Shown here piece by piece: positions 1 through 47,876 of a stretch of 47,876 nt of DNA. The position numbers and the translations under genes are program-made. The stretch spans positions 1-47,876 of the forward strand of contig JAFYVL010000026.1 of the NCBI GenBank assembly GCA_017549125.1. Reading direction: 5' to 3'. Position 1 is the stretch's first letter; every line of letters begins with the position of its first letter. The notes beneath the pieces are model-generated. The model was not told the DNA's origin and ran no database searches. It saw only the letters and a list, made by a program, of their open reading frames with translations. This stretch comes from Oscillospiraceae bacterium. Lineage in GTDB: Bacteria; Bacillota; Clostridia; Oscillospirales; Oscillospiraceae.

Positions 1-1028
<1,028 letters not shown>

Positions 1029-1030
1029 TC

Positions 1031-1062
1031 AAAAAGGGTTGTCCTGCCGGACAACCCTTTTT
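1031..1062 (+). terminator. Intrinsic terminator of the atp operon
   Basis: Perfect 14-bp stem (arms 1031-1044 and 1049-1062) with a TGCC loop. It starts with five A and ends with five T, so it can work in both directions; it lies 2 bases after the atpC stop. Confidence 0.93.
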
Positions 1063-1088
1063 AAATGCTAAATAATTGTAATCTCGAT

Positions 1089-1190
1089 GCGTCATTGCGA
1101 ACCAGTCCGCAGACTGGCGTGGCAATCCGTAATCCATGATCGCAGGATAATATTTCGGTGCGTTGTAGGGAACGCCGTCCCCGGCGTTCC
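1089..1190. repeat. Two dispersed palindromic repeats
   Basis: Two short repeat types lie side by side. The first (1089-1130) begins GCGTCATTGCGAACCAGT and folds back through CCAGTC/GACTGG and ATTGC/GCAAT. The second (1164-1190) is TGTAGGGAACGCCGTCCCC followed by its palindromic half GGCGTTCC. Related copies occur at 28043, 36710, 39968, 41344, 41403, 41571 and 41738. No gene is seen between 1063 and 1210. Confidence 0.8.
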
Positions 1191-1210
1191 GCATAAATTG
1201 TATAATATTT

Positions 1211-1236
1211 GGGGGTGCCTCAATCGAGGCACCCCC
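1211..1236 (-). terminator. Hairpin downstream of the surface protein gene
   Basis: Perfect 11-bp GC-rich stem (1211-1221 with 1226-1236) only 11 bases beyond the stop of the minus-strand gene. The following minus-strand sequence is AT-rich (AAATATTATA) but lacks a clean T run, so termination strength is uncertain. Confidence 0.65.
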
Positions 1237-1246
1237 ATGCTTGCAA

Positions 1247-4045
1247 TTATTTAGTAAATGTACAACCGTTATCAAATTCAATTGTGCCATTGTAGTTTGT
1301 GATAATACCTGTAACGGTAATCAAATCGCCAACAGCCAGGTTTTCAGCACCGGTGCCCTTCAAGCGGAAACACTTGATAGGCATGCTCTCTGCGCCTGCA
1401 ACCGTGATGGTAACGGTGATATTCTGATACTGGGTGCTGTATGCGGTGTCGATCTTGGTGATCGTGCCTGTCAAGGTAGCCTCGTAGGGCAGCTTTTCAC
1501 CGGCAGCCAGTGCATAAGCGGCGGTCAGAATTGCCACAGGATCGGTGGGCTTTGTCTCATTAACGGCGGTGTCTTCCCAGGAATCCAGGGTGCAGCCTGC
1601 ACCGAACTCAATGATACCGGTAGAGCCGTTGTCGTAATTCATCAGAGTGCCGGTAACGGTGATGGTATCACCAACGCCGATCTGATCTGCACCTTCGCCT
1701 TGCAGACGGTGGCACAGGATGGGCTTGTCCTCAGCACCTGCCACAGCGATCACAACACTTACGTTCTGGTACAGAGAACTGTAGGCGGTCTCGATCTCGG
1801 TGATCACACCGGTCAGGGTAGAGGGGGTGCTCATGGTTGAACCGATGACCAGACTGTAGGCCTGCTCAACGATCTGTACCATGTTTTGATCTGCGGAAGG
1901 TGCATCGTTATCTTCTTCCTTCAGAATGTTGCTAACATTCCAGGTCTGTGCGACCGGGTTTGCAAGGATCAGATCCTTCACAGCAGACAGCTGTCCTTCG
2001 GTATACTTGAGGTAATTGTCATTGACAAACTCAATGATTCTGCGCATGGTGGTCTGCTCTGTAACAGACTCAGCAATCACATTGCCCTCGATATCAACGA
2101 CCTGTGCCTTGGCATGGATGATCATCTCTCCGCCGTTATAAGCCAGAATGTTCTTTAAACGCAGAGTGGTAGCATCCTTGGTCACAACGATGTCTTCATT
2201 TACCCACAGGCTGATCTGTACCTTTGCGCCTTCGGGCAGATACTTGGCAACAGCCTTGTAGCCAAGCGCATCGTTCTTGGCATCCAGAGAAATATGGGTC
2301 AGTTCCACGCTGGGTTCTGCAGCACCGATGGTGGTGTAGTAAGTAGTACCACCCTGGTTCTTTACATAGAATCCCAAGGTCTGACCGCCTATATTGATGG
2401 TGGTGCTGGTGTAGCAACGCCAATCCTGTTTGTTGTAGATGCCCAGGTAGCGGCTAGTGCCTACATGCTTCAAATATCCGGAAGCAGAATCCAGCACAAA
2501 GGTCTTTGCACTATCAGTACCGATCTTAACACCCTTGTTTGTGTTGGAACAATACAACCAGTTCGTTGTAGAACCATTGGGGTAGAAAATGTAACCGCTT
2601 GTATTACCGCCGATATTCCACAGAAGGGTGGAGGCGGGATCATCTTGGAGTTTATTGCCGGATACAGTAACTTGGGTAGCGGCAGGTGCATTAGCACCGC
2701 CGTTGTTGGGAAGTGCATATACAGTGCCACCGGAGGTCATGGTAACAACGACTACATCATCCGCGCTGATCTGGGAAATATCGGTCAGAATGTATCCGGA
2801 CTCGCCGCTGCCGCCTTCTGTGTGGCTATACAGAGCGTACAAGGTGATGTCGCCCTTGGCGGTATAGCTGCCGGTATAAACGGTGGGCTTGGTTTCAGTA
2901 TCCTCGGTTGCCTCGGTGACCCAGCCGACAAAGCTGTAGCCCTCAGGAGCGCCGGCGGTGGGCAGAGTAATACCAGACTTGCCACATGCCATAGTCTCAA
3001 TAGCTTCTACGCCTGCAGGCACGCTGAAGGATACGTAGAAGGTCTCACCCAAAGCGTCCACATAGTTGCCTACATAGCTGTCGCCGCATGTGCCACAGGT
3101 ATAGGTGGTGTAGCCTTGCTGGGTAGCAGTGGGAGGCGTGACAACGCTGCTATAGTTATGACCCAAAGCATCTACAACCTCGTGACCGCTGATGTAGATC
3201 TCGCAATCCACGCACTGCACACCGGCAGTAAAGCCGGAAGCAGTACAGGTTGCGGCCACAGCGTTCACATTCTGGGTGTTGTAGTGATGGCACTTAACGG
3301 GGTTGGAGGTGTAATAGGTAGTACCCTTTGCACCATCCTTTACATACAAGGCAATGGCAGCCTGGCTGCTATAAGAAGAAGCCTTGTAGTAACGGAAACG
3401 ATTGTCGTTGGTGTTATACCGCAGATGAGAGGTGTTGCTCACCACATCGGCATTGCCGCTGGCATCAATATTCAAGGTGTTTGCAGCGGCAGTAGAATTG
3501 GTGTTTATCTTGTTTGAGTCGGATGTACCGCTGATATAAGTACCCTTAACGGTCTGGATGGCATAGCCACCGCTGACAGTGGACACGATGAACTTATAAG
3601 GATCGCCGGCTGCAGCAGAAATGGTATTATCTGTAATGGTGACAGTCTTGTAATTGTTCTTGGCATCCAGCGTGCTTAAGCTACTGTCCAGAATAAAGCC
3701 CTTGGTCTCGTAAACGATCAGATATTCACCGGACCAATCATCGGGAGTTTCCGTAACCTTCACATAATCACCGGTACCGGAAGAGGTGTTCTCATCCACA
3801 TAGCTGTACAGGGCGTACAGGGTGGTGTTACCGGTGGGGGTAAAGGAATTGGTGTAGAAGCTGGGCTTTGCGGTCACATCCTCATTCAGGGGAGCAGAAG
3901 TCCAACCCAGGAACTTGTAACCCTCGGGAGCGGTCACATTGGTGGGCAGAGTCATTGCGTCACCGGCATAGCCGTTCTGGCTTGCTACGGTTGCGCCGGA
4001 GAAAGAAACGGTCACAGCAGTCTTGGGTGCGAAGTTAATCTGCAC
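1247..4045 (-). CDS. Surface protein, distal part of an interrupted gene (InlB repeats, shared domain, OB-like repeats)
   Basis: This 932-residue frame begins with an internal GTG that has no ribosome binding site. It is in the same frame as the upstream peptidase gene and separated from it only by one TAA at 4136-4138, so it is best read as the C-terminal two thirds of a ~1,420-residue exported protein. Domains seen: an InlB/Listeria-Bacteroides repeat (residues ~5-83, FLGWTSAP...LYALYS); a lectin- or adhesin-like segment (~92-250); a Cys-pair region (~253-330, CVDCE, CGTCGDSY); a second InlB repeat (~335-408); a further beta segment (~417-570); a domain at ~581-715 that recurs in the protein at 22340; and two tandem OB-like repeats (~720-820 and ~830-932, each with TLTG-ITxIxTAYS, YQN and VGDxITVTG). 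No sortase motif is visible. Role probably adhesion or substrate binding; not assignable further. Confidence 0.72.
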   Translation of the reverse strand: MQINFAPKTAVTVSFSGATVASQNGYAGDAMTLPTNVTAPEGYKFLGWTSAPLNEDVTAKPSFYTNSFTPTGNTTLYALYSYVDENTSSGTGDYVKVTETPDDWSGEYLIVYETKGFILDSSLSTLDAKNNYKTVTITDNTISAAAGDPYKFIVSTVSGGYAIQTVKGTYISGTSDSNKINTNSTAAANTLNIDASGNADVVSNTSHLRYNTNDNRFRYYKASSYSSQAAIALYVKDGAKGTTYYTSNPVKCHHYNTQNVNAVAATCTASGFTAGVQCVDCEIYISGHEVVDALGHNYSSVVTPPTATQQGYTTYTCGTCGDSYVGNYVDALGETFYVSFSVPAGVEAIETMACGKSGITLPTAGAPEGYSFVGWVTEATEDTETKPTVYTGSYTAKGDITLYALYSHTEGGSGESGYILTDISQISADDVVVVTMTSGGTVYALPNNGGANAPAATQVTVSGNKLQDDPASTLLWNIGGNTSGYIFYPNGSTTNWLYCSNTNKGVKIGTDSAKTFVLDSASGYLKHVGTSRYLGIYNKQDWRCYTSTTINIGGQTLGFYVKNQGGTTYYTTIGAAEPSVELTHISLDAKNDALGYKAVAKYLPEGAKVQISLWVNEDIVVTKDATTLRLKNILAYNGGEMIIHAKAQVVDIEGNVIAESVTEQTTMRRIIEFVNDNYLKYTEGQLSAVKDLILANPVAQTWNVSNILKEEDNDAPSADQNMVQIVEQAYSLVIGSTMSTPSTLTGVITEIETAYSSLYQNVSVVIAVAGAEDKPILCHRLQGEGADQIGVGDTITVTGTLMNYDNGSTGIIEFGAGCTLDSWEDTAVNETKPTDPVAILTAAYALAAGEKLPYEATLTGTITKIDTAYSTQYQNITVTITVAGAESMPIKCFRLKGTGAENLAVGDLITVTGIITNYNGTIEFDNGCTFTK

Positions 4046-4135
4046 GGTGCAGTCAGAACTTGCGTTGACGGAGAAACTGTTGCCGTTCTGGCTGACGGTA
4101 GCTGTACCGCTGGTGACAGTAGCGCTCTGTGCAAA

Positions 4136-4138
4136 TTA
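4136..4138 (-). other. In-frame TAA interrupting the peptidase-surface protein gene
   Basis: Minus-strand reading goes AKPATG, TAA, then FAQSATVTSG and on into QINFAPKT without any change of frame. The stop falls where a Tyr codon (TAT or TAC) would complete a GTVSVNGATITAKPATGY-type repeat. There is no second start with a ribosome binding site downstream. Confidence 0.85.
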
Positions 4139-5506
4139 ACCGGTAGCAGGTTTTGCGGTAATAGTGGCGCCGTTCACAGAAACAGTACCGTAAGCGGTGT
4201 TGTTGCTGGTAGCGGTTACCGTGTACTGGCTAAACAGGGTGTATGTAGACTTAACGGTCTGGGTAGAACATGCGCCGTAAGAGGAATCGTTGCTGGTTCT
4301 TTGACCGGGGTGGGTGTCCTCATCGGAAACCACAGTGGGGAAGGCAGAGCGGTACTTCCGTGCCTCGGACAGGGAATAGCCGCTGCCGCTGTAGCCATAG
4401 GAACTGGCAATCGGTTCGGACCAATCCCATTCGCCCCATTTGGATTTCATGGCAGAAATGGATTGCGCCACAGTCTTGCCTGCGATCATATTGTCCCAGA
4501 AGGTTTCCTCGAAGCAGTAGTCGCCGGCAAAGGTAACGGATTGAGAGTATCCATAGACCACCTCTACACCCATATCACGCATAGGCTCGCACATGGTGTT
4601 GGTAGCCATGCCTAGGCAGATAGCCATCCACAGCAGACCACCGGGACTCTTCTTGGTCATGTGGTTGGCGATGGTGGCGCCGTTGATACAAGCGCACATA
4701 TCGCCTTCGCTGTCCGTGAAATACGTGGCGCCGTCGTTGTAGTCCTCGGTAGTTAGACCGGTTTTGTTGGTCAGACACAGGTAAGAGTATTTTGCCTGGG
4801 AAACATAATCGTAAACCTCGTAGCCGTCGGGATCATTGCAAACATACTTACCGTCGTAATCGGTGGTGCCGTGAGAGTCGAAAATGACCACAGCGCCGTT
4901 GCTGACAGCCTCTGCGACTTTGTCTACGGTAACAGAAGTGCCGGAGTACAGGGTGTAGCCGTCAGTGTCGCCAATGGCAGAAGCAATAGACTTGGCTTCG
5001 TTCTTATACTGATCGGTGAAGCTATCGTCGATGCCGTAATAAGGGGCGATCAGATACACCTGATTGCCGGAAGGCCAGCCGCCCTTGGTGGCTTTCGGCT
5101 CGTTGTAGATGCCGGAAGGTTCGGCATTCTTCGGAGCCTGCATGTTTTCGTACTTTTCACGCATGTAGGGGTTGTAAATGCAACGAACGCCTTCCTGGGT
5201 AAACCAGGTAAAGGAATTGCCGTTGCGCTCCAAAGAGCCTTCCACATAGCTCTCGGATGCCATAACGATGGCAGCAGCTTGATCGGCAAGCTCTGTTTCG
5301 CTGGCATTTTTGGTGGCAGGAGCATCTTCCATCTTGCTGATCTGTGCAAACACAGCATCGGCAGATGTGTAATCCTCCTGGGTAAGTACCGTAGGCTCAG
5401 AGTTGGGCGCTGCGGTTGCTTCCTGTGCATACACAACAGGGAGCATGGAAGCTGCCATCACAAGGACTAACAGCAAGGAAAGGGTGCGTTTGAACAGGTT
5501 TTTCAC
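4136..5506 (-). CDS. Secreted caspase-fold (clan CD-like) cysteine peptidase, truncated by in-frame stop
   Basis: Exported protein with a clear signal peptide (start MKNLFKRTLSLLLVLVMAAS, cleavage after VYA). I chose the GTG at 5506 because AAGGAG lies 9 bases before it; the ATG at 5515 abuts that site. The middle of the protein has a candidate catalytic pair of the clan CD type: a hydrophobic strand ending in FDSHG (His near residue 211) and another ending in AICLGMATN (Cys near residue 296). This is motif-level inference; the peptidase family is not named. The frame stops at TAA 4136 inside the sequence GATITAKPATG, but the same frame continues to 1247. As it stands the product would keep the peptidase domain and lose all C-terminal surface domains. 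Confidence 0.72.
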   Translation of the reverse strand: MKNLFKRTLSLLLVLVMAASMLPVVYAQEATAAPNSEPTVLTQEDYTSADAVFAQISKMEDAPATKNASETELADQAAAIVMASESYVEGSLERNGNSFTWFTQEGVRCIYNPYMREKYENMQAPKNAEPSGIYNEPKATKGGWPSGNQVYLIAPYYGIDDSFTDQYKNEAKSIASAIGDTDGYTLYSGTSVTVDKVAEAVSNGAVVIFDSHGTTDYDGKYVCNDPDGYEVYDYVSQAKYSYLCLTNKTGLTTEDYNDGATYFTDSEGDMCACINGATIANHMTKKSPGGLLWMAICLGMATNTMCEPMRDMGVEVVYGYSQSVTFAGDYCFEETFWDNMIAGKTVAQSISAMKSKWGEWDWSEPIASSYGYSGSGYSLSEARKYRSAFPTVVSDEDTHPGQRTSNDSSYGACSTQTVKSTYTLFSQYTVTATSNNTAYGTVSVNGATITAKPATG

Positions 5507-5620
5507 GCCATTCATCTCCTTAATTAAAATTAGATCTCTTTCATTGTACCGCAAAGCATCCGGAAAAGCAATAGAACAAAATTGAAAAACCTATAATTTG
5601 CCAAATAAGTACATCCCCCG

Positions 5621-5661
5621 GCTCCCCTGCAGGGGAGCTGTCACCATCGGTGACTGAGGGG
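5621..5661. repeat. Palindromic intergenic repeat
   Basis: A perfect palindrome GCTCCCCTGCAGGGGAGC (5621-5638) is followed by TCACC-ATC-GGTGA and a CTGAGGGGG tail. The layout (GC stem, small TCAxCxATxGxTGA stem, G-rich tail) is the same as in the copies at 41484-41530 and 41652-41698, so it belongs to a dispersed family. Confidence 0.6.
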
Positions 5662-5686
5662 GTTGTTGAACCAGAATCATCTGCAA

Positions 5687-5863
5687 TTAAAAATCAAATT
5701 CCTTCATCAGCTTATTGCTGACCATCCAGGCGGCATCTTCGACTTTGTCGGCAGCTTTGGCTGCCAGTTTTCTGGTGGGGTTGTTACGAGGCATCAACAT
5801 GATAGCAACCGCCCCGGCAGCTGCGCCGATCCCCATAGAAATTGCTAAACCGGTCAGTTTCAT
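5687..5863 (-). CDS. Small YtxH-like membrane protein
   Basis: A 57-residue product starting MKLTGLAISMGIGAAAGAVA. GGAG lies about 8 bases before the ATG at 5863, so I prefer it to the ATG at 5896. A single hydrophobic Gly/Ala-rich membrane segment covers residues ~4-23. It is followed by a short basic tail and an amphipathic helix (KLAAKAADKVEDAAWMVSNK). This pattern resembles the small YtxH/envelope-stress type proteins of Firmicutes, but the match is general and no function follows. It stands alone, divergent from the PyrF-like gene. Confidence 0.6.
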   Translation of the reverse strand: MKLTGLAISMGIGAAAGAVAIMLMPRNNPTRKLAAKAADKVEDAAWMVSNKLMKEFDF

Positions 5864-5929
5864 AATTTCAACTCCTTCCGCCCTTATTATGCCCAAAATA
5901 AAAAATACGACAGCTGGAAAGGTTTTTCA

Positions 5930-5957
5930 TTGCAATCTGCAAAATCTGTGATAAACT
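5930..5957 (+). promoter_or_regulatory. Putative sigma-A promoter of the pyrF-like gene
   Basis: TTGCAA (5930-5935), 16-bp spacer, TAAACT (5952-5957); the start codon is 20 bases downstream behind AAAGGAGG. Confidence 0.5.
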
Positions 5958-5977
5958 ATAGAAAAGGAGGGGCTTTT

Positions 5978-6856
5978 ATGGCAATTGAGAAACTCCAGGA
6001 GAAAATTCGCAAGCTGAAAAATCCGTGCGTTGTGGACTTTACAGCGGATTTGTCTCATATCCCGGAATATATTGTGCAGGAGGAGCGGGATTTTGTCCAT
6101 GCATACGGCAGATTCTGCACAGAGTTGTTAGAAGGCTTGGCAGGCAAAATTGCCGGTGTACGGTTTTCTTTCGCCAGCTTTGCGTTGATGGGAAACGATG
6201 GTCTGACACTGCTGTCAAGACTCTTGTCGCAGGCTGAAAATCTGGGATATTACGTGATTTTGGACATCCCCGAAGCGTTGTCTGCTATGGGTGCAACCGG
6301 TATGGCAAACGCTATGTTTGCATCGGAAACGCCCTGGGAATGCGATGGTATTTTAACCTCTGCTTATGTGGGTAGTGATGGCATAAAACCCTGGATTTCC
6401 GGTCTGAAAGAAAGCGGGAAAGATCTGTTTGTTGTCCTGCGTACCGCCAATCGCACAGCTCCTGAATTGCAGGATTTACTCACCGGCGGACGGCTTGTAT
6501 ATATGGCCTTGGCAGACCAGTTAAACCGCTTGGGAACACCCCTTATCGGACGCAACGGATATTCCCATGTGGCGGCGGTGGGCGCGGCATCTTCTGCAGA
6601 TTGTTTGCGAAATTTACGTACCAAATATCCGGGTATGTTCCTGCTGATCGACGGCGCAGATTACCCTAACAGCAACATTAAAAACTGCAGTTTTGCCTTT
6701 GATCGCTTGGGTCACGGTGCTGTCGCCTGCATGGGTGTCAGCGTCACAGCCGCATGGAAAAACGAGGAGTCTGACGGGGAAGATTATGTAGAAGCCGCCT
6801 GTAAATCCGTAGATCGCATCAAGAAAAACTTTGCCCGATATATTACCATTCTGTAA
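5978..6856 (+). CDS. Degenerate orotidine 5'-phosphate decarboxylase (PyrF) homologue
   Basis: A 292-residue protein with the plan of the longer (type 2) OMP decarboxylases: an N-terminal strand with CVVDFTADL, then YYVILDIP where the catalytic loop should be, then LTSAYVGSDGIKPW (the family has TVSPYLGxDSLxPF) and LFVVLRTAN (family VFVLxxTSN). The catalytic Lys-Asp tetrad, normally DxKRGDIG, is absent: the loop reads LDIPEALSAMGATG. The phosphate-binding GAT/APGxGAQGG region near the C-terminus is also changed (FLLIDGADY). So the fold is likely kept and decarboxylase activity is unlikely. Start ATG 5978 follows AAAGGAGGGGC. The gene stands alone, without other pyr genes. Function unknown; a regulatory or ligand-binding role is possible. 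Confidence 0.72.
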   Translation: MAIEKLQEKIRKLKNPCVVDFTADLSHIPEYIVQEERDFVHAYGRFCTELLEGLAGKIAGVRFSFASFALMGNDGLTLLSRLLSQAENLGYYVILDIPEALSAMGATGMANAMFASETPWECDGILTSAYVGSDGIKPWISGLKESGKDLFVVLRTANRTAPELQDLLTGGRLVYMALADQLNRLGTPLIGRNGYSHVAAVGAASSADCLRNLRTKYPGMFLLIDGADYPNSNIKNCSFAFDRLGHGAVACMGVSVTAAWKNEESDGEDYVEAACKSVDRIKKNFARYITIL

Positions 6857-6863
6857 AAAATAT

Positions 6864-6907
6864 GTCATTCTGCGGCGCAGGAAATATGCACCGCAGAATG
6901 ACTTTTT
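6864..6907. terminator. Bidirectional intrinsic terminator
   Basis: 12-bp stem GTCATTCTGCGG (6864-6875) with CCGCAGAATGAC (6891-6902), flanked by an A run on the left and five T on the right. It serves the PyrF-like gene on the plus strand and the small lipoprotein on the minus strand. Confidence 0.85.
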
Positions 6908-6908
6908 G

Positions 6909-7169
6909 TTATCTCAGACGCATGTGATTTCTGGGTTGGGGCGCTGTGCTGTCGGTGGTGTGGGTGGTTTCTTCTGTGTCACCGATCATGCCATCTTCAT
7001 CGGGACGGAAGGTAGTGCCGGGAATTGTATCATTTACGTGGGGTTCGGTGGTGATGATGGTGGGCATCGTAACACCGGTGGTCTCCTGGGTAACCTTGTC
7101 AGAACGATTGCATGCACACAGCACACCGGTCAATGCCAAAACCAAAGCAAAAATACCAAATTTTCTCAT
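6909..7169 (-). CDS. Small Thr-rich lipoprotein
   Basis: An 86-residue product with a lipoprotein signal (MRKFGIFALVLALTGVLCAC; lipid-bearing Cys at 20). The mature part is short, acidic and rich in Thr (TTxxTxPTIITTEP, TEETTHTTDST), and looks unstructured. AAGGAGGGATATT precedes the ATG. It is convergent with the PyrF-like gene and shares its terminator. No known domain; function unknown. Confidence 0.65.
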   Translation of the reverse strand: MRKFGIFALVLALTGVLCACNRSDKVTQETTGVTMPTIITTEPHVNDTIPGTTFRPDEDGMIGDTEETTHTTDSTAPQPRNHMRLR

Positions 7170-7249
7170 AATATCCCTCCTTGTTAGGTGTTCAAAAATA
7201 GTATTTCCTACAACTGCACGTTTACACAGGAAAAAAATGAAATTACTCC

Positions 7250-7278
7250 TTGCTATTTTTCGTAGTTTCCTGTATAAT
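7250..7278 (+). promoter_or_regulatory. Sigma-A promoter of the ferredoxin gene
   Basis: TTGCTA (7250-7255), 17-bp spacer, TATAAT (7273-7278); the start codon lies 34 bases further on. Confidence 0.75.
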
Positions 7279-7312
7279 GGTCAGGAAATTAAATGAAAAG
7301 GGGATCCTTTGT

Positions 7313-7699
7313 ATGAAGAAGCTGTCTGTCAATAAGAATGCTGAGTGTATGGCATGTCTGGAATGTGTCCGTGCTTGCTCCACCGCTTTCTATAAGGAAT
7401 TCAATCCCGATCTGAGCTGCATTCAGATCGTTGCCAAGGGCCAGGGCGCAAAGCCTAACACCTGCATCCAGTGCGGTAAGTGTATGCGTTCCTGTGAGCA
7501 GGGTGCTATCACCCAGAACCCCAAGACCGGCATTTACATGATCAATAAGAAGCTGTGCGTTTCCTGTGGTAAGTGTGTAGAAGCTTGCCCCATGAAGGTC
7601 ATGGTTATGAAGCCCGAGAACCCTGCATCCAAGTGTATTTCCTGCGGCATTTGCGTGAAGGCATGTCCCATGGAGATCCTGGAGATCGTGGAGAAATAA
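7313..7699 (+). CDS. Four-cluster 4Fe-4S ferredoxin-type protein
   Basis: A 128-residue electron carrier. Four consecutive CxxCxxCxxxC motifs are visible: CMACLECVRAC (residues ~13-23), CIQCGKCMRSC, CVSCGKCVEAC and CISCGICVKAC. Sixteen cysteines can hold four [4Fe-4S] clusters, as in the HycB/CooF-type electron-transfer subunits. Start ATG 7313 is chosen for AAAAGGGG ahead of it; the open frame extends further upstream but through the promoter. It has its own promoter and a terminator, so it appears monocistronic and its redox partner is not shown by context. Confidence 0.85.
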   Translation: MKKLSVNKNAECMACLECVRACSTAFYKEFNPDLSCIQIVAKGQGAKPNTCIQCGKCMRSCEQGAITQNPKTGIYMINKKLCVSCGKCVEACPMKVMVMKPENPASKCISCGICVKACPMEILEIVEK

Positions 7700-7713
7700 T
7701 TGCATACATACCT

Positions 7714-7745
7714 ATTTCCGGAGTACATTTTAGTATTCCGGAAAT
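7714..7745 (+). terminator. Hairpin after the ferredoxin gene
   Basis: 9-bp stem ATTTCCGGA (7714-7722) with TCCGGAAAT (7737-7745), followed by TTGTATTTTT. Confidence 0.6.
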
Positions 7746-7813
7746 TTGTATTTTTAGCACCCAGAAAAACGAAAAATATTGAGAAAATTACAAAAAATTT
7801 CACTCTGTAACAA

Positions 7814-7842
7814 TTGCATATTTTCTTTCTTTATGTTATAAT
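7814..7842 (+). promoter_or_regulatory. Sigma-A promoter upstream of murB
   Basis: TTGCAT (7814-7819), 17-bp spacer, TATAAT (7837-7842). It is the only strong promoter seen ahead of the twelve-gene run that ends at 22087. Confidence 0.78.
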
Positions 7843-7873
7843 GTATAGGATAATACTCCCGGAGGCTTTTAGC

Positions 7874-8782
7874 ATGGAATTTACAGATTTTCAGTTACAA
7901 ATAAAAACAATGCTCCCGGAGCTGGAGCTTCGCTTTAATGAGCCTATGTCCAAGCACACATCCTTCCGAATCGGCGGTGGTGCAGAGGTCATGGCATTTC
8001 CGAAAAATCCCGAGGAACTGGCAAAATTGTTGCAAGTGTCCCGATTATTGGACTGCAAAACCGCTATCCTGGGTGCAGGTACCAATGTGCTGGCACCGGA
8101 TGCCGGTATTCCCGGCTTGGTGATCTGCTTGAAGGATGCGCTGGATGGCATCCGTCAGCTGGATGACACTCGGATCTGGGTGGCTGCCGGTGTGACCATG
8201 ACCCGTGCAGCGGTGTTTGCGGCAGGTCTTGGCCTGGGCGGCATGGAGTTTGCCCACGGTATTCCCGGTACTGTAGGCGGCGGTGTGTATATGAATGCCG
8301 GCGCATACGGCGGTGAAATCAAGGATATCTGTGAGAGCGTGGAGGCTATGTCTTTGGATGGCTCGATCCGTACCTTGACCTGTGAGGAAATGGAATTTTC
8401 CTACCGACACAGCTGCCTGGAAGAAACCGGTGACATTGTGATCGGTACTGTGTTCCGTTTGACACCCAAACCCGAGGCAGAGATCCGTGCCCAGATGCAG
8501 GATCTGATGGAGCGTCGTAAGACCTCCCAGCCCTTGGATAAGCCCTCTGCAGGTTCTGCTTTTAAGCGTCCTGTGGGCGGCTATGCCGCAGCCCTCATTG
8601 ACCAGGCTGGTTTGAAGGGCTACCAGGTGGGTGATGCAGCTGTTTCCAGTAAGCATGCAGGCTTTGCGGTCAATATGGGTCAGGCCACCGCAGAGGAAGT
8701 AAAGCAGCTTCTGCAGGAAGTGTCTGACAAAGTTTTTGAAAATTCCGGAATTCGTTTAGAGCCGGAGGTTCGTATTTGGTAA
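7874..8782 (+). CDS. murB: UDP-N-acetylenolpyruvoylglucosamine reductase
   Basis: NADPH- and FAD-dependent reduction of UDP-GlcNAc-enolpyruvate to UDP-MurNAc, the second committed step of peptidoglycan precursor synthesis in the cytoplasm. Family motifs seen in order: KHTSFRIGGGAEV (N-terminal FAD domain), AILGAGTNVL, GIPGTVGGGVYMNAGAYGGE (flavin contact), YRHS, and the catalytic Ser region KPSAGSAFKRP. Length 302 residues is normal. Start ATG 7874 follows CCGGAGGC. whiA begins 18 bases after the stop; the rapZ and yvcK genes that often lie between them in Firmicutes are not here. Confidence 0.96.
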   Translation: MEFTDFQLQIKTMLPELELRFNEPMSKHTSFRIGGGAEVMAFPKNPEELAKLLQVSRLLDCKTAILGAGTNVLAPDAGIPGLVICLKDALDGIRQLDDTRIWVAAGVTMTRAAVFAAGLGLGGMEFAHGIPGTVGGGVYMNAGAYGGEIKDICESVEAMSLDGSIRTLTCEEMEFSYRHSCLEETGDIVIGTVFRLTPKPEAEIRAQMQDLMERRKTSQPLDKPSAGSAFKRPVGGYAAALIDQAGLKGYQVGDAAVSSKHAGFAVNMGQATAEEVKQLLQEVSDKVFENSGIRLEPEVRIW

Positions 8783-8800
8783 GAAAGGGGTGCATGCACA

Positions 8801-9712
8801 GTGGCGATTTCATTTTCTGCAAAAGCAAAAGCAGAGATCTGCAAGATCATTCCTCAAAAACGTTGCTGTGCATTGGCGCAATGCTTTGGCATCCTTCTGT
8901 TTTGTAATACCTTTGGGGCAGGGGGTATTCGTATTATCACCGAAAGCCGGGATTTTTCCCAGCTGCTGCCCAAGCTGTTCAAAAAAGCGTTTAATATTTC
9001 CTTCGATCGGCAACCGGAAGCGGACGCAACCGGCAAGCTGAATTTCCAGATCAATGATTCAGAAAAACTCTCTGCCATTATGGAGCAGTATGGCTTCACC
9101 CTGGATACGCTGTCTCTGCATATCAATCTGCCGGTGGTAGAGGAGGATTGCTGCAAGGCCGCATTCCTCAGAGGTGCATTTCTGGCAGGCGGTTCTGTGA
9201 CAGACCCGGAAAAGGGCTATCACATGGAACTGGCAACTACCCATCAAAGCGTAGCCCGAGAGGGTTATGCGCTGATCCAGGAGGTCATGGGCTTCTATCC
9301 CAAATCTTCCGGTCGTGGCGGTGGCCAGGTGCTATATTTAAAGCAGAGCGATCTGATCTCTGACGTGCTGACCTATTTGGGCGCACCGGTGGCAGCTATG
9401 GGCATCATGGAAGCCAAGCTGGAGAAGGAACTGAACAACCGTGTGAACCGTCGTTGCAATTGTGACGATGCCAACACCTCCAAGGTGGTAGAAGCCGCCC
9501 AGGAACAGCTGAACGCCATTCGTACCATTCGCAATAAGGGGCAGTTTGAACAGTTACCTGTAAAGCTGCAGCAGGCCGCTGTGGCTCGGGAAGAAAATCC
9601 CGAGGTATCCTTGACGGAATTAGCCGCCATGATGGAACCGCCCATTACCAAACCTGCCATGAATCACCGGCTGCAAAAGCTGGTGCAGATGGCACAGGAG
9701 GTAAATGCATGA
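8801..9712 (+). CDS. whiA: DNA-binding protein WhiA
   Basis: Conserved Gram-positive regulator linked to cell division, chromosome segregation and sporulation. The 303-residue protein has the family N-terminus (ISFSAKAKAEICKI), a LAGLIDADG-like core with FLRGAFLAGGSVTDPEKGYHME-type residues at ~115-135, and a C-terminal helix-turn-helix (VSLTELAAMMEPPITKPAMN). It starts with GTG at 8801 behind AAAGGGG. It overlaps dnaE by 4 bases (ATGA), so the two are translationally coupled. Confidence 0.95.
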   Translation: MAISFSAKAKAEICKIIPQKRCCALAQCFGILLFCNTFGAGGIRIITESRDFSQLLPKLFKKAFNISFDRQPEADATGKLNFQINDSEKLSAIMEQYGFTLDTLSLHINLPVVEEDCCKAAFLRGAFLAGGSVTDPEKGYHMELATTHQSVAREGYALIQEVMGFYPKSSGRGGGQVLYLKQSDLISDVLTYLGAPVAAMGIMEAKLEKELNNRVNRRCNCDDANTSKVVEAAQEQLNAIRTIRNKGQFEQLPVKLQQAAVAREENPEVSLTELAAMMEPPITKPAMNHRLQKLVQMAQEVNA

Positions 9713-12700
9713 GTTTTGTACATTTGCATGTCCACTCTGAGTATAGTCTGTTGGACGGTGCTTGCCGAATCAGTTCCATGATGGATCGGGTCAAAGAGTT
9801 GGGACAAACTGCCATTGCTCTGACCGACCACGGTGTCATGTATGGCTGTATCGACTTTTATAAGGCCGCCAAGGCCGCCGGCATCAAGCCCATCATCGGC
9901 TGTGAAGTCTATGTGGCTCGCCGGGGCATGGAGGATAAAGTTCACGGCATTGATAATAAACGCTATCACTTGGTTTTGCTTTGCGAAAACCGTAAAGGCT
10001 ATGAAAACCTGTGTATGTTGGTCTCCGAAGCCCACAGCCGTGGTTTTTACGGTAAACCCCGTGTGGATCTTCAATTGCTGGAGCAATACCATGAGGGCTT
10101 GATCGCTCTGTCTGCCTGTTTGGCAGGCGGTGTGTCTCAGCGACTGATGGATGAGGATTATGAGGGCGCAAAGGAATATGCCTTGAAAATGGCAGATATC
10201 TTTGGACAGGATCATTTCTATCTGGAAATGCAGGATCACGGCATTGATAAGCAGCGTTTTGTGAACCAGGGTCTGATGCGTATGGCACGGGAAACCGGCC
10301 TGCCCTTGGTTGTCACCAACGATGCTCACTACCTGCGTAAAGAGGATGCCCAGATGCAGGATGTACTGATGTGCGTCCAGATGGGTACTACCTTGGATGA
10401 TCCCAATCGTAAGCTGGAATTTGAAACCGAGGAGTTCTACCTCAAAAGCGAGGATGAACTTCGCCAGTTGTTCCCACACTGCGACGAAGCCTTTGAAAAT
10501 ACCCAGCGAATTGCTGATCGCTGCAACCTGGAATTTGTTTTTAACGAATACCATTTGCCCTCGTTCCCTGTACCGGAGGGCTATACCAATGAGGAATACT
10601 TCCGCAAGCTGTGTATGGATGGCTTCCGGGAGAGATATCCCCACCAGCCGGCAGAGTATTTGGAGCGGCTGGAGTATGAGATCGGTGTTATCAGCCGTAT
10701 GGGCTATGTGAACTACTATCTCATCGTATGGGACTTTATACGCTTCGCCAAGGAATCCGGCATCCCCGTAGGACCTGGCCGTGGTTCCGGTGCAGCATCT
10801 ATCGTAGCCTACTGTATGCATATCACAGAAGTCGATCCCATGCAGTATGCGCTGATTTTTGAGCGATTCCTAAACCCCGAGCGTGTGAGTATGCCCGACT
10901 TCGATACGGACTTCTGCCAGGAGCGCCGTGGAGAAGTGATTGAATACGTGGTGGAAAAATACGGTGCTGACCATGTGGCGCAGATCGTAACCTTCGGTAC
11001 GATGGCAGCCCGTGGCGCCATCCGTGATGTGGGTCGTGTGCTGAATTTCAGCTATGCGGAAACCGATGTGGTTGCAAAGCTTGTGCCCACCACCTTGCAT
11101 ATCACCTTGAAGGAGGCTTTGGAGGTCTCTCCCAAGCTGAAGGAGATGTATGATGCCGATGAGCGTGTTCGCACACTCATTGATACGGCCATGAAACTGG
11201 AAGGTATGCCCAGAAATACCTCCACCCATGCTGCCGGTGTGGTGATCACCGCTGACCCTGTGTGCAGTTACGTGCCTCTGGCACGTAACGATGATACCAT
11301 CGTTACCCAGTACACCATGACCACCATCGAAGAATTAGGACTTCTGAAGATGGACTTTTTGGGCCTGCGAAACCTGACGGTCATCAAGGATGCTCAACAG
11401 CAGATCCGGAAGATCAATCCGGAATTTGATATCGATCTTGTGCCGGATAATGATCCGGAGACCTTCGCTATGCTGGCGGAAGGTAAGACCCAAGGTGTGT
11501 TCCAGTTGGAATCGGCAGGTATTACCGGTGTCTGTGTGAACATGAAGCCCACCTCCATCGAGGATATGACGGCTATTGTGGCACTGTACCGTCCCGGCCC
11601 TATGGATTCCATCCCCACATTTATTGCCAATAAGCAAGATCCCAGAAAGATCACCTATAAGACGCCTCATCTAGAGCCGATCCTGCAGGTGACCTACGGA
11701 TGTATCGTTTACCAGGAACAGGTTATTGAGATCTTCCGTAGCTTGGGTGGCTATACCATGGGACAGGCGGATAACATCCGTCGTGCTATTTCCAAAAAGA
11801 AGATGAAGGTGATCGAGGCAGAGCGTAAAGTCTTTGTCTACGGTGATCCGGCCCAGAACATTCCCGGTGCTATGGCCAACGGTGTTACCGAGGCGGCCGC
11901 CCAATCCATCTATGATGAGATCGTAGAATTTGCCAATTATGCATTCAATAAAGCCCACGCTGTGAGCTATGCAGTGGTATCTTACCAAACCGCGTATTTG
12001 AAATGTCACTATCCCCACCAGTACATGGCGGCACTGATGACCTCAGTGCTGGATTCTGCTACCAAGATCTCCGGTTATATTGCCGAGTGTAAAGAACTGG
12101 GCATCCCGGTGCTTCCTCCGGATGTGAACCACTCCGTGGACAATTTTGCGGTGGAAGGCAATGCCATTCGTTTCGGCCTTGGTGCTGTAAAAAATGTGGG
12201 CAGAGGCTTGATCCGTTGCATGGTGCATCACCGAGAGGAAGGCGGTCCTTTCCGTTCTCTGGAAGACTTTCTGCAGCGCATGGGTGAAGGCGAGATCAAT
12301 AAGCGAGCTGTGGAAAACTTCATCAAATGCGGTGCGATGGATTGCTTTGGCAACCATAGAAGCGAGTTGCTGGCGGTATATGATTCCATGATGGACAGCA
12401 TTGCCAGTTCCCGTAAGAAAAACCTGGATGGTCAAATGGGTCTGTTTGGAATGCTGGAGGAAGAGGATGCCGGAGTATCCATTCCCATTCCCAGTATGCC
12501 GGAACTGCCCAAGGCTGAGATGATGCTCATGGAGAAGGAAACCACAGGTATCTACCTGTCCGGTCATCCCATGGATGACTATCGTGGTTATCTGAAAAAT
12601 ACCCATGTGGTAGCCATCGGTGCGCTGATGGACGAGGAGTCCGGTTACCAGGATGACCAGATTGTTAGCATAGCCGGTGTGGTGCAGTCCGTAAAAATGA

Positions 12701-13167
12701 AGACCACCCGTAATAATTCCATGATGGCCTATGTGACCCTGGAGGACGATACGGCCTCCATCGAAATGCTGGCCTTCTCCAATACTTTGAGCCAATACGG
12801 TGGCTATCTGAAAGAGAATGCCCCTGTTGTGATCGTGGGTAAGGTCTCCCTGCGAGACGATAAAGAACCCCAGCTGATCGTCAACCGTGCCCGTCCTATG
12901 TCGGATTATGCCCATGGTGCGCCGGAGGATGAGCAGCCCGCCAAGCTGCAGACAAAATCCGGTACTTTGTACCTGCGACTGCCCACAGAGGAAGGCAAAT
13001 TGTTCGAGAAGATCAAATCCATTTTGACCATGTTCCCCGGTGAATCCACCGTGGTGGTCTATTTTGAAGATACCAAGCAGCGACGGGGCACACGGTGCGC
13101 CCTGGATGATCGCATGATCCGTGAATTGGAATCTGTGCTTGGTAAGGCCAATGTGGTTATAAAGTAA
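9709..13167 (+). CDS. dnaE: DNA polymerase III subunit alpha (DnaE)
   Basis: Replicative C-family polymerase, 1,152 residues, normal for DnaE. The N-terminal PHP domain starts FVHLHVHSEYSLLDGA and has LTDHGVMYG. The polymerase active site MPDFDTDF is at ~395-402, preceded by GPGRGSGAASIVAY. A further palm segment and helix-hairpin-helix region (VLPPDVNHS, then LGAVKNVGRGL) follow, and the C-terminal OB domain (SIAGVVQSVKMKTTRN) starts near 985. Firmicutes usually have PolC plus DnaE; PolC is not in the window. It is coupled to whiA and followed 38 bases later by a lipoprotein gene. Confidence 0.97.
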   Translation: MSFVHLHVHSEYSLLDGACRISSMMDRVKELGQTAIALTDHGVMYGCIDFYKAAKAAGIKPIIGCEVYVARRGMEDKVHGIDNKRYHLVLLCENRKGYENLCMLVSEAHSRGFYGKPRVDLQLLEQYHEGLIALSACLAGGVSQRLMDEDYEGAKEYALKMADIFGQDHFYLEMQDHGIDKQRFVNQGLMRMARETGLPLVVTNDAHYLRKEDAQMQDVLMCVQMGTTLDDPNRKLEFETEEFYLKSEDELRQLFPHCDEAFENTQRIADRCNLEFVFNEYHLPSFPVPEGYTNEEYFRKLCMDGFRERYPHQPAEYLERLEYEIGVISRMGYVNYYLIVWDFIRFAKESGIPVGPGRGSGAASIVAYCMHITEVDPMQYALIFERFLNPERVSMPDFDTDFCQERRGEVIEYVVEKYGADHVAQIVTFGTMAARGAIRDVGRVLNFSYAETDVVAKLVPTTLHITLKEALEVSPKLKEMYDADERVRTLIDTAMKLEGMPRNTSTHAAGVVITADPVCSYVPLARNDDTIVTQYTMTTIEELGLLKMDFLGLRNLTVIKDAQQQIRKINPEFDIDLVPDNDPETFAMLAEGKTQGVFQLESAGITGVCVNMKPTSIEDMTAIVALYRPGPMDSIPTFIANKQDPRKITYKTPHLEPILQVTYGCIVYQEQVIEIFRSLGGYTMGQADNIRRAISKKKMKVIEAERKVFVYGDPAQNIPGAMANGVTEAAAQSIYDEIVEFANYAFNKAHAVSYAVVSYQTAYLKCHYPHQYMAALMTSVLDSATKISGYIAECKELGIPVLPPDVNHSVDNFAVEGNAIRFGLGAVKNVGRGLIRCMVHHREEGGPFRSLEDFLQRMGEGEINKRAVENFIKCGAMDCFGNHRSELLAVYDSMMDSIASSRKKNLDGQMGLFGMLEEEDAGVSIPIPSMPELPKAEMMLMEKETTGIYLSGHPMDDYRGYLKNTHVVAIGALMDEESGYQDDQIVSIAGVVQSVKMKTTRNNSMMAYVTLEDDTASIEMLAFSNTLSQYGGYLKENAPVVIVGKVSLRDDKEPQLIVNRARPMSDYAHGAPEDEQPAKLQTKSGTLYLRLPTEEGKLFEKIKSILTMFPGESTVVVYFEDTKQRRGTRCALDDRMIRELESVLGKANVVIK

Positions 13168-13205
13168 TAAACCTGCGTTGAGAGAACCGGAAGGGAGGAA
13201 TTGCC

Positions 13206-14528
13206 ATGAAACAATTGAAGAAGCTCCTTGCGCTCCTTGGTTGTGGGGCGATCCTTCTAAGCGGTTGCTCATTCCGCACGGTGAATGAGATGTACCACTT
13301 GCCTAAGCGGTCTGAAGCGTTCCAGGATCTGCAAACCGCCATTGATAAGGCAATGGTGGGTCTTGAGTACTGCGCGCCCTTATCCGGCGAACAGCGGCAG
13401 ACCGTGCAGATGGCAGACCTGGATGGAGACAAAGAGGATGAATACCTGCTGTTTGCCAAGGCCGATACCGAGCAGCCTATGCGCATTTTGGTGTTCGATA
13501 AGGTGGACGACAGTTTCGTTCATATTGAGACCATCCAAAGCAGCGGCACAGGGTTTGACCAGGTAGAGTATGTCCAGATGGACGGTCAGGCCGGTGTAGA
13601 ACTGGTAGTCGGCAGCCGCTTGAATGACCAGGTGATGCGTTCTTTGACTGTTTATACCTTCCGTGGTGGTGCCTCTGAGCAGTTGCTCTCTACCGGTTAC
13701 AGTAAATTTCTTACTGCCAATATGGATAGTGAAGGGGACGACGAATTGGTAGTCATCCGTCCCGGCGAAACAGAAACAGACCGTGGTGTTGTGGAGCTGT
13801 ACAGCATCGAGGATGAAAATGTGCAGCGCTCCGTGGAAGTGAATATGTCTGAGCCTGTGGATAATATCAAGCGTGTCCTGGTGGGCAAGCTTTATGATAA
13901 TCGTCCTGCGGTCTATATTGCCAGTACCGTTGGCGACTCTGCGCTGATCACCGATGTCTATGCTATGGTGGACGGTACATTCACCAATGTGTCCTTCTCC
14001 AACGAATCCGGCACCAGCGTCAAGACCATGCGTAACTACTATGTTTACGCAGAGGACATTGATGGAGATGGTGTGGTGGAACTGCCGGCGCTGATCGGTA
14101 TGCGCACGATGCCCGGTGAGGAAACCACTGCAGATCAGTATTTGATCCGCTGGTATGCCATGGATGGAGATGGCGGTGAGGTTGATAAGATCTACACCTA
14201 CCATAATTTCATCGGTGGCTGGTATATGAAGGTCAACAGCACTCGGGTCATGGATCTGACCGTCCGAGCCCAGGGCAATGACTATACCTTCTGCCTCTGG
14301 AACAAAGAGACACAGACCTACGATGCGCTGATGTCTGTGTCGGTGTTGTCCGGTCAAAACCGTCAAGTACAAAGTGAGGAAGACGGCCGTTTCGTGCTTT
14401 ATAGCACCGAATCGGTGATCTACACTGCGAAGCTTGAGGAAAAAGCTCTGGAATTTGGCGCCACCGAAGCGGAGGTCATACAGAATTTCCGTCTGATACA
14501 CCAGGAATGGAAAACAGGAGAAACATAA
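13206..14528 (+). CDS. Lipoprotein with Asp-rich repeat motifs, next to a two-component system
   Basis: A 440-residue exported lipoprotein: KQLKKLLALLGCGAILLSGC, with lipid-bearing Cys at ~21. The mature part contains several Asp-rich loops of the FG-GAP/VCBS calcium-binding kind (MADLDGDKEDEYLLF, NMDSEGDDELVVI, EDIDGDGVVELPAL), consistent with a beta-propeller outside the membrane. AGGGAGG precedes the ATG. The stop is only 1 base before the response regulator start, so lipoprotein, regulator and kinase form one module; the lipoprotein may help sense an envelope signal, which is inference. No enzyme motif seen. Confidence 0.75.
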   Translation: MKQLKKLLALLGCGAILLSGCSFRTVNEMYHLPKRSEAFQDLQTAIDKAMVGLEYCAPLSGEQRQTVQMADLDGDKEDEYLLFAKADTEQPMRILVFDKVDDSFVHIETIQSSGTGFDQVEYVQMDGQAGVELVVGSRLNDQVMRSLTVYTFRGGASEQLLSTGYSKFLTANMDSEGDDELVVIRPGETETDRGVVELYSIEDENVQRSVEVNMSEPVDNIKRVLVGKLYDNRPAVYIASTVGDSALITDVYAMVDGTFTNVSFSNESGTSVKTMRNYYVYAEDIDGDGVVELPALIGMRTMPGEETTADQYLIRWYAMDGDGGEVDKIYTYHNFIGGWYMKVNSTRVMDLTVRAQGNDYTFCLWNKETQTYDALMSVSVLSGQNRQVQSEEDGRFVLYSTESVIYTAKLEEKALEFGATEAEVIQNFRLIHQEWKTGET

Positions 14529-14529
14529 T

Positions 14530-15216
14530 ATGAAAAAGGTATTGATATTGGAAGACGAAGAGAATATCCGTTCCTTCGTAGTCATTAACCTAAAACGAGC
14601 CGGCTACGAGGCCATCGAAGCCGGTACCGGTATGGAAGCTTTGGATAAGCTTCGGGAGAACCCCGACATCCATGTGGCCATTCTGGATATTATGCTGCCG
14701 GATATTGATGGTTTCGAAGTGTGCCGTCGTATTCGCGCCAACAATAAGCACATGGGTATTATTATGCTCACTGCCCGCACCCAGGAAATGGATAAGATCA
14801 CAGGTTTGATGACCGGTGCGGACGATTATGTGACCAAACCCTTCTCTCCGGCAGAACTGACCGCCCGTATTGATGCGCTGTATCGACGGATCGGCGGCGA
14901 TACCACAGTAGACCCGGAGCTTTTGAAGCAAGGTCCTTTTGTGATGAACACACGCAACCACACCCTGGAGAAATCCGGCAACCGTGTGCGTTTGACCCAG
15001 GTGGAATATGCCATCTTGAAGTTGTTCATGCTCAATCCCGGCAGAGCCTTGTCCCGTGAGGATATTTTGTCCAGCGTGTGGGGCAGGGAATACGAGGGCG
15101 AGTTGAAGATCGTGGATGTGAATATCCGTCGCCTGCGTATTAAGATCGAAGACGATACAACCAACCCCACCTATATTACCACAGTATGGGGTTATGGCTA
15201 TAAATGGGGGGCTTGA
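14530..15216 (+). CDS. OmpR/PhoB-family response regulator
   Basis: A 228-residue DNA-binding response regulator. The receiver domain (1-~115) has the acidic pair EDE near the N-terminus, phosphoacceptor Asp53 in AILDIMLPD, and Lys in the VTKPFSP loop. The C-terminal winged helix (~130-228) has LTQVEYAILKLFMLNPGRAL and the ending TTVWGYGYKWGA, both typical of OmpR/PhoB. It overlaps the kinase gene by 13 bases, so the partner is clear. Targets cannot be read from the sequence. Confidence 0.94.
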   Translation: MKKVLILEDEENIRSFVVINLKRAGYEAIEAGTGMEALDKLRENPDIHVAILDIMLPDIDGFEVCRRIRANNKHMGIIMLTARTQEMDKITGLMTGADDYVTKPFSPAELTARIDALYRRIGGDTTVDPELLKQGPFVMNTRNHTLEKSGNRVRLTQVEYAILKLFMLNPGRALSREDILSSVWGREYEGELKIVDVNIRRLRIKIEDDTTNPTYITTVWGYGYKWGA

Positions 15217-16631
15217 AGCCGGTGAAGAAGATCAAGGGCTTGCGAAGACGGTGGATCATCAATACGGTCAGTATCGTCTGTGTGCTGGGCTTGATTTGCG
15301 TACTGGGCGTTACGGCGGCCTTTGCCAGTTATTACTATTCGGCAATGGAGTCGGATATGCGTTACCGTGCAAGGACCACCACCGAGTTCTTCTCTGAATA
15401 TATTAACCTAAGCTATAACGAGTATTACCAATCCTGTATTGCATACGCACAGGGCTTTGAAGATAAAGATGTGATCGAATTGCAGTTTATCAATGCCGGG
15501 GGACGGATCGTAGCATCCTCCTACGGTAAATGGGCAGGTCAATCGCCCACCACATCGGATATTTCCTCTGCGTTGAAAACCGGACAGATTCAAGTGTTTC
15601 GTGGAGAAAATCCCCAAACCGGTGAGCGGATCATGGCGGTGTCCAGTCCCATGGTCTATAGCAACGGTGAGACCATCGGTGTGTTGCGATATGTAACCTC
15701 CTTGCAGATGGTGGACATCCAGATCCTGCAATTGGCATTGATCGCCCTGTCTGCGTTGCTGGTGGTTTTGGGTGCGGTACTTTTGAGTAGTAACTACTAT
15801 ATCCGATCCATTCTGGTGCCTGTTTCTGCTATTGTTGAGAAAGCAAAGAAGATTTCCAACGGTACTTACGGCATCCAGATCGAAAAGAAATACGATGATG
15901 AGATCGGTGATCTGGTGGATGCCATCAACGAAATGTCCGTGCAGATCAACCAGAATGAGAAAATGCAGACGGAGTTTATTTCCTCTCTTTCTCACGAATT
16001 AAGAACCCCCTTGACCGCCATTACCGGTTGGAGTGAAACTATTTTGAGCGGTGGCGGTATGGATGAAGGCACTCGTCGTGGTGTGAAGATCATCCATAAG
16101 GAAACTGAACGATTGACGGAAATGGTGCTGGATTTGCTGGACTTTACCAGAATCCAGGACGGTCGCATGACGCTGAATATGGAATTGTGCGATATCCGTG
16201 CAGAATTTGAAGATACGGTATTCATGTACGGTAGCCGTCTGTCTCAGGACGGTATTGTGCTGGATTATATAGAAAATGATGAGGATGTACCGGAGATATC
16301 CTGTGATCCTAAGCGTTTGCGCCAGGTGTTTTTGAACATTCTGGACAATGCGGCCAAGCATGGCGGCGAAGGCAAACGTATTGAAGCATCCATTCATTTT
16401 GATGAGGAATATGTCATTGTGCGAATCCGTGACTTTGGCTCCGGTATTCCCGAGGACGAGATTCCTCTGGTAAAAAAGAAATTCTACAAAGGCAGCTCCA
16501 AAGCCCGTGGATCCGGTATCGGATTGGCTGTGTGCGATGAGATCGTGTTGATGCACGGCGGCGAGCTGATTCTGGAAAATGCGGAAGGCGGCGGTACGAT
16601 AGTCACCGTTCGAATCCCGGCATCCCAGTAA
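15204..16631 (+). CDS. Membrane sensor histidine kinase
   Basis: A 475-residue PhoR-like kinase, partner of the preceding regulator. Two membrane segments (~17-42 and ~171-195) enclose an extracytoplasmic sensor of ~125 residues. Then come a HAMP region (YYIRSILVPVSAIVEKAKKI), the HisKA box SLSHELRTPLTAITG with His264, and an HATPase domain with NILDNAAKHG, DFGSGIPEDEIP and GSGIGLAV. The ATG at 15204 lies inside the regulator gene; a GTG at 15222 is a possible alternative start. The stop is 11 bases before yqhQ. Confidence 0.93.
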   Translation: MGGLKPVKKIKGLRRRWIINTVSIVCVLGLICVLGVTAAFASYYYSAMESDMRYRARTTTEFFSEYINLSYNEYYQSCIAYAQGFEDKDVIELQFINAGGRIVASSYGKWAGQSPTTSDISSALKTGQIQVFRGENPQTGERIMAVSSPMVYSNGETIGVLRYVTSLQMVDIQILQLALIALSALLVVLGAVLLSSNYYIRSILVPVSAIVEKAKKISNGTYGIQIEKKYDDEIGDLVDAINEMSVQINQNEKMQTEFISSLSHELRTPLTAITGWSETILSGGGMDEGTRRGVKIIHKETERLTEMVLDLLDFTRIQDGRMTLNMELCDIRAEFEDTVFMYGSRLSQDGIVLDYIENDEDVPEISCDPKRLRQVFLNILDNAAKHGGEGKRIEASIHFDEEYVIVRIRDFGSGIPEDEIPLVKKKFYKGSSKARGSGIGLAVCDEIVLMHGGELILENAEGGGTIVTVRIPASQ

Positions 16632-16642
16632 GAAAGGTAATT

Positions 16643-17635
16643 ATGGAAAAACAACAGGAAAAATTTAAAACCACCATTGGTGGTCAGGCATTGATCGAAG
16701 GTATTATGATGCGTGGCCCCAAGACTGATGCCATCGTGGTTCGCACCAAGGAAGGGCTGAAGGTGGAGACCAATCCCCGTAAGATTCGATCCAAGCATTC
16801 TCCGCTGAACTGGCCCATTATCCGTGGCGCAGTAGCATTCTTTGATGCGCAGGTTGTGGGTGTAAAAGCGCTGATGCGCTCTGCGGACCTGTCTCCCGAT
16901 GAGGATATGAAGGAGGAAGAACCTTCCAAATTTGACCAATGGCTGGAAAAGAAACTGGGAAGTAAGCGTTTCCAAAACTTTGTGATCGGTGTGGCGGTCA
17001 CTCTGGGTTTGCTCATGTCCATCGGTTTGTTCTTCTTGCTGCCCATGGTGGTCAGTAGCTTCTTTGATAAGATCATCGACAGCACGGTGGTTTTGCACTT
17101 GCTGGAAGGTCTGGTGCGAATCGTGATCTTCGTAGCGTACATGCTGTTGGTGTCACGGATGAAAGATATGCGCCGGGTCTTTGCCTACCATGGCGCAGAG
17201 CATAAGACCATTCGTTGTTATGAAGCGGGCTTGCCCTTGACGGTGGAAAATGTTCGACAGCAAAGCTGCAAACATCCTCGCTGCGGTACCAGCTTCCTGC
17301 TGGTGGTAATGATTCTCTCCATTCTGGTGTTCTCCGTGGCATCCAGCGCCTTGCTGGCGGCTGTACCTGCCTTGGAGGCTATGCGTGGACAGATTCTGTT
17401 CCGTGTGATCATGATCGGCTACAAGCTGCTTCTGCTGCCTGTTGTGGTGGCATTCAGCTATGAACTAAACCGCTTGATCGGTCGCCATGATAATTGGCTG
17501 ACCCGAATCTTGACCGCTCCCGGTATGTGGTTTCAGAACTTCACCACGAATGAGCCGGACGATGAAATGATCGAAGTGGGCATTGCCGCCTTGGAAGCAG
17601 TCATTCCTGAGCATGAGGGCGACGACAAATGGTAA
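16643..17635 (+). CDS. yqhQ: DUF1385 membrane protein YqhQ
   Basis: A 330-residue membrane protein of the conserved DUF1385 family (B. subtilis YqhQ). Diagnostic features are the N-terminal TTIGGQALIEGIMMRGP, the central YHGAEHKTIRCYE and HPRCGTSFLLVV segments, and EPDDEMIEVGIAALEAV at the end. About four membrane segments are visible (~115-140, ~150-172, ~218-240, ~250-275). The biochemical role is not established. It overlaps prmC by 7 bases. In many Firmicutes yqhQ and prmC are followed by prfA; here recA follows instead. Confidence 0.92.
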   Translation: MEKQQEKFKTTIGGQALIEGIMMRGPKTDAIVVRTKEGLKVETNPRKIRSKHSPLNWPIIRGAVAFFDAQVVGVKALMRSADLSPDEDMKEEEPSKFDQWLEKKLGSKRFQNFVIGVAVTLGLLMSIGLFFLLPMVVSSFFDKIIDSTVVLHLLEGLVRIVIFVAYMLLVSRMKDMRRVFAYHGAEHKTIRCYEAGLPLTVENVRQQSCKHPRCGTSFLLVVMILSILVFSVASSALLAAVPALEAMRGQILFRVIMIGYKLLLLPVVVAFSYELNRLIGRHDNWLTRILTAPGMWFQNFTTNEPDDEMIEVGIAALEAVIPEHEGDDKW

Positions 17636-18504
17636 AAACCCTCTCTGAATTATATTTGGATGCCCGAAAGGCTTTTGCCGAGCATGAGGATGTCCAAACC
17701 GCCAGCCTATACGCACGGTGTCTGGTGTGCCACGTGACCGGCAAGCGCCCCGAAACTTTGCTGGCTGACGGACGGGAACTTGCCACACCGGAAGCCGCCC
17801 AAGCCATGTGGCAGGCAGTGAACCGTGTGCTGGTAGGCGAGCCTTTGGCCTATGTGCTGGGAGAATGGGAGTTTTACGGTTTAAAGTTGCAGGTAAACCG
17901 GGATGTTCTGATCCCCCGGGATGATACCTGCGCGGTGGCGGATCTTGCCATTCAGCAAAGCCTGTTCCTGCCGGAAACACCCCGAATTCTGGATCTTTGT
18001 ACCGGCTCCGGCTGTATTGGACTTGCCATTGCCCATAAAATTGCCGATGCCCGTGTGACCTTGGGTGATATTTCCAAGGAAGCTTTGACTGTGGCTAAGA
18101 AAAACATTGCAGGCAATAAGCTGACCGGCCGTGTCAGCTGTTACCAGATGAACGCTCTGGAAGAGCCGGAAGCATTCCTGGGACAGTTCGATCTGATCGT
18201 GTCCAATCCTCCCTATATTACCACGGAGGAGATGGCCCAATTGCCTGCCGGCGTTCGGGATTACGAACCCCATTTGGCACTTCACGGCGGTGATGACGGT
18301 TTGATTTTCTACCGTGCCATCGCGGATAAATACCGCAAGGCCTTGAAACCCGGCGGTTACCTGTGCTTCGAATTTGGCATGGGGCAGGGGGATGATGTGT
18401 GTCAGATCCTCCTGGATAACGGATATACAATTCTGGAACGCGCCAGAGATTTTAACGATAGAGAGCGGGCGGTATTGGCTCGCTATGACAGGAAGGAAGA
18501 GTAA
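17629..18504 (+). CDS. prmC: Release factor glutamine N5-methyltransferase PrmC
   Basis: Methylates the Gln of the GGQ motif in peptide chain release factors, using S-adenosylmethionine. The N-terminal helical domain includes the conserved [16 protein letters not shown], followed by VLIPRDDT. The Rossmann domain has [15 protein letters not shown] (SAM binding) and the catalytic SNPPYI near residue 194. Length 291 is usual. The stop is directly followed (1 base) by recA, so recA is translated from the same message. Confidence 0.95.
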
Positions 18505-18505
18505 T

Positions 18506-19609
18506 ATGGCTACTAAGAAAACATCTTATGAAGCACCCACCCCGGCATCTGATAAGAAGAAAGCATTGCAAACCGCCTTGTCCCAGATCGAGAAGAACTT
18601 CGGTAAGGGTACGGTGATGCGCCTGGGTGACCGCCCCGAAATGAACGTGGACGCTGTTCCCACCGGTTCTTTGGCATTGGACGCAGCCCTGGGTATCGGC
18701 GGTGTTCCCAAGGGAAGAATTATTGAGATCTATGGACCGGAATCCTCCGGTAAGACCACCCTGGCTCTGCACATTCTGGCAGAAGCCCAGAAGATGGGCG
18801 GCGAAGTTGCCTTTGTGGACGCAGAGCACGCTCTCGATCCCGTTTATGCAGCTGCTCTGGGTGTGGATACCGATAATATGCTGGTCTCCCAGCCTGACAC
18901 CGGTGAGCAGGCATTGGAGATCACCGATGCACTGGTGCGTTCCGGTGCTGTGGATGCTGTGGTCGTGGACTCCGTAGCAGCCCTTGTTCCCAAGCAGGAG
19001 ATTGAAGGCGAGATGGGTGATACCTTTGTGGGTCTGCAGGCACGTCTGATGTCCCAGGCTCTGCGTAAGCTGGCAGGCACCATTGCCAAGACCAACTGCG
19101 TGGTGATCTTTATCAACCAGCTGCGTATGAAGATCGGTGTCATGTACGGCAATCCCGAGACCACCACCGGTGGTAATGCGTTGAAGTTCTATTCTTCCGT
19201 GCGTCTGGATGTCCGTCGCGTGGAATCCATCAAGGAAGGCGGCAACGTGATCGGTAACAAGACCCGTGTTAAGGTGGTTAAGAACAAGGTCGCACCTCCT
19301 TTCCGTGAGGCATATTTTGATATTATGTACGGTGAGGGCATTTCCAAGTGGGGCGAGCTGGTGGATCTGGCTGTACAGATGGATATTGTCCAGAAGAGCG
19401 GCAGCTGGTTCTCCATGGGCGATGAGCGCATCGGCCAGGGCAAGGATAGCGTAAAGGCATACTTGATTGCCAATCCCGATATTGCCGAGCAGGTGGAGGC
19501 TCAGGTCCGTGAGAACATGATGAAGGCGCAGGCTGTAACAAAGACGCCTGCCCGTGCCGCCGAGCGTCCCATCGCTGTAAGCGCTGACGATTTCGACGAT
19601 GAGGATTGA
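18506..19609 (+). CDS. recA: Recombinase A
   Basis: Strand-exchange protein of homologous recombination and co-protease for LexA. The 367-residue protein has [15 protein letters not shown], Walker [10 protein letters not shown] near residue 77, VDAEHALDP, Walker [10 protein letters not shown], the loop-1 and loop-2 regions ([39 protein letters not shown]) and an acidic tail (DDFDDED). Start ATG 18506 follows AGGAAGGAAGAG. It lies 1 base after prmC and overlaps recX by 11 bases. I see no LexA box of GAAC-N4-GTTC type directly upstream. Confidence 0.97.
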
Positions 19610-20225
19610 GAAGGTTGCCCCCGGCCCTGACCGGGTCGGGCGGTATACAGTTTCTTTTGAAAACGGCTCTGTGATGCGGTTGTACCGACAAACCATTGAG
19701 GATTTCGGTATTTATGCCGGTAAGGAGCTGGACGAGCAGACCTATGCCCAGCTGGAAACAGCGGCAGGGGAGATGTCTGCGAAAATGCGTGCGGTACGGA
19801 TCATCTCCGCATCCAGCGTCTCCAAGGGTGACCTGCGGCAGCGGCTGGTGCAAAAGGGCGAAGATCCGGAGCAGGCAAGACAGGCGGTGCAATGGCTTTC
19901 TGATATGGATTTGCTGGACGACCGCAAAACAGCCGAACAGGTGGTTTCTTCCTGTATCCGGAAGGGCTACGGGCTGGCACGTGCCAAACAGGCATTGTAC
20001 GAAAAACGCATCCCAAAGGAATATTGGTCAGATGCTTTGGAGGATTATCCGGATCAGCAGGATGCCATTGTTTCTTTCTTGCGTTCCCGTTTGGGAAGCA
20101 GTTGGGATGAAAAAACTCTGCGAAAGGCAACAGATGCCTTGATCCGCAGAGGACATAATTACGGCAATATTCGCAGAGCGTTGGAAACGCTTTCGATTGA
20201 TAACGAATTCCTGGAGGAAGCTTAA
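19599..20225 (+). CDS. recX: RecA regulatory protein RecX
   Basis: Binds the RecA filament and modulates its activity. The 208-residue all-helical product has the tandem three-helix repeats of Rec[14 protein letters not shown] with [16 protein letters not shown], then a second repeat with [18 protein letters not shown], and a third with [14 protein letters not shown]. The start lies inside the last codons of recA (11-base overlap); the stop TAA overlaps the rimO ATG by one base (TAATG). Confidence 0.93.
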
Positions 20226-21550
20226 TGGCAAATATCGGTTTTATTTCCCTAGGCTGTGCCAAAAACCAGGTAGACTGCGAACGAATGATGTATCGCCTGC
20301 AGGAGGCAGGCCATGTGGTGCAAGGGGATCTGCCCGGTAGCCACGTGGTGGTGATCAATACCTGCGGTTTCATTGATTCGGCAAAGGCGGAAGCCATCGA
20401 CCATATCCTGCTGTGCGCAGGGCTAAAGGCCGATGGACATATTGGAAAGATTCTGGTTACCGGATGTCTTTCCCAGCGCTATCAGCAGCAAATCCTGGAG
20501 GAACTGCCTGAGGTGGACGGTGTCCTTGGCACCGGCAGCTATACCCGGATCGTAGAAGCAGTGGAAGCCTTGTTAGACGGCCAATCTGTCTTTGAATTTG
20601 AATCTATTGATGCACCGGAGGAGGAGACGGGTCGTATTCTCACCACCCCGGAACATTATGCCTACATTAAAATTGCGGAGGGCTGCGATAACCGTTGCAG
20701 TTATTGCATCATTCCATACCTGCGTGGTAAATTCCGCAGCAGACAAATGGATGATGTGCTCTATGAAGCTCGGATCTTAGCCTCTCAAGGCGTCAAGGAA
20801 TTGATCGTTGTGGCCCAGGATACCAGCCGCTACGGCATTGACCTGCCCGGTCATAAGCGATTACTACCAGAACTTTTGCGAGAGCTTTGTAAGATCGATG
20901 GCTTCCGCTGGATTCGTATCCACTATGTGTATCCGGATGAGGTGGATGACGAACTCATCCAGGTCATCGCCCAAGAACCTAAGATCGTCAAATATCTGGA
21001 TATCCCCATCCAGCATTGCAATAGCAAGATCCTCAGCCTTATGAATCGCCGTGGCGATGGCGCATTCCTACGTGATCTATTCCACAAGCTGCGAGAGAAC
21101 ATCCCCGGCCTGGTGCTTCGAACCAGTGTCATTACGGGCTTGCCCGGGGAAGGGGAAGCAGAGTTCGAGGAGCTGTGTGAATTCCTGGCAGAACAGAAGC
21201 TGGAGCGTGTGGGCGCATTCCCGTTCTCTCCGGAGGAAGGCACACCGGCTGCGGAAATGGAGCATGTGGATAGCGATACGGCACAGGCAAGAGCCCAGGC
21301 TGTGGAAGCCATCCAATCCCGAATCATGGACGAATATAACAGTGCCATGATCGGCAAAACCATTGACGTGATGGTGGACGGCTTCGATGAAGAATATGAG
21401 CAATTCTATGGCCGTACTTACGCAGACTCCCCGGACATTGACGGACGGGTTTGGATCGCATCGGAAGAAGCCCTTGTAGAGGGTAACTTCATTAAAGTAA
21501 CAATCGACGGATTGATCGACGGAGATCTGTCCGGATATGTGGAGGAATAA
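20225..21550 (+). CDS. rimO: Ribosomal protein S12 methylthiotransferase RimO
   Basis: Radical SAM enzyme that adds a methylthio group to the conserved Asp of ribosomal protein S12. The 441-residue protein has the UPF0004 domain with its cysteines (ISLGCAKNQVDCE, VINTCGF, VTGCLSQRY), the radical SAM motif CDNRCSYC, and a C-terminal TRAM domain (~375-441). SLGCAKNxVD separates RimO from MiaB. It is coupled to recX and followed 3 bases later by pgsA. Confidence 0.96.
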   Translation: MANIGFISLGCAKNQVDCERMMYRLQEAGHVVQGDLPGSHVVVINTCGFIDSAKAEAIDHILLCAGLKADGHIGKILVTGCLSQRYQQQILEELPEVDGVLGTGSYTRIVEAVEALLDGQSVFEFESIDAPEEETGRILTTPEHYAYIKIAEGCDNRCSYCIIPYLRGKFRSRQMDDVLYEARILASQGVKELIVVAQDTSRYGIDLPGHKRLLPELLRELCKIDGFRWIRIHYVYPDEVDDELIQVIAQEPKIVKYLDIPIQHCNSKILSLMNRRGDGAFLRDLFHKLRENIPGLVLRTSVITGLPGEGEAEFEELCEFLAEQKLERVGAFPFSPEEGTPAAEMEHVDSDTAQARAQAVEAIQSRIMDEYNSAMIGKTIDVMVDGFDEEYEQFYGRTYADSPDIDGRVWIASEEALVEGNFIKVTIDGLIDGDLSGYVEE

Positions 21551-21553
21551 ACT

Positions 21554-22087
21554 ATGACAACTGCAAGTAAAATCACTCTGGCTCGTGTAGCCTTCATTCC
21601 TGCCTATATGGCATGTATGTACTTGTGCAACAACCAGCAGAATATCTGGACATGGATCGCTCTGGGCTTGTTCATTCTGGCAAGTATTACCGACTATATT
21701 GACGGCCAGATCGCTCGTCGTTGCAACCAGGTCACCGATTTCGGTAAGTTCCTGGATCCCCTGGCAGATAAGCTGCTGACCATCTCTGCGATGGTTATGT
21801 TCTGCCGTTGGGGTCAGTTCCCCGCATGGGCTCTGATGACCGTTCTGACCCGTGAGTTTGCTGTTACCGGCCTGCGTCTGGTGGCTGTGGGTAAGGGCAA
21901 GGTCATTGCTGCCGGTTGGAGTGGCAAGGTCAAGACTGCTTGCACCATGGTTGGCCTGTGTGCTATGATGGCATTCCCTCTGGATCTGTGGGTTTGCTGG
22001 ACCGTGGTCTCTGTAATCGTGGTAACCACCGTCTATTCCGGTATTGAGTATTTTGCTCAGAACTGGGCATGCCTCTGGGACGACTAA
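21554..22087 (+). CDS. pgsA: CDP-diacylglycerol--glycerol-3-phosphate 3-phosphatidyltransferase
   Basis: Makes phosphatidylglycerol phosphate, the first step to phosphatidylglycerol, in the membrane. The 177-residue protein has the CDP-alcohol phosphotransferase signature spread over TDYIDGQIARR and TDFGKFLDPLADK (DxxDGxxAR-8-GxxxDxxxD). Four membrane helices are visible, and the N-terminus TTASKITLARVAFIPAY is typical. It is the last gene before a cluster of hairpins, so it likely ends the transcription unit that begins at murB. Confidence 0.95.
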   Translation: MTTASKITLARVAFIPAYMACMYLCNNQQNIWTWIALGLFILASITDYIDGQIARRCNQVTDFGKFLDPLADKLLTISAMVMFCRWGQFPAWALMTVLTREFAVTGLRLVAVGKGKVIAAGWSGKVKTACTMVGLCAMMAFPLDLWVCWTVVSVIVVTTVYSGIEYFAQNWACLWDD

Positions 22088-22105
22088 AATAGCCGCATAA
22101 CCGGT

Positions 22106-22157
22106 AAGGGAGGGTCTGTGACCCTCCCTTCAGTCTGTCAAAAAAGAGTTTTTTGAC
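22106..22157 (+). terminator. Two hairpins after pgsA
   Basis: First an 11-bp perfect stem AAGGGAGGGTC/GACCCTCCCTT (22106-22130), a dispersed element also present at 27985. Then GTCAAAAAA/TTTTTTGAC (22137-22157) with a GAG loop, which may act as an intrinsic terminator. Confidence 0.6.
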
Positions 22158-22181
22158 GGATGAGGGACTTGAAAGATATAA

Positions 22182-22210
22182 GCCACCGAGCACCCCCTCG
22201 GTGGCTTTTT
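22182..22210 (+). terminator. Intrinsic terminator of the murB-pgsA run
   Basis: 9-bp stem GCCACCGAG (22182-22190) with CTCGGTGGC (22197-22205), then five T (22206-22210). Confidence 0.88.
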
Positions 22211-22247
22211 CGCCCCAAGGCTGAAAAGTGATACTTTTCCTCACCTT

Positions 22248-22296
22248 TTGACACAAAATTCCCCTTGTGCAATATATATAATGGATATATAATGGA
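22248..22296 (+). promoter_or_regulatory. Putative promoter with duplicated TATATAATGGA
   Basis: TTGACA (22248-22253) is followed by an AT-rich stretch offering AATATA at 17 bp or TATATA at 19 bp. Next to it the 11-mer TATATAATGGA occurs twice in a row (about 22275-22296), so which -10 is used is unclear. Confidence 0.4.
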
Positions 22297-22339
22297 TACT
22301 GGCGAAAGCTAACAAAATCAACAAAGTGAGGCGACAAAC

Positions 22340-25300
22340 ATGAAGACAACCAAATTATTCTTGTATCTATTGGCACTCATCATGGTTGTGGGTATCCTGC
22401 CTGTGGCTGCATTTGCTACCGACAGCACCGAACCTTCGGTGACCATTACTCATATCAGCCTGGATCCCGCCAAGGATGCCCTTGGCTTTAAGGCCAGCGT
22501 AAACGGTTCTTTAGATGCCGTTACCCAGATCGGCTTTGCCTTCCGTGTCAACGGCGGTGCAGAGAAGGTCTATAAGCTGACAAAAACACCGGAAGATGGC
22601 ATTTTCTCCGCCCGTGTCAAAAATATTTTGGCATATGACGGCGGCGAGGCCACTTTGGAGGCCTATGCCTTTGTGGTGGTAAACGGAGAGACTGTGAAAT
22701 CAGACTGGCAGTCCACCTCCATGAAGGATACCCTGCAGGCCGTGAATAACGCATGGTACACCGCAGGCTATAACCAGACCCAAAAGGCTGCCGTAAAAAC
22801 CCTGTGCGAAACCTATATGGCACAGACAGAAGCCTGGAATCTGGGGAATATTTTTGCAGAACCCAATCCCTTCTTCGGTACTGCACAAGGTTATGTGACT
22901 ACTGATGGCGTTGATTTGTCCAGAGACGGAGGCGACACACCTTCCATTTCCTTTGTGGGTGCATCTCCCCAGTATGCCTATGTAAAGGATGTATTTACGG
23001 ACAAGTTCTGCTTCGAGACCGAGATCAATGTATCTGCTGTACTGAACAATGACGGATGGCCTAAGTTTGGCTTGGGCGTGATCGGTGAGTCTGAAATGGT
23101 CAAGTTCTATGTGGATATGGCTACCGACATGACTGCGACCCAGGTCGGTGTTGTCTATCAGCCCACCGGACAGGACGATAACTGGGCAGGAGCAAGGTCT
23201 GTGACAGTTTCCGATATGTCTTTCACCGGTAGCGATACCGTCAAGCTAAAGCTGATCCGTGATGGCAGAGCATACTATTTCTATGTAAATGATATGCTGG
23301 CACTTTCTGATGAGCTGGGCTTTAAGGCAGAAAATGGTGCTGTGGGTATGTTCTCCTTTAATACTGAATTGACCGCAACCAATTATACAATTGGTATAGA
23401 TGAGGCCCTGGCAGATTGCTTGCTGTTAGCGGTATCCGAAGTGAATCTGCAGGTTGGCGAAGAAGCATACATTGCAGATAAATTATCCATGGTAGAGGGC
23501 TTGACTCTTACATGGAATTCTGATAATACAGATGTAGCTACTGTGGATAATGGAATGATTACAGCAAAGGGAGTTGGTAGCACAAAGGTGATCGTCACCG
23601 CTTCCAATCAAAAGAAAGTAGTTTGCGTCGTGAATGTTTCTGCTGCAGTGATCGATCCCCTTAAGCTAAATCTGACAAGTACAAGTGTGAAGGTAGGAGA
23701 GTCTGTTACATTAAATAGTGTGAACTTGGATGATCGTACCGTAACTTATACCTCCGGTGACACTTCGCTTCTGACAGTGACGGAAACCGGTGTTATCTCC
23801 GGCGTAAAAGCTGGCTATACAACCGTGACAGCCACAGATACCTATGGCAATACAGATACATGTTATGTATTGATTGTAGATGACAACAGCGAATTTGTTG
23901 TTGATGGTGATATTTCTGAATGGCTTGAATCCGGCACCGGTAAGTATCAAGGTTATACATTTGCTGACTTGGAGGGAACCAATAGATCTGTAACTGTATA
24001 TTCCGTATTGCGTGCAGATGGTGTTTATATTGGTGGTGAAGCAACCCATAATTTCAAAAATGAGAATTATGCTACATGGTACTGGAATACCAATTTTGAA
24101 GTATTTGTTACCTGCGGAGCCAATCAGGAACAAAAATGGGTGATTCATAATAACAATTCTCCTGATGTTGTGGCTAAACTGACAACTGTTGAACAGGAAA
24201 GTGTGTATCGATCCACCTTCGAAATGTTTATCCCCTATGAAGTAACCGACTTGAATGATATGAGTTATGCCAGAATTGGCTGGGCATTTAAGAACAAGGG
24301 TGATGCCCTGACAGTTGAACGTCCCGGCTCTGTGGCACAATCGAACCCCGATTGGTGGTGGCCCAATCCCCACCAACCGGATGATATGAGCAAGCATTGG
24401 TATGTATATCAAGACGGCATGTATGAAGCGGAAAAGTCAGAGCCGCTGCCTGCAGGCGTGTATTACAGACAAGATTTTGACAAAACAGAAAACGGTTCGC
24501 TTCCCAGTGATTGGACATTTGCGATCAATACCAAAGAAACAGCAGAAGTAGTAGATGGAAAATTGCACATGAAGGGTGCAACGAACAATCCGGTTGTCAT
24601 TCTTGATTTCGTTCCCGAAGCAGAGAATTATGCTGTAGAATTCGATATGACACTTGTGTCGGCAAGCGATGCGAAAAGGTGGACAGGACTTGTTTTTGAT
24701 TATGTGTCGAGTAATTCTTACTGGCAAGCGGTATTGCGCCAAAACGGCAATATCAATGTTGACCGTTGGGTTGGCAAATTCTCACCGACCAATTCTGTTA
24801 CTACCGAAAAGGGTGCGATATCCTATGGCACTTCCATGCATATCCGAATTGAAATTGACGAGCAAGTTGTGACATACTACATTGATGGCATCCAATATGC
24901 ACAAGTAGCTCTGAGTGAAGCACGCAGAAGCGGAGCAAAGCTTGGATTTGCATGTAATAAATCTGAGGTATATTTTGATAATTTTGAAATCAAAGAATTG
25001 GTCTATTACACACAAAACTTTGATGCAGTGACAGACGGCATGCTTCCCGACGAATGGACCCATACTATAAATGCAGGATATGGCGTTGTAGAAGTTTCTG
25101 AAGGACAATTGTATGTAAATGGTTATGATGCAAGAAAAGACTTAGGTGTTATTTGCAACTATGTTCCTGCTGTGGATGATTATGCGGTAGAGTTTGATAT
25201 GACATACCAGCAAGCATGGAATGATACCAGATGGTCGGGACTTGTTTTTGACTATATGACCAATAAGGCTTACTGGCAAGCGGTTATTCGCAAAAACGGA

Positions 25301-25561
25301 AATATCAATATTGATCGTTACACCGGCTCTTTCACAACGAATGCGTTTACAACGGATATTGGTACATATACATTACCTGTTACAATTCATGTCAGAGTTG
25401 AAATTAGGGGCAATGTGGTAACATACTTCGTCGATGGCATCCAGTATGCACAATTAACCATGAATATTGACCGAAATGAAGGCGGCTTGTTAGGTCTTGC
25501 ATGCAGTCAATCCAAAGTGTATTATGACAATTTTAAAATTAAAGCATTGGCGGTGGAATAA
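22340..25561 (+). CDS. Very large secreted multidomain lectin-like protein
   Basis: A 1,073-residue exported protein with a signal peptide (MKTTKLFLYLLALIMVVGIL, cleavage after AFA). Domains in order: a ~130-residue domain (35-165, ITHISLDPAKDALGFKA to AWNLGNIF) that recurs in the 1247-4045 protein; a LamG-like beta domain (~176-350); two Big2-type Ig domains (~362-435 and ~440-515, each ending in GxxTVxxT or GSTKVIVT); a CBM9-like domain (~517-690, VDGDISEW); and two concanavalin-like repeats (~707-887 and ~888-1073), each with YWQAVLRQNGNIN- and FDNFEIKEL-like motifs. The same repeat starts the next protein. The first third is GC-rich; from ~23,390 on the gene is clearly AT-richer. The stop TAA overlaps the next ATG. 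Probable role is glycan binding at the cell surface; substrate unknown. Confidence 0.75.
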   Translation: MKTTKLFLYLLALIMVVGILPVAAFATDSTEPSVTITHISLDPAKDALGFKASVNGSLDAVTQIGFAFRVNGGAEKVYKLTKTPEDGIFSARVKNILAYDGGEATLEAYAFVVVNGETVKSDWQSTSMKDTLQAVNNAWYTAGYNQTQKAAVKTLCETYMAQTEAWNLGNIFAEPNPFFGTAQGYVTTDGVDLSRDGGDTPSISFVGASPQYAYVKDVFTDKFCFETEINVSAVLNNDGWPKFGLGVIGESEMVKFYVDMATDMTATQVGVVYQPTGQDDNWAGARSVTVSDMSFTGSDTVKLKLIRDGRAYYFYVNDMLALSDELGFKAENGAVGMFSFNTELTATNYTIGIDEALADCLLLAVSEVNLQVGEEAYIADKLSMVEGLTLTWNSDNTDVATVDNGMITAKGVGSTKVIVTASNQKKVVCVVNVSAAVIDPLKLNLTSTSVKVGESVTLNSVNLDDRTVTYTSGDTSLLTVTETGVISGVKAGYTTVTATDTYGNTDTCYVLIVDDNSEFVVDGDISEWLESGTGKYQGYTFADLEGTNRSVTVYSVLRADGVYIGGEATHNFKNENYATWYWNTNFEVFVTCGANQEQKWVIHNNNSPDVVAKLTTVEQESVYRSTFEMFIPYEVTDLNDMSYARIGWAFKNKGDALTVERPGSVAQSNPDWWWPNPHQPDDMSKHWYVYQDGMYEAEKSEPLPAGVYYRQDFDKTENGSLPSDWTFAINTKETAEVVDGKLHMKGATNNPVVILDFVPEAENYAVEFDMTLVSASDAKRWTGLVFDYVSSNSYWQAVLRQNGNINVDRWVGKFSPTNSVTTEKGAISYGTSMHIRIEIDEQVVTYYIDGIQYAQVALSEARRSGAKLGFACNKSEVYFDNFEIKELVYYTQNFDAVTDGMLPDEWTHTINAGYGVVEVSEGQLYVNGYDARKDLGVICNYVPAVDDYAVEFDMTYQQAWNDTRWSGLVFDYMTNKAYWQAVIRKNGNINIDRYTGSFTTNAFTTDIGTYTLPVTIHVRVEIRGNVVTYFVDGIQYAQLTMNIDRNEGGLLGLACSQSKVYYDNFKIKALAVE

Positions 25562-27858
25562 TGAAAATGAGCAGTAAATTTGCACACAGCAGAATTGTGC
25601 AAATTGGCTTGATCGTATTATCAGCATTACTGATAGTTTTACTGGTGAGTCCGTTATTTACACAGGTAAGTGCAACTGGTTATGAGAATGATTTTGATAA
25701 GGAAACCACGGAGACATTTTTAGAAAACTGGACAGTTGCAGTTGGTAACGGTTCCGTTGCGGTGCAAGATGGCAAGCTGATTCTCTCGACATCAGGTAAT
25801 AAACCTACAGCTGTTATTTATAATAATAGCTTGGGGATAAGCAATTATACAGCAGAATTTGATTTTTCCTTTGACAGTTGTGAAAGTAACACCCGATGGG
25901 GAGGCTTTGTACTGGGCTATAAAGATGGAGAAGGATTCTGGCATGCCTCCTTGCGTAAAAATGGTAATGTTAACATAGATTATTACGATTATGCTTCGAA
26001 TAGTTACCCGGTTATAAATTCATTTACCCGTGCGGAAGGCGAGGTTAATAATTCCGTTAAGGTTAAAATTGTTTTTGTGGATAATGTAGCGGCATATTAT
26101 GTCAATGGTATCTATGTCGCTCATATAGACATTAGCAGTAGCGAAGCCGGGAAAATCGGATTTGCTTGTAGTGGTTCAGTTGTTGTAATTGACAATTTAA
26201 AAATTACTGCAGCAGATCAAAATGATTTGCCTGTATTTCGGTCCACAGATGTGTATGTCCCTAAGACCGGATATGTAAATGCACCGGTGGTCGTTGCCGC
26301 ACCTTCCTCTTTGGCAGGTGCCACATATGATTTAAATGGGGAGCGGCCTGCTATAGCGATGCTGACAGTAGATGCAGATTTAAACGCTGTGTCCGGTGGA
26401 GTTTCCTACGGAAAAGCCGATGACCTTGTGAATCAATGGCAGGCAGGTGTAATACCGGCTTTCCATGTAACCGATGAAGCAAGTGCAAATGCAGCGGCAA
26501 AATTCTTTGCACAGGGAAATTTTGCTGATTCGTTTATTGCTGTGGATAGTGAAGATGCAGATTTATTAAAACAAGCTCGTTCTGTTGCCATATACTCCAG
26601 AGGCGTAATCGATTTTTCTGATAAAACCAATATAACTGTTGCTGAAATTGCAAAAACTGTTTATGAAAACGGGGCAAGTGTCGCCATTGTTCCAGCTGAT
26701 TATTCGGCAGAAGATATCAATCATTTACGCGCAAGACTGGTTACAGTCTGGAAATATGCCGCAGATACATCTTACTTATCGGCTTTGTATAGTGGTGTAA
26801 ATGGAATTATAACAACGGATTATAGCGAATTATTCGACATATATGAAACGCAAAAAAATACAGTTGTAACAAAAAAGACACTTGTAAGCGGACATCGTGG
26901 ATTGGCTTCTTATCCGGAAAACACCATAAACGGTTTTTTGAAGGCATACGAAGCAGGTGCTGATATGTTTGAACTTGACTTGTATGTAAGCAGTGACGGA
27001 TATATTGTGGTACATCATGATTCTACAGTAGACCGCACTACCAATGGAACAGGCAAGATCGAACAGATGACACTGGAACAGATCAAGGCTTTAACCATTG
27101 ATACCCATGGTGTCAGTGAGACCGTTCCAACCTTGGCTGAAGTATATGAGGCATTTAAGGGTAAAGATGTGGTCTTGCAAATTGAACTGAAATCGAGCCG
27201 AGAAGATCTGGTTCCAAAACTTGCAGAACTAACTGCGCAATATGATATGTTTGAACAAGTGGTTGTTTTCTCCTCAAACTTCACCCAAATGAAGAGAGTG
27301 CGAGATTATATGCCGCAGGCACCCGCGGCTGTTTTTGTCGGTTCCGGATACGGGTATGGTTCAGATTATGAGCAATTGCAAATCCAAACAGCAAAATATA
27401 ATTTTCAGAATTCCAAAGATTATCTGAACCTTATGAATTTTGAATACGCATATAATTTGGCGGCAAGAGGCATGACATCTTTTGTTCATACCATTGGCTC
27501 CCGTTCCATTTTTGATGATCTGATCCTGTCTGTAGGTGCGGATTGCATTTTGACGGATTATCCCGAATGGGGCAGCGACACCAGTATCGTCTATGAATTA
27601 ACACCGATTATAGAAACAACAGAATTGGGTACATACTTTACTCCCAAATGTAAAGTGAACGGCACCTATACAGTTGTTTCTTGTGGCATGGAAAGAACAG
27701 ATGGAATAGCTGTGGAAACTGATGGAAATGGTGCTTATTGTCTGTCAGAAAAAGCGGAAGTGGTTTTCTATTATGACTTTAGTGGTGTGATTACCAGCGG
27801 CGGTCAGAAGCAATTGGTACAATACCGGATTTATTCCGGACCGGTAGTGATCGAATAA
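25561..27858 (+). CDS. Membrane-anchored glycerophosphodiester phosphodiesterase with lectin-like and degenerate barrel domains
   Basis: A 765-residue protein with an N-terminal membrane segment (~13-37). Residues ~40-215 form a concanavalin-like domain like the two in the preceding gene (HASLRKNGNVN, VIDNLKITA). Residues ~235-430 look like a decayed phosphodiesterase barrel: it ends VTVWKYAADTSYLSALYSGV then NGIITTDYSELF, the usual C-terminal pattern, but lacks the HRG start. Residues ~442-680 are a complete GDPD: GHRGLASYPENTI, ELDLYVSSDG, VHHDSTVDRTTNGTG and GADCILTDYP, with both His and the acidic metal ligands present. It would cleave glycerophosphodiesters, perhaps from phospholipids or teichoic acids, outside the cell. 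It overlaps the previous gene by 1 base (TAATG). Confidence 0.82.
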   Translation: MKMSSKFAHSRIVQIGLIVLSALLIVLLVSPLFTQVSATGYENDFDKETTETFLENWTVAVGNGSVAVQDGKLILSTSGNKPTAVIYNNSLGISNYTAEFDFSFDSCESNTRWGGFVLGYKDGEGFWHASLRKNGNVNIDYYDYASNSYPVINSFTRAEGEVNNSVKVKIVFVDNVAAYYVNGIYVAHIDISSSEAGKIGFACSGSVVVIDNLKITAADQNDLPVFRSTDVYVPKTGYVNAPVVVAAPSSLAGATYDLNGERPAIAMLTVDADLNAVSGGVSYGKADDLVNQWQAGVIPAFHVTDEASANAAAKFFAQGNFADSFIAVDSEDADLLKQARSVAIYSRGVIDFSDKTNITVAEIAKTVYENGASVAIVPADYSAEDINHLRARLVTVWKYAADTSYLSALYSGVNGIITTDYSELFDIYETQKNTVVTKKTLVSGHRGLASYPENTINGFLKAYEAGADMFELDLYVSSDGYIVVHHDSTVDRTTNGTGKIEQMTLEQIKALTIDTHGVSETVPTLAEVYEAFKGKDVVLQIELKSSREDLVPKLAELTAQYDMFEQVVVFSSNFTQMKRVRDYMPQAPAAVFVGSGYGYGSDYEQLQIQTAKYNFQNSKDYLNLMNFEYAYNLAARGMTSFVHTIGSRSIFDDLILSVGADCILTDYPEWGSDTSIVYELTPIIETTELGTYFTPKCKVNGTYTVVSCGMERTDGIAVETDGNGAYCLSEKAEVVFYYDFSGVITSGGQKQLVQYRIYSGPVVIE

Positions 27859-27984
27859 GAAAAATCTGCTGGTTTTCCTAACGGCAAACGGTTGTACGGA
27901 ACCGGGAACCAAGATGAAAACCAGAGGTGCTTATCAAGCACCCGCTTGCGTGGTAATTCGAATCCAATTAAAAAATCATAACAG

Positions 27985-28079
27985 TAGGGGAGGGTCTGTG
28001 ACCCTCCCTTAAACTTTACCCATTGCACAATGTGATTTCGTCGCGTCATTGCGAGCCCCAACGGGGCGGGGCAATCCGT
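27985..28079. repeat. Two dispersed palindromic repeats
   Basis: 27985-28010 is the AGGGTCTGTGACCCT hairpin also found at 22106. 28043-28079 is a GCGTCATTGCGAGCC-type repeat with a CCCC/GGGG stem and closing GGCAATCC, related to 1089 and 41344. Apart from these and the terminator at 28107, the 27859-28176 interval holds nothing I can call a gene. Confidence 0.7.
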
Positions 28080-28106
28080 CCCCCAAGCCTTCTCCTGGGA
28101 GAAGGT

Positions 28107-28142
28107 GTCAAAAAGCCAGCCCACCAGGGCTGGCTTTTTGAC
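28107..28142. terminator. Bidirectional intrinsic terminator
   Basis: Perfect 16-bp stem GTCAAAAAGCCAGCCC (28107-28122) with GGGCTGGCTTTTTGAC (28127-28142) and an ACCA loop. It lies between the convergent GDPD and deacetylase genes. Confidence 0.85.
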
Positions 28143-28176
28143 GGATGAGTGCCTTTTCAAAACCTAAAACCGCACT

Positions 28177-29019
28177 TTATATATATAATGTTTCGCCGGG
28201 CTTGATTTCGAATGCCGGGCTTTGCCGCTTGGCGACCCAAACAGAACGCACAGAGGGATTATAGATGATATCGCCATCTGCGGATGTTTCCAGACGCATA
28301 TAGTCTGCCCATGCAGTGTAGATCTCCATGTTGGTGGCGTACCAGATATCATCCTTGTGTGCCATCTTCTCACAGAAGTTTTCAATCACATGCCAGTTGT
28401 TATGATCTTCGAATTCATAGGCATGACCCCAAACATAGAACATCTGTGGGTGATGGGGAGCTTTCATTTCCAGGAAACGATCTGCCAGTTCCATGAGACG
28501 GGGATTCTTATGGTGGCAGGTGGCGGGCAGCCGCAGCCAATCGGTGGGCATATCAAATTTCTCTGTAGAAACCGTGGTGCGTGCATAATAGATACCGCAT
28601 GCCTTCAGCGCATCTACGGCCATATCATTGGTAGGACCGAAGGGATAAGCCATGCCTTGGATTCTTCTGCGGAACAGACTTTCCAAAGCCTTTCTATCCT
28701 CGATGATCTGATAGCAAATCGGTGCGGGGTTGGAGAAAGCGGTCAGGAAGGGGTGCTTGTATGCGTGGCATGCCACCTCACACACATCCTCCGGATAAGC
28801 TTCCTTGACCTGAGACTCGGACATGCGACGGTGAATTTGGCCCTCGGGATACACATGACCCTCCTGGGCAAACTGACCGCCATTGAGATTAAATGTTGCT
28901 CGCATGCCATACTTTTTGAAGATCTGGACCAGTTGTAGATCCTGTTCCACACCGTCATCATAGCTGAAGGTCAAAGCCTTTGCTTTACCTCCGGGAAAAC
29001 GTAAAAATAATGCTGCCAT
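28177..29019 (-). CDS. Polysaccharide deacetylase (NodB/CE4 fold) family protein
   Basis: A 280-residue protein with the CE4 metal-site pattern: LTFSYDDGVEQD (two catalytic/metal Asp, residues ~16-27), CHAYKHPFLT (His pair) and GMAYPFGPTND. It would remove acyl groups from an amino-sugar substrate. No signal peptide is seen, so it may act inside the cell or on a small substrate. I chose ATG 29019 because GAGGAATAAG precedes it; a TTG at 29037 is unlikely. It lies 4 bases after trmO, at the end of the metal transporter operon. Confidence 0.82.
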   Translation of the reverse strand: MAALFLRFPGGKAKALTFSYDDGVEQDLQLVQIFKKYGMRATFNLNGGQFAQEGHVYPEGQIHRRMSESQVKEAYPEDVCEVACHAYKHPFLTAFSNPAPICYQIIEDRKALESLFRRRIQGMAYPFGPTNDMAVDALKACGIYYARTTVSTEKFDMPTDWLRLPATCHHKNPRLMELADRFLEMKAPHHPQMFYVWGHAYEFEDHNNWHVIENFCEKMAHKDDIWYATNMEIYTAWADYMRLETSADGDIIYNPSVRSVWVAKRQSPAFEIKPGETLYI

Positions 29020-29023
29020 ATTC

Positions 29024-29710
29024 TTATTCCTCTTCAATAGAAATTACGGTCAATACCTGTTGATTTACTTGGAAACGAATGTTGAATCCACCGAAAGAGA
29101 TGCCGTAAATTCGGTCAGGATTCTTTTGGTAGGAAGGTCTGGGATCGTGGGACAGAATGCCAATCACCGCATCCTGCTTGTCTGCGGGAAGTTTTTTTAG
29201 TAACTCGTCTGCGACGGATACCTCTAAGATAAAATCGTCTGCGGTGTCCGTAAAACCGCCGGTAGCATCCGGATGGGAATCAGCATAGGGAACATAGGGC
29301 TTGATATCAAAGATGGGTGTGCCATCCATAAGATCTGCCCCGGCTACATGGATTACCGTGCCGTATTTTTCTGTGTGTTCCAGACCCAAAATCTGTACGC
29401 TGGATAACCCCAGGGAGTTGGGACGGAAAGGGGAGCGGCTGGCGAATACACCCAGTCGGGTATTGCCACCTAATCTTGGGGGACGGATGGTGGGTGACCA
29501 ATCCTGCCGTACCGCTTCTGAGAATTGCCAAATGATCCACAAATGGGAAAAGTCCTCTAAACCACGGAGTGCATCGGGATTCCGAAACTCCGGCTCGAAA
29601 ATGATAGTGGAACGCAGTTGTGGTACAAGGCCACTTTGTCTGGGAATGCCAAATTTGGTGGCAAAATCGCTTTTCATCCGGGCAATGACTTGAATGTTGA
29701 CGTTTTCCAT
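29024..29710 (-). CDS. trmO: tRNA (N6-threonylcarbamoyladenosine37-N6)-methyltransferase TrmO
   Basis: Also known as TsaA or the UPF0066 family: methylates t6A37 in tRNA reading ACY codons, with S-adenosylmethionine. The 228-residue protein has GIPRQSGLVPQLRSTI, LEDFSHLWIIWQF, TRLGVFASRSPFRPNSLGL and the C-terminal DPRPSYQKNPDRIYG with GFNIRF, all typical of the family. Its ATG directly follows the stop of the permease gene (no gap). The link to metal transport is co-transcription, not a known functional link. Confidence 0.93.
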   Translation of the reverse strand: MENVNIQVIARMKSDFATKFGIPRQSGLVPQLRSTIIFEPEFRNPDALRGLEDFSHLWIIWQFSEAVRQDWSPTIRPPRLGGNTRLGVFASRSPFRPNSLGLSSVQILGLEHTEKYGTVIHVAGADLMDGTPIFDIKPYVPYADSHPDATGGFTDTADDFILEVSVADELLKKLPADKQDAVIGILSHDPRPSYQKNPDRIYGISFGGFNIRFQVNQQVLTVISIEEE

Positions 29711-30550
29711 TTATCGTCCAGCCTTTCTGAATAGAAATGTGATGGCAAATACCAGAGCCAGTACAAGGCTAATGGCTGCACCGGCAGATGCACCCAGGAA
29801 ATAGGACAGGCACAGGCCTGTAATACCGGCAACTAAAGCAAACAATACCGAGAACACATGATACTGCCGCAGATTCTTTGCCACATTTCGGGCAGACGCA
29901 CCGGGCAGAATCAGCAGGGAATTAAGGATCATCAGACCCACCCAGGAAATGGACAGGGTCACTACAACCGCAATGGATACAGTGAAAATTGTCTGCGTCA
30001 GCCCTGTGGGGATACCACGGGAGGATGCCAACTGGGGATGAATGGCTGTCAATGTGAGCCGATTGCTGGATAAAATCCAGAAAACAAATACACCCACCAG
30101 CACCAATGCCAGCATACCGATCTCGCTACCGGTGACAGAGAGAATGTCACCGATCAGATAGCGGTTGTACTTGGTGAAGCTGTCGCCGCCCAGAGTAGCA
30201 ATAAAGATACCCAAAGCCACAGCGGTGCTGGAAAATACACCGATCAAGGTGTCAGCAGCATGGTTGCTGCGGCTGCGGATAAAAGAGAATAGTAAAGAGA
30301 AAACGACGGAGAAGATCACCGCAACCCAGGTGGGAGCGGCAATGCCACACATACAGCCGATGGCAATGCCTGTAAAGGCAGAGTGACCCAGAGCATCGGA
30401 GAAGAAGCTCATTCGGCCGGTGACGATCATGGTGGACATGAGACCGAACAGGGGACTCATGATCAAAATCGCCAGAAGGGCATTTTTCATAAAGTCCCAT
30501 TGGAGCATATCCAGGGGAATGGCATCGCAGATCGTATACCAAATATTCAT
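29711..30550 (-). CDS. znuB: Metal ABC transporter permease (ZnuB/MntB type)
   Basis: Membrane subunit of a high-affinity Zn or Mn importer, ABC-3 family. The 279-residue protein has about eight membrane helices; MSFFSDALGHSAFTGIAIG is the family signature, and the coupling region NSLLILPGASARN is present. It overlaps the ATPase gene by one base. The His-rich loop of the partner binding protein favours zinc as substrate. Confidence 0.9.
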   Translation of the reverse strand: MNIWYTICDAIPLDMLQWDFMKNALLAILIMSPLFGLMSTMIVTGRMSFFSDALGHSAFTGIAIGCMCGIAAPTWVAVIFSVVFSLLFSFIRSRSNHAADTLIGVFSSTAVALGIFIATLGGDSFTKYNRYLIGDILSVTGSEIGMLALVLVGVFVFWILSSNRLTLTAIHPQLASSRGIPTGLTQTIFTVSIAVVVTLSISWVGLMILNSLLILPGASARNVAKNLRQYHVFSVLFALVAGITGLCLSYFLGASAGAAISLVLALVFAITFLFRKAGR

Positions 30551-31302
30551 CAGCGAACCCCTCCTTTCCGGTGAAAAACCTCACGGAACTGCGGAGAACT
30601 GAGAACTTCCAAAGGTTTGCCTTCGCAGACAATCTCGTGGTTGATCAGTACCACATTGTCCGCATATTCCGGCAGCATAGCAAAGTCGTGGGTGGTCATC
30701 AAAATCGACAGGTCATAGGTGCGGCGGATCTCATCCAGCATATCCATAAGGGATTCCATGCCCTCTACATCCACACCGGACAAAGGCTCGTCCAGAATCA
30801 GAATGTTGGGCATAGGCTCTAAGGCCAGCGCCAGCAATACCCGTTGCAATTCGCCGCCGGAGAGAACACCCACACGCTTATCGATCAGCGCTTCCTCATG
30901 AACCCGAGAAAGACATTCCAATACCTGTTCACGCATCTTATTAGACAGTCCCATAAATGCCGGACGCTTGCTCATACAGCAGGCAAACAGATCTGCCACG
31001 GTCACCGGATCACCGGGATCGAATGCAGGGCTTTGGGGGACATAGCCTATCTTCAATTTACGATTTCTCTGACCTGGCACAGCGAAGGAGATGCTGCCTT
31101 CGTATTCCTGTTGTCCCAGAATGGATTTTAACAATGTACTTTTACCGGCTCCGTTGGGGCCAATCAGGGCAATCAATTCGCCACAATGCATGTGCAAATT
31201 GATGTCTTTTAGAATCTGCTGATTGCCGATTTTTACGGACATTCCTTGAATGCGCAGGCAGCAGGAATGACCGCAGGAGCCGCCGTGGTTACCAAAGTTC
31301 AT
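30550..31302 (-). CDS. znuC: Metal ABC transporter ATP-binding protein (ZnuC type)
   Basis: ATPase of the metal importer, 250 residues. Walker A GPNGAGKST (~43-51), signature LSGGELQRVLLA, Walker B ILILDEPLSGVD and the switch His in TTHDFAM are intact. The N-terminus is unusual: GNHGGSCGHSCC at ~4-15 precedes the normal ABC start and could bind metal. It overlaps znuA by 4 bases (ATGA) and the permease gene by 1 base. Confidence 0.92.
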   Translation of the reverse strand: MNFGNHGGSCGHSCCLRIQGMSVKIGNQQILKDINLHMHCGELIALIGPNGAGKSTLLKSILGQQEYEGSISFAVPGQRNRKLKIGYVPQSPAFDPGDPVTVADLFACCMSKRPAFMGLSNKMREQVLECLSRVHEEALIDKRVGVLSGGELQRVLLALALEPMPNILILDEPLSGVDVEGMESLMDMLDEIRRTYDLSILMTTHDFAMLPEYADNVVLINHEIVCEGKPLEVLSSPQFREVFHRKGGVR

Positions 31303-32159
31303 CCCAATGCCTCCTTTAAGGTGTCAATATTATGGTACATGGCATCAAAATAGCTGTCGCCGGACATAGCCATATCCAATGTGTAGATTTTTACATGGGT
31401 TTCTCGGGAAATAATCCCGGCGGCGGATACGCTACCGCTTTTTTCGGTGAAGATGGCAGGAAGCCCATGATCTTGTACCAGCTGGATCAATTCAATCAGT
31501 TCCTGGGCAGAAGCCTCAGAGCCGGATTCTTCTTCTACCGCTCTTAGAATAGTCAGATCATAGCTTTCTGCCAGATAGGTAAAACCATCATGGAAGGTAA
31601 TCAGTTCTCGACAGGACAGATCCTGTAATTGTTCCGCAGCATATGTATGTAGGGTATCAAGCTTCTCCAGCAAAACAGCCTCGTTCTTATGGAAAGTATC
31701 TGCATGCTGGGGATAATAATCCGCCAGCTGCTCTGCGATATTTTGTACCATGTGCTTGGCTTCTTCCGGGGAAAGCCAAATGTGGGGATCGTTTTCGTGG
31801 GAATGGCCCTCATGCGCATGACCACCGTGTAACTGCATACCATGAGAAGCGTCAATCACAGCTTTACCACCAATGGCATCATCCAGAAAATCTTCCAAAC
31901 CACCGCCTGAGATCACGACCAGTTCAGCAGCTTCGATGGCACGCATCTGACCGGTTTTTAGAGTATAGTCATGCAAACAGGAGACTTCCTCGGTTACCAG
32001 ACGGGTAACCGTAATATCCGTGCCTTCGCACAGGCCGGATGTAAATTCATATACCGGCAGGGTAGTGGCGGCGATCTGCGCAGTTTGTGTTGTCGCAGAG
32101 CATCCAAAACCCAATGCCATAAGCCCAAAGCACAGGGCAAAGATCCATACTTTTTTCAT
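31299..32159 (-). CDS. znuA: Metal ABC transporter substrate-binding lipoprotein (ZnuA type)
   Basis: Extracytoplasmic binding protein that delivers metal to the permease. It is a lipoprotein (LMALGFGC, Cys20). A His-rich loop LHGGHAHEGHSHENDPHIW (~110-128) and further ligands (CLHDYT, ITFHDGFTYL, IFTEKSGS) fit the cluster A-I zinc/manganese class; the long His-rich loop points to zinc. First gene of a five-gene minus-strand operon (znuA, znuC, znuB, trmO, deacetylase). A TTGACA lies upstream near 32212 but no clear -10 or Zur box is seen. Confidence 0.9.
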   Translation of the reverse strand: MKKVWIFALCFGLMALGFGCSATTQTAQIAATTLPVYEFTSGLCEGTDITVTRLVTEEVSCLHDYTLKTGQMRAIEAAELVVISGGGLEDFLDDAIGGKAVIDASHGMQLHGGHAHEGHSHENDPHIWLSPEEAKHMVQNIAEQLADYYPQHADTFHKNEAVLLEKLDTLHTYAAEQLQDLSCRELITFHDGFTYLAESYDLTILRAVEEESGSEASAQELIELIQLVQDHGLPAIFTEKSGSVSAAGIISRETHVKIYTLDMAMSGDSYFDAMYHNIDTLKEALG

Positions 32160-32238
32160 ATTCCTCAGATCCGTATCTTAATAAATTCTTCCATACATAG
32201 CATACCACACCTGTCAAGATTTTTATGCCCTGTTCCAT

Positions 32239-32269
32239 AAAAAGAGGATGCCTCCAAAGAGACATCCTC
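32239..32269 (-). terminator. Intrinsic terminator after the SH3 lipoprotein gene
   Basis: Minus-strand stem GAGGATG (32263-32269 side) with CATCCTC (32244-32250 side), followed by five T (plus-strand A run 32239-32243). It separates the SH3 gene from znuA. Confidence 0.75.
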
Positions 32270-32279
32270 AAAATTTACA

Positions 32280-33140
32280 TTATGTGGTATAGCCTTCAGC
32301 CAACTGAATGTTACCGGGCAAGGTAGCGTAGGTCAGCTCCACCCAACCGGTGTCTACACGACCCCACATAGCGTTGTTGACCATACGCAAGGATCGAATA
32401 GTCACGGTGCTACCGGCCTCCACAGAACTGAAGCTGACGGTGGTTTGACCGGGGTTGGCAAAAACGGGTGTTTCAATTGTAAAGAACACAGGGAAGGAAG
32501 AAACCATACCGAACTCAATCAGCTGCAGGAAGTCCATGCTGACCCATCCGGAAGAATTGCTGCCCTTGCTCTGATACTTAATGTATGCCCACAGAGTATT
32601 GTTCACATAGCTGATACCCAAAATGGTTACGTAGTGACCGGTATCCAAGGAATCCATTTTTTGGGCGCTGGTGCCGGGATTGTTACGAACGCACAAATTG
32701 TCGCCGGTAACATAAGCGGTCAGTGCATTGGAGAAGTTGGCAGGGGGATTGTTGACGGTGATCGTTGTCTCTGCAGGAATGCTTTCGTCGGTTGCATTCT
32801 CTGTAGGTTTGGTGGAATCGTCGATTACGGGCAATTCCAGAGAAGCGTTGCCATACTCCAGTGAATCCAGCAAGATCCAGCCTTGATTGGTGCAAGCCCA
32901 TTCTCCGTCTACAGAGAGGATAACGACCTTGTCACCTGTGAACAGTGTGTTGTGGGTCGTGCCGTTGGGCTTCTCGTATGTCATGGTGTAGTCGCTCTTG
33001 GCGGTAGCGGTAATATTGAGCGCACCTTCCTTGTAGGGAAAAGACAGACTTGCCTTAGGGTTCGGTATGCTAGAAGAACTGCATGCGCATAGACTCAACA
33101 GCATCAGCGCAGCTAATGTAAATGTAACAAAGCGTCTCAT
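32280..33140 (-). CDS. SH3b-domain lipoprotein
   Basis: A 286-residue exported lipoprotein. The start at 33140 is chosen for AAAGGAGG 8 bases upstream and because it opens a proper signal (MRRFVTFTLAALMLLSLCAC, lipid Cys20). At least one bacterial SH3 domain is clear (~135-205: GDNLCVRNNPGTSAQK to SGWVSMDFLQL), and the flanking segments (ANPGQTTVSFSSVEAGSTV to DTGWVELTYA) look like a second, weaker one. A Thr/Glu-rich linker separates N-terminal and SH3 parts. Such domains often bind peptidoglycan peptides; target unknown. Own promoter and terminator. Confidence 0.78.
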   Translation of the reverse strand: MRRFVTFTLAALMLLSLCACSSSSIPNPKASLSFPYKEGALNITATAKSDYTMTYEKPNGTTHNTLFTGDKVVILSVDGEWACTNQGWILLDSLEYGNASLELPVIDDSTKPTENATDESIPAETTITVNNPPANFSNALTAYVTGDNLCVRNNPGTSAQKMDSLDTGHYVTILGISYVNNTLWAYIKYQSKGSNSSGWVSMDFLQLIEFGMVSSFPVFFTIETPVFANPGQTTVSFSSVEAGSTVTIRSLRMVNNAMWGRVDTGWVELTYATLPGNIQLAEGYTT

Positions 33141-33168
33141 GACGATCGCCTCCTTTGTAATTACCATT

Positions 33169-33197
33169 ATCATAGCAGAAAGATGAAAGACCGTCAA
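33169..33197 (-). promoter_or_regulatory. Sigma-A promoter of the SH3 lipoprotein gene
   Basis: On the minus strand TTGACG (33197-33192), 17-bp spacer, TATGAT (33174-33169). Confidence 0.75.
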
Positions 33198-33202
33198 GTA
33201 AA

Positions 33203-33230
33203 TAAAAAAGGAGACCGCAAAGCAGTCTCC
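33203..33230 (-). terminator. Intrinsic terminator of the 76-aa gene
   Basis: Stem GGAGAC...GTCTCC with inner GC pairs and AAA loop (33210-33230); on the minus strand it runs into six or more T. Confidence 0.85.
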
Positions 33231-33241
33231 TAATTTATATA

Positions 33242-33472
33242 TTAGTGAGTGTCGATCCAAGCGTTGACCTTGGTCTTAGCCATACGTACGATGTCCTCAG
33301 TGGGGTAGGGAGAATCCTCACCGCCGTGAACATGCAGGAAGTACAGACCCTCGGGAGTCTGGCACAGCACCTCAGCGTAGCCGGTGGACTCACCAAACTG
33401 ACCGTGGTAGTAAGCCTTGATCTCGGTAGCGGTCTCGGTATCATACTCTTTCTTGCAGATGATCTTCTTCAT
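33242..33472 (-). CDS. Small hypothetical protein
   Basis: A 76-residue soluble, acidic protein (MKKIICKKEYDTETATEIKA...KTKVNAWIDTH) with no signal peptide and no domain I recognise. GAAAGGAGG stands ahead of the ATG, and there are both a promoter and a terminator, so it is a real single-gene unit. It contains HVHGGED near residue 48, which could bind metal, but that is speculation. Confidence 0.65.
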   Translation of the reverse strand: MKKIICKKEYDTETATEIKAYYHGQFGESTGYAEVLCQTPEGLYFLHVHGGEDSPYPTEDIVRMAKTKVNAWIDTH

Positions 33473-33510
33473 GAAAAGTGACCTCCTTTCTGCTTAATAA
33501 ATCCTTGTTA

Positions 33511-33538
33511 ATTATAGCGATTTTCAGTAAAAAATCAA
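33511..33538 (-). promoter_or_regulatory. Sigma-A promoter of the 76-aa gene
   Basis: Minus strand TTGATT (33538-33533), 16-bp spacer, TATAAT (33516-33511). Confidence 0.7.
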
Positions 33539-33680
33539 GGAAAACTAAATTTATGTCGTAATTTTGTTGGGTTAATACATAGCAAACATCTATAAAAGAG
33601 TGCTTATGTGCATGTTTCACAATAAAACGGAGGTGGACGAAGCATATAAAATGTGTTACTATATGCCAGGAGGTGATTTT

Positions 33681-34331
33681 GTGCGAGATTTTCCGGTTTT
33701 TGATACAGAAAATGGTGTAGGTAGTTTGATTCTGAAAGAAATACCCTACAGACAAACTGCATATATTCGCATAGAGTCCGCATCTGACCCCGATGCATTT
33801 TTAAAAGAATGTATGGACTTTTGTCGAATGGTCGGCGCAGATTATATATACGGCAGTGGCCATGAGATTCTGGAACGTTATCCGATCTATACGGCAATCT
33901 GGAAATTGACCATTCCCAGAGAGAGTTTACCTGCGGTGGATGCCTCCTTGTTTCCGGTTACTGAGCAGACTATGGATCGCTGGCAGCAACTCTATAATCA
34001 GAAAATGCGAAATGTACCCTGTAGTGCCTATATGACCCGTAAGGATATGCAGGAAATGATCCAAAAGGGAGGCGGCTATTTTGTCCATGCCAATGGACAG
34101 TTGTTGGGTATCGGTAAAATCAGCGGAAACTGCCTGGATGCGGTAGCATCGATGCTCCCTGGTGCCGGTGAGAAAATCATATCGGCCATGGCGGGTGCGA
34201 TCATGGAGGATACTGTTACGTTACAGGTTGCCTCTGAGAATCATAAGGCATTAGCCTTGTACCAGCGGCTGGGTTTCCTAAAGACAGAAGAATTAAATGT
34301 TTGGCGAGATCTGTCAAATAAAAATACTTGA
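33681..34331 (+). CDS. GNAT-family N-acetyltransferase
   Basis: A 216-residue protein. Start GTG 33681 is chosen for CAGGAGGTG 7 bases ahead; an earlier start at 33600 has no site. The C-terminal half has the GNAT pattern: GGGYFVHANGQLLGIGKIS (strands 2-4), LQVASENHKALALYQRLGFL (acetyl-CoA helix and motif B). The N-terminal half is less conserved and unassigned. Substrate unknown. The -35 box of the next promoter overlaps its stop codon. Confidence 0.75.
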   Translation: MRDFPVFDTENGVGSLILKEIPYRQTAYIRIESASDPDAFLKECMDFCRMVGADYIYGSGHEILERYPIYTAIWKLTIPRESLPAVDASLFPVTEQTMDRWQQLYNQKMRNVPCSAYMTRKDMQEMIQKGGGYFVHANGQLLGIGKISGNCLDAVASMLPGAGEKIISAMAGAIMEDTVTLQVASENHKALALYQRLGFLKTEELNVWRDLSNKNT

Positions 34332-34356
34332 CAACCTGCCTGCGTCGTGCTATAAT
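34328..34356 (+). promoter_or_regulatory. Perfect consensus sigma-A promoter of ylxM-ffh
   Basis: TTGACA (34328-34333), exactly 17 bp, TATAAT (34351-34356). The -35 box shares bases with the TGA stop of the acetyltransferase gene. Confidence 0.92.
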
Positions 34357-34398
34357 ACCGCAGGTATCAAGCAAGAAAGCTTGACAGGAGGGGAAAGC

Positions 34399-34743
34399 AT
34401 GGAATCTGCAGAGCTTATTTTGCTGTATGATTACTACGGTGATCTGCTGACACAGCGGCAGAAAGAATGCTTTGAACTTCGCTATAATCAAGATCTTTCC
34501 CTGGGCGAGATTGGTCAGGAATTGGGCATCAGCCGCCAGGCTGCTCATGACAATCTGACTCGTACAGAAGCCCTGTTGAAGAATATGGAAGCAAAGACCG
34601 GTTGTGTTCGTCGTGATCTGCAATGCCGCAGAGCTATCCGGGAGGTTTCCGAGGCAGCTAAAGAATTGGCTGCACACCACGATCCCAAGGTTTCAGAATC
34701 GGCCAGCCGCATTTTGCAGGTCGTTGCCGATGTGAAGGAGTAA
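34399..34743 (+). CDS. ylxM: YlxM-family helix-turn-helix protein (UPF0122)
   Basis: A 114-residue partner of the SRP operon. It has a sigma-70 region 4-like helix-turn-helix: LLTQRQKECFELRYNQDLSLG then EIGQELGISRQAAHDNLTR. YlxM in Firmicutes sits before ffh and is thought to act with the signal recognition particle. Start ATG 34399 follows ACAGGAGGGG; stop is 3 bases before ffh. Confidence 0.92.
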   Translation: MESAELILLYDYYGDLLTQRQKECFELRYNQDLSLGEIGQELGISRQAAHDNLTRTEALLKNMEAKTGCVRRDLQCRRAIREVSEAAKELAAHHDPKVSESASRILQVVADVKE

Positions 34744-34746
34744 TAT

Positions 34747-36096
34747 ATGGCATTTGAAGGATTGACCGAAAAGATTTCTGCTGCCTTCAAAAAGCTTAGG
34801 GGCAAAGGCCGCCTGAAGGAATCCGATGTCAAGGAAGCGATGCGAGAGATTCGCATGGCATTGCTGGAAGCGGATGTAAGCTATAAGGTTGTTAAGGACT
34901 TTACCAAGTCCGTTACTGAGCGGTGCATCGGCGCCGATGTGCTGGAGGCATTGAGCCCGGCACAGATGATCGTTAAGATCGTCAATGAAGAACTCTGCGC
35001 CCTGATGGGCAGCGAGACCAAGCACATTACCATCAACCCCAATGGCCCTACCGTGGTCATGCTGGTTGGTTTGCAAGGTGCTGGTAAAACCACCAACGGT
35101 TCCAAGCTTGCCGGTCTTATGAGGCGGCAGGGCAAGAACCCCTTGCTGGTTGCGTGTGATATCTATCGTCCTGCAGCAATCACTCAGTTGAAGGTCTGCG
35201 GCGAGAAGCTGGGCATCCCTGTGTTCGAAAGAGGACAGACCGACCCGGTTCAGATTGCAAAAGATGCGATTCTTTACGCTCGTCAGCATGGTCATGACAT
35301 GGTGTTCCTGGATACCGCCGGCCGTCTCCATGTGGATGAAGCCCTTATGGAAGAGCTGAAGAATATTAAGGCTACCGTAAGCCCCAGCGAGATCATGCTG
35401 GTGGTGGATGCTATGACCGGCCAGGATGCGGTCAATGCCGCTGAAAGCTTTAACCAGTGGCTGGATATTGACTCTGTAATGCTGTCCAAGTTGGACGGTG
35501 ATGCCAGAGGCGGTGCTGCTCTGTCCGTCAGAGCCATTACCGGTAAGCCCATCAAGTTCGCCGGTATGGGCGAAAAGTTGGAGGATATCGAACCCTTCCA
35601 CCCGGACCGTATGGCTTCCCGGATCTTGGGCATGGGCGATATGCTGTCCTTGATCGAAAAGGCAGAGAAAGCTTTTGATGAAAAGAAAGCAGCGGAAATG
35701 GAGGAAAAACTCCGTTCCAACCGCTTTACCTTGCAGGACTTCTATGACCAGATGGTACAGCTGAAAAGTATGGGCTCTATTCAAGACCTGCTGTCTCACA
35801 TGCCCGGCGGCAATAAGCTGAAGGGAATGCAAGTGGACGAAAAGGCCATGGGTCGTACAGAAGCGATCATCTTGTCTATGACACCCCAGGAGCGAGAGAA
35901 TCCTTCTATCATCGGTGCAAGCCGCAAAAAGCGTATTGCCAACGGTTCCGGTGTCCGTGTGGAGGATGTGAACAAGATGCTCAAATCCTTTGAGCAAATG
36001 CGTTCCATGATCAAGCAGTTCTCCGGTCCTGGTGTTGGCAAGAAGCTGAAGCGCATGCGAGGCCTGGGTGGCTTTGGTGGCTTCCCCGGAATGTAA
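34747..36096 (+). CDS. ffh: Signal recognition particle protein Ffh
   Basis: GTPase that, with 4.5S/scRNA, targets nascent membrane and secreted proteins. The 449-residue protein has the N domain helices, GTPase motifs GLQGAGKTTNGSKLA (G1, ~109-118), DTAGRLHVDE (G3), LSKLDGDARGG (G4) and GxGE-like FAGMGEKLEDIEPF, and the Met-rich M domain ending in RMRGLGGFGGFPGM. Second gene of the operon driven from 34328. Confidence 0.97.
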   Translation: MAFEGLTEKISAAFKKLRGKGRLKESDVKEAMREIRMALLEADVSYKVVKDFTKSVTERCIGADVLEALSPAQMIVKIVNEELCALMGSETKHITINPNGPTVVMLVGLQGAGKTTNGSKLAGLMRRQGKNPLLVACDIYRPAAITQLKVCGEKLGIPVFERGQTDPVQIAKDAILYARQHGHDMVFLDTAGRLHVDEALMEELKNIKATVSPSEIMLVVDAMTGQDAVNAAESFNQWLDIDSVMLSKLDGDARGGAALSVRAITGKPIKFAGMGEKLEDIEPFHPDRMASRILGMGDMLSLIEKAEKAFDEKKAAEMEEKLRSNRFTLQDFYDQMVQLKSMGSIQDLLSHMPGGNKLKGMQVDEKAMGRTEAIILSMTPQERENPSIIGASRKKRIANGSGVRVEDVNKMLKSFEQMRSMIKQFSGPGVGKKLKRMRGLGGFGGFPGM

Positions 36097-36177
36097 GCAG
36101 TATATAAGCAATGTTCATCAACGGATAACATTGGATATATAAATAGAATTTTTAAAATTACTTTGGAGGTGAAACTC

Positions 36178-36417
36178 ATGGTTAAGATCAGATTGAGAAG
36201 AATGGGTGCAAAGAAGGCTCCTTTCTATCGTGTTGTTGTTGCTGATGCTCGTAGCCCTCGTGATGGCCGCTGCATCGAGGAGATCGGCACTTTCAATCCC
36301 CTGACCGAGCCCGCTACCATCAATATCGATGTTGAGAAGGCTCAGGCTTGGATCAAGAACGGCGCTCAGCCCACTGATACCGTTCGCGCACTGCTGAAGA
36401 AGGCTGGCGTGCTGTAA
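36178..36417 (+). CDS. rpsP: Ribosomal protein S16
   Basis: 79-residue small-subunit protein; [20 protein letters not shown] and the [14 protein letters not shown] segment are diagnostic. Start ATG 36178 is preceded by TTTGGAGGTGA. It opens the classic rpsP-KH-rimM-trmD block, 81 bases after ffh. Confidence 0.97.
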
Positions 36418-36437
36418 TTGCTCAAAGGAGAACCACA

Positions 36438-36668
36438 ATGAAAGAACTTTTGCTGTATATGGCAAAGAACTTGGTGGACGATCCGGAGTCTGTTACTGTT
36501 ACCGAAGTCGAAGCAGAGGACGGTAAGGTGCTGGAGCTTCATGTTGCTCCTGACGACATGGGCAAAGTCATCGGCCGCCAGGGGCGGATCGCTAAGGAGA
36601 TCCGTACTATCGTGAAAACCGTTGCCCAGCGCACCGGCGAAAAGATCACGGTGGAAATCGTTGATTAA
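36438..36668 (+). CDS. khpA: KH-domain RNA-binding protein KhpA (YlqC)
   Basis: A 76-residue single KH domain protein. The RNA-binding loop GRQG is in GKVIGRQGRIAKEIRTIVKT (~45-64). In Firmicutes it lies between rpsP and rimM, as here, and pairs with KhpB/Jag to bind RNAs. AAAGGAG precedes the ATG. Confidence 0.92.
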   Translation: MKELLLYMAKNLVDDPESVTVTEVEAEDGKVLELHVAPDDMGKVIGRQGRIAKEIRTIVKTVAQRTGEKITVEIVD

Positions 36669-36672
36669 CGGC

Positions 36673-36736
36673 TATGCGTGGCGCAAAGCGTCACGCATTT
36701 GTCATTTTCTGTAGGGAACGCTGTCCCCAGCGTTCC
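36673..36736. repeat. Hairpin and palindromic repeat inside the rpsP-trmD operon
   Basis: A small hairpin ATGCGTG/TCACGCAT (about 36674-36698) is followed by TGTAGGGAACGCTGTCCCC and its partner AGCGTTCC (36710-36736). The second element is the same family as 1164, 39968 and 41738. Confidence 0.7.
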
Positions 36737-36767
36737 GCATACCCCATAGAACAGATAGGTGATCAAA

Positions 36768-37259
36768 ATGAAACTGGAATTTTTAGAAGCAGGCGAAATC
36801 GTCAGCACCCACGGTGTCCGTGGTGAAATGAAGATCCTGCCCTGGGCAGACGGCCCGGATTTTTTGTTGGACTTTAAGCGTGTCCGTATTGGAGGCGTTG
36901 ATTATAAGATTGAAAGCTGCCGCATTCAGAAGACCTGCAATCTGCTGAAACTGCAGGGTATCGACACCATGGAAGATGCCCAGGCTATGCGTGGCAGAAC
37001 CGTAGAGGTGTACCGACAGGATGCGCCCGACGGATTGATTTTCGTGGCAGAACTGCTGGGTGTGCAGGTCTATTGCGACGGTGCGTGCATCGGTGAGGTA
37101 GTGGATGTGCTGGATTACCCGGCCAATAAGGTCTATGTGGTCAAGGGCGAGCATAGCTATATGATCCCTGCGGTGAAGCAGTTCGTGCTGTCCACCGACT
37201 TAGACCGTAATGAAATGCAGGTTGCGCTTCTTGAGGGGATGCAGACCGATGAGAATTGA
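36768..37259 (+). CDS. rimM: Ribosome maturation factor RimM
   Basis: 30S assembly factor that binds S19. The 163-residue protein has EAGEIVSTHGVRGEMKILPW at the N-terminus and the PRC-barrel half (LGVQVYCDGACIGEVVDVLD, then IPAVKQFV). Start ATG 36768 is chosen for AGGTGAT before it; a GTG at 36759 overlaps that site. It overlaps trmD by 11 bases. Confidence 0.94.
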   Translation: MKLEFLEAGEIVSTHGVRGEMKILPWADGPDFLLDFKRVRIGGVDYKIESCRIQKTCNLLKLQGIDTMEDAQAMRGRTVEVYRQDAPDGLIFVAELLGVQVYCDGACIGEVVDVLDYPANKVYVVKGEHSYMIPAVKQFVLSTDLDRNEMQVALLEGMQTDEN

Positions 37260-37992
37260 TATTCTGACCCTGTTTCCGGACACGGTAGGGGATGTGCTGT
37301 CTGAGAGTATTCTGGGCAGAGCCCAGGAGCGTGGCTACTTGCATATTGAAGCCCACCAGATCCGTGACTATACTGCCAATAAGCAGAATCAGGTGGATGA
37401 TTACCCCTATGGCGGAGGTCGCGGTGCAGTGATGCAGGCAGATCCGTTGTACCGTTGCTGGGAAGCTGTGTGCGATCAAGCCGGCGGCCCTGTCCATACT
37501 ATTTATATGTCCCCCTGTGGCAAGACCTTCAAACAGGAAGATGCCATCCGCTTGAGCAAGATGGATAACCTGATCTTGGTCTGCGGCCACTATGAGGGTA
37601 TCGACCAGAGATTCATCGACGAATGCGTAGATGAGGAATTGTCTCTGGGTGACTTTGTGTTAACTGGTGGCGAGATCGCCGCTATGGCTGTTACCGATGC
37701 GGTGTGCCGAATGGTGCCTGGTGTACTGGCAGACCCGGAATGCTTTGAGGATGAAAGCCATTATAGCGGTATGCTGGAGTATCCCCAGTATAGCCGTCCT
37801 GCGGTGTGGCACGACCGTGCCGTACCGGAGATCCTGCTCTCCGGCAACCATGAGAAGGTTCGCCAGTGGCGCAGAAAGCAATCTATCCGTCGTACTCGGG
37901 AACGTCGTCCGGATATGTACGAAAAATTAGACCTCTCCAGCAAACAGGATAAGAAACTCCTGAAAGAAATGGAAGAGGAAGATAATATGTAA
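37249..37992 (+). CDS. trmD: tRNA (guanine37-N1)-methyltransferase TrmD
   Basis: SAM-dependent enzyme of the SPOUT class that makes m1G37. The 247-residue protein has RIDILTLFPD, NKQNQVDDYPYGGGRGAVMQ, the knot segments ILVCGHYEGIDQRFID and ELSLGDFVLTGGE, and the C-terminal GNHEKVRQWRRKQS. Start ATG 37249 lies within rimM; a bidirectional terminator follows. rplS, often next, is not here. Confidence 0.97.
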   Translation: MRIDILTLFPDTVGDVLSESILGRAQERGYLHIEAHQIRDYTANKQNQVDDYPYGGGRGAVMQADPLYRCWEAVCDQAGGPVHTIYMSPCGKTFKQEDAIRLSKMDNLILVCGHYEGIDQRFIDECVDEELSLGDFVLTGGEIAAMAVTDAVCRMVPGVLADPECFEDESHYSGMLEYPQYSRPAVWHDRAVPEILLSGNHEKVRQWRRKQSIRRTRERRPDMYEKLDLSSKQDKKLLKEMEEEDNM

Positions 37993-38020
37993 GGGTCGAT
38001 GCCCACATCGACCCATAATA

Positions 38021-38056
38021 AAAAACACAGAGCAGCAAAAGCTACTCTGTGTTTTT
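38021..38056. terminator. Bidirectional terminator between trmD and tRNA-Leu
   Basis: 12-bp stem AAAAACACAGAG (38021-38032) with CTCTGTGTTTTT (38045-38056), A run on one side and T run on the other. A second hairpin with GGGTCGATG/CATCGACCC (37993-38014) lies just before it. Confidence 0.88.
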
Positions 38057-38139
38057 TGGTGCGAGAGATGGGACTCGAACCCACACGGCGAAACCACACG
38101 CACCTCAAACGTGCTTGTCTACCATTCCAACACTCTCGC
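38057..38139 (-). tRNA. tRNA-Leu (anticodon GAG)
   Basis: On the minus strand the 7-bp acceptor GCGAGAG/CTCTCGC is perfect, the anticodon stem CACGT/GCGTG holds the loop TTGAGGT (anticodon GAG), a long variable arm (GTGTGGTTTCGCC region) marks a type II tRNA, and the T arm has GGGTTCGAGTCCC. CCA is encoded (38059-38057). Confidence 0.95.
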
Positions 38140-38151
38140 AAGTGCTTGAGT

Positions 38152-38180
38152 ATTATAACCTTACAGGCAATGTTTGTCAA
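38152..38180 (-). promoter_or_regulatory. Perfect consensus promoter of tRNA-Leu
   Basis: Minus strand TTGACA (38180-38175), 17 bp, TATAAT (38157-38152), 12 bases before the mature tRNA 5' end. Confidence 0.92.
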
Positions 38181-38204
38181 CAGTTTATTTTGTAGACCGG
38201 GGGC

Positions 38205-38233
38205 TTGCTCCCACCGAGAAACTATGATATACT
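38205..38233 (+). promoter_or_regulatory. Putative promoter of rsmE, -35 inside a repeat
   Basis: TTGCTC (38205-38210), 17 bp, TATACT (38228-38233). The -35 box is part of a GGGGGCTTGCTCCC element that also occurs at 39009. Confidence 0.65.
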
Positions 38234-38261
38234 ACAGCCATAAATAGAAAGGGGAATCCCT

Positions 38262-38993
38262 ATGACACGATTTTTTGTACAACCGGAAGAAATGACTTCT
38301 GATACAATTCTGCTTACCGGTGCGAATCTCAGCCATGCCAAGGTATTGCGATTGAAAGCAGGGGAGCAGGTACTGGTGTTTGACGGACAGGGCAGCCAAT
38401 GCCTGTGTACCTTGTCAGACATCCAGGCAGATTGTGCGTCTTTGACGGTTCTGGAGCGCAGTCAATCCACCACGGAAGCGGCGGTGGAAGTGACGGTCTA
38501 TATGGCATTTCCCAAATCTGATAAATTAGAGCACGTGATCCAGAAGGCAACAGAGTTGGGTGCTCATGCCATCGTGGCATTTCCGTCAAGCCGTTGCGTG
38601 TCCAAGCCCGACGAAAAGAGCCTGCAGAAGAAGCTGGAACGCTGGCAGAAGATTGCCGCATCCGCCGCAGAGCAATGCGGCAGAAGCCGTATTCCCCAGA
38701 TCAGCGTGGTAAAATCCTATACCCAGGCGCTGGAACAGGCAGCCCAGGCAGATATGCCTATCTTGTTCTACGAGAACGAGCATGCCACCACCTTGCGCAT
38801 GGCTCTGGATAGCAAATCCTGGAATACTGTCAGTTTGCTCACAGGTCCGGAAGGCGGCCTGGAAGAAAAAGAGGTGGAGCAGGCACGCAATGCAGGTCTG
38901 CAGATCTGCACCTTAGGCAGTCGTATTCTCCGTTGTGAAACCGCACCCCTGTGCGCACTCTCGGCGGTCATGTACGCCGCCGGCGAATTCTGA
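38262..38993 (+). CDS. rsmE: 16S rRNA (uracil1498-N3)-methyltransferase RsmE
   Basis: SPOUT-class enzyme that methylates U1498 of 16S rRNA. The 243-residue protein has the N-terminal PUA-like part (MTRFFVQPEEM, LSHAKVLRLKAGE) and the knot domain (VYMAFPKSDKLEHVIQKATE, LGAHAIVAFPSSRCVS, SLLTGPEGGLEEKEVEQA, LGSRILRCETAPLCALS). GAAAGGGG stands ahead of the ATG. Single gene with a promoter and a terminator. Confidence 0.95.
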   Translation: MTRFFVQPEEMTSDTILLTGANLSHAKVLRLKAGEQVLVFDGQGSQCLCTLSDIQADCASLTVLERSQSTTEAAVEVTVYMAFPKSDKLEHVIQKATELGAHAIVAFPSSRCVSKPDEKSLQKKLERWQKIAASAAEQCGRSRIPQISVVKSYTQALEQAAQADMPILFYENEHATTLRMALDSKSWNTVSLLTGPEGGLEEKEVEQARNAGLQICTLGSRILRCETAPLCALSAVMYAAGEF

Positions 38994-39025
38994 ACTATAT
39001 CGTAGGGCGGGGGCTTGCTCCCGCC

Positions 39026-39056
39026 AAAAAAGCAGAGCGAATAAGCTCTGCTTTTT
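39026..39056. terminator. Bidirectional terminator between rsmE and rlmH
   Basis: Stem AGCAGAGC (39031-39038) with GCTCTGCT (39045-39052), A run before and T run after. A GCGGGGGCTTGCTCCCGC repeat lies just upstream (about 39007-39024). Confidence 0.85.
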
Positions 39057-39537
39057 ATTTATGATACTTACTACCGGCTTGAATGGCCTCCGCCCGATAG
39101 ATCTGTTCCAAAACCATGATCCGCGCCAGATGATGGGGGAAAGTCATTCTACCCATGGAAAGCTGAAAATCTGCCTTTTCCTTGATCCTGGGGCTGATGC
39201 CAAAGGAAGAACCGATCAGAAAACATGCGCTGCTCTTTCCAGAGAGTTTCACATCCTTCAGTTTACCTGCAAAATCTTCAGAGGAAAGGATCTTACCCTC
39301 CGGTGTAAAGACACATAACCAGCAGTTCTTGGGAAGCTTCGCCAGAATTGTCTCTGCTTCTTTTTCCAGACCTGCGGAGATCTCAGCAGGGGAGGGATCA
39401 TCCGGGAGTCTTACCTCCGGCAATTCCAGGATCTGGAATTTGCAGTAGCCCTTCAGCCGCTTTTCGTATTCAGCTGCCGCAGATTGGTAAAATTTTTCCT
39501 TCAGCTTACCCATGGCGATCAATGTGATCTCAAACAT
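39055..39537 (-). CDS. rlmH: 23S rRNA (pseudouridine1915-N3)-methyltransferase RlmH
   Basis: Methylates pseudouridine 1915 in helix 69 of 23S rRNA. The 160-residue protein has ITLIAMGKLKEKFY, the SAM-site segment FLIGSSFGISPRIKEKAD, and the C-terminal MTFPHHLARIMVLEQIYRA with YHK end, all diagnostic. One small departure is SSFG where most members have GAxG. A promoter and GAAGGAGGGAG lie ahead of the ATG. Confidence 0.96.
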   Translation of the reverse strand: MFEITLIAMGKLKEKFYQSAAAEYEKRLKGYCKFQILELPEVRLPDDPSPAEISAGLEKEAETILAKLPKNCWLCVFTPEGKILSSEDFAGKLKDVKLSGKSSACFLIGSSFGISPRIKEKADFQLSMGRMTFPHHLARIMVLEQIYRAEAIQAGSKYHK

Positions 39538-39559
39538 ATATCTCCCTCCTTCTTCTTTA

Positions 39560-39588
39560 AGTATACCATATAATTATATCTCTGTAAA
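39560..39588 (-). promoter_or_regulatory. Sigma-A promoter of rlmH
   Basis: Minus strand TTTACA (39588-39583), 17 bp, TATACT (39565-39560). The -35 box touches the spoIIID stop codon, so rlmH need not depend on sporulation transcription. Confidence 0.7.
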
Positions 39589-39837
39589 TTACCTCTTTGC
39601 GTATTTATTCTTCGTTGCCAAACCGCCACGTATATGCCGCTGGGCTTTGTTTTCGTCCAGAACCTTGCGTACTTGCAGATAAAGCGTCCGGTTGTATTGC
39701 GGAAGTCTTTGAGATAGATCCTTATGTACGGTAGACTTGGAAATGCCGAAATACTTTGCGGCAGTGCGGACGGTTGCGCCGGTTTCAATAATGTACACAG
39801 CCAGTTGGCAAGCTCTTCGCTCAATGGTATCTGTCAT
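39589..39837 (-). CDS. spoIIID: Sporulation transcriptional regulator SpoIIID
   Basis: Mother-cell DNA-binding regulator of endospore formation, acting with sigma-E and preparing sigma-K. The 82-residue product matches the family across its helix-turn-helix (TVRTAAKYFGISKSTVHKDL, ~23-42), SQRLPQYNRTL and the basic tail RHIRGGLATKNKY. Start ATG 39837 is preceded by TGGGAGGT. A sigma-E-type promoter is seen upstream. Its presence indicates a spore former, or at least a sporulation-derived lineage. Confidence 0.96.
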   Translation of the reverse strand: MTDTIERRACQLAVYIIETGATVRTAAKYFGISKSTVHKDLSQRLPQYNRTLYLQVRKVLDENKAQRHIRGGLATKNKYAKR

Positions 39838-39901
39838 AGTATACCTCCCAATCCTTGCACGAAGTCGCCGAAGCGTCATCTCGCTGTGTCCTGCCAAGAG
39901 C

Positions 39902-39930
39902 ATTTTATGAACAGAAATTGAAGAATATGC
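39902..39930 (-). promoter_or_regulatory. Predicted sigma-E promoter of spoIIID
   Basis: Minus strand GCATATT (39930-39924), 14-bp spacer, CATAAAAT (39909-39902). The B. subtilis sigma-E consensus is roughly GNATATT-N14-CATACANT; one base of the -10 differs. Start of transcription would be near 39895, about 60 bases ahead of the ATG. Confidence 0.75.
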
Positions 39931-39967
39931 TCCTTGACATCTTGAAACGCACTTATTAAAATATAGA

Positions 39968-39994
39968 TGTAGGGAACGCTGTCCCCAGCGTTCC
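39968..39994. repeat. Palindromic intergenic repeat
   Basis: TGTAGGGAACGCTGTCCCC followed by AGCGTTCC, identical in plan to the copies at 36710 and 41738. Confidence 0.7.
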
Positions 39995-40037
39995 GATCCC
40001 ACAAATCCCGCCGATACCCTACAAAGGAGTTGATGAT

Positions 40038-41273
40038 ATGCACTTAGACAGAAACGATATTGAAAAGCTGCTTCGCAAAGTGTTTTTTGGTGTAGCAGGC
40101 TGTATTCTGCTCTATTGGCTTTTGCATGATATGGATCGAGTAAAATCCATATACAATATAATAATAAGTATCTTGTCGCCCTTTATTGTGGGCTCGGTGC
40201 TGGCATTTATTTTAAATGTACCCATGCGCGGCTTTGAACGGCTGCTGAAAAAGGTAAAACCTTTCTCTTTGCGCCGATCACTTGCTGCGGCATGTGCGTG
40301 CTGTTCTGTGCTGCTGATCGTGGCAGGTGTGTTCCTGCTTCTGATCCCTCAGATAATCGAGACCGTTGGTACGCTGATTCCTACATTGGAGAATTTCTTT
40401 ACTCGCATCTCCGGTAGGGCGGTGGAACTGCTCAAGGACAAGCCGGAACTGCAGGATAAGATCAACTCCTATATCAATGATCTGAACTGGGCATCCTTGG
40501 CGGAGAATGGTCTGAAGGTAGTAGGCGATAGTATCTCCGTGATCCTGGATAGTGCCTTTACCGCCCTGTCTGCTATTGCCGGTGGCATGATGAACGCATT
40601 TATCTCCGTTGTGTTTGCTATCTACGGTTTGGTGCAAAAGGAAACCCTTGCAAGACAGGGTAGAAAACTCCTGTATGCATTCTTGCCCGAGAAAGCCGCA
40701 GACGAAACCGTTCGTATCATGCGCCTGTCCAATGTGACCTTCTCTAACTTCCTCTCCGGCCAGTGCCTGGAGGTTGTGATCCTGGGATCTATGTTCGCTG
40801 TGTCTATGGCAATCTTCGGCATGCCCTATATTCCTCTGGTCAGCGTGCTGGTTGCTGTGACCGCATTTATTCCTGTGGTTGGCGCATGGGTGGGATGCAT
40901 CTTCGGTGCATTCTTTATCCTGGTGTCTGACCCCATGCAGGCGGTCTGGTTCGTGGTGTTGTTCCTGGCACTCCAGCAAATCGAGAACCATCTGATTTAT
41001 CCCCGCGTGGTAGGTACATCTATTGGTCTGCCCGGCATGTGGGTGCTGCTTGCAGTATCCTTAGGTGGTGTGGTCATGGGTGTTGCCGGTATGTTTTTGA
41101 TGATTCCTTGCGTATCCGTGGCATATACGCTGCTGGGCGAGATCACCAATAGACGGCTGGCAGAGAAGAATATCGATGCGGATAAGCTCACCGCGCACCC
41201 CCCAGCATTAAAATCCAAATTTAAAGAAAAACGGGAACGAAAAAAAGCAAAAAAACAATCCAACAAAAAGTAA
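40038..41273 (+). CDS. AI-2E family permease
   Basis: A 411-residue membrane protein of the PerM/YtvI/TqsA group. Seven to eight membrane helices are visible, in the usual arrangement: two near the N-terminus (~14-29, ~38-62), a long one at ~80-105, a soluble loop to ~175, then a bundle to ~360 with LPGMWVLLAVSLGG and VVGAWVGCIFGAFF. The C-terminal tail is very basic (KEKRERKKAKKQSNKK). The exact substrate is not given by sequence; some Bacillus members (YtvI) act in sporulation. AAAGGAGTTGATG precedes the ATG. Confidence 0.88.
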   Translation: MHLDRNDIEKLLRKVFFGVAGCILLYWLLHDMDRVKSIYNIIISILSPFIVGSVLAFILNVPMRGFERLLKKVKPFSLRRSLAAACACCSVLLIVAGVFLLLIPQIIETVGTLIPTLENFFTRISGRAVELLKDKPELQDKINSYINDLNWASLAENGLKVVGDSISVILDSAFTALSAIAGGMMNAFISVVFAIYGLVQKETLARQGRKLLYAFLPEKAADETVRIMRLSNVTFSNFLSGQCLEVVILGSMFAVSMAIFGMPYIPLVSVLVAVTAFIPVVGAWVGCIFGAFFILVSDPMQAVWFVVLFLALQQIENHLIYPRVVGTSIGLPGMWVLLAVSLGGVVMGVAGMFLMIPCVSVAYTLLGEITNRRLAEKNIDADKLTAHPPALKSKFKEKRERKKAKKQSNKK

Positions 41274-41276
41274 TCA

Positions 41277-41305
41277 AAAGACCGGCTCACCTCGAGCCGG
41301 TCTTT
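41277..41305 (+). terminator. Intrinsic terminator of the permease gene
   Basis: Stem AAAGACCGGCTC/GAGCCGGTCTTT (about 41277-41305) with a short T run; 4 bases after the stop. Confidence 0.82.
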
Positions 41306-41343
41306 CGCCAATTGTGTCCAAGGGGAAATGACATTAAGTTAAG

Positions 41344-41383
41344 TGTCATCGCGAACCAGTGCGCACACTGGTGTGGCGATCTC
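41344..41383. repeat. GCGAACCAGT-type palindromic repeat
   Basis: GTCATCGCGAACCAGTGCGC then ACACTGGTGTGGCGAT: inner stem CCAGTGCGCACACTGG, outer ATCGC/GCGAT. Same family as 1089 and 28043. Confidence 0.75.
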
Positions 41384-41402
41384 CTGTGAACGATCTTTCA
41401 CC

Positions 41403-41738
41403 GTAGGGAACGCCTTCGTAGGGGACGGGTCTCCCGTCCCATTCAATCTTATTTCGATGCGTCATTGCAAGCCACGCCCCAGTCATGTCCCCCTCTCGGA
41501 GGGGGATGTCAGCGATAGCTGACAGGGGGAGTGCACTCTGTTATTTTGCACCATCATTACACCAACCCATGTAGGGAACGCCTTCGTAGGGGACGGGTCT
41601 CCCGTCCCATTCAATCTTATTTCGATGCGTCATTGTAAGCCACGCCCCAGTCATGTCCCCCTCTCTGAGGGGGATGTCAGCGATAGCTGACAGGGGGAGT
41701 GTGCTCTGTTATTTTGCACCATCATTACACCCACCCAT
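41403..41738 (+). repeat. 168-bp tandem duplication
   Basis: Two adjacent copies, 41403-41570 and 41571-41738, differ at only a handful of bases. Each unit contains GTAGGGAACGCC, a GGGACGGGTCTCCCGTCCC stem, a GATGCGTCATTG segment, and a TCCCCCTC...GAGGGGGA stem with the GTCAGCGATAGCTGAC palindrome. A third start of the unit at 41739 leads into a different repeat. Confidence 0.85.
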
Positions 41739-41880
41739 GTAGGGAACGCTGTCCCCAGCGTTCCAAAACCTTCCCCTTTGGGGAAGGTGGCTCGCAGAGC
41801 CGGATGAGGTAATACCTTCCCCTTTGGGGAAGGTGGCACGAAGTGCCGGATGAGGTAACTATGGGAAGGTAGCCCCCCAA
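41738..41880 (+). repeat. Further repeats: palindrome and 46-bp tandem pair
   Basis: 41738-41764 is the TGTAGGGAACGC...GCGTTCC palindrome. Then CCTTCCCCTTTGGGGAAGG occurs twice with a 46-bp period (41769 and 41815), each followed by a GGCTCGCAGAGCC- or GGCACGAAGTGCC-type stem and GGATGAGGT. No coding sequence is seen between 41306 and 42053. Confidence 0.75.
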
Positions 41881-42053
41881 GGGGCATACGACCCCTGTTA
41901 TCGTAGAGGGGAATATCCTCCACACACCCTATATAACCCTAAATCCCCCTGCTTAAAACCACATATTGGGTTAAAATGAAAATCACAACCACAAAATCTG
42001 TATAAGGAATGAAAAGAATGCGTAAAATAATTTAATTTTTCGTGAAATTATGG

Positions 42054-42082
42054 TTGACTTTGTGAGAATTATTTGGTAAAGT
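42054..42082 (+). promoter_or_regulatory. Sigma-A promoter of the secreted protein-peptide unit
   Basis: TTGACT (42054-42059), 17 bp, TAAAGT (42077-42082). Confidence 0.7.
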
Positions 42083-42088
42083 ATTCAT

Positions 42089-42259
42089 GGAAAATGTAGG
42101 GTAATATCTAGTGGTGTTTCCCTAGGGGGATGGATCGATTGTTTTTCGTTATCCGTACATTTCGAAGAACAGTCGAAAAGTCACCCAAAGGAACCTCTGC
42201 CGGGTAGGTCCCGACACGCACATTTTTAACAATCCAAAAAACAGGAGGAAAACAGAAAT
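42089..42259 (+). promoter_or_regulatory. Long structured-looking 5' leader, class unknown
   Basis: About 170 bases separate the predicted transcript start from the ATG. Possible stems: TAGGG with CCCTA (~42097-42125), GGAT with ATCC around 42130-42152, TTCGA/TCGAA with loop AGAACAG (~42160-42177), and CGGG/CCCG around GTAGGT (~42200-42213). No riboswitch class that I know fits. AGGAGGAAAAC precedes the start codon. Confidence 0.45.
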
Positions 42260-43993
42260 ATGAAGCGTTTAATTTCCTGGCTCTTGGCCCTGACCCTGAT
42301 TTTCGGTCTGGTTCCCATGAGCGCATTCGCAGTCGAAGTCAATCTCGATGGCTCCTATGACGAAGATGTCGAATTCGGCGAACTGCTGCCTGGCTACACT
42401 GAGGCCAATCCTATTGACCTGACCCAGGATCTGCTGTACGAAGGTGACTTCACCGCAACCGTTACCGTTCCCGCTGGCACTACCCTGTACTACTGTGCAT
42501 ACCGTGTTGGTGGTATGATCATGACCATCAATGGTGGCGCAGCTGTAGAGTGTGTTGCCGCAAGTCCTTGGGTTCCCTATGCATGGTCCATCACCAATGA
42601 CGGCGCTGCTGATGCAGAGTATGTTATCGTGATTGCTGCTCCCTTGGGCTCCATGGACAACCCCGCTACCCTGACTCTGGGTGAGAACAATGCTACTGTA
42701 GCAGCTGATGCTCAGGGCTATTTCTACACCTACACCGCAGAGCAGACCGGTACTTTGGTACTGGAGTTTGCTTCCTCTGTTGACGGCTGGAGCTACACCG
42801 TCAACAACATGACCACCTATAAGTATGGTGATACTCAGTGGTCTGACTCCGATCCCGTTGTTAACCCCGCTGAGATCGAGGTTACCGAGGGTGACGAAAT
42901 TGAGGTTATCGTTAACACCTACGATCCTGCTAACATGTGGGGTTCCCCCGCTGGCACCGTGACCGTCAAAGCTTCCTACAAGACTGAGGAGCCCGCTCCC
43001 GAGTACAATGTTGTTACCAATGGTTATGGTCTGTCTCTTGAGGCTGAGCTGGTCGTTTCCGCTAAGTTTGTGATTCCTCAGGAATTGAAGAACGATCCCA
43101 ACGCTACCATTACCATTCAGTTCATTGATAATGTGACTGAATATAATCTGCAACAGTATGCAGCTGAGAACGGTGGCTATGACAGTAAGAATCGTATCGT
43201 GGTTAAGCAATCTGTAAGATCTCCTTGGATGCCTCATCTCGTTAAGGTTACTATCTGTGATGGAAATGGCAATGCAGCAAACTACACTGACTATTTTGGC
43301 GAAACATTTGAGGGCGCATATGAGTTTGGTGCTGAGACCTATGTTAAGTTGACAACTGTTGCTAATCCTGGTAAGACTACCATTGATTGTGTTCGTGGCT
43401 TGTTGACTTATGGTGCATATGCCCAGGACTATTTTGAATCTACCGGTAAGATTCCCAATATTCCCGAAATGCGTGCTACTGAGATCCTGACCAAGTATGG
43501 TTATGAGCCCATGGACATTTCTCAGTTCTCTTCCGACCTGCTGAATCAGGCTCCTACCTCCTCTGGTGATAGCTTCGATGGCATTTCCAGCCGTGGTGTA
43601 GCTAACCCTGTTCTGGAAGCTGCTATTTACATGACCTTCCAGTTCAATGCTACTGGCATTACCGAGGCGGATATTGGTAATTATACTTATAAGCTGAGCT
43701 ACATGTCCGGTAATACCTTGGTTGAGAAGGATATTACTCCCACTTGGGATGCTCGTGGCAGACTGGTATTTACCATTACTGAGATTGCTGCGATGTACTT
43801 TGACTGCATGTACTCCGTAACTATTACCAAGAATGCTACCGGTGAGACCTATACCGCTGCTACTAGCGTTGTTGCTTACATGGATGTTGCATTTGATACC
43901 TATGAGGGTGTTGCTTCTCAGGCTAAGTTCCTGGATTTGCTGAAGGCTATGTATTATTACAATCAGGCCGCAAATACCCACTTTGGCAAGTAA
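42260..43993 (+). CDS. Secreted surface protein of unknown function
   Basis: A 577-residue exported protein; signal peptide MKRLISWLLALTLIFGLVPM with cleavage after SAFA (~24). Residues ~50-135 and ~135-235 hold two related beta domains of the pre-peptidase/PPC kind (ATVTVPAGTTLYYCAYRVGG; AADAQGYFYTYTAEQTG). After a Pro/Glu linker (EEPAPEY) come two further domains; the region near 380-400 has CVRGLLTYGAYAQDYF, a motif I associate with other Clostridial surface proteins. No sortase motif or membrane tail is seen. It has a promoter and leader, and no terminator before the 37-aa peptide gene 60 bases downstream, so both are probably on one transcript. Confidence 0.7.
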   Translation: MKRLISWLLALTLIFGLVPMSAFAVEVNLDGSYDEDVEFGELLPGYTEANPIDLTQDLLYEGDFTATVTVPAGTTLYYCAYRVGGMIMTINGGAAVECVAASPWVPYAWSITNDGAADAEYVIVIAAPLGSMDNPATLTLGENNATVAADAQGYFYTYTAEQTGTLVLEFASSVDGWSYTVNNMTTYKYGDTQWSDSDPVVNPAEIEVTEGDEIEVIVNTYDPANMWGSPAGTVTVKASYKTEEPAPEYNVVTNGYGLSLEAELVVSAKFVIPQELKNDPNATITIQFIDNVTEYNLQQYAAENGGYDSKNRIVVKQSVRSPWMPHLVKVTICDGNGNAANYTDYFGETFEGAYEFGAETYVKLTTVANPGKTTIDCVRGLLTYGAYAQDYFESTGKIPNIPEMRATEILTKYGYEPMDISQFSSDLLNQAPTSSGDSFDGISSRGVANPVLEAAIYMTFQFNATGITEADIGNYTYKLSYMSGNTLVEKDITPTWDARGRLVFTITEIAAMYFDCMYSVTITKNATGETYTAATSVVAYMDVAFDTYEGVASQAKFLDLLKAMYYYNQAANTHFGK

Positions 43994-44053
43994 TTATTTT
44001 GTGATCATTTATTTTTAAATATTTGATTAATTCTATAAAGGAGGTAAGAAATT

Positions 44054-44167
44054 ATGTTCGCACCTGAAATGAAGATTGAGAAGTTTGATCTGGTTGATGT
44101 TATCACCACTTCTATCACTCCCGATGCTTGCACTGATGATGCAGCTCTGCCCTGCCTGGCTGACTAA
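44054..44167 (+). CDS. Candidate RiPP precursor peptide, 37 aa
   Basis: Very short gene with a near-perfect ribosome binding site (AAAGGAGGT, 8 bases before the ATG) and an intrinsic terminator 15 bases after the stop. The product begins MFAPEMKIEKFDLVDVITTS and continues ITPDACTDDAALPCLAD. The first ~17 residues are charged and leader-like; the last ~20 hold two Cys, four or five Thr and one Ser, which are residues that YcaO and radical SAM enzymes modify. It is in one unit with the secreted 577-aa protein and faces the radical SAM/YcaO genes, whose coding region ends 190 bases away. Seen: gene signals and composition. Inferred: precursor role. It could also be a short secreted-protein companion or a regulatory peptide. 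Confidence 0.6.
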   Translation: MFAPEMKIEKFDLVDVITTSITPDACTDDAALPCLAD

Positions 44168-44182
44168 TTTATTTGGCAAAGC

Positions 44183-44211
44183 AACCGAGCCGTTTGGCTC
44201 GGTTGTTTTTT
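44183..44211 (+). terminator. Intrinsic terminator after the peptide gene
   Basis: Perfect 9-bp stem AACCGAGCC (44183-44191) with GGCTCGGTT (44196-44204), GTTT loop, then six T (44206-44211). Confidence 0.9.
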
Positions 44212-44246
44212 AGTACAGCATGCCAAGATCATCGATATTGTAATAT

Positions 44247-44293
44247 CCATAATAATTAGGGTCAGGCTTACTGCCTGACCCTAATTATTATGG
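44247..44293. repeat. Perfect 21-bp inverted repeat
   Basis: Arms 44247-44267 and 44273-44293 are exactly complementary over 21 bases with a 5-base loop (TTACT). It sits between the convergent peptide and radical SAM units. It has no T run, so it is not a standard terminator. Confidence 0.85.
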
Positions 44294-44356
44294 TATCTAT
44301 TTTGAAATTTTCGGAATTAGTTGTAGTTTTTATCTTTATCCTTTGTGAAAATATAA

Positions 44357-45670
44357 TTAGTTGTTCTTTTTATATGTGTATATCATCATTTGTTGCGTTT
44401 TAGTATAGGTAGAGATTATATGTTGAGGATAGCATTTTCCAAGGGTACTACACTTTTTGAGCATAATACATTCAGGGTAGTAGAAGCAATTAGTACATTC
44501 TGGAATTTCCTTTGTGGTTTCCCCCCACGATTTAACTACATGCTCATCAAAATGCTCTGAGTCGATATGTCCTATATATTCACTATCGCTGTAGTGTTCA
44601 CATAATCCAATGTTTCCATCAGGGAGGATTGTGACGGAACGTCCGCTGTCTGCCATACAGTGGTATGTTTTGAATTTTGTTGAAATTGAATTCACTCTGG
44701 TGAAATTGTGTTGATCAATTACAGCTTCAATTCGTGCCATAGCTTCGTTGCGTAATTTCCATTCCTGTTCAGAATGCAGTTCTGCATTTGATGTGTTTAG
44801 ATCAAATAGATGATGAGCATAAATGAATAGATTGTTGTATCCTGCAAATTTATTACATAAATACTGAGTTAGGGATAATAAATCAGATGCATTATATACA
44901 TCCATGTTTAGACGTATTGTGAGTAAAGTATTGGTATCTAATAAACGCTGAATATTGTTAATCACAATTTCAAATGGATTATCTTCAGCATTAACATAGG
45001 CCTTGACTTTATTGTAGACTTTTTCTGTTCCGTCTAAGGTGATTTGAACCTCCTTTAGATTCCACAACTCTACAGCTTTCTTAGCAGCATCTTCGTTAAA
45101 TAGGTATCCGTTAGTAACCATAGAGGAATTGAAGGTAATTCCTTCATCTCGTAATCCTTTGCATATCGTATCTATTGCATCCTGGTTCATTAGCGGTTCG
45201 CCACCAAACCATCTTATTGTTACCTTTTTGCCTGCACAGTGATCCTTTATATATTTCACTACTTTTATTGAGGTTTCGTGACTCATTGGGGTTCTAGAAC
45301 GTCCCGCTTCAAAGCAATAAAAACATCTTGCGTTGCAATCTGTAGTAGTAAAAATAGTGTAACCGGTTATCTTTTTGAATTTTTGTTTTTTTCCTCTAAT
45401 AAGAGACTTTAGTAAATCAACATATGACTTTTCATCACATTCTTCTGGGACAATGAACCATTGATTTCTAAGTAACTCGTTTTCTGTAGCATTTTCAAAC
45501 TCTTCCTTGCTTAGTAAGACAAGCTCTCTAGTTAATAAATTAAAAAGTAGAATGCCATCATCAACCTCGGCTTCTACAAGGTATTTTAGTTTTCGATAGT
45601 TTGCCCCTTGCTTCTTGAAGCCAGCTAGCATCTGCAAAACTGTACTGTTCGCAGGTGATATGACTTTCAT
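44357..45670 (-). CDS. Radical SAM/SPASM peptide maturase
   Basis: A 437-residue enzyme. The N-terminal ~100 residues (KYLVEAEVDDGILLFNLLTR) look like the substrate-recognition part seen before many peptide-modifying radical SAM enzymes. The [4Fe-4S] motif CNARCFYC has Cys112, Cys116 and Cys119. WFGGEPLMN and VTNGYLF are core motifs. The C-terminal SPASM region has the cysteine series in LPDGNIGLCEH, CTNCFYYPEC and LKKCSTLGKCYP, for auxiliary clusters. Start ATG 45670 is chosen for AAGGAGTG 7 bases ahead; a GTG at 45679 is weaker. It follows ycaO on the same strand by 99 bases, so they form an operon. AT-rich compared with the housekeeping genes. The peptide substrate is not proven. Confidence 0.85.
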   Translation of the reverse strand: MKVISPANSTVLQMLAGFKKQGANYRKLKYLVEAEVDDGILLFNLLTRELVLLSKEEFENATENELLRNQWFIVPEECDEKSYVDLLKSLIRGKKQKFKKITGYTIFTTTDCNARCFYCFEAGRSRTPMSHETSIKVVKYIKDHCAGKKVTIRWFGGEPLMNQDAIDTICKGLRDEGITFNSSMVTNGYLFNEDAAKKAVELWNLKEVQITLDGTEKVYNKVKAYVNAEDNPFEIVINNIQRLLDTNTLLTIRLNMDVYNASDLLSLTQYLCNKFAGYNNLFIYAHHLFDLNTSNAELHSEQEWKLRNEAMARIEAVIDQHNFTRVNSISTKFKTYHCMADSGRSVTILPDGNIGLCEHYSDSEYIGHIDSEHFDEHVVKSWGETTKEIPECTNCFYYPECIMLKKCSTLGKCYPQHIISTYTKTQQMMIYTYKKNN

Positions 45671-45700
45671 ATTCTTCACTCCTTGACAATATATTATTTA

Positions 45701-45766
45701 TCATAATTCTTGCTGTATTATTTTGGCAGTATTAATCGCATAATCTGATAATCTATAATAGAACAT
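45701..45766 (-). CDS. Possible 21-aa peptide between ycaO and the radical SAM gene
   Basis: ATG 4 bases after the YcaO stop opens a frame MFYYRLSDYAINTAKIIQQE and one Leu. There is no ribosome binding site of its own, but re-initiation after the YcaO stop is possible. Listed as a weak candidate only. Confidence 0.2.
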   Translation of the reverse strand: MFYYRLSDYAINTAKIIQQEL

Positions 45767-45769
45767 ATA

Positions 45770-47587
45770 TCAATACGTGAATTGTGCCTTGTTTTGTCCT
45801 TCCGCAAATTCACCATATTTTTGTCCTGCAGCATACAACATGTTTTTACACTCTGTGTATGTGCAGTTAGATTTATTGGCACAACCGCCACAATTGGATG
45901 GATCACAGTTGAGCAAGTAACGATCATACGGAGTTTGATCCGTGCCGAGGGATTCGTATAATGTCTCAACTATTTCTTTGTTAAAGAATTTGTTCAGAAT
46001 TACACGTATTTTTTCTTCGTCAATTTTAGTGGCTTTGAACTTTAAATACATTTTGATACAAGCAAAGTACTGCTTCTTGTTGTTGTCAAGGAATTTAAAC
46101 TGCAGGAATTGCTCGATGTATCTGATCGCCTCATTATAATTCCCTAGACGATAAGATGCGTAGGAAAGTGTTGGCAATAAATAATGTAAACCTGTTGACC
46201 AATTTAGAGGGATACCGGCCAGCATGGCAAAATTATTCCGATGATTAAGGACGGTTTGGATTTTTTTATAAAACATCAGCAGGATCGAAAGATCATTATC
46301 GCTTGCTTTTATAGGATTCTTGAATACCTTTGCTGCAATATCGGCAAGTGCATATTCCTGAAGAGTCTCATTTAATCGGAAGGATCGGGATTCTGAGAAT
46401 CCGGGGACGATAAATTTGTAGCAGGGGAAGCCCAGGAAAGAGTAGTTTCTTATTAATACAGGCTTGTTAAGTTTTTTGTAATAATCCAGCACATCGGACA
46501 ACAGTTCATCGTTTGTTTTTCCACTATGATCCTCGAATTCGGTGCATTTCTTTTTGCAGGTCAATTCTTCAGCAAAGAAGTCTACTGCAAACATGCCATT
46601 GCCGGTTTCTAAAAGATTCAGTACATTATGCGCCACAGGGAAATCTGTTATCTTACTGAGGATTTGCGCACATCCATTTGCTGTAACTGTTTCGATGTTC
46701 CGTCCTTGCATAATCTCGGTGAGTGTTCTTTGAATTGCGATTTCCAGAATGGGATCAGCACCTGTATTGACAAGATAGGTCTGTGTATCCTTGTTAATGA
46801 TTCTGGTAGAAATAACCGGAATTCCGTATCCGCATGAGAAATCGAAAATCTTTACGTCCAAATTGGGATATGATCTGATCTTTTTGAGAATTTTTTGTAC
46901 AGTAGGGAATTTCTGCAGAACTTCCTCCGGGATCTCAGGGGCAGATTCACCATTGATTAATGTTGCAATATTGCCTTTTCTTTCCATGATTTCAGACAAG
47001 GCATGTACCCATGCTTCTGCCTTGGTATTACCCACGCAGCATCCGTTTGCAGAATACATATGTTCGGCAAAGCCTGCAGGCATATAGACGTACTTGTCTT
47101 CAAATAAATTATAAAACGGGATGGTTAGGATTTTATCTTCCTGTGTGCAAGCGTACATTTTACACTGTTGTGCAATCTTCTCGCGTGTTAGTCCATTTCC
47201 GTAGGACTCAATTAAATAATCCATCCATTCGCCATTTTCAATAAGCTCCTTAACTGTCATATACTTTTTATCAGGAGCATACGTATGCAGATTTAATGCA
47301 TCATCCGCCTCAATAGACTGATATTTATAAAAGAACAGTCCGCTTTGCAAGCGTTCCATAAATTCGCCATAAGCACTTGCGCGAGCAAACTCTTTTGTAA
47401 TGCCTTTTCCGTTTGAAGAAGGCTGTTGCATCCCCTTTATGTGACAAGTCAGACTCCAGCAGTTTTCAATGCCGGAATCGTGCCAGTTTTCTTCAAGCTC
47501 AATGCCTAAATCACTTAAAATAGTAATAATCTTATTAACGGTTTTTTCCGGGGATTCTTCTTTGAATTTTTCGTCTATATACTGCAT
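45770..47587 (-). CDS. YcaO-domain protein with helical repeats and C-terminal Cys cluster
   Basis: A 605-residue ATP-dependent YcaO enzyme. YcaO proteins activate a peptide amide with ATP to make azoles, thioamides or amidines. The ATP/Mg site is intact: SNGKG (58-62), GEFMER (Glu75, Glu78), VHALSEIMERKG and RTLTEIMQGR. Length and order resemble the stand-alone E. coli YcaO, including the segments SDLGIELEENW, YMPAGFAEHMYSANG and the PEIPEEVLQKFP stretch, followed by a TPR-like helical region (~440-545). Unlike that protein, as I recall it, the C-terminus carries CDPSNCGGCANKSNCTYTEC (~568-587), six Cys that could hold a metal or iron-sulfur cluster. ATG 47587 follows AGGAGGAGG. First gene of the ycaO-radical SAM operon. 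Confidence 0.87.
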   Translation of the reverse strand: MQYIDEKFKEESPEKTVNKIITILSDLGIELEENWHDSGIENCWSLTCHIKGMQQPSSNGKGITKEFARASAYGEFMERLQSGLFFYKYQSIEADDALNLHTYAPDKKYMTVKELIENGEWMDYLIESYGNGLTREKIAQQCKMYACTQEDKILTIPFYNLFEDKYVYMPAGFAEHMYSANGCCVGNTKAEAWVHALSEIMERKGNIATLINGESAPEIPEEVLQKFPTVQKILKKIRSYPNLDVKIFDFSCGYGIPVISTRIINKDTQTYLVNTGADPILEIAIQRTLTEIMQGRNIETVTANGCAQILSKITDFPVAHNVLNLLETGNGMFAVDFFAEELTCKKKCTEFEDHSGKTNDELLSDVLDYYKKLNKPVLIRNYSFLGFPCYKFIVPGFSESRSFRLNETLQEYALADIAAKVFKNPIKASDNDLSILLMFYKKIQTVLNHRNNFAMLAGIPLNWSTGLHYLLPTLSYASYRLGNYNEAIRYIEQFLQFKFLDNNKKQYFACIKMYLKFKATKIDEEKIRVILNKFFNKEIVETLYESLGTDQTPYDRYLLNCDPSNCGGCANKSNCTYTECKNMLYAAGQKYGEFAEGQNKAQFTY

Positions 47588-47611
47588 TGCAGCCTCCTCC
47601 TAAAACTACTT

Positions 47612-47630
47612 GGCACATATTTTATGTGTC
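47612..47630 (-). promoter_or_regulatory. Palindrome upstream of ycaO, possible operator
   Basis: GGCACATA (47612-47619), TTT, then TATGTGTC (47623-47630): half sites match in 7 of 8 positions. It lies 25 bases ahead of the start codon, in the leader of the message. Confidence 0.4.
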
Positions 47631-47685
47631 AAATGAGACTCTTTTTTGATAACCATGTTGCAATTATACAACACATCTATTTTAC

Positions 47686-47714
47686 AATATAACATATTAG
47701 CGTATAAAATGCAA
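47686..47714 (-). promoter_or_regulatory. Putative sigma-A promoter of the ycaO operon
   Basis: Minus strand TTGCAT (47714-47709), 17 bp, TATATT (47691-47686). The stretch 47715-47876 beyond it holds no gene I can support; a GC-rich fold-back AGAGCG/CGCTCT lies around 47815-47837. Confidence 0.65.
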
Positions 47715-47876
47715 CCGATATTTCAATAAGACAAGACAGACTAACTATTAAAAGTCAAGCCCTAAATTAAGAAAAATTCATAGATCGATTACAACCACAA
47801 AATGGCATGACAAGTAGAGCGTCGCGTGCGGCGCTCTGCGAAAAAATTAGCAAAAGTTTTAGGCTGATTTACGGTA

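Follow-up and report, generated by a model that had tools for sequence, protein, structure and literature searches.

A 37-residue peptide of an uncatalogued leader family as the probable precursor of a radical-SAM-modified product in an Oscillospiraceae bacterium

The small ORF at positions 44054-44167 (plus strand) of the window, as we call the whole stretch of 47,876 nt that was analysed, probably encodes the precursor of a radical-SAM-modified peptide, which belongs to an uncatalogued family and would depend on a module encoded in trans and act at the cell surface with a 577-aa protein. According to this proposal, the SPASM enzyme encoded opposite the peptide gene would recognise the leader (residues 1-20) and would most likely form thioether bonds from Cys26 and Cys34 to residues close by in the core, presumably in a chemistry of the ranthipeptide or sactipeptide type. 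Further steps would probably take place in trans, with the products of HPr-kinase-like (HPrK-like), PqqD and signal-peptidase-like (S26-like) genes, which this genome carries on a different contig. The product would then act with the presumably co-transcribed 577-aa protein at the cell surface; this protein has a signal-peptide-like start, and it harbours a duplicated C-terminal domain (CTD) common to proteins encoded upstream of many related peptides. The bond type, the order of the steps, the export and the function of the peptide system are what we infer in this scheme, whereas the ORF, its leader family, the joint conservation of enzyme and peptide, the link of Cys cores to the enzyme, the presence of the module in the genome and the CTD linkage are observed. 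An earlier, sequence-only reading of this DNA is partly supported by our analysis: a modified-peptide precursor linked to a radical SAM enzyme is upheld, and so is the surface protein as a partner, but not the YcaO as a part of the system. The precursor belongs to a peptide family of wider extent, which is connected with a trans module and with secreted proteins.

The peptide gene and its leader family

The ORF starts with ATG and was recognised by direct reading, by homology and with a profile; its translation is MFAPEMKIEKFDLVDVITTSITPDACTDDAALPCLAD. A Shine-Dalgarno sequence, AAAGGAGGT (44037-44045, plus strand), can be read directly 8 nt before the start codon. On the 3' side of the ORF a terminator-like hairpin of 9 bp (44183-44204) is followed by a T run (44183-44211 for the whole element, plus strand). 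Together with the homology described below, these signals confirm the first claim of the sequence-only reading, namely that this is a peptide gene with strong expression signals and its own terminator. Between the two converging units lies a 20-bp inverted repeat (44247-44293, no strand assigned), which is possibly a two-way terminator. In another intergenic region of the window (approximately 41340-41930) near-identical units, CCTTCCCCTTTGGGGAAGG, GGGGGATGTCAGCGATAGCTGACAGGGGG and others, were seen by eye to be repeated.

We take the 37-aa ORF to be a real gene mainly on homology, i.e. on the match to the peptide of locus L152 and on a profile of 36 related peptides. With the L152 peptide as the query, the ORF was retrieved with E = 8e-8 from the 571 window ORFs of at least 25 aa, and the runner-up had E = 1. 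The profile, from which the peptide of the window was left out, gave 31.0 bits for the ORF and 5.4 bits for the next ORF of the window. A chance ORF, or a regulatory leader ORF without a peptide product, would agree with the shortness of the reading frame and with the finding that a strong Shine-Dalgarno sequence is present at four small ORFs (28-69 aa) of the window, the 37-aa ORF being just one of them. However, the leader is kept at the protein level in 37 aligned peptides while the cores diverge, and the best of 20 triplet shuffles reached only 8.9 bits with the same window-free profile. We therefore consider this explanation practically negligible.

Within the peptide, residues 1-20 (MFAPEMKIEKFDLVDVITTS) would form the leader and residues 21-37, with Cys26 and Cys34, the presumed core; the putative border between them was placed by conservation. 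Residues 18-37 contain two Cys (26 and 34), one Ser and four Thr, in line with the composition reported previously. The peptide used as a sole query matched only itself in 200 genomes of the same family. A profile of the leader family was built from this peptide and four peptides at loci of radical SAM relatives in genomes of the order, and at E <= 0.1 it detected the family in 75 of the 295 genomes sampled from the order, with no more than 12 places in any one genome. The leader pattern that the sequence-only reading had named (APEM..FD..DVITTS) belongs to a real family. Sixty of these places, mostly top-ranked, were fetched for further analysis, and the five seed peptides are outside the 60.

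The consensus of the family leader is (F/Y)xxPEMx(I/V)xxFxxxDVITTS, followed by a variable core that contains the two Cys in the peptide of the window. The closest peptide, MFVAPEMKVVEFDVVDVITTSFCEEDCPLQVDCSSQLPVF at L152, is 56% identical to it. In the alignment of 37 peptides the leader is conserved and the cores differ widely; a leader with a Cys-bearing core, as required of a radical SAM/SPASM thioether RiPP, is found here, with Cys26 and Cys34 in the window. At L162 (approximately 10259-10801) the family peptide has a core that is repetitive and contains Cys, GGCVLDGQCVLDGQCVLDGQC..., and it is a candidate substrate for several cross-links.

Scans of the 37 peptides yielded no Pfam or NCBIfam model that would fit the family. 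Stray matches of single members had E values of 0.008-0.07 in Pfam and of 0.03-0.09 in NCBIfam, the latter including one lasso and one thiazolylpeptide model. The DVITTS leader motif occurs in no paper of the library searched, and the family was not described among the matches listed in searches on HPrK/PqqD/S26 clusters, on ranthipeptide mining, on radical SAM enzymes together with YcaO, on small proteins with radical SAM enzymes, on related radical SAM families, or on RiPPs and S-layer homology. The family is best read as uncatalogued and RiPP-like, its members being RiPP precursors with a conserved leader and a variable core. It is common in the order, since it occurs in about a quarter of the sampled genomes (the 75 of 295 above), often in several copies. 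Leader, maturase, trans module and surface protein make up a defined set which could be expressed in E. coli.

The radical SAM enzyme and the neighbouring YcaO

The probable cognate maturase is encoded at 44357-45679 on the minus strand. This radical SAM/SPASM enzyme of 440 aa matches PF04055 above the cut-off, and the three Cys of its CxxxCxxC motif (C115, C119 and C122) as well as seven further Cys (C341, C360, C395, C398, C404, C410 and C416) are invariant in 40 aligned sequences. The SPASM model PF13186 gave 16.5 bits, which is under its cut-off of 21.5. The enzyme is also under the curated cut-offs of all maturase models listed (TIGR04463, 125 of 525 bits; NF047865, 90 of 340; NF038107, 118 of 600; TIGR04334, 96 of 600), and it is therefore classed here as a probable peptide maturase of the SPASM type, in a subfamily without a name. 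With the best curated match at only 125 of 525 bits, there is no characterised orthologue that would fix the bond type.

Relatives of the enzyme (E <= 1e-40) are present in 5 of the 295 order genomes, own genome counted. At three of the other four loci a short peptide with the same kind of leader is located upstream on the same strand; the fourth locus starts at a contig end. L015 harbours two leader peptides upstream of the enzyme gene, with an HPrK-like gene between the peptides and the enzyme. A single enzyme sequence used as a query over the GTDB contigs gave no match, and an alignment of five members gave 158 relatives, the best 80 of which were kept, corresponding to 79 loci (among these, L159 is on the same contig as L015). 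These best 80 of 158 relatives originate from Oscillospiraceae, Ruminococcaceae, Clostridia, Lachnospiraceae, Faecalibacterium, Atopobiaceae and Bacteroidales, mostly as MAGs, and gut or rumen is the sample source in many cases.

A family peptide (E < 1e-3) was found within 1.5 kb of the radical SAM ORF at 45 of the 79 loci of the best 80 of 158 relatives. In total these loci contain 50 peptides near the enzyme gene and two that are far from it. This agrees with the proposal of the sequence-only reading that a new modified-peptide precursor lies beside a radical SAM maturase. At the remaining 34 of the 79 loci no peptide was found within 1.5 kb, and none was detected near the enzymes of L150, L151, L153 and L154, which are among the closest relatives (52-54% identity).

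The presence of the enzyme goes together with the type of core. Cys residues in the last 20 aa are present in 49 of the 50 peptides near a radical SAM gene versus 2 of the 60 peptides sampled by their leader (Fisher p = 1e-27, kinship ignored). One of these two exceptions belongs to L080, the only locus among the 60 with a radical SAM-like ORF, which lies 92 bp downstream of the peptide. The two ORFs of L080, for the distant radical SAM-like protein (phmmer E = 1e-5) and for the Cys peptide (3335-4783 and 4875-5051, minus strand), are accompanied by HPrK-like, PqqD and S26-like genes, and perhaps a second radical SAM lineage serves the same leader there. The sequence-only reading had named a wide occurrence of the family without the enzymes as an argument against itself. 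Such an occurrence is real for the leader family as a whole, which by far exceeds the close radical SAM relatives in number of genomes (75 versus 5 of the 295), but not for the members with a Cys core, which go with the enzyme.

In the window the peptide gene and the radical SAM gene are convergent and thus not on one strand, and this opposite orientation had been considered the main weakness of the first reading. We do not regard it as a real weakness, because peptide and enzyme are encoded on one strand in the close relatives L149, L152 and L155, and because enzyme and peptide are conserved together, with the Cys cores going with the enzyme. At L152, where the enzyme is 53% identical to that of the window, the peptide gene precedes the radical SAM gene, and HPrK-like, PqqD, S26-like and ABC genes follow; the same row on one strand is present at L149 and L155. 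Based on these comparisons, the facing enzyme is probably the cognate maturase of the 37-aa peptide.

The second gene of the facing pair encodes a YcaO protein of 605 aa (45770-47587, minus strand; PF02624 above the cut-off), which resembles YcaO of E. coli and has a TPR-like C-terminus. It is separated from the radical SAM gene by 90 bp, and both genes are on the minus strand, so that the peptide gene indeed faces a YcaO-radical SAM pair as noticed earlier. This arrangement, in which the two genes may share a transcript, would suit a YcaO-dependent RiPP, with the YcaO making azolines or thioamides in a Thr/Ser/Cys core and the radical SAM enzyme serving as a second tailoring enzyme. The core with its Cys and Thr, and Ser20 closing the leader, would suit it as well. 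However, YcaO was found beside the radical SAM gene at none of the 79 loci of the best 80 of 158 relatives (26 of the 79 having less than 2.5 kb on at least one side), at none of the four order relatives, and nowhere in the stretches covered of 184 rescanned loci except in the window itself. YcaO genes are present in 3 of the 200 family genomes, own genome counted, and no radical SAM gene lies beside the three other YcaO loci of these genomes, one of which is cut by a contig end. Among 15 genomes with radical SAM relatives that were searched, two have a YcaO, located on other contigs. We therefore judge a YcaO-dependent RiPP to be very unlikely, and the assignment of the YcaO to the system by the sequence-only reading is not upheld. 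From the expected co-occurrence of the leader peptides with the enzyme pair, the radical SAM part stands (45 of 79 loci) and the YcaO part falls (0 of 79).

In YcaO-type RiPP systems the partner proteins are F-/E1-like, SagB or TfuA; no gene for such a partner was noticed in the window, which stops 289 bp upstream of the YcaO start. Further features of the YcaO argue against a part in the system. Its last 60 residues contain the Cys motif CDPSNCGGCxxxxxC, a possible metal site, which recurs in a similar form in two of three aligned stand-alone YcaOs. The best equivalog-type match is the E. coli YcaO model NF040716, with a similar length and a similar TPR-like C-terminal region, although the score is 230 bits and the cut-off 700. 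PMC13063428 reports that E. coli YcaO thioamidates the ribosomal protein uL16. The YcaO of the window is 30-33% identical to the other YcaOs of the family. We treat it as a neighbour of the radical SAM gene, possibly a local addition.

The secreted protein, the trans module and shared tails

The gene upstream of the peptide (42260-43993, plus strand) encodes a protein of 577 aa with a signal-peptide-like N-terminus and two copies of the CTD, the first at residues 281-393 (43100-43438, plus strand) and the second at the C-terminal residues 448-577 (43601-43990, plus strand). It ends 60 bp before the peptide ORF and no terminator-like site is present in between, which supports the shared transcript suggested by the sequence-only reading. 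The CTD profile matches it with E = 6e-35, the protein being one of the 11 seeds. No Pfam family was found for the 577-aa protein at E <= 1, and for the 21 CTDs scanned there was no convincing family match (best E = 0.007, in one of the 21). Whole proteins encoded upstream of other peptides barely resemble the 577-aa protein (best E = 0.0075); the CTD alone, usually in two copies, is common to several of them, and their lengths are very different.

A signal-peptide protein is encoded within 250 bp upstream of the peptide at 36 of the 60 leader-sampled loci versus 38 of 229 background genes (p = 1e-10; signal peptides called by a simple hydrophobicity score). Five of the 24 misses are cut by the contig start and three lack an upstream ORF. 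For the peptides linked to a radical SAM gene (42, i.e. the 45 loci from the best 80 of 158 relatives minus three with the peptide on the other strand), the gene directly upstream encodes a CTD protein in 16 cases and another protein in 21; it is truncated in five. This lends weight to the idea, already put forward in the first reading, that the surface protein is a partner. The CTD occurs in 31 of the 295 genomes, and the peptide family is present in 27 of these 31 versus 48 of the 264 others (phylogeny ignored), or in 19 of 23 versus 48 of 264 when the eight seed genomes are left out. The 577-aa protein is likely the partner of the 37-aa peptide, judging from this linkage.

Twenty CTD matches outside the known loci were also inspected. 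A peptide at E < 1e-3 is encoded directly downstream in five of them and a weak one in one; four have a C-terminal extension instead, five have neither, and five could not be judged. Several CTD proteins without a detected downstream peptide (L244-L247) have a short acidic tail ending in W, e.g. DETEISVW, which in the case of G352 resembles IVEDEDETGILPW, the core of a peptide encoded in that genome.

The wider leader family is mostly without a radical SAM gene, and yet it tracks the HPrK-like/PqqD/S26-like module. In the genome of the window contig C35 carries these three genes next to each other, and C62 has another HPrK-like gene. The HPrK-like gene (E <= 1e-50) was found in 79 of the 295 genomes, namely in 64 of the 75 with the peptide versus 15 of the 220 others (phylogeny ignored), and without the 14 seed genomes the numbers are 50 of 61 versus 15 of 220. 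The tested PqqD genes, including that of the own genome, are above the PF05402 cut-off. For the leader-binding part (RRE or PqqD-like) that goes with a radical SAM/SPASM thioether RiPP, the candidate is this separate PqqD gene, seen in the related gene rows and on C35. The labels HPr-kinase-like and S26-like express similarity based on motifs and weak family scores: the HPrK-like protein has what we take to be a P-loop in 15 of 15 aligned copies and an N(D/G)DKP motif in 14 of 15, with weak matches to TIGR04249 and TIGR00679, and the S26-like protein has weak signal-peptidase-I matches only. Since at L149, L152 and L155 the radical SAM gene is followed by HPrK-like, PqqD and S26-like genes, with an ABC exporter in the same gene row, steps in trans by these proteins are probable in the genome of the window.

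NTP_transf_5 was considered as a module marker and rejected. It is present in 60 of the 75 peptide genomes versus 45 of the 220 others, and the three copies of the own genome (G000 contig C21; L109 8706-9884 and L110 10-2009) are in what looks by eye like a polysaccharide cluster; therefore the HPrK-like gene was taken as the marker.

At some loci the cores themselves recur in envelope proteins. At L083 an SLH protein (3909-5048) and the peptide (approximately 5238-5348, minus strand) both end with EGDNGTGWG. At L112 an SLH protein (7805-8692) contains DNDIADPWG, the end of the peptide at 6484-6609, the own end of the SLH protein being different; further proteins of this locus end with DEGWSGIY, DDGWTGIY or DAGYSGIY. 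The core also recurs in an envelope protein at L015 (ELPII), L223 (EDELEEF / EDMLEEF) and L101. At L056 (8472-9509, 345 aa) the frame of an SLH protein runs without a stop into a complete leader-core sequence, and a good Shine-Dalgarno sequence precedes the inner ATG: a natural fusion or an overlap.

A permutation test was performed on 89 loci, with the genes having been rescanned in 184 loci. The best tail match within a locus averages 17.21 versus 15.18 (sd 0.37) with permuted peptides, and none of 5000 permutations reached the real value; when the three best loci were left out, 3 of 5000 did. In this test own frames and module genes were masked, and similarity in composition inside one genome was uncontrolled. 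An LP tail motif near the C-terminus was weak, occurring in 10 of 83 signal-peptide proteins near the module versus 15 of 507 elsewhere (p = 0.001) and in 11 of 128 peptides. An earlier count over 129 of the 184 loci had given 9/74, 10/368 and 7/73, with 512/10018 for control small ORFs. The motif was dropped in favour of the permutation test.

The recurrence of a core at the end of envelope proteins, S-layer-anchored ones among them, suggests a role at the surface. This is not predicted for a free bacteriocin, and neither are CTD proteins of very different length upstream of the peptides. A classic bacteriocin or signal, i.e. a modified peptide exported in free form with the secreted protein being incidental or an immunity or receptor protein, would be in line with the ABC exporter in the related gene rows and with the fact that SPASM-modified Cys peptides are often antimicrobials; in view of the CTD proteins and the tails we regard it as unlikely. 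Somewhat better chances, though still below even, can be given to the possibility that the peptide serves chiefly to assemble, anchor or export the CTD protein, its core being a surface tag which the modification stabilises or activates. The excess of signal-peptide proteins upstream (36/60 versus 38/229), the co-occurrence of the CTD with the peptide family across genomes and the tails common to envelope proteins, several of them with S-layer-homology domains, speak for such a role. On the other hand, the own genome has the CTD on four contigs and only one family peptide, only 5 of the 20 CTD matches outside the known loci have a peptide at E < 1e-3, and a search of the own genome, which is 71.5% complete and has the window as one entire contig, did not find a tail partner for the core of the window.

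It is tempting to speculate on a tail-code system, in which CTD proteins, envelope anchors (SLH proteins, lipoproteins, membrane proteins) and peptides would carry matching short C-terminal sequences, and the peptide would link the CTD protein to the wall or licence it there. The HPrK-like/PqqD/S26-like module would modify the peptide, joined by the radical SAM enzyme when the core has Cys; the RiPP would be a structural tag and not an antibiotic, and the window would represent the radical-SAM variant. Taken as a whole this is doubtful. The CTD and the shared tails do no more than hint at such a tagging of the wall with peptides. If the preferred reading, a radical-SAM-modified peptide acting at the surface with the 577-aa protein, holds with respect to the surface link, gut Clostridia would employ RiPP chemistry for structural purposes, and it could be tested what the many orphan peptides and CTD proteins are used for.

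Relation to known systems

TIGR04463, a model of radical SAM/SPASM RiPP maturases, is the best NCBIfam match of the window enzyme and is matched by 40 of 40 aligned enzymes at E <= 1e-20; the window enzyme differs by its score far under the curated cut-off (125 versus 525 bits). The PapB family NF047865 is matched by 36 of the 40 at the same threshold, but here the window enzyme reaches only 90 of 340 bits. The SynChlorMet system resembles the trans module in that a P-loop protein and a PqqD relative occur together, and ScmC (TIGR04249) and ScmD (TIGR04248) are the best NCBIfam matches of the own HPrK-like and PqqD proteins (E = 5e-7 and 9e-7). However, these proteins are far under the cut-offs, with 29 of 125 bits for ScmC and 29 of 100 bits for ScmD, and the cassette was compared by model names.

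PMC7533575 describes lasso clusters of rumen bacteria that include HPr-kinase-like, PqqD-like B1 and nucleotidyltransferase genes. The lasso PqqD models weakly match the PqqD proteins found here. The Tyr-x-x-Pro of the family leader resembles the lasso leader motif. Lasso peptides depend on genes for a lasso cyclase (Asn-synthetase-like) and a B2 protease, but when the listed ORFs of the module loci were looked through by eye, neither a lasso cyclase nor a B2-type protease was recognised.

There is also a likeness in design to the ranthipeptide-type SPASM maturases, which show a comparable Cys pattern and act on a small leader-core precursor with a Cys core. At E <= 1e-10 the profile of the radical SAM enzyme matched 5WGG/5WHY as the only solved sequence (E = 2e-22 over 123 profile positions), and we take 5WGG to be CteB. 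Unlike in those systems, the precursor family described here has no Pfam or NCBIfam model, and it is tied to a CTD protein and to the HPrK-like/PqqD/S26-like module.
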